Shown here: piece by piece, positions 1 through 21,410 of the stretch | Layout of the letters: every line of letters starts with the position of its first letter | How positions within the stretch are numbered: position 1 is the first letter of the stretch | IMG/VR virus record: IMGVR_UViG_3300030012_003221 | Span: 1-21,410 of that record | Origin: a virus | DNA: 21,410 nucleotides | Reading direction: 5' to 3' (one strand) | The notes under the pieces: generated by a model | Seen by the model: the letters and a program-made list of their open reading frames with translations, nothing else | Told to the model about the DNA's origin: nothing | Databases searched by the model: none | Program-made: the position numbers and the translations under genes

Positions 1-341
1 ATAGGTGGACTGTGTCTGCTGATCCAGATATTGCTGAATTAACAGATGGTTTTGTGCCTGTGGTTTTTTTAGAAGATGCAGTTGATGAAGCACAACAGAT
101 AGCTGCAACAATCATTCATAACAGGGCACGTGGCAATCATGGGATAATACCTATGACTGATATTGTTCGTAAAATGAAAGATAAGCATAATTACACAGAT
201 GAAGAACTCATAAACATTCTAGGCATGGAACAAGAGGAAGTAGATAGGTTATATGATTACCGTCCTATGACTGAAAAAGGGAGTCAAGAGGAATTTTCTA
301 AGGGTTGGGTGCCTGATACAGGAAAAAGGGAATTTGATTAA
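1..341 (+). CDS. ParB-like domain protein, 5' truncated
   Basis: This is the C-terminal end of a gene whose start lies upstream of the window: the frame (codons from base 3) is open to the left edge, so the GTG at base 12 is probably internal. About 112 residues are visible. They contain an Ala-rich helix followed by HNRARGNHG and PMTDIV, then a helix-turn-helix-like stretch (YTDEEL..LGMEQEEVDRL) and an F..GWVPD ending. This pattern matches my recollection of the C-terminal part of phage proteins with a ParB/sulfiredoxin-like nuclease domain. Such proteins may bind or nick DNA, but the N-terminal ParB catalytic region is not visible here, so activity cannot be judged. The gene converges on the minus-strand accessory cluster, with a long inverted repeat between them. 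I am fairly confident of the family and not of the role. Confidence 0.6.
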   Translation, partial: RWTVSADPDIAELTDGFVPVVFLEDAVDEAQQIAATIIHNRARGNHGIIPMTDIVRKMKDKHNYTDEELINILGMEQEEVDRLYDYRPMTEKGSQEEFSKGWVPDTGKREFD

Positions 342-362
342 ATACTATTTATTTTGTTTAAA

Positions 363-430
363 ATACCTAAAAACCACCCTCTGAGGTGTCCTCTATTGAA
401 TTTTGTGTGGGTGGTTAATGGTTTAGGTAT
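363..430. terminator. Long inverted repeat, possible bidirectional terminator
   Basis: Bases 363-371 (ATACCTAAA) pair perfectly with 422-430, and 372-379 (AACCACCC) pair with 409-416. This gives a 17-bp stem interrupted on one side by a five-base bulge at 417-421. The loop holds a further small hairpin, GAGG-TGT-CCTC, at 383-393. The element sits between two convergent genes, where a two-way terminator is expected. T-tracts beside it are weak on both strands, so termination is inferred from position and fold. Confidence 0.45.
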
Positions 431-444
431 AGGTAAAATGGCTG

Positions 445-915
445 TTATCTCCAACTTTTAGATTCATAAGAACCAAAAGAATGGTTGTCTTCTGCATGAA
501 GTAATGCATCCCATAAGTAGTCTGTATCTAATTCATTTGCAATATACCCTTGCAGAATACAATCAAAGTATGACTTCATAGGTTCACCATATTCATTTCT
601 ATTCATGGTGTAGAACATAACATCAGCTGTGTTTCCAAAATCACGTGCTAATTGTCCAGTCATTTTGATAGTGAAATATTCTTTTCTGTAAAGTATTGGA
701 AACCCTTCAAAAATATCAAGTGCATGTTCACACTTATCTGTGATATCCCAAAGAACACCTTCCACACTTGCACCTTTGTAATACTCAATATCTGCAACAC
801 CTTTGAAAACTAATCTGTAATCTTGCAAAGTAAATTTCACAATCTTCTTAGCATTAGGGCATCTTCCCTTCATGTTTTCTAAATTAAGATTGGCACCGTA
901 AGCAAAGTAAAACAT
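445..915 (-). CDS. Gamma-glutamylcyclotransferase-like (AIG2/GGCT fold) protein
   Basis: The 156-residue protein opens directly with the GGCT/AIG2 signature: YGANL at residues 6-10, then M15 and RCP at 18-20. The family's usual catalytic glutamate fits E70 in DIFEGFP, followed by the usual Y..E. Enzymes of this fold convert gamma-glutamyl or epsilon-(gamma-glutamyl)-lysine amides to 5-oxoproline plus the free amine, in the cytoplasm. The length is normal for a complete single-domain member, with no signal peptide. It is the last gene of a three-gene minus-strand set, starting two bases after the 79-residue gene ends, with an AGGTGG-type ribosome site about seven bases ahead of its ATG. Pairing with an amidoligase suggests it removes or edits an amide-linked glutamyl group. 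The substrate is unknown. Confidence 0.85.
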   Translation of the reverse strand: MFYFAYGANLNLENMKGRCPNAKKIVKFTLQDYRLVFKGVADIEYYKGASVEGVLWDITDKCEHALDIFEGFPILYRKEYFTIKMTGQLARDFGNTADVMFYTMNRNEYGEPMKSYFDCILQGYIANELDTDYLWDALLHAEDNHSFGSYESKSWR

Positions 916-917
916 AA

Positions 918-1157
918 TTACACCACCTTCTGTTGAATCAAACCATGTAACTCTAGGTCATCAACAAATGAATCTGGTGAATCATTGGAAACGTTCCAAC
1001 CAAACTGTGTGTGTATTCTTTTGCATGTGGAAACCATCCACTGTTGGAAAGTATCACTGGGTGCAAGAGATAACTCATACAATGCAAATGCAATGTCCTG
1101 TTTTGTCTTACCACGTAGAATACCTCCACCTTTTACAACATACTCTAACTTGTGCAT
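918..1157 (-). CDS. Unknown 79-residue protein between amidoligase and cyclotransferase genes
   Basis: I do not recognise this protein. It is soluble-looking, with no membrane segment. It has a basic start (HKLEYVVKGGGILRGKTKQD), a central amphipathic helix region (IAFALYELSL...FQQWM) and an acidic C-terminal part (DSPDSFVDDLELHGL). The ATG overlaps the end of the amidoligase gene by 13 bases and is preceded by a strong AAGGAGA ribosome site five bases away, so it is very likely translated and coupled to the amidoligase. Its place between two enzymes of opposite chemistry suggests a partner, substrate or carrier peptide, but that is inference from position only. Confidence 0.65.
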   Translation of the reverse strand: MHKLEYVVKGGGILRGKTKQDIAFALYELSLAPSDTFQQWMVSTCKRIHTQFGWNVSNDSPDSFVDDLELHGLIQQKVV

Positions 1158-2050
1158 AACTGTCTCCTTCTTTTGATAAAGTATTTCCTAACATCATTGT
1201 CAACCAATGAATTCTTAACCTTTGATAAACCCTTCAACATGAGTGCAATTTTATCTGTGTAATCCAATCTGTTGTCATCTTCTTTCACTTTGATTGCTCT
1301 GTGTTGATCTGCCGCTTGACACATTGTCAAACAAAACTTTAACCAGTTCATAATCTTTTCTACATCGGTTGTACCACTGTGGTGTCTAAACTCTACAGTT
1401 CCATGTTTCCAAAAAGACTTAATGTTAAGTTTTGTATATCTAGTTCTTAACAAACTTGAAATTTGTCTAGCTGATCTACAATCATCAATTGCTTCAAATG
1501 ATTGTTTCAATCCAGTGATTCCAAGTATTGGAATACAATACTCATTGTTTCTTCCTCTTCTAGAATTTGGCATTACAGAATCAATTGCACTTTCAAACTT
1601 AATGTAACGCTTGAAAAGGTTTCTGAATTCTTTGATCTTCCAATCTGAAACACCAACATGAACATGTAACCCACATGATTTGTTAACTCTTGCACCAATT
1701 CTTTCAAGTGCTTTCAACATATGTTGTAACTGTTGAACACCGTTCTCACCTTGTAATACTGGTGATACAAGTTCCATTGCGTAACCAACACCATATGAAC
1801 TCAATGATTGATCTGGTTTCAATCTCCACTTTGTTGAATCACAATCACTGTAAGACGCACGACTCACTGATAAGGAGAATGGTGATACCAAATCCCCAGA
1901 TAAACCACTAGTTCCAAAGTCTTGTGCAAGTCGTTGAAAGAATTGATTCATTTCTGCTTCTGTTGTTGCGCAATCATTTGGTGCAATAAACTCAATCTCA
2001 ACACCAAAGGTTCTAAGATTGTTCCAGATTTCTTTTTCTTGATTTTCCAT
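1145..2050 (-). CDS. Putative amidoligase (glutamine-synthetase-like fold, Amidoligase_2 family)
   Basis: The 301-residue protein shows the motif series of the COOH-NH2 ligase branch of glutamine-synthetase-like enzymes: FGVEIEF at 15-21 (E18, E20), a DQSL at 80-83, MELVSP at 92-97, CGLHVHVG at 126-133 (H129, H131), RYTKLN at 204-209, and TVEFRHHSGT at 218-227. The acidic and His residues are the expected metal/ATP ligands, so the active site looks complete. Family members are predicted to join a carboxylate to an amine using ATP, making peptides or isopeptide tags. Length is typical of a full domain. The ATG has a GAGG ribosome site. The gene leads a minus-strand operon with the 79-residue gene and a cyclotransferase-like gene; a promoter candidate lies 30-60 bases upstream. 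Substrates cannot be read from the sequence. Confidence 0.85.
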   Translation of the reverse strand: MENQEKEIWNNLRTFGVEIEFIAPNDCATTEAEMNQFFQRLAQDFGTSGLSGDLVSPFSLSVSRASYSDCDSTKWRLKPDQSLSSYGVGYAMELVSPVLQGENGVQQLQHMLKALERIGARVNKSCGLHVHVGVSDWKIKEFRNLFKRYIKFESAIDSVMPNSRRGRNNEYCIPILGITGLKQSFEAIDDCRSARQISSLLRTRYTKLNIKSFWKHGTVEFRHHSGTTDVEKIMNWLKFCLTMCQAADQHRAIKVKEDDNRLDYTDKIALMLKGLSKVKNSLVDNDVRKYFIKRRRQLCTS

Positions 2051-2081
2051 TTTTACCTCGTTTCAAAATTCAATTACGTTT

Positions 2082-2113
2082 ATTATAACAACTAGGGTTA
2101 TCATTACAACCCT
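2082..2113 (-). promoter_or_regulatory. Promoter candidate with inverted repeat for the amidoligase cluster
   Basis: On the minus strand a perfect TATAAT (bases 2087-2082) lies 16 bases from TTGTAA (2109-2104), a 4/6 match to the -35 consensus. It points at the amidoligase gene starting at 2050. A 6-bp inverted repeat, AGGGTT (2094-2099) and AACCCT (2108-2113) with an 8-base spacer, overlaps the -35 box. It could be an operator, or a weak terminator of the upstream 351-residue gene. Confidence 0.45.
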
Positions 2114-2132
2114 TTGATGTAAATTAATTCAA

Positions 2133-3188
2133 TTAACTTTCATTTCCTATTTGATAATCTTTGCTGATCACACCGATGTCTTTTTGTCCTCTGAAATGTG
2201 CTTTTACAAAAGTATGTTTACCTGAGGGCAATCTTCTAAGATGTTTCCTTACACCATGAAACCTAGTACCACCTGAACGACCAGTGGATACACCCTTAGT
2301 TTGATTATCATATAAATTAACTTTCAAAACCTTATGTTCCCAAGTTGGTTTAAACATAAGAGTGCTTTTCTTATATTTTCTTGGTTCAATTATTGAAGGA
2401 CGTTTGCTAGGTTGTAAACCTTTTACGTTTTCAACAGTAGCTATGTTTGGAAACTGTGTAAGCATGTTGTATTCAAATAAAACATCATTACAAACCTGTA
2501 CAGTGTTCTTAAGACTTTCATTTGAGTAAACACCATTTTCATCACCACTTGTGTCTATACGATTAAAGAATGGTTGATCAGGAGATAACCAAAAATGATA
2601 ATTACCTTTTTCGTCCCATGTCATATCATAAAAAGCATGATCAAGATGTATAACGTCTTGACCCTGATCATATGAAAATAAAACACAAGTAAGAATTTGA
2701 TTACCTTCATCATCCATACCATCCAAAGAACCATCTGTTAATTTATTACTATCCATTACCCAAAGGTTTTGAATCAATCTTCTATTCTTAAAATATTTTG
2801 GTTCTGAATTTCTAGTACTCATCATTTTTAAATCACGTTCAACTTCCCATTGAATAAAAGTGTTTGGAAATGGAATGATCATTTTTACTTCTTCTGCAAC
2901 AGACAATCTTTCCTCATTAGTAAGACCATCTTTTTCAAAAGGAATAAATATTTTAGTAGCAGTAGATATCCCAACACTAACCATATCCCAAAATAATTTT
3001 ATATCTGCATATTCTTGTTGAACTAATTCAAAACCTTTTTCAGGTTTGTAAACATCTTTATAGTCAAGCATTCCAGTATTTAAATGTGGTAATGCACTAA
3101 ACTTATCTGCAAACTTATTGAAACCTTTTTTTGTACCATCAAAAAGATTCTTTGCATGTATCAATTTTTCAATTACATATTTATTCAT
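2133..3188 (-). CDS. Unknown 351-residue protein with C-terminal basic motif
   Basis: The ATG at 3188 is chosen over an in-frame one at 3251 because AGGAAAG sits seven bases upstream and the ATG overlaps the preceding stop as ATGA. The protein has no signal peptide or membrane segment. The first third is helical and charged. The middle is rich in aromatic and acidic residues, including FPNTFIQWEVE, D..NKLTDGSLDGMDDEG and WLSPDQPFF. The end is basic, with a VRKHLRRLPSGK segment, then HFRG and KDYQIG. The combination of arginines, histidines and an S-G-K turn near the C-terminus is one I associate with conserved phage hypothetical proteins, but I cannot name a family or a function. It ends an operon of three translationally coupled unknown genes. 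Confidence 0.7.
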   Translation of the reverse strand: MNKYVIEKLIHAKNLFDGTKKGFNKFADKFSALPHLNTGMLDYKDVYKPEKGFELVQQEYADIKLFWDMVSVGISTATKIFIPFEKDGLTNEERLSVAEEVKMIIPFPNTFIQWEVERDLKMMSTRNSEPKYFKNRRLIQNLWVMDSNKLTDGSLDGMDDEGNQILTCVLFSYDQGQDVIHLDHAFYDMTWDEKGNYHFWLSPDQPFFNRIDTSGDENGVYSNESLKNTVQVCNDVLFEYNMLTQFPNIATVENVKGLQPSKRPSIIEPRKYKKSTLMFKPTWEHKVLKVNLYDNQTKGVSTGRSGGTRFHGVRKHLRRLPSGKHTFVKAHFRGQKDIGVISKDYQIGNES

Positions 3189-3382
3189 GTGATCTTTCCT
3201 GTTTTGATATTTACCATACACAAAACACCATAGTGATTTTTGAGAACCCAAACACCAAGTGTTTCTATTTTCTGTGAAAGTTCTTCACATGGGTAAGAAT
3301 CTTCATTAAGACCACTCCCAATTTGATCTTCACAAAAACATGCCCAGTGATAAACTGCTTGTGTAAATGTATTAGCTTTCAT
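3185..3382 (-). CDS. Unknown 65-residue protein
   Basis: The start at 3382 is supported by an excellent AAGGAGG ribosome site four bases ahead; the in-frame ATG at 3442 would sit deep inside the neighbouring gene. The gene overlaps the end of the 75-residue gene by 11 bases and joins the 351-residue gene through ATGA, so the three are coupled. The protein begins KANTFTQAVYHWACFCEDQIG and contains four cysteines in all, two of them as CFC. It has no recognised domain. Confidence 0.6.
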   Translation of the reverse strand: MKANTFTQAVYHWACFCEDQIGSGLNEDSYPCEELSQKIETLGVWVLKNHYGVLCMVNIKTGKIT

Positions 3383-3599
3383 CAATCCTCCTTGTTCCAC
3401 ACGGAACATTGTTGTATTCAACGTCATACCATTGCCATACAAGTTCCCTGTATTTCAACCATATGTTTCCGAATAGTTTTTCCATACCCCTGTTAGCACC
3501 ATCATAACCAAACTCTTGAACGAATTCAGGATAGTTATGCTTGATACTAGATAGAGTAAGTGAACTTAGTATTTCACATTCTTGTTTTGATATATTCAT
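3372..3599 (-). CDS. Unknown 75-residue protein
   Basis: This is the first gene of the three-gene minus-strand set leading away from the terminase genes. The ATG has a GAGAGG ribosome site about five bases upstream. The protein looks helical, with an acidic start (NISKQECEIL), a central FGYDGANRGMEKLFGNIW and an aromatic patch (ELVWQWYDVEY). No family is recognised. A small helical protein leading an operon beside a palindromic promoter could be a regulator, but no helix-turn-helix is clear. Confidence 0.6.
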   Translation of the reverse strand: MNISKQECEILSSLTLSSIKHNYPEFVQEFGYDGANRGMEKLFGNIWLKYRELVWQWYDVEYNNVPCGTRRIDES

Positions 3600-3625
3600 T
3601 TATTACCTCTCTTTTCAATAATCAA

Positions 3626-3643
3626 TGTTTATAAGTATAAACA
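3626..3643. promoter_or_regulatory. Perfect 8-bp palindrome, operator candidate
   Basis: TGTTTATA (3626-3633), a two-base AG spacer and TATAAACA (3636-3643) form a perfect inverted repeat. It lies in the 136-base region between the divergent unknown operon and the terminase genes, and it covers the -10 box proposed for the minus-strand operon. That is where a repressor dimer would block transcription. No such repressor is identified in the window. Confidence 0.45.
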
Positions 3644-3662
3644 ATTAGATAACATTATGCAA
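3634..3662 (-). promoter_or_regulatory. Promoter candidate for the three-gene unknown operon
   Basis: On the minus strand TATACT (3639-3634), a 5/6 match to the -10 box, follows TTGCAT (3662-3657) with a 17-base spacer. The first gene starts 35 bases further on, at 3599. The -10 box is embedded in the palindrome at 3626-3643. For the rightward terminase genes I see only weaker boxes near 3669-3698. Confidence 0.4.
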
Positions 3663-3735
3663 ACCCATTTTGTATATTATTAAAACTTTGTGATAGACTA
3701 CGGAGAAAAAGAGAGAATTTTTGGATAATTTTTAA

Positions 3736-4296
3736 GTGGCTAAATCAAGAAAACTAACAAAGCAAATTGCAGAAAAGATACGAATTGAATACGTTCAAGG
3801 TATTGATCTAGGCACTACAGAAAAGAAATATCAAACCATTGAAGCACTTGCAGTAAAATTTAAAGTTGCTAAAAGTACTTTATATAAGTGGGCACAAAGA
3901 GAAGGTTGGAAGTCTCAACAGGAAAGATTCAATGAAGAATTCATGCAGAAAATTGATGCACAAAGACAAAAGGAGATGGTTAAAAATTCCAAGTCATTAG
4001 ATGATACTGCATTACAACTATCAAAAATACTTATGAACGAAATCGGATTACTGTTACAAGAAAACAATCAAAAGCGACAACAGGGATTAACACCAATGAC
4101 ACCAGTTATGATTTATCAACTAGGTAATGCAAGTTTACAGGCACAGAAACTTGGAAAGATAGCAACAGGAGAATCAACGGAAAATATAAAACTAAATGCA
4201 GAAGTTACAGACACCAATGCCTTCAGAGAAGCTATGGAACTGCTTGACGAGGTTGCAAGAGCAAAACGAAAAGCAGACGATTCGGCTATACACTGA
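3736..4296 (+). CDS. terS: Terminase small subunit
   Basis: The 186-residue protein has an N-terminal helix-turn-helix at about residues 34-58 (YQTIEALAVKFKVAKSTLYKW, then REGW), followed by long charged helices. This is the pattern of small terminases that bind the packaging site and hand DNA to the large subunit. The gene sits directly before the large terminase gene. The start is a GTG immediately after an in-frame TAA with a poor ribosome site; a GGAG lies over 30 bases upstream. No later start keeps the helix-turn-helix, so GTG is accepted. The C-terminal helix (AMELLDEVARAKRKADD) is encoded in the region overlapping the next gene. Confidence 0.8.
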   Translation: MAKSRKLTKQIAEKIRIEYVQGIDLGTTEKKYQTIEALAVKFKVAKSTLYKWAQREGWKSQQERFNEEFMQKIDAQRQKEMVKNSKSLDDTALQLSKILMNEIGLLLQENNQKRQQGLTPMTPVMIYQLGNASLQAQKLGKIATGESTENIKLNAEVTDTNAFREAMELLDEVARAKRKADDSAIH

Positions 4297-5503
4297 ATGG
4301 TTGAAAACAGCTAGATCAAAGCAACTATCTCCAGAAGAAGATTACTTTATCTGGTTGATACTTGCAGGTCGTGGTTGGGGTAAAACCAAAACAGGGGCAC
4401 AAGACATTGCTCTATATGCCTTGCGAAACCCAAATACTATAAGTGCTGTTGTTGCTCCCACCTTTGGTGATTTGCGAAGGGTTTGTTTCGGTGGACCATC
4501 AGGACTTTTATCAATCATACCTTCTGAATGCACAGACCCAAGTTTTGGCACGAATGGTTTTGCAAGTGCAAACATGGAAATAAGATTAGCTAATGGTTCT
4601 AAAATAGTTGGTTTTGCAGCAGTATCACCAGAAAGACTAAGAGGACCACAGTTCCATAGAGCATGGTGTGATGAACTTGCATCATGGCAATACCCAGAAG
4701 CATTTGATCAACTTATGTTTGGACTAAGACTTGGAGACAATCCTCAGTGCTTGATAACTACAACACCAAAACCGATAAAGATAATTAAAGATTTATTAGA
4801 TAGAGAAGACGTTCATGTTACACGTGGTAACACATTTGAGAATGCAGATAACTTGGCAGAAAGTGCTCTACAAATGATGAAGGAAAGATATGAAGGAACT
4901 TCTTTAGGAAGACAAGAATTGTATGCAGAAATTGTTGATGATGTTGAAGGTGCATTATGGACAAGCAATATGATAGAAGATCAAAGGTTAAATAAAGAAA
5001 CTGAAAGAGACTTGCAATCAATTATTGTTGCAGTAGACCCTGCAGTTACAAGTGGATCACAGTCAGATGAAACAGGAATTATTGTAGTTGGAAAAGATTA
5101 TAATAATCACTTCTACGTATTAGAAGACATTTCAGGAAGACATACAGCCGACAATTGGGGTAGAATAGTACTTAATGCTTACTATGAATGGGAAGCAGAT
5201 AGAATAATAGCTGAAGTTAACAATGGTGGAGATTTAGTTGAGAAGCTAATTAGGGATAAAGACCCTAATGCATCTTATAGATCAGTAAGAGCTACAAGAG
5301 GTAAAATGCTAAGAGCAGAACCGATAGCAGCACTTTACGAGCAGGGGCGAGTTCATCATATGGGTGTGTTTGGAGAATTAGAACAACAAATGTGTTCATA
5401 TGTAGGTCAGCTGAAACCAAGCCCAGATAGATTAGATGCTTTAGTTTGGGGATTAACAGAACTAAGCAAATCTTCTGGTAAAGCTAATTGGAGAATAAGC
5501 TAA
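4196..5503 (+). CDS. terL: Terminase large subunit (ATPase and nuclease)
   Basis: This is the packaging motor. The ATPase part has a Walker A, AGRGWGKT at residues 57-64, Walker B CDE at 158-160 (D159, E160), and a TTTP coupling motif near 188. The nuclease part, an RNase H-like fold, has D281 in AVDPAV, E340 in IIAEVNNGGD and D414 in PDRLDAL. All key residues are present. The start is uncertain: the ATG at 4196 lies 101 bases inside terS and has a weak ribosome site. TTG codons at 4244 and 4253 are alternatives. Conservation of the LYTEW..TARSKQL stretch before Walker A, as I recall from related terminases, argues against a start as late as 4301. The stop overlaps the portal ATG (TAATG). Confidence 0.95.
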   Translation: MQKLQTPMPSEKLWNCLTRLQEQNEKQTIRLYTEWLKTARSKQLSPEEDYFIWLILAGRGWGKTKTGAQDIALYALRNPNTISAVVAPTFGDLRRVCFGGPSGLLSIIPSECTDPSFGTNGFASANMEIRLANGSKIVGFAAVSPERLRGPQFHRAWCDELASWQYPEAFDQLMFGLRLGDNPQCLITTTPKPIKIIKDLLDREDVHVTRGNTFENADNLAESALQMMKERYEGTSLGRQELYAEIVDDVEGALWTSNMIEDQRLNKETERDLQSIIVAVDPAVTSGSQSDETGIIVVGKDYNNHFYVLEDISGRHTADNWGRIVLNAYYEWEADRIIAEVNNGGDLVEKLIRDKDPNASYRSVRATRGKMLRAEPIAALYEQGRVHHMGVFGELEQQMCSYVGQLKPSPDRLDALVWGLTELSKSSGKANWRIS

Positions 5504-7620
5504 TGGCAGAGAAAACATTTTTTCAAAGGTTATTTAACATAGAACCAAGTCAGGTCAAACAATCAAACATGATGGGTTATTTCGGTGTAGGAACTGATGA
5601 ACCTAAAAAATATAAATATCAAGACTTAGCAAAAGAAGGGTATTTAAAAAATGCAATTGTTTATAGATGTGTAAATGAAATATCAAAAGGTGCAAGTGCT
5701 GTTCCTTTCATTATTAAAGCAGGAGATCAAATCATTGAAGATCACCCACTTATTTCTTTACTGAAAAGACCTAACCCATTACAAAGTTATTCAGAATTCT
5801 TTAACAGTTTGTATGGTTATCTTTTATTAAGTGGTAATGCATATATATTAAAAGTTGGTGCAGAAACAGGCCCACCACAGGAATTGCACCAACTAAGACC
5901 AGATAGAATTGAAATAAAAGGTAATGGTAATGCAATACCAGAAAACTATAAATATATGATCAATGGACGTGTTCAAGCTACTTATCCTGTAGATCAAGAG
6001 AATGGTTTTAGTGAATTGAAACATGTAAAGTTATGGAATCCATTAGATGATTATTACGGTTTATCACCGATGAGTGCCGCGGCTGTTGAAGTAGATCAAT
6101 TTAATATGTCAAGTAAACACAACGTAAACCTATTACAGAACGGTGCTAGACCAAGTGGTGCAGTTATATTCAAACCACAAGATGATTCTGGTTTTAATGT
6201 TAACCTTACAGAATCACAAAGACAACAACTGTTAACAGACTTAAATAACAGGTTTAGTGGAACAGGTAATGCAGGAAGACCTTTACTTCTTGAAGGGGAT
6301 TTTGATTGGCGTGAAATGGGTCTTTCACCAAAAGATATGGACTTTTTAAATCTTAAACACATGAGTGCAACGGATATTGCAATGTGTTTTGGTGTTCCAA
6401 ATCAATTGGTTGGTGTACCTGATTCACAAACATATTCAAACGTTGCAGAGGCAAGACTTGCTCTGTATGAAGAAACAATCATCCCACACCTTAGAAAAAT
6501 TGCTAGTGATCTTAATGAATGGTTAGTACCAATGTTTGATGAAAGATTAACACTGGAATTTGATATAGATTCAATCCCTGCATTATCTGAAAGACGTAAA
6601 AAGATTTATGAGAACGTAACAAGTGCAGTAAGAGAAGGAATTATGACAAGAAATGAAGCAAGACAAGTCATTGGTTTACAACCTGTAGATGGTGCAGATG
6701 ATCTTTACATTTCTGCAACACTTTTCCCTATTGGAGATAATGAAGTTGAAAAACCTGAAAATCCATTAAAAGAAGAAGATGTAGATACATATAATGACCT
6801 AGATGCTGAAATAGAATTCTTTTTAGAGGAAGAAAAGAATGATGATGTTACTAACTTTCCTAAACGTGGTGATAATAAAAAGATATCACTAAGAAACAGT
6901 GCATATCCACAGTTTGATTACACATTTGCAAAAAACTTAAAAGAAGTAGGTGTTGGTAAACAAATATGGAAAGCAGGTGGCAACATAAGGGGTAATGAAG
7001 CATTTATGTTGTGGGGGAGAGCCAGAGCAGGTTCAGAATCACCTGCAGTGCTTAAATGGATAAAAGAAAGAGAAGCATGGGCTGCAAGACATTCCGTTGT
7101 TGACGGAAATCAGTTTGTAAGTGGTAACAAAGAACCAAACATGTCAAATGTTGCAGGTGTTGTTGCGCTTATCAAATGGGGTGTGATAAATCCCAAACTT
7201 GGAAAACAAGGAATGAAAGATGTAATTCTTGAACTTACCAAGAAGTTAGAAGGCAGAAAACAATTAGAAGATTTTGAACCAGAAACAGATGATACACACA
7301 TTTCGGTTGTTGAAGATACAAAACAAGTATCTGCAAAAGTGAAAGAAGCTCTTAAGAAAAAGGTTGATAAACACAACGAGAAATACGGTGATAACCCAAA
7401 GAAAAGGGCAACAGTAAGAATGTTGGAAGCGGTGTTTAGACGTGGTGTAGGAGCATATAACACCAATCCTCAAAGCGTACGTCCGAGAGTTTCTGGACCT
7501 GATCAATGGGCATATGCGAGGGTGAATTCGTTTTTAGCCGCATTAAGAACTGGAAGGTTTCAAGGTGGTAAACATGATCAAGATTTATTTCCTAAAGGAC
7601 ACCCATTATCTAGTAAATGA
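5503..7620 (+). CDS. Portal protein with long C-terminal extension
   Basis: The 705-residue protein is the dodecameric portal through which DNA enters and leaves the head. Residues 1 to about 410 match an HK97-type portal: AIVYRCVNEIS, HPLISLLKRPNP, LLLSGNAY, ETIIPHLRKI and EARQVIGLQPVDG. The ATG at 5503 overlaps the terL stop; a TTG 15 bases earlier is rejected. After an acidic linker (about 415-450) come roughly 240 extra residues that HK97-type portals usually lack. One module, about 466-565, has IWKAGGNIRGNEAF and WGRARAG followed by WIKEREAWAARH. A second, about 615-705, has RATVRMLEAVFRRGVGAYNT, PDQWAYARVN and FPKGHPLSS. I know similar segments from other phage head proteins but not their role. 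The next gene starts within the stop codon (ATGA). Confidence 0.92.
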   Translation: MAEKTFFQRLFNIEPSQVKQSNMMGYFGVGTDEPKKYKYQDLAKEGYLKNAIVYRCVNEISKGASAVPFIIKAGDQIIEDHPLISLLKRPNPLQSYSEFFNSLYGYLLLSGNAYILKVGAETGPPQELHQLRPDRIEIKGNGNAIPENYKYMINGRVQATYPVDQENGFSELKHVKLWNPLDDYYGLSPMSAAAVEVDQFNMSSKHNVNLLQNGARPSGAVIFKPQDDSGFNVNLTESQRQQLLTDLNNRFSGTGNAGRPLLLEGDFDWREMGLSPKDMDFLNLKHMSATDIAMCFGVPNQLVGVPDSQTYSNVAEARLALYEETIIPHLRKIASDLNEWLVPMFDERLTLEFDIDSIPALSERRKKIYENVTSAVREGIMTRNEARQVIGLQPVDGADDLYISATLFPIGDNEVEKPENPLKEEDVDTYNDLDAEIEFFLEEEKNDDVTNFPKRGDNKKISLRNSAYPQFDYTFAKNLKEVGVGKQIWKAGGNIRGNEAFMLWGRARAGSESPAVLKWIKEREAWAARHSVVDGNQFVSGNKEPNMSNVAGVVALIKWGVINPKLGKQGMKDVILELTKKLEGRKQLEDFEPETDDTHISVVEDTKQVSAKVKEALKKKVDKHNEKYGDNPKKRATVRMLEAVFRRGVGAYNTNPQSVRPRVSGPDQWAYARVNSFLAALRTGRFQGGKHDQDLFPKGHPLSSK

Positions 7621-8435
7621 TAAAACAACAAAAAAGACTACGTGATTTTAGACAAGGTCGTGTAAACGTAAGATCAGAACAAAGAAGACAACTTGCACTT
7701 CGTAACAATCTTGAAAGAAGATTTTCCAAAAGATTAAATACACTGTTTAGAAAGTTTGTGCGTGTGCAAATGTTTTTATTCAGTGAGTATGGGATATATG
7801 AAAGAGAAAATGCAGTTAGAATTCTTAATGAAGATTTTTTCCCACTCATGCTTTCACAATATAAAAGAGTGTTTCAAGCTATCTACAAAATGAATGAAAA
7901 TAAATATAAAAACAATTACAAACAGGAAGCATATGTTTTTGATAGATCAGTTGATATTGAGAATCTTGTTACACAGTATTTTAATACAAGACAACTAATA
8001 TTGACTGGTATTAGTTTTCATTTAGCAGATAGGATTTCAAAAACAATAGAACAAGGAAGGGCAGACAACCTTACACTTCCACAAATAGCAAAACTAGTTA
8101 CAGAAAAGTTTTTGCCGATTGGTTTTTCAAGAGCAAATCTAATTGCAAGAACTGAAACACACAATGCAGCATCCTTTGCAAATCATTCTTACCACAATAC
8201 ACTACAACAAGATTTAGGTATAACAATGGTTAAAAGGTGGTCTGCAACTAATGATGCAAGAACTAGAACAGCACATGCAGAGGCAAACGGACAAACAGTT
8301 TTGATGGATGAAGACTTTGAAGTTGGTGGTGCTCCAATGGGTTATGCAGGTGATCCAAGAGGTGGTGCTAAAAATGTTATTAATTGTAGATGCGTAATAA
8401 TTTATGCAGATGAGCAAGATATTGTGCTAGACTAG
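7617..8435 (+). CDS. Mu F-like minor head protein
   Basis: The 272-residue protein ends in the Mu F/SPP1 gp7-type domain: RANLIARTETH near 170-182, then a DARTRTAHAEANGQ motif near 212-225, and NVINCRC near 253-259. The N-terminal two thirds are basic and helical (RLRDFRQGRV...RRQLALRNNLERR). Proteins of this family are minor head components that bind the portal, and are often injected or needed for proper head assembly. The ATG overlaps the portal stop as ATGA, indicating coupled translation with the portal. No toxin or ADP-ribosyltransferase domain is fused to it, unlike some MuF proteins. Confidence 0.88.
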   Translation: MIKQQKRLRDFRQGRVNVRSEQRRQLALRNNLERRFSKRLNTLFRKFVRVQMFLFSEYGIYERENAVRILNEDFFPLMLSQYKRVFQAIYKMNENKYKNNYKQEAYVFDRSVDIENLVTQYFNTRQLILTGISFHLADRISKTIEQGRADNLTLPQIAKLVTEKFLPIGFSRANLIARTETHNAASFANHSYHNTLQQDLGITMVKRWSATNDARTRTAHAEANGQTVLMDEDFEVGGAPMGYAGDPRGGAKNVINCRCVIIYADEQDIVLD

Positions 8436-8462
8436 TGATTAATATACTATATATAGAAAATT

Positions 8463-9512
8463 ATGCCTATTCCTAAACCAAAAAGTAGTGAATCTAGGCA
8501 ACAGTTTTTAGATAGATGTATGGGAGATAAGACTATGGTTGATGAATATTCAGATTCAGGACAAAGATCAGCAGTCTGTAACAGTAGTTATAATTCATAT
8601 AAGGAAGATTCTTTAGAAGGCAAAAGAGAGATAAGGGAAGACGTTTTTTCTACAGAAGATGAGGCAATAGAAAGAGCAAAAGAAATAGGTTGTTCAGGCA
8701 CACACACACATGATGAGAATGGTAATACTGTATATATGCCATGTTCAACTCATGCTGAATACACAGAACTAACAGGAAGGGAACTTTCAGGATATGGTGG
8801 CAAGAAACCTAAAAAGAAAAAACCTAAAGATATGAAAGATGCTCTTGAAAACCTTGAGCAAACTCTTGAAATAAGATCAGAACTTAAAGCATACCATGAT
8901 GAAGAAGAAGACAAAGATTATGGTACTTTTGAGGGATATGGTTCTGTTTTTGGAAATAAAGATTTAGGCAATGATGTTATTGAATCTGGTGCATTCACCA
9001 ATTCACTTAAAAGAAAGAAACCACATCAGGTCAAACTGTTATATCAACACAAATCCGATATGCCTATCGGTGTTTTTGATGAGATCAAGGAAGACGATAG
9101 AGGTTTGTATGTTAAAGGCAGACTTGCTTTAAAAACACAAGCAGGTGCAGAAGCATACGAACTACTTAAAATGGGTGCTCTAGATGGATTATCAATAGGT
9201 TTTAGAGTAAACCCAAAAGAAGTTTCATATGATAAAAGAGCAAATAAGCGAATTATCAAAGAAGTAGATTTAATGGAAGTTTCGTTGGTTACTTTTCCAA
9301 TGAACCCAAAGGCAACAGTAATGTCAGTCAAGGGTGAAGAAATTTCCATCAGAGAATGGGAGAACGGACTGCGAGATGCTTTCAATCTTTCTCGTTCTGA
9401 AGCAAAAGTAGGGGCAAAAGCCGTTACTGAAGCATTCCACCAACGAGAGGTTGGAACAAGTGCTGAATTGGTAGACGCCATAAAACAATTAACTTTAACC
9501 TTAAAATCTTAG
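8463..9512 (+). CDS. HK97-type prohead protease (peptidase family S78) with N-terminal extension
   Basis: This protease cleaves the scaffolding part of the capsid protein during head maturation. The protease domain spans about residues 136-290. The triad candidates are H196 in LYQHKSDMPIG, S244 in DGLSIGF, and E272 in MEVSLVTFP. Usual S78 proteases are near 200 residues; this one has 349. The added N-terminal 115 residues hold one short module (ESRQQFLDRCMGD...QRSAVC) and a Cys/His cluster (C77, H81, H83, C94, H97), then a Lys-rich linker. The C-terminal part after 290 is helical and ends near a Ser/Thr-rich tail. The start has no clear ribosome site; the 27 bases before it are almost all A and T (TATACTATATATAG) and could weakly promote transcription. 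The capsid gene follows 12 bases later. Confidence 0.92.
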   Translation: MPIPKPKSSESRQQFLDRCMGDKTMVDEYSDSGQRSAVCNSSYNSYKEDSLEGKREIREDVFSTEDEAIERAKEIGCSGTHTHDENGNTVYMPCSTHAEYTELTGRELSGYGGKKPKKKKPKDMKDALENLEQTLEIRSELKAYHDEEEDKDYGTFEGYGSVFGNKDLGNDVIESGAFTNSLKRKKPHQVKLLYQHKSDMPIGVFDEIKEDDRGLYVKGRLALKTQAGAEAYELLKMGALDGLSIGFRVNPKEVSYDKRANKRIIKEVDLMEVSLVTFPMNPKATVMSVKGEEISIREWENGLRDAFNLSRSEAKVGAKAVTEAFHQREVGTSAELVDAIKQLTLTLKS

Positions 9513-9524
9513 TAGGAGACTATT

Positions 9525-10739
9525 ATGTCGGAAGATGTAAAGAACGCTATTCAAGAAATGGGATCAACCTTTGAAGAATTTAAAAAGGTCAATGACGAAA
9601 GACTTGAACAGTTAGAAAAAGGCGAAAGTACAGCATATGTGGACGAGAAATTGGCTAAAATGGAAGCCAAGATGGATTCTTATGAAGACATCAATCAGAA
9701 ACTTACAACTGCTGAAGCTAACGCTGAAAACATCAAGAGCCAACTAGAAAAACTAGAAACAGTCGTAAAAAGACCAAACTCTGGTTTTGAAAGTAAGCAA
9801 GTTGATGAATACATGGAAGCTTTTGATAAATATTGCAGAAAAGGTCTTGAAGGACTTGATGCAATGGAGAAAAAAGCTCTAACGGTCAGCAATGACTCAA
9901 CAGGTGGATATTTAGCACCACCAGAATATGTGAGAGAACTCATCAAAGATGTTACAGAAATCTCACCTATTAGAAGTATTGCTAGAGTAAGAAGCACTGG
10001 TCAGAGAAGTGTACAGATTCCAAAAAGAACTGGAACATTTGCTGCACAGTGGGTTGCTGAAAGTGGTACAAGAAGTGAAACTACTGGTTATCAAGTAGGT
10101 TTAGAAGAACTCCCTGCGCATGAATATTATGCACTTGTAGATATTTCTGAACAAGACTTAGAAGATTCAGTATTTGATCTTGAAGCTGAAATGCAATCAG
10201 AATTTGCAACACAGTTTGCAAAAGCTGAAGGAACTGCATTCGTCAGTGGTAATGCTGTAGGCAAACCTGAAGGATTTATGACTAACAGCGATGTTGGTTC
10301 TGTAGATTCAGGTTCTAACACTGCAATCTTAGCTGATAGCTTGATTTCATTAGTACATAACATTAAGTCTGATTATGGACGTAATGGTACTTTTGTTTTC
10401 AATAGAAGCACATTAGCTGCTATCAGAAAATTAAAAGATACAGCAGGTCAGTATGTTTTCCAAACAGGTATGATGCTAGGTGGTAACATGGTTAACACAA
10501 TTCTAGGACATCCATACGTGGAAGCTACAGATATGCCATCTGTTGCTCAGAATGCTTTCCCAGTCGCTTTTGGTGATTTCAGTAAAGCATATATGATTGT
10601 TGACAGAGTAGCATTAGCGGTTTTAAGAGACCCATTTACACAAGCTACTACAGGTAATGTTAGATACATTGCAAGACGTAGAGTTGGTGGACAAGTGATT
10701 CTTCCTGAAGCCATAAATAAACTTAAAGTAACAGCGTAA
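9525..10739 (+). CDS. Major capsid protein, HK97 fold
   Basis: The 404-residue protein builds the icosahedral shell. Residues 15-82 form a charged coiled coil, the scaffold-like delta region that the upstream protease normally removes. The HK97 fold begins around residue 119 with LTVSNDSTGGYLAPPE, a hallmark of the family, followed by VQIPKRTGTFAAQWVAESG and the E-loop/spine region, and ends with DRVALAVLRDPF and VGGQVILPEA. The cleavage site is probably between residues 83 and 120, but I cannot fix it. A good AGGAGA ribosome site lies about eight bases before the ATG, in keeping with high expression. Confidence 0.96.
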   Translation: MSEDVKNAIQEMGSTFEEFKKVNDERLEQLEKGESTAYVDEKLAKMEAKMDSYEDINQKLTTAEANAENIKSQLEKLETVVKRPNSGFESKQVDEYMEAFDKYCRKGLEGLDAMEKKALTVSNDSTGGYLAPPEYVRELIKDVTEISPIRSIARVRSTGQRSVQIPKRTGTFAAQWVAESGTRSETTGYQVGLEELPAHEYYALVDISEQDLEDSVFDLEAEMQSEFATQFAKAEGTAFVSGNAVGKPEGFMTNSDVGSVDSGSNTAILADSLISLVHNIKSDYGRNGTFVFNRSTLAAIRKLKDTAGQYVFQTGMMLGGNMVNTILGHPYVEATDMPSVAQNAFPVAFGDFSKAYMIVDRVALAVLRDPFTQATTGNVRYIARRRVGGQVILPEAINKLKVTA

Positions 10740-10752
10740 GCGAGGATATATT

Positions 10753-11205
10753 ATGAAAGATTTAGGTAATAATTTAGTCGCGGTTGTTAGTCTTGCACCT
10801 GTTGTTGCTAGTGGAAACGCTACAACTACAAACAGTACAGGAGTTGATCTTCAAGGTTTTGAAGGTGCTTTTGTAACTGTTGCTTCAGGTGTTGAGGGTG
10901 ATACACTTGCTGCAAACTTAAAGTATGACTTTAAACTACAACACAGTGATGATGATGCAACATATACTGATGCAGAACAAAAAGACGTTACTGATGTTGC
11001 TATTTCTAGTGGTATATTTTTAACACTTGATGACAATGCTGAAACCCCACAGGTTACAGGTATTGGTTACATAGGTGGTAAGAGATACATTAGAGTTAGC
11101 GTTGTTAGAACTGGAAACCATTCAACTGGTACACCAATCTCTATCAATGTGCTTAAAGGTGCTGCAAGACATGCAGGTGGAGCATCAACTTACAACTTAG
11201 CGTAA
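10753..11205 (+). CDS. Probable capsid decoration / head stabilisation protein
   Basis: The 150-residue protein follows the major capsid gene by 13 bases with a GAGG ribosome site. It is rich in Thr, Val, Gly and Ala and is predicted to be mostly beta strand: FEGAFVTVASGV, KYDFKLQHSDD and RYIRVSVVRTGN. Its place right after the capsid gene and its beta-rich make-up match the small decoration or cement proteins of siphoviruses and some prophages. There is no signal peptide; the hydrophobic start (LVAVVSLAPVVAS) is probably a strand rather than a membrane segment. The assignment rests on position and composition. A hairpin just downstream closes this capsid transcription block. Confidence 0.65.
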   Translation: MKDLGNNLVAVVSLAPVVASGNATTTNSTGVDLQGFEGAFVTVASGVEGDTLAANLKYDFKLQHSDDDATYTDAEQKDVTDVAISSGIFLTLDDNAETPQVTGIGYIGGKRYIRVSVVRTGNHSTGTPISINVLKGAARHAGGASTYNLA

Positions 11206-11216
11206 GTATTTATTAT

Positions 11217-11236
11217 GTGGGGTGGCAACACCCCAC
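11217..11236 (+). terminator. Strong GC hairpin with GCAA tetraloop after the capsid genes
   Basis: GTGGGGTG (11217-11224), loop GCAA, and CACCCCAC (11229-11236) form a perfect 8-bp stem with a GNRA-type loop, rare GC richness for this AT-rich region. Only CTTTAT follows, so it may be a leaky terminator or a 3' end protecting the abundant capsid mRNA. Confidence 0.55.
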
Positions 11237-11253
11237 CTTTATGAGGATAAAAG

Positions 11254-11625
11254 ATGGCAAGAAAATTTAAAATTGTAGTTCCAAAGCCAGGCAGTAGTAA
11301 TGAACATGGAACAGAAGTAAAACTTTACACAGCAGATGAGATTGTTGAATCAGAAGGACAATGGCAAGATGAAGTGATGGAAAAGTTCATTGAGAATGGT
11401 TGGGCAATGGAAGTTAAAGTAGATTCAGTAGATGAAACTGTTGATCTTGAGGCAGATGTTAAAGAAGTAAAACCAAAAAGAGCAAGAAACAAAAAAGGTC
11501 AATTGAAAGCAGATGACCCTAGTACCCCTGATGTCAATGAAGCATGGGAAGGTGGCAAAGCTCCAAAGAAAACAACTAAGAAAAAAACAACAACCAAAAA
11601 AACTACTAAAAAGAAAAGTAGCTAA
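11254..11625 (+). CDS. Head-tail region protein with Lys/Thr repeat tail
   Basis: The 123-residue protein has a small folded N-terminal part (KFKIVVPKPGSS, VKLYTADEIV, FIENGWAMEV) and a conserved-looking linker, KRARNKKGQLKADDPSTPDV followed by NEAWEGG. I recall this linker from small proteins coded after capsid genes in other phages. The last 20 residues are almost only Lys and Thr (KKTTKKKTTTKKTTKKKSS), a strongly basic, disordered tail that could bind packaged DNA or acidic capsid surfaces. A GAGG ribosome site precedes the ATG, and the stop overlaps the next ATG (TAATG). The function is not established. Confidence 0.65.
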   Translation: MARKFKIVVPKPGSSNEHGTEVKLYTADEIVESEGQWQDEVMEKFIENGWAMEVKVDSVDETVDLEADVKEVKPKRARNKKGQLKADDPSTPDVNEAWEGGKAPKKTTKKKTTTKKTTKKKSS

Positions 11626-11816
11626 TGGCAAAACCAAATACTATTAGTACAATTGAAGCATTTGAAAGGGAGTGCCACATACGTTTTGAAAACATAGATA
11701 AACGTTTTGATAGTGGTACAAAAAGGTTTGATAAACTTGAATACTTGATCTACGGTCAATATGGTTTGATTGTAACTGCAATGATCGGTTTATTTATTGA
11801 AAGACTTTTTTATTAA
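11625..11816 (+). CDS. Small membrane-anchored protein with coiled-coil segment
   Basis: The 63-residue protein has an amphipathic helix (FERECHIRFENIDKRFDSG, then TKRFDKLEYLIY), and one C-terminal hydrophobic segment at about residues 44-62 (GLIVTAMIGLFIERLFY). This layout resembles XhlA-type holin-accessory proteins, a charged coiled coil followed by a single membrane helix, but the match is structural and the sequence does not prove it. It starts in the stop of the preceding gene. If it is a holin partner, its position among head genes is unusual. Confidence 0.6.
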   Translation: MAKPNTISTIEAFERECHIRFENIDKRFDSGTKRFDKLEYLIYGQYGLIVTAMIGLFIERLFY

Positions 11817-11828
11817 CAGGAGAAAAAC

Positions 11829-12008
11829 ATGTCAGATGACAACACACAAAACACACAAGTAAACTTTGAATCTTTATATTTACAAGCACAACAAGAGATT
11901 GCTAATTTGCAACATCAAATCAGATTATTAGCATTACAGATAAATGAAATGCAATCTGATAATAGTGTAAACGTAGATACAAAGGCAGAGAAGAAAAAAG
12001 CAAACTAG
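11829..12008 (+). CDS. Small 59-residue coiled-coil protein
   Basis: An ATG at 11829 preceded by an AGGAG site (CAGGAGAAAAAC) opens a 59-residue frame ending at TAG 12006-12008, filling the gap between two genes. The middle is a good coiled coil (LYLQAQQEIANLQHQIRLLA), with a polar N-terminus and a Lys-rich end (KAEKKKAN). Perfect spacing to a strong ribosome site and the lack of any other gene in the gap support it. No family is recognised; small coiled-coil proteins here may be assembly factors. Confidence 0.65.
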   Translation: MSDDNTQNTQVNFESLYLQAQQEIANLQHQIRLLALQINEMQSDNSVNVDTKAEKKKAN

Positions 12009-12016
12009 GAGATACA

Positions 12017-12673
12017 ATGGCAGGTTTAGTAGTTCACACAGCACCTGCAACTGAACCACTTACACTTTCAGAAACAAAATCTTATTTGAGAGTTGATACA
12101 AGTGGTGATGATACCCTTATAACTTCTTTAATTGTAACAGCAAGAAGACTTGCAGAAGAACACATGCAAAGAGCAATCATTACACAGACTTTGCAACTTT
12201 TTATTGATACGTTAGAAGATTATGAAGACCCTTTGTGGGAAGGTATGAGAACAGGCCCATATTTGAACTACTATAAAAATTATATTGATTTACCTATGCC
12301 AACGGTTACTAGTGTTACACATATCAAAACATATGATGATAGTGATAATGCAACAACTTTTGCTGCAAATAAATATTATTTAGACAATGCAAAACAACCT
12401 GCAAGAATAGTTTTACGAACAGGTGAAACATTTCCAACTGCTTTACGTGTTGCAAATGCAATAGAGGTTAAATATGTAACTGGATATGCAGATGCAAGTA
12501 GTGTTCCTGAACCAATAAAATTTGCACTGTTTCAGATAATTGCTTACTTATATGAGCATAGAGGTGATATGTATGAAGGTAAAAGTGCTTTACCAAATAC
12601 AGCAAAAAAACTTCTAGAACCATATGTTGTCTATTCTGGTCTTGGAAGTTCAAAACTTTTACAGATTGGATAA
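12017..12673 (+). CDS. Head-tail connector protein (gp6-like / phiE125 gp8 family)
   Basis: The 218-residue protein matches the connector family that docks under the portal. It opens with PLTLSETKSYLRVD, then DDTLITSLIVTARRLAEEHM, then the beta-rich central part (VTSVTHIKTYDD), VKYVTGYAD, and a C-terminal helix with PEPIKFALFQIIAYLYEHRG. These are typical motifs of the family, which is largely helical and forms a ring between portal and tail. The AGGAG ribosome site is strong. Its stop overlaps the ATG of the next connector gene (TAATG). Confidence 0.85.
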   Translation: MAGLVVHTAPATEPLTLSETKSYLRVDTSGDDTLITSLIVTARRLAEEHMQRAIITQTLQLFIDTLEDYEDPLWEGMRTGPYLNYYKNYIDLPMPTVTSVTHIKTYDDSDNATTFAANKYYLDNAKQPARIVLRTGETFPTALRVANAIEVKYVTGYADASSVPEPIKFALFQIIAYLYEHRGDMYEGKSALPNTAKKLLEPYVVYSGLGSSKLLQIG

Positions 12674-12996
12674 TGAGTATCGGTAAGTTTAGACACTTTA
12701 TAACTTTACAAGGACAAGGCACATCAAGAGATACAGGTGGTGGAATAAGTTCTGGGTTTAGTACTATAGCTTCCGTATATGCCAACGTTGTACCAAAAAA
12801 TGGTAAAGAGGTATACAAGCAAGGAAAGTTGATAGGAAGCGTAACACATGAAATCACAATCCGTCATAGAACCGACATTACAAACGCATCACGAATAAGT
12901 TTTAACAATAAATTATTTAACATAAGATCAATTATTAATATTGATGAAAGAGATAGATATTTAAAATTAATGTGTGAAGAAGGTGTTGCAACGTGA
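12673..12996 (+). CDS. Head closure / head-tail joining protein (SPP1 gp16-like)
   Basis: The 107-residue protein has the short beta-barrel pattern of phage head-tail adaptors: IGKFRHFITLQ, the loop DTGGGISSGF, YANVVPKNGKE, HEITIRHRTDI and RISFNNKLFNI followed by IINIDERDRYLKL. These closure proteins seal the connector and hold DNA in until the tail attaches. The order after the gp6-like connector is the standard one. It overlaps the next gene by four bases (GTGA). Length is typical. Confidence 0.85.
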   Translation: MSIGKFRHFITLQGQGTSRDTGGGISSGFSTIASVYANVVPKNGKEVYKQGKLIGSVTHEITIRHRTDITNASRISFNNKLFNIRSIINIDERDRYLKLMCEEGVAT

Positions 12997-13424
12997 GTAT
13001 TAAAAATCTTAAAGGTTTTTTAGAAAGAATGGAAAAAAGATTAATAGAAAACCCAAGAGATGCAGTAAAACCTTTGGTTACGAGATCAACTATGCTTGTA
13101 AGAAAAACAGCAGTATCTAGTATTCAAGCAGGTGGATCAGGTGAAACAGTACAAAAGTACAATCCAAGAAGGACACATACACAATCTGCTCCAAATCAAC
13201 CACCTGCAAGTGATACAGGTTTTTTAGTTAGCAACATATCAACAGAAGTAAAAGCTAGTAGTGATGGTCAAGTGGTTGGTAAGATCATTTCAGCTGCACC
13301 CTATTCAAAATTTTTAGAGTTTGGAACTACAAAGATGACGGAAAGACCATTCATGCAACCTGCTTTAGAAAAAAACAAACATAAAATAAAAAAATTATTT
13401 AGAGAAAAGAGTTTTATAAAATGA
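12993..13424 (+). CDS. HK97 gp10-like tail completion protein
   Basis: The 143-residue protein starts at a GTG that overlaps the previous stop. The C-terminal half has the family signature: PYSKFLEFGTTKM followed by RPFMQPALEKNK. The N-terminal half is a basic helix (LKGFLERMEKRLIENPRDAV). The middle holds RRTHTQSAPNQPPASDTG, a typical loop. Proteins of this family lie at the neck and finish the head-to-tail interface. Overlap with the next gene is ATGA, consistent with coupled translation of the neck set. Confidence 0.85.
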   Translation: MSIKNLKGFLERMEKRLIENPRDAVKPLVTRSTMLVRKTAVSSIQAGGSGETVQKYNPRRTHTQSAPNQPPASDTGFLVSNISTEVKASSDGQVVGKIISAAPYSKFLEFGTTKMTERPFMQPALEKNKHKIKKLFREKSFIK

Positions 13425-13825
13425 GTATCGGTCAATTTGCACTTCAAACAACAATATATTCAACATTAAGTGGTGATAATACATTAACAAATACTCTTGG
13501 TGCAGGTGTGTTTGATGAAGTACTTGAAAACGCAACCTATCCTTTTGTATCACTTGGTGAAGAAACTGCAATTGATTACAGCACAAAAGACCTTAATGGT
13601 GGTGAATTTACCATCAATATACATATTTGGTCTCAATACAAAGGAAGTAAGCAAACAAAGGAAATTATGGACAGGATACACGATTTATTGCATGATAGTA
13701 GTTTAAGCGTCAGTGGTTTTAATCTGGTTAACCTCAGGTTTGAATTTTCTGATATACTTAGAGACCCAGATGGTGTAACTAGACATGGAGTCATGAGATT
13801 CCGAGCAATAATATTAGGAAGCTAA
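13421..13825 (+). CDS. Tail terminator-like protein (DUF3168 family)
   Basis: The 134-residue protein fits the DUF3168 family, which caps the tail tube and joins it to the head: LQTTIYSTLSGDNTL, VFDEVLENATYPFVSLGEE, an INIHIWSQYKGSKQTKEIMD core and a C-terminal strand set ending in RHGVMRFRAII. The motif of a strand with W followed by a helix starting after SKQ is characteristic. It is the last gene of the neck cluster, right before the major tail protein gene. Confidence 0.85.
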   Translation: MSIGQFALQTTIYSTLSGDNTLTNTLGAGVFDEVLENATYPFVSLGEETAIDYSTKDLNGGEFTINIHIWSQYKGSKQTKEIMDRIHDLLHDSSLSVSGFNLVNLRFEFSDILRDPDGVTRHGVMRFRAIILGS

Positions 13826-13835
13826 TATATTTTTT
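13811..13835 (+). terminator. AT-rich hairpin with T-tract before the tail genes
   Basis: ATATTAG (13811-13817), loop GAAG and CTAATAT (13822-13828) form a perfect 7-bp stem, followed after one A by six T (13830-13835). It overlaps the stop of the tail terminator gene and ends just before the AGGAG site of the major tail gene. The stem holds one G-C pair only, so any termination would be weak. Confidence 0.4.
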
Positions 13836-13846
13836 AGGAGAAAGAA

Positions 13847-14296
13847 ATGGCAGCACAAAAAGGAAAAGATGTCTTAATCAAGGTTGACAATTCTGGGAAT
13901 TATCAAACAGTTGGTGGTCTTAGATCAAGCTCAATCACTTTAAATGATGAAGCAGTAGATGTAACCAATAAAAGTTCAAACGGTTATAGAGAACTTCTAG
14001 CAGGTGGTGGAGTTAATTCAATCACAATATCTGGAAGTGGTGTTTTTACTGATTCAGCTACAGAGGGTTTGGTTAAAGATATGTATTTAGCACAACAAAA
14101 TCTACAGGTTGATGGTTCATCGCCACAAACACCTGCTTTTAGAAACTTGGAGTTTTTTATTCCACAGTTCTTTAAGTTTCGTGGGAAGTTTATGATTTCA
14201 TCACTAGAGTATGCAGGTGAATTCAATGGAGAAGCAACCTATTCAATGACCTTTGAATCAAGCGGTATAATCTTAATTACAGCATTTGACGCGTAA
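13847..14296 (+). CDS. Major tail tube protein
   Basis: The 149-residue protein has the tail tube pattern of the TP901-1/GTA type: KGKDVLIKVDNSGNYQTVGG at the start, then SSSITLNDEAVDVTNKSSNG, which is nearly diagnostic, then VNSITISGSGVFTD and EATYSMTFESSG at the end. Hexamers stack to form the tube along which DNA passes. A strong AGGAGAAAG ribosome site fits the high copy number required. Its stop overlaps the ATG of a small unknown gene (TAATG). Confidence 0.9.
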   Translation: MAAQKGKDVLIKVDNSGNYQTVGGLRSSSITLNDEAVDVTNKSSNGYRELLAGGGVNSITISGSGVFTDSATEGLVKDMYLAQQNLQVDGSSPQTPAFRNLEFFIPQFFKFRGKFMISSLEYAGEFNGEATYSMTFESSGIILITAFDA

Positions 14297-14544
14297 TGGC
14301 TTGGAATAGAGTTCAAATAGATTTAGGTGGTGAATCTGTAGATGCCATGTTGTCTACAGATGAAACACAGCTTGAAGTAGCAAACATTATAGAAGTTGGA
14401 GATACAATAAAAGTTAATAAAAAGACTTACAAGGTTTTATCTTCTATTCTTAATGTTCAAGATAATTTTTTAACACTAAATCTTGCAAAAGCAAGTAAAC
14501 CAAAGGAGAAAAAGTCAGATGACAACAAACAAGTTAAAGGGTGA
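14296..14544 (+). CDS. Unknown 82-residue protein between tail tube and chaperone genes
   Basis: The protein reads as a small beta-rich domain ([42 protein letters not shown]) with a Lys-rich tail ([15 protein letters not shown]). The paired IKVN..TYKV strands suggest an SH3-like or barrel fold of the kind seen in neck and adaptor proteins, but I cannot name a family. It is tied to the tube gene by TAATG and overlaps the chaperone gene by 26 bases; the ribosome site of the chaperone lies inside this gene. Confidence 0.6.
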
Positions 14545-14872
14545 AACACTTTTAAATTTAGCAGGTAAAGATTACAAAGCTAGATTAACAATGAATGCAA
14601 TCATGCAAATAGAAACTGCATGTAATTGTGGAATACTCAAACTAGCAACTAGAATGAGTGAAGCTGATATAAGAATGACTGAAATAATTGAGGTATTGTT
14701 ACCTGCATTACGTGGTGGTGGCAATGATCTTAACAAACAAGATGTCATAAAAATAGTAGAACAAGCAGGTATAGTTGCATCAACAACAGCAGTTGCTAAT
14801 TTGCTTACACAAACTCTAACTGATGATTCACAGGAAGAAACAGACGAGGGAAAGCTAGAAGAGGCAAGTTAG
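14519..14872 (+). CDS. Tail assembly chaperone, short form (GTA gp10-like)
   Basis: The ATG at 14519 is chosen because an AAAGGAG site lies ten bases ahead; an upstream TTG at 14483 is less likely. The 117-residue product has the GTA gp10-like pattern: [20 protein letters not shown] followed by [10 protein letters not shown], then a helical middle with [14 protein letters not shown] and an acidic, flexible end ([14 protein letters not shown]). It is the analogue of lambda gpG, which coats the tape measure before tube polymerisation. A heptamer GGGAAAG near the end of this frame allows some ribosomes to make the longer form. Confidence 0.8.
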
Positions 14873-15072
14873 ATGATCGCTTGCCTGTTAGAAGATTTTT
14901 TTCTATCTGTGTGGGCATGGTCGGAATCACACCCCAAGAATTTTGGACTTTATCACCAATTGAGGTCTATATGACTATTGATGGGTTTGTAGAGTTTAAT
15001 GGTGGGAACCAAACTTCTGAATCTATGGATTCTGATAGATTACAAGAACTTATGGAGTTATACCCAGACTAA
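14519..15072 (+). CDS. Tail assembly chaperone, -1 frameshift fusion (gpGT-like)
   Basis: The fusion would be read as 14519-14854 then 14854-15072, giving 184 residues. The downstream part has [20 protein letters not shown] and [12 protein letters not shown], the pattern of the DUF2376-like second chaperone of GTA clusters. That frame is open from 14827, contains no ATG with a ribosome site, and its first possible start (TTG 14881) lies inside the frameshift hairpin, so frameshifting is the simplest way to translate it. The lambda counterpart is gpGT, which binds the tape measure through its T part and tail tube subunits. Separate translation, as annotated in GTA clusters, is the alternative. 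Confidence 0.8.
14848..14886 (+). promoter_or_regulatory. Programmed -1 ribosomal frameshift signal
   Basis: G GGA AAG (14848-14854) sits in the right phase for simultaneous slippage of the zero-frame codons GGA and AAG to GGG and AAA; it is the heptamer used by lambda G/GT. Seven bases further on, AGGCAAG (14862-14868) pairs perfectly with CTTGCCT (14880-14886) around an 11-base loop containing the zero-frame TAG. Spacing and stem match known stimulatory hairpins. Confidence 0.85.
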
Positions 15073-17129
15073 TGGAAACAACACTTGAAAAACTTGTAAT
15101 TCAGATACAAGCAGATACAAGACAACTCAAAAAAGGTCTTAACAGGGTCAATAAAGAACTTGGCAAAACAGAAAAAAAGTCTAAGAAATCTGGAAAAGCA
15201 CTAAAACAACTACGTGGTTTACTTGCCAGTATCGGTGGTGCTGCGATTATTGGACAAATAGTTCAAACGAATAGAACTTTTGAAGATTTGGAAGCAACAT
15301 TAAGAGCAGTTACTGGTTCTGCTCTTGCTGCAAAAAAATCATTTGAATTAATACGTGCATTCACAAGTACAACAACTTTCCAAATAGAAGAAGTTGCACA
15401 AGCATTTATTACACTTAAACAAGCAGGTATTGTACCCACCAGTGAGGTATTACAGGATTTCGGTAACTTTGCAGCAGGTATGGGTAAAAGTGTAACCCAA
15501 CTTGCACAAGCAGCATTTAACGCCACCACTGGTGAGATGGAAATGCTCAAACAGTTTGGTGTAGTAGCAAGACAACAAGGGGATAAAATAACGGTTACTT
15601 TTGATGGTGTAACCAAAACCATTGATAGATCAGGAGAAGCAATTGTAGAGTTTCTAAGGTCTATTGGAAGGGAAAAATTTCCTACTGCAATAGAAGAAAG
15701 ATTTAACACTTTATCTGGTGCAATATCAAACTTAAAAGATCAAATTTCTGAATTCAACGTAGCAGTTGGAGATGGAGTAAGTGGTTTTGGTTTGCGACAA
15801 AATTTTATAAATTTAGCTAAATCTACTGCAAGTCTCATTGAAACACTTAGACCACTTGGGCAATTGTTTGGAATGATTATCGGTCTGTTATCAGGATTGG
15901 CAACAATCATTGTAAAAGTTGTTGATGGTATTGGTATTTTTACAAGAGCAATTTTCAAAGGGGGAGGAACTTTTGAAGTATTTGTAGAAGTATTAAAAGG
16001 TAACATTACAACTTTTGAAGAATTTGCAAAAGCAGCACGTGGTGGTGCTGATGATGTAAGTAAAATAGACAAAGCAATAGAAGAACTGCTTTCAGTTGGT
16101 CAAGATTTCAAAACCATGTTTACTGCATCAGAAATGACTGATTTTAAACTTTTTGAACAATTAAAAAAACAAGTTGTTGATTCAAGAAGAACAGTTGAGC
16201 ATTTAATTGAAAATGAGATGACTGCATTACGTTCTATCATAGAAAAAACATTAGAACTACAATTAAAACTTAATGTTGCACAAACATTAGAAGGAGATGA
16301 TGTGATAAGCAGAATACTTCTTCGTGGTGGAAGTATGGGCCCAGGCGGTACAGCAACAATTCCTTTTGATATCGGTGGTGAAGTTGTACAGTTAAGTAGT
16401 TCTGAGATAGAGAAAAGAAAAAAAGAACTTGTTGTCGCTTTGCTTGGTGTTGGTTCTGTTGATGAATTTCTTGCAGAAGTAAATAATATTTTAGAAACTG
16501 ATGAGATCAAAGACGAACTTGGAAAAATAGGTGAGGAAATAAGAGACACAGAAACTTTTTCAGCACAGTTACAACAGACAATAACGGATGCAGCAAATGC
16601 ATTTACACAAGATTTTGTTGATTCCCTTATGAATGGTCAAGATGCTTTAGCAAGTTTTAGAGATTTTGCAGGTAATATAGTAAATCAAATAATAACTATA
16701 TTTTTACAATTAGAAGTGGTTAATAGAATCTTAAAAGCTATATTCCCTAGTTTTGGTGGTCAGGTTGGAACTGGTATGTTTGATTTTGCAGGTATGTCTA
16801 ATCAAGACTTGTTAAATATGGGTAATGTAGGTTATGCAAGTGGTGGAACGATGCAAAGAGGTATGCCAAGTATTGTTGGAGAACGTGGAGCAGAACTTTT
16901 TATACCACATTCAGGGGGAACATTATTAAATAACATGAATACAAAAAAAGCTATTGGTGGTGCTACAACTGTAATTAACCAAAATATAAATTTTGCAACA
17001 GGTGTAGTTCCAACAGTGAGAGCAGAGATAACTAAAATGTTGCCACAAATTGCAGACGTTACAAAAGGTGCAGTACAGGAAGCAGCAATGCGTGGTGGTT
17101 CATATAGAAGGAGTTTATTAGGTGGCTAA
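15072..17129 (+). CDS. Tail length tape measure protein
   Basis: The 685-residue protein sets tail length and is carried in the tube. Residues 1-50 are basic helix (RQLKKGLNRVNKELGKTEKK). Next come an ALFA-type tape measure region, with FEDLEATLRAVTGSALAAKK and IEEVAQAFITLKQAGI, a hydrophobic helix at about 262-292 (GMIIGLLSGLATIIVKVVDG), and a long helical zone. The C-terminus has the lambda-type ending: QDALASFRDFAGNIVNQII, IVGERGAELFIPHSGGTL, and INQNINFATG. At roughly 1.5 angstrom per residue this predicts a tail near 100 nm. No lytic transglycosylase or peptidase domain is apparent. Start and stop both overlap neighbouring genes. Confidence 0.93.
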   Translation: METTLEKLVIQIQADTRQLKKGLNRVNKELGKTEKKSKKSGKALKQLRGLLASIGGAAIIGQIVQTNRTFEDLEATLRAVTGSALAAKKSFELIRAFTSTTTFQIEEVAQAFITLKQAGIVPTSEVLQDFGNFAAGMGKSVTQLAQAAFNATTGEMEMLKQFGVVARQQGDKITVTFDGVTKTIDRSGEAIVEFLRSIGREKFPTAIEERFNTLSGAISNLKDQISEFNVAVGDGVSGFGLRQNFINLAKSTASLIETLRPLGQLFGMIIGLLSGLATIIVKVVDGIGIFTRAIFKGGGTFEVFVEVLKGNITTFEEFAKAARGGADDVSKIDKAIEELLSVGQDFKTMFTASEMTDFKLFEQLKKQVVDSRRTVEHLIENEMTALRSIIEKTLELQLKLNVAQTLEGDDVISRILLRGGSMGPGGTATIPFDIGGEVVQLSSSEIEKRKKELVVALLGVGSVDEFLAEVNNILETDEIKDELGKIGEEIRDTETFSAQLQQTITDAANAFTQDFVDSLMNGQDALASFRDFAGNIVNQIITIFLQLEVVNRILKAIFPSFGGQVGTGMFDFAGMSNQDLLNMGNVGYASGGTMQRGMPSIVGERGAELFIPHSGGTLLNNMNTKKAIGGATTVINQNINFATGVVPTVRAEITKMLPQIADVTKGAVQEAAMRGGSYRRSLLGG

Positions 17130-18000
17130 GATAATTGAAATGCCAACAACACCTAATTTTGTTTCTAGCAATTTTAGGTTAGTAAGATCAGTAGGAAGTG
17201 TTGCATCACCATATACTGGAAAAGTAAGAACACAAGAATATGACGGTGTTTTTTGGGAAGCATCAGTTACTTTACCACCCATGCGAAGAAGCACTGCTTT
17301 GAATTGGCAATCTTTTCTTTTAGAACTTGAAGGCCCAATCAATCACTTTAAATTTGCAGACCCAGATGCTTTAACAAACACTGGTACTTATGATGGTACG
17401 ACCTTACTATCAGATCATAGAATCAATGCATCTAGTCAAACACTTTCTTTTAATAATACTAACAACGTAATAACTGGTACAGGAAACGTATTTGCAAATA
17501 TTGTAGTCGGTGATTTTATATTTATTTCAGGGGCAGAAGATAACCCAAACAATGGTCAACATAAAGTAACAACCAAAACAGATTCAAACACTATTCGTGT
17601 GGATACAACTTTGACAACTCGTACTAACGATTCTGGTATTAGTATTATATGCAACCAAAAAGGTGCAACTGGTTTAAATTTAGATGCAAGTTCAAACTCT
17701 GCAACAGGTACTATCAAAAAAGGGGATTATTTACAGATAACAGGTGGTACAAGTGCAACAGGTAATCCTGTGCAATATGTTATGGTTACACAAGATGCAA
17801 GTCTTACAACATCTGGTGGTTCACCAGATCAATACGGTGTAAGCATACAACCAAAACTAAGAACTGCTTTAACAAATAACCACGTTGTTAGGTTTGCAAC
17901 ACCAAAGGGTTTGTTTAGACTTTCAACGAATACTGTTGATTGGGATGCTGATAATATTTCTAATTATGGTATTTCGTTCTCATGCATTGAGGTTGTCTAG
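17122..18000 (+). CDS. Distal tail protein (GTA gp12-like position)
   Basis: The 292-residue protein starts at a GTG preceded by AAGGAG inside the end of the tape measure gene. It opens with TPNFVSSNFRLVRSVGSVAS, then SPYTGKVRTQEYDGVFWEAS and VTLPPMRR, a pattern typical of alphaproteobacterial phage tail-tip proteins. The remainder is two beta-rich parts: one around 110-180 (VVGDFIFISGAEDNP...TIRVDTTLTT), and one around 200-292 with KKGDYLQITGGT and LFRLSTNTVDWDAD. Such proteins form the ring between the tube and the hub. Position in the order after the tape measure matches GTA gp12. The assignment is from motif and synteny. Confidence 0.75.
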   Translation: MAKIIEMPTTPNFVSSNFRLVRSVGSVASPYTGKVRTQEYDGVFWEASVTLPPMRRSTALNWQSFLLELEGPINHFKFADPDALTNTGTYDGTTLLSDHRINASSQTLSFNNTNNVITGTGNVFANIVVGDFIFISGAEDNPNNGQHKVTTKTDSNTIRVDTTLTTRTNDSGISIICNQKGATGLNLDASSNSATGTIKKGDYLQITGGTSATGNPVQYVMVTQDASLTTSGGSPDQYGVSIQPKLRTALTNNHVVRFATPKGLFRLSTNTVDWDADNISNYGISFSCIEVV

Positions 18001-18653
18001 TGTCAAATAGAGCAGGTATTAACACAAGCATAACTGATACATTAGCTGAAGATCATCAAAATCTTTTTTTTGCAGTTAAATGTGAGTTTGATACAGAAAC
18101 TTTAAGATTATGGAGTGGTGATGGTGATTTATCTGTAGGTGGTGAAAACTATCTTGGTGTTGGAACTTTATTAGCAATTTCACCTGTAGAGGACAACCTT
18201 GAACTTACTTCAACTGGTGTATCTGTTTCTCTTGCCGGAATGGACTCTACTGTTTTAAACCTTGCCCTAACAGAAAATTATCAAAACAGATTATTAACAA
18301 TCTTTTTAGGATTTTTATTAGAAGGAAGTGAGGTTGTCATTGGAACAATGACTGTTTTCAAGGGAAGAATACAAAGTATGACAATTAATGATGACCCAAA
18401 TGGTTCAACTATCACATTAGATGCAGAAAATAGACTTATTGATCTTGAAAGACCATCAAACCTTAGATATACAAAAGAGTCGCAAAAATTTATTGATTCT
18501 AGTGATTCTTGTTTTAACAGGGTTCAAAGTTTAGCTGATAAAGAGATTATTTGGGGAAGTACATCAAGTAATACAGGTTCAGGTTCTGGCACAGGTGGAC
18601 GTGGAAGTGGAAGGGGTCCAGTTAGAAATGATAAATCTACAAATCAAGAATGA
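18000..18653 (+). CDS. Tail hub protein, DUF2163-like (GTA gp13-like)
   Basis: The 217-residue protein begins at a GTG whose G is the last base of the previous stop codon. Motifs of the family include FFAVKCEFDTETLRLWSGDG, NYLGVGTLLAISPVED, SVSLAGMDSTV and TIFLGFLLEGSEVV with VFKGRIQSMTINDD. The end is SDSCFNRVQ, followed by a Gly/Ser-rich flexible tail (NTGSGSGTGGRGSGRGP). DUF2163-like proteins lie in the tail tip of GTAs and related phages. At 217 residues it is shorter than I recall for GTA gp13 homologues, perhaps because the C-terminal part is replaced by the Gly-rich tail. Overlap with the next gene is four bases (ATGA). Confidence 0.78.
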   Translation: MSNRAGINTSITDTLAEDHQNLFFAVKCEFDTETLRLWSGDGDLSVGGENYLGVGTLLAISPVEDNLELTSTGVSVSLAGMDSTVLNLALTENYQNRLLTIFLGFLLEGSEVVIGTMTVFKGRIQSMTINDDPNGSTITLDAENRLIDLERPSNLRYTKESQKFIDSSDSCFNRVQSLADKEIIWGSTSSNTGSGSGTGGRGSGRGPVRNDKSTNQE

Positions 18654-19066
18654 TAAAAAAAAGTAATTGGCAATCAAAATTTGATAACTTTGTTAACACA
18701 AACATGGATAAAAAATTTATGTGGGGAAAATGGGATTGTTGTATTTTTTCAGATGCTTGTATAAAAGCTATGACTGGTCAATCTTTGATACCAAAACAAT
18801 TGCATTGGGTGGATAAAGAAAGTGCCTTAGAAACCATTAGAGACTACGGAAGCACACTTGTAAACAGTATTAGAAAAGCATGTAAAGAAAAAAATTTACA
18901 AAAAGTTCACCCATCTTTTTTGCAAAAAGGTGATCTTGTTATTATCCAACAAGAAACACAAGTTTGTGGTATGTATGACGGTTCTAAAACTATTGGTCCA
19001 AGTAGTGATGGTATTACTGCTATATCTGGTAATAAAATTATTGAAGGGTGGAGGGTAAATGCCTAA
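18650..19066 (+). CDS. DUF6950 / NlpC-P60-like tail-tip protein (GTA gp14-like)
   Basis: The 138-residue protein has the WGKWDCCIFSD motif at residues 25-35, with C30 as the probable nucleophile position of the NlpC/P60 fold, then AMTGQSL, a helical middle, and HPSFLQKGDLVIIQQ leading to CGMYDG. The strand that usually carries the catalytic His reads VCGMYDG, so that His appears to be absent, as I recall for other DUF6950 members. Peptidoglycan cleavage is therefore doubtful. In GTA clusters the equivalent gene encodes a tail-tip protein proposed to help pass the cell wall. It overlaps the next gene by eight bases. Confidence 0.78.
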   Translation: MIKKSNWQSKFDNFVNTNMDKKFMWGKWDCCIFSDACIKAMTGQSLIPKQLHWVDKESALETIRDYGSTLVNSIRKACKEKNLQKVHPSFLQKGDLVIIQQETQVCGMYDGSKTIGPSSDGITAISGNKIIEGWRVNA

Positions 19067-21410
19067 GCATATTAAAAATGCAGCTAGAATTTTTGTTGTA
19101 ACATTTCTTGTAGTTGCGACTGGTGGTGCATTAGCACCTGCATTGTTACCTGCAGGTGTAACCGCAGTTGCATATGCTACAGGTGTTGCAGCAGTTTCTG
19201 CTCTTGGAACACTTGTTGGTGGACTTCTTACAAAGGGTGCAAGTGCATCAAGTGATAATTTTAATCAAGGTTCTAAAATATCCAACAGATCAGCACAAGC
19301 ACCAAGACAAATAATTTATGGAAGGGCAAGAGTCGGTGGAACAATCACACATATTGAAACTGCAGGTACAGAAAACCATAAATTAAGATTAGTTATAGTT
19401 TTAGCAGGTCATAGAATACAAGAACTTGAAAGTATTCTTATTAATGATGAGGAACTTACAAGTGTGTCAGTTACAGATGGAGATGGTACTTTTAATGTTG
19501 TAACAAATACTAGATTCCAAAACACAGACAATCCAAACAGCTATACATCTGGTGGATTAATTAGATTCGTTTTCAAAGATGGCTCACAAACATCTGCAGA
19601 TTCAACCGTTACTGCAAATTCGGTACTAGGATCAAACGATAAATTCACAGGAATGGCCTATGTTTTTATGGAGATGGTCTTTGATGCAGAAAAGTTCAGT
19701 GGAGGTATTCCACCACTTTCATTTATTGTAAAAGGAAAAAGAGTTTATGATCCAAGACTTGATTCAACTGTTGGTGGAACTGGTCCACAAAGATTTGATG
19801 ATACAACTACACACACTTTTTCACAAAACCCTGCATTACACGTTTTAGATTACATAAAAGATACAACCTATGGATTAAAGGCTACACAAAGTGAAGTTAA
19901 TTTATCAAGTTCTTTAGGAAGTTTTAGAGTTGCTGCTAATACTTGTGATGTTAATAATGGTGTAACTACTGCAACCAATGACGGAGCAGTAAATAATTCA
20001 ACTGTTGTAAATCTTGATAGTGCTACATCAAACCTTTTGATTGATGTTGGACAAAGAGTAACGGGCACTGGGATTTCTGGAACTGTAAGGGTTGTAAAAA
20101 GATTAATAAATCAAATTACTCTTGATACAGCAATTACAATTAATGATGGTATTACTTTAACATTTGGAGATGATGCATACACAAGTAATGGTTTTGCTGA
20201 TTTCAGTGCATCAGGAACAAGTGTATTAGAATCAATATTAAGTTCTATGGCAGGAAAAATGTCATATGTAAATGGTCAGTTTGTTGTTTTTGCAGGTGCA
20301 TCTGTTGTACCTTCATTGACAATAAATGATGAAAATTTATTACAACCAATACAAGTTGTTACAAAACCAAACTCTGGTGAAAACTTTAATACAGTTAAAG
20401 CAGTATACGTAGATGCAAATAACAATTTTATTGCAACAGATTCCCCAGTTTTTACAAGCACCACACATCTAAATGAAGATACACCTACAGGTGAAAGTAA
20501 TGCTAATTACAGAAAAGAACTTGAAATACAACTGCCTTTCACAGATTCAACAACAATTGCACAAAGAATAGCAAGACTTCAACTCCTACATTCAAGACAA
20601 GACATGACGATCACAATGTTATGTGATGTCAATTATATGAAATTACAACCTTTTGATTATGTAAGAGTTACAAACGAAAGATTAAGTTTTTCAACAAAAG
20701 TTTTTGAAGTATTAAGTGTTCAACTAGAAGTTTTTGATGTTGAAGAAGTATCTATGGTTGGAACAAGACTAGTTCTTAAAGAAATAGATTCATCAATTTT
20801 TACATTCAGTACAAGTGATTACATAACACCGATTGATGAAGGTGATATGTCTAACGTTGCTACAGGTGATTTTACAGTTCCTGCACCTACAAATCCTAGC
20901 GTGCAACTTGATAAAGTTAACACAGGGTATGACTTGAAAGTAACGTGGCAAAGTGCAGTAGATGATAGTGTATTGGGAACTGAAATACTATATGGAACAT
21001 CAAGTGGTACATATGATTCATCTATTCTTGCAGGAAAAGGTTCACTGAAAGAAATCATAAATAATGTCAAACCAGATACAACTTATTTTATTTGTTTACG
21101 ACATTTCAGTTCAAATAATGTATTTAGTGCTAAAACGTCTGAGATCACGATTGCCACAGGAGGTGCTGATACACCTGATACTATTTCAGATTTATCAAGA
21201 GTTCAAGATAAACCATTTCACATAGGTCTTACATGGACAAACCCTAACGCTTCAGACTTGCGAGAAATACGCATACATAGAGCGACAAGCTCTTTTACAA
21301 CAGGTCAAGCTACAAACAGTAATCTTGTAAGAACAATAGCTGCCGCACCAAATGTTGTGCAACAAGCAAGTTTCGGAGTAGAAGATGGATTGACTGCAGG
21401 AACAACATAT
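19059..21410 (+). CDS. Host-specificity / tail tip megatron protein, 3' truncated by window
   Basis: An ATG at 19059, eight bases inside the previous gene, opens a frame of 784 codons that is still open at the right edge. A hydrophobic Ala/Gly-rich N-terminal region (about 9-52, FVVTFLVVATGGALAPALLP onward) precedes RQIIYGRARVGGTI, LRLVIVLAGHRI and FIVKGKRVYDPR, the typical pattern of phage J-like and GTA gp15-like hub proteins. Residues about 311-371 look like an inserted beta module (VGQRVTGTGISGTV...ITLTFGDD). The QRIARLQLL and MKLQPFDYVRV motifs complete the hub core. Two fibronectin-III-like modules follow, near 608-704 and from 705. The complete protein probably ends in a receptor-contacting domain outside the window. 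Confidence 0.88.
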   Translation, partial: MPKHIKNAARIFVVTFLVVATGGALAPALLPAGVTAVAYATGVAAVSALGTLVGGLLTKGASASSDNFNQGSKISNRSAQAPRQIIYGRARVGGTITHIETAGTENHKLRLVIVLAGHRIQELESILINDEELTSVSVTDGDGTFNVVTNTRFQNTDNPNSYTSGGLIRFVFKDGSQTSADSTVTANSVLGSNDKFTGMAYVFMEMVFDAEKFSGGIPPLSFIVKGKRVYDPRLDSTVGGTGPQRFDDTTTHTFSQNPALHVLDYIKDTTYGLKATQSEVNLSSSLGSFRVAANTCDVNNGVTTATNDGAVNNSTVVNLDSATSNLLIDVGQRVTGTGISGTVRVVKRLINQITLDTAITINDGITLTFGDDAYTSNGFADFSASGTSVLESILSSMAGKMSYVNGQFVVFAGASVVPSLTINDENLLQPIQVVTKPNSGENFNTVKAVYVDANNNFIATDSPVFTSTTHLNEDTPTGESNANYRKELEIQLPFTDSTTIAQRIARLQLLHSRQDMTITMLCDVNYMKLQPFDYVRVTNERLSFSTKVFEVLSVQLEVFDVEEVSMVGTRLVLKEIDSSIFTFSTSDYITPIDEGDMSNVATGDFTVPAPTNPSVQLDKVNTGYDLKVTWQSAVDDSVLGTEILYGTSSGTYDSSILAGKGSLKEIINNVKPDTTYFICLRHFSSNNVFSAKTSEITIATGGADTPDTISDLSRVQDKPFHIGLTWTNPNASDLREIRIHRATSSFTTGQATNSNLVRTIAAAPNVVQQASFGVEDGLTAGTTY

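Follow-up and report, generated by a model that had tools for sequence, protein, structure and literature searches.

A small, previously uncatalogued protein family is a more constant partner of a phage-borne amidoligase than the gamma-glutamylcyclotransferase

Results

We found that a small gene, coding for a protein of 79 amino acids, is the most constant partner of the amidoligase gene carried in the window (the whole stretch of 21,410 nucleotides of viral DNA analysed here, an IMG/VR record), and that the gamma-glutamylcyclotransferase (GGCT) gene of the same operon is an optional companion of the amidoligase, less constant than the small gene. Since the GGCT is optional and the small gene more constant, the core unit is probably formed by the amidoligase and the small protein. 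The initial annotation had presented the operon as a cassette of two enzymes; both enzymes are indeed encoded, but the third and more constant gene (918-1157) was absent from that account.

Organization of the operon

The operon comprises three minus-strand genes, running from 2050 to 1145, from 1157 to 918 and from 915 to 445. The amidoligase gene overlaps the 79-aa gene by 13 nt, and a gap of 2 nt separates the 79-aa gene from the GGCT gene. The features of the region are:

3-341: 3' fragment of a ParB-like gene (phrog_2159)
363..430, no strand assigned: hairpin in the convergent gap 3' of the GGCT gene (fold -21.7 kcal/mol, z=-3.5; arms 363-379/409-430)
445..915, minus strand: last operon gene, GGCT/AIG2 fold, 156 aa (PF06094, phrog_2520, YGANL, E70)
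918..1157, minus strand: operon gene 2, small uncatalogued partner protein, 79 aa (HMM family adjoining amidoligases; AF2 model; third-codon-position bias of the ORF)
1145..2050, minus strand: operon gene 1, Amidoligase_2, predicted GS-fold ATP-dependent ligase, 301 aa (PF12224, fold, conserved residues)
2082..2109, minus strand: promoter-like site TTGTAA-16-TATAAT directly 5' of the amidoligase gene (10/12 match)
3736-5503: terminase genes

The location between a ParB-like gene and the terminase genes is as initially described, except that three more minus-strand ORFs intervene before the terminase. An inverted repeat, AGGGTT...AACCCT (2094-2113), spans the spacer of the promoter-like site, which sits in a stretch similar in several relatives (L019-L028). 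The total count of promoter-like sites in the region was no higher than in shuffles, so that the support for this site consists of its position and this similarity. The hairpin is a probable bidirectional terminator. With a promoter-like site upstream and a hairpin behind the GGCT gene, the operon looks like a self-contained accessory unit. The same trio of genes occurs in two sister contigs (L002 and L003, amidoligase 93-98% identical) and, at 43-56% amidoligase identity, in a set of related viral contigs, and the operon is therefore neither a chance arrangement nor an assembly artefact.

Several neighbouring genes were also noted. In the sister contig L002, genes for PAPS-reductase/DUF3440, cupin-domain and ParB-domain proteins (L002:2174-3388, 3457-4155 and 4152-4730) adjoin the operon and fall just past the left edge of the window; such neighbours recur in 13-24 related loci. 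A conserved minus-strand ORF of ~350 aa lies 5' of the operon (2133-3251) and has related genes in about six of the relatives; it is without a Pfam match, and nothing in PHROGs matched it better than 0.06. After the terminase genes, a plus-strand ORF of 710 aa (5488-7620) appears to start like a portal protein and has a long extra C-terminal part.

Both enzymes look intact

The amidoligase ORF matched PF12224 with E=1.1e-39 and 137 bits (cut-off 22) and phrog_2443 with 2e-44. Across 58 amidoligase relatives D80, E93, H129, H131, N209, E220 and R222 were present without exception, and E18, E20 and R204 were nearly invariant; all of these are putative catalytic residues of the amidoligase. The AlphaFold model has a pLDDT of 91, and Foldseek matched it to YbdK (1.6e-5) and also to glutamine synthetase and Dop/PafA. 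The protein has both a GS-like fold and conserved acidic, His and Arg active-site residues, looks intact, and is predicted from sequence and model to carry out ATP-dependent amide ligation.

The GGCT ORF matched PF06094 (3e-9) and phrog_2520 (2e-24). A direct alignment with human GGCT puts its YGANL on YGSNL, the YG[S/A]NL motif being present, and matches E70 to the position of the catalytic glutamate; the wild-type human enzyme has Glu there, the 3cry chain Gln. This enzyme also looks intact, and cyclotransferase activity is predicted. The initial description of an intact amidoligase and an intact GGCT in one tightly packed minus-strand operon therefore holds, in view of the PF12224 and PF06094 matches and the conserved active-site residues. 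That description had allowed that defective active sites, or a failure of the pair to recur in related phages, would speak against a shared pathway. Neither was found, since both enzymes look intact and the amidoligase-GGCT pair recurs in related and unrelated phages.

No solved structure in the PDB matched the amidoligase subfamily or the small protein by sequence, and the literature searched contained no biochemistry for either. Phage C75C1 encodes, adjoining its amidoligase, a single protein that combines a class-II GATase with a GGCT domain (L013:5702-6598).

Distribution of the small gene

The family of the 79-aa protein matched no entry of Pfam, PHROGs, NCBIfam, PADLOC or PDB; individual members gave weak Pfam and NCBIfam matches, which we took to be chance. 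On the basis of these resources we regard the family as previously uncatalogued; a mention in Iyer et al. 2009 is possible. Porphyromonas phage019b and Bacteroides-type elements have an equivalent small ORF 3' of the amidoligase. A profile built from five sequences and iterated over viral loci only collected 66 members in viral loci, and among 94 viral/phage loci the amidoligase was accompanied by the small gene in 63 and by a GGCT in 70. The 80 bacterial-genome loci constitute an independent test because none contributed to the profile. Here the small gene was present in 65, a GGCT in 10 and a class-II GATase in 8, every other BLAST cluster of neighbours was confined to at most 9 loci, and the GGCT was missing from 70 while the small gene stayed.

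Four more viral scans brought the set to 298 non-identical amidoligases, of which we counted the 256 whose downstream sequence reached 1,500 nt or more. The small gene was present in 177 of these loci vs 119 for the GGCT and 21 for a GATase, counts which describe one amidoligase subfamily and not all of PF12224, since the loci were chosen by similarity to the amidoligase, and whose percentages are not independent observations, as the loci share ancestry. A GATase and the small gene occurred together in 2 of the 21 GATase loci; the raw counts for mutual exclusion are strong but inseparable from shared ancestry, and we make no claim.

The position of the small gene is also regular, falling at -60 to +150 nt from the amidoligase end in 163 of its 177 loci. 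Of the 184 pairs in which the start of the small gene could be placed, 70 show an overlap with the amidoligase stop, and the commonest gap is -4 (33 pairs). Of the 79 loci otherwise without a small gene, 9 yielded weak candidates in a relaxed search, among them those of the Geobacillus GR1, Bacillus 055SW001 and Arthrobacter Ottawa phages. About 30% of the amidoligase loci are without a clear small gene, which is therefore not indispensable. Clustering at 60% identity gave 127 amidoligase representatives, 76 of them with the small gene; on the tree of these 127 rows its presence switches at least 22 times, indicating that it was gained and lost repeatedly.

We also searched from the small family back to the amidoligase. 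Reciprocal searches of eight genomes from the bacterial set gave exactly one small-family match per genome. In 200 Hymenobacteraceae genomes there were 19 small-domain matches, and comparison of coordinates between the small-family and PF12224 searches placed 15 of them next to a shorter, phage-type PF12224 gene. By alignment length the PF12224 proteins of these genomes form two groups, of ~34 longer and ~16 shorter members; the small gene adjoins nearly all of the shorter ones and was found beside none of the longer. The four matches without an amidoligase consist of three in which the small domain stands at the start of a protein of 149-154 aa and one with a disrupted frame. The fused proteins (L192:1504-1968, L193:1267-1716 and L195:1501-1959) have a common C-terminal part. 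The sample around Phocaeicola vulgatus contained few amidoligases.

The linkage between amidoligase and small gene spans phages, prophages and conjugative elements. In Bacteroides-type elements the two adjoin a ParA-type ATPase, and the same amidoligase-GGCT pair also adjoins a VirB4-type conjugation ATPase. A virion protein, suggested initially among the possible targets, is thus argued against as a general target, since the operon genes are also found on elements with conjugation or partition genes.

Predicted structure of the small protein

AlphaFold predicts a compact b-b-a-a-a-b fold for the small protein (pLDDT 93, pTM 0.84). Searched against the PDB, the model had no match at E<=0.001, and the query TM was <0.4 for all listed matches; two viral models match it over the full length with TM of 0.82-0.86. 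The best conserved residues are L68 and F64 (0.88 each), M41 (0.87), R47 (0.85) and G11 (0.83). In the alignment the C-terminus is variable and no Lys, Cys, Ser, Asp or Glu is invariant. Given this variable C-terminus and the lack of an invariant attachment residue, a binding or regulatory role is favoured over that of a tag, an acceptor with varying attachment sites being a lesser possibility. Mean-field DCA of the amidoligase and the small protein (198 pairs, Neff 126) returned fewer top-rank inter-protein pairs than chance, with one stronger inter-protein pair, A217-S47; plausible intra-protein pairs such as S5-S15 were recovered.

Discussion

We propose that the amidoligase and the small protein are a working unit that makes a gamma-glutamyl-type amide, with the GGCT as an optional trimming add-on, and our confidence in this reading is evenly balanced. 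The amidoligase would use ATP to link a carboxylate to an amine of a peptide or metabolite, the gamma-carboxylate of glutamate being the simplest case, and the translationally coupled protein of 77-79 aa would be its dedicated partner subunit or regulator. The GGCT, where present, would remove an exposed gamma-glutamyl group as 5-oxoproline, whereby the product would be limited, trimmed or deprotected. The GGCT reaction depends on a gamma-linked glutamate whose alpha-amino group is free, and a gamma-glutamyl amide would therefore be the simplest common substrate of the two enzymes. We infer the gamma-glutamyl chemistry, the physical partnership and the trimming role of the GGCT. Most plausibly the operon would serve to modify a host molecule, which may be an envelope peptide, to the benefit of the resident element, for instance in competition with other elements.

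In the initial interpretation the two enzymes made and erased a mark. A gamma-glutamyl bond that is made and cleaved is chemically sensible, and a cycle in which the amidoligase writes and the GGCT erases a regulated gamma-glutamyl mark, the small gene being incidental, agrees with the intact appearance of both enzymes, with the GGCT near 119 of 256 amidoligases, and with the occurrence of the same pair in Terrisporobacter, Clostridium and Heliusvirales phages. However, the GGCT is absent from 70 of the 80 bacterial loci though the small gene is retained, and since a gene found in 119 of 256 loci overall and 10 of 80 bacterial ones is not a constant partner, a make-and-erase cycle cannot be the core function; we consider this reading doubtful. 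The very strong linkage of the small gene to the amidoligase could also mean that the small protein is the substrate or carrier of the enzyme, in the manner of Pup, LysW or a RiPP, or is attached to a target, with the GGCT removing the group. The coupling of a small gene with a GS-fold ligase is reminiscent of Pup-PafA, and Dop/PafA is among the matches of the amidoligase model. We judge this unlikely, as the small protein is predicted to be a compact folded domain (pLDDT 93), its C-terminus varies and an invariant Lys, Cys, Ser, Asp or Glu is absent. Pup-PafA tagging employs a small disordered tag with a conserved C-terminal Gly-Gly-Gln/Glu. The small protein is predicted to be folded and neither its C-terminus nor any attachment side chain is conserved throughout, and a Pup-like tag was rejected as the main reading. 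We attach a low probability to a folded small-protein modification system in which the 77-79-aa protein would be a dedicated acceptor or tag and the GGCT an optional glutamyl remover.

Equal, coupled expression and conserved pairing would likewise be expected if the small protein were an inhibitor or antitoxin restraining a harmful ligase. The three operon proteins matched no model in PADLOC-DB 2.0, however, and so were not assigned to a defence system, and a separate chromosomal amidoligase lineage of the Hymenobacteraceae appears to manage without the small protein; we find this explanation very improbable. A question compatible with the unit of amidoligase and small protein is whether its target is the peptidoglycan or envelope, modified for superinfection exclusion, which we view as a tentative possibility. 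Such a role has been predicted in print for a five-enzyme module, and a benefit to the resident element would agree with the occurrence on temperate phages and conjugative elements. The window operon, though, is without three enzymes of that module, the COOH-NH2 ligase, the ATP-grasp and the GATase, and the literature searched contained no experimental test of the envelope-modification prediction.

If the core partner of the amidoligase is a small protein missed by annotation, activity tests of the ligase alone could fail without its subunit. That the operon genes are spread so widely over phages, prophages and conjugative elements suggests that they benefit mobile DNA in general.

Comparison with known systems

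A precedent for protective gamma-glutamylation is that of butirosin, where BtrJ and BtrG carry out ligation and then GGCT-fold removal of the gamma-glutamyl group. BtrJ is an ATP-grasp enzyme acting on an acyl-carrier protein, and homology of this ligase to the amidoligase is not claimed. YbdK, glutamine synthetase and PafA/Dop resemble the amidoligase in fold, with ~10-14% identity in the best matches, and belong to a different family.

The pairing of amidoligase and GGCT is already published for phages, namely phiEco32/LUZ24 and Terrisporobacter and Clostridium prophages. The phiEco32/LUZ24 'peptidoglycan modification module' consists of a COOH-NH2 ligase, amidoligase, GATase, ATP-grasp and GGCT. 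As quoted in later phage papers (PMC11318856, PMC11253131, PMC11945000), Iyer et al. 2009 predicted that the phiEco32 module modifies peptidoglycan or a receptor against competing phages. Since 2009 phage amidoligase operons have been annotated with a cell-wall hypothesis. Like the window, the phiEco32/LUZ24 module clusters a PF12224 amidoligase with a GGCT, but it has no detectable small-family protein, and its amidoligases are distantly related to that of the window (HMM 4e-18 and 6e-13). The scanned ORFs (window 1-5.5 kb and the L002 flank) gave no Pfam or PHROGs matches to COOH-NH2 ligase, GATase or ATP-grasp. In the Heliusvirales, Terrisporobacter TPDSL_ph1 and Clostridium clostridioforme prophages the amidoligase and GGCT genes are adjacent, in the Heliusvirales beside terminase or ParB genes. 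Their amidoligases, however, are 23-27% identical to that of the window, and those examined are without a detected small-family gene. Although no GGCT lies nearby in Porphyromonas phage019b and the Bacteroides-type loci, the amidoligase there is followed directly 3' by a member of the same small-protein family, as in the window.
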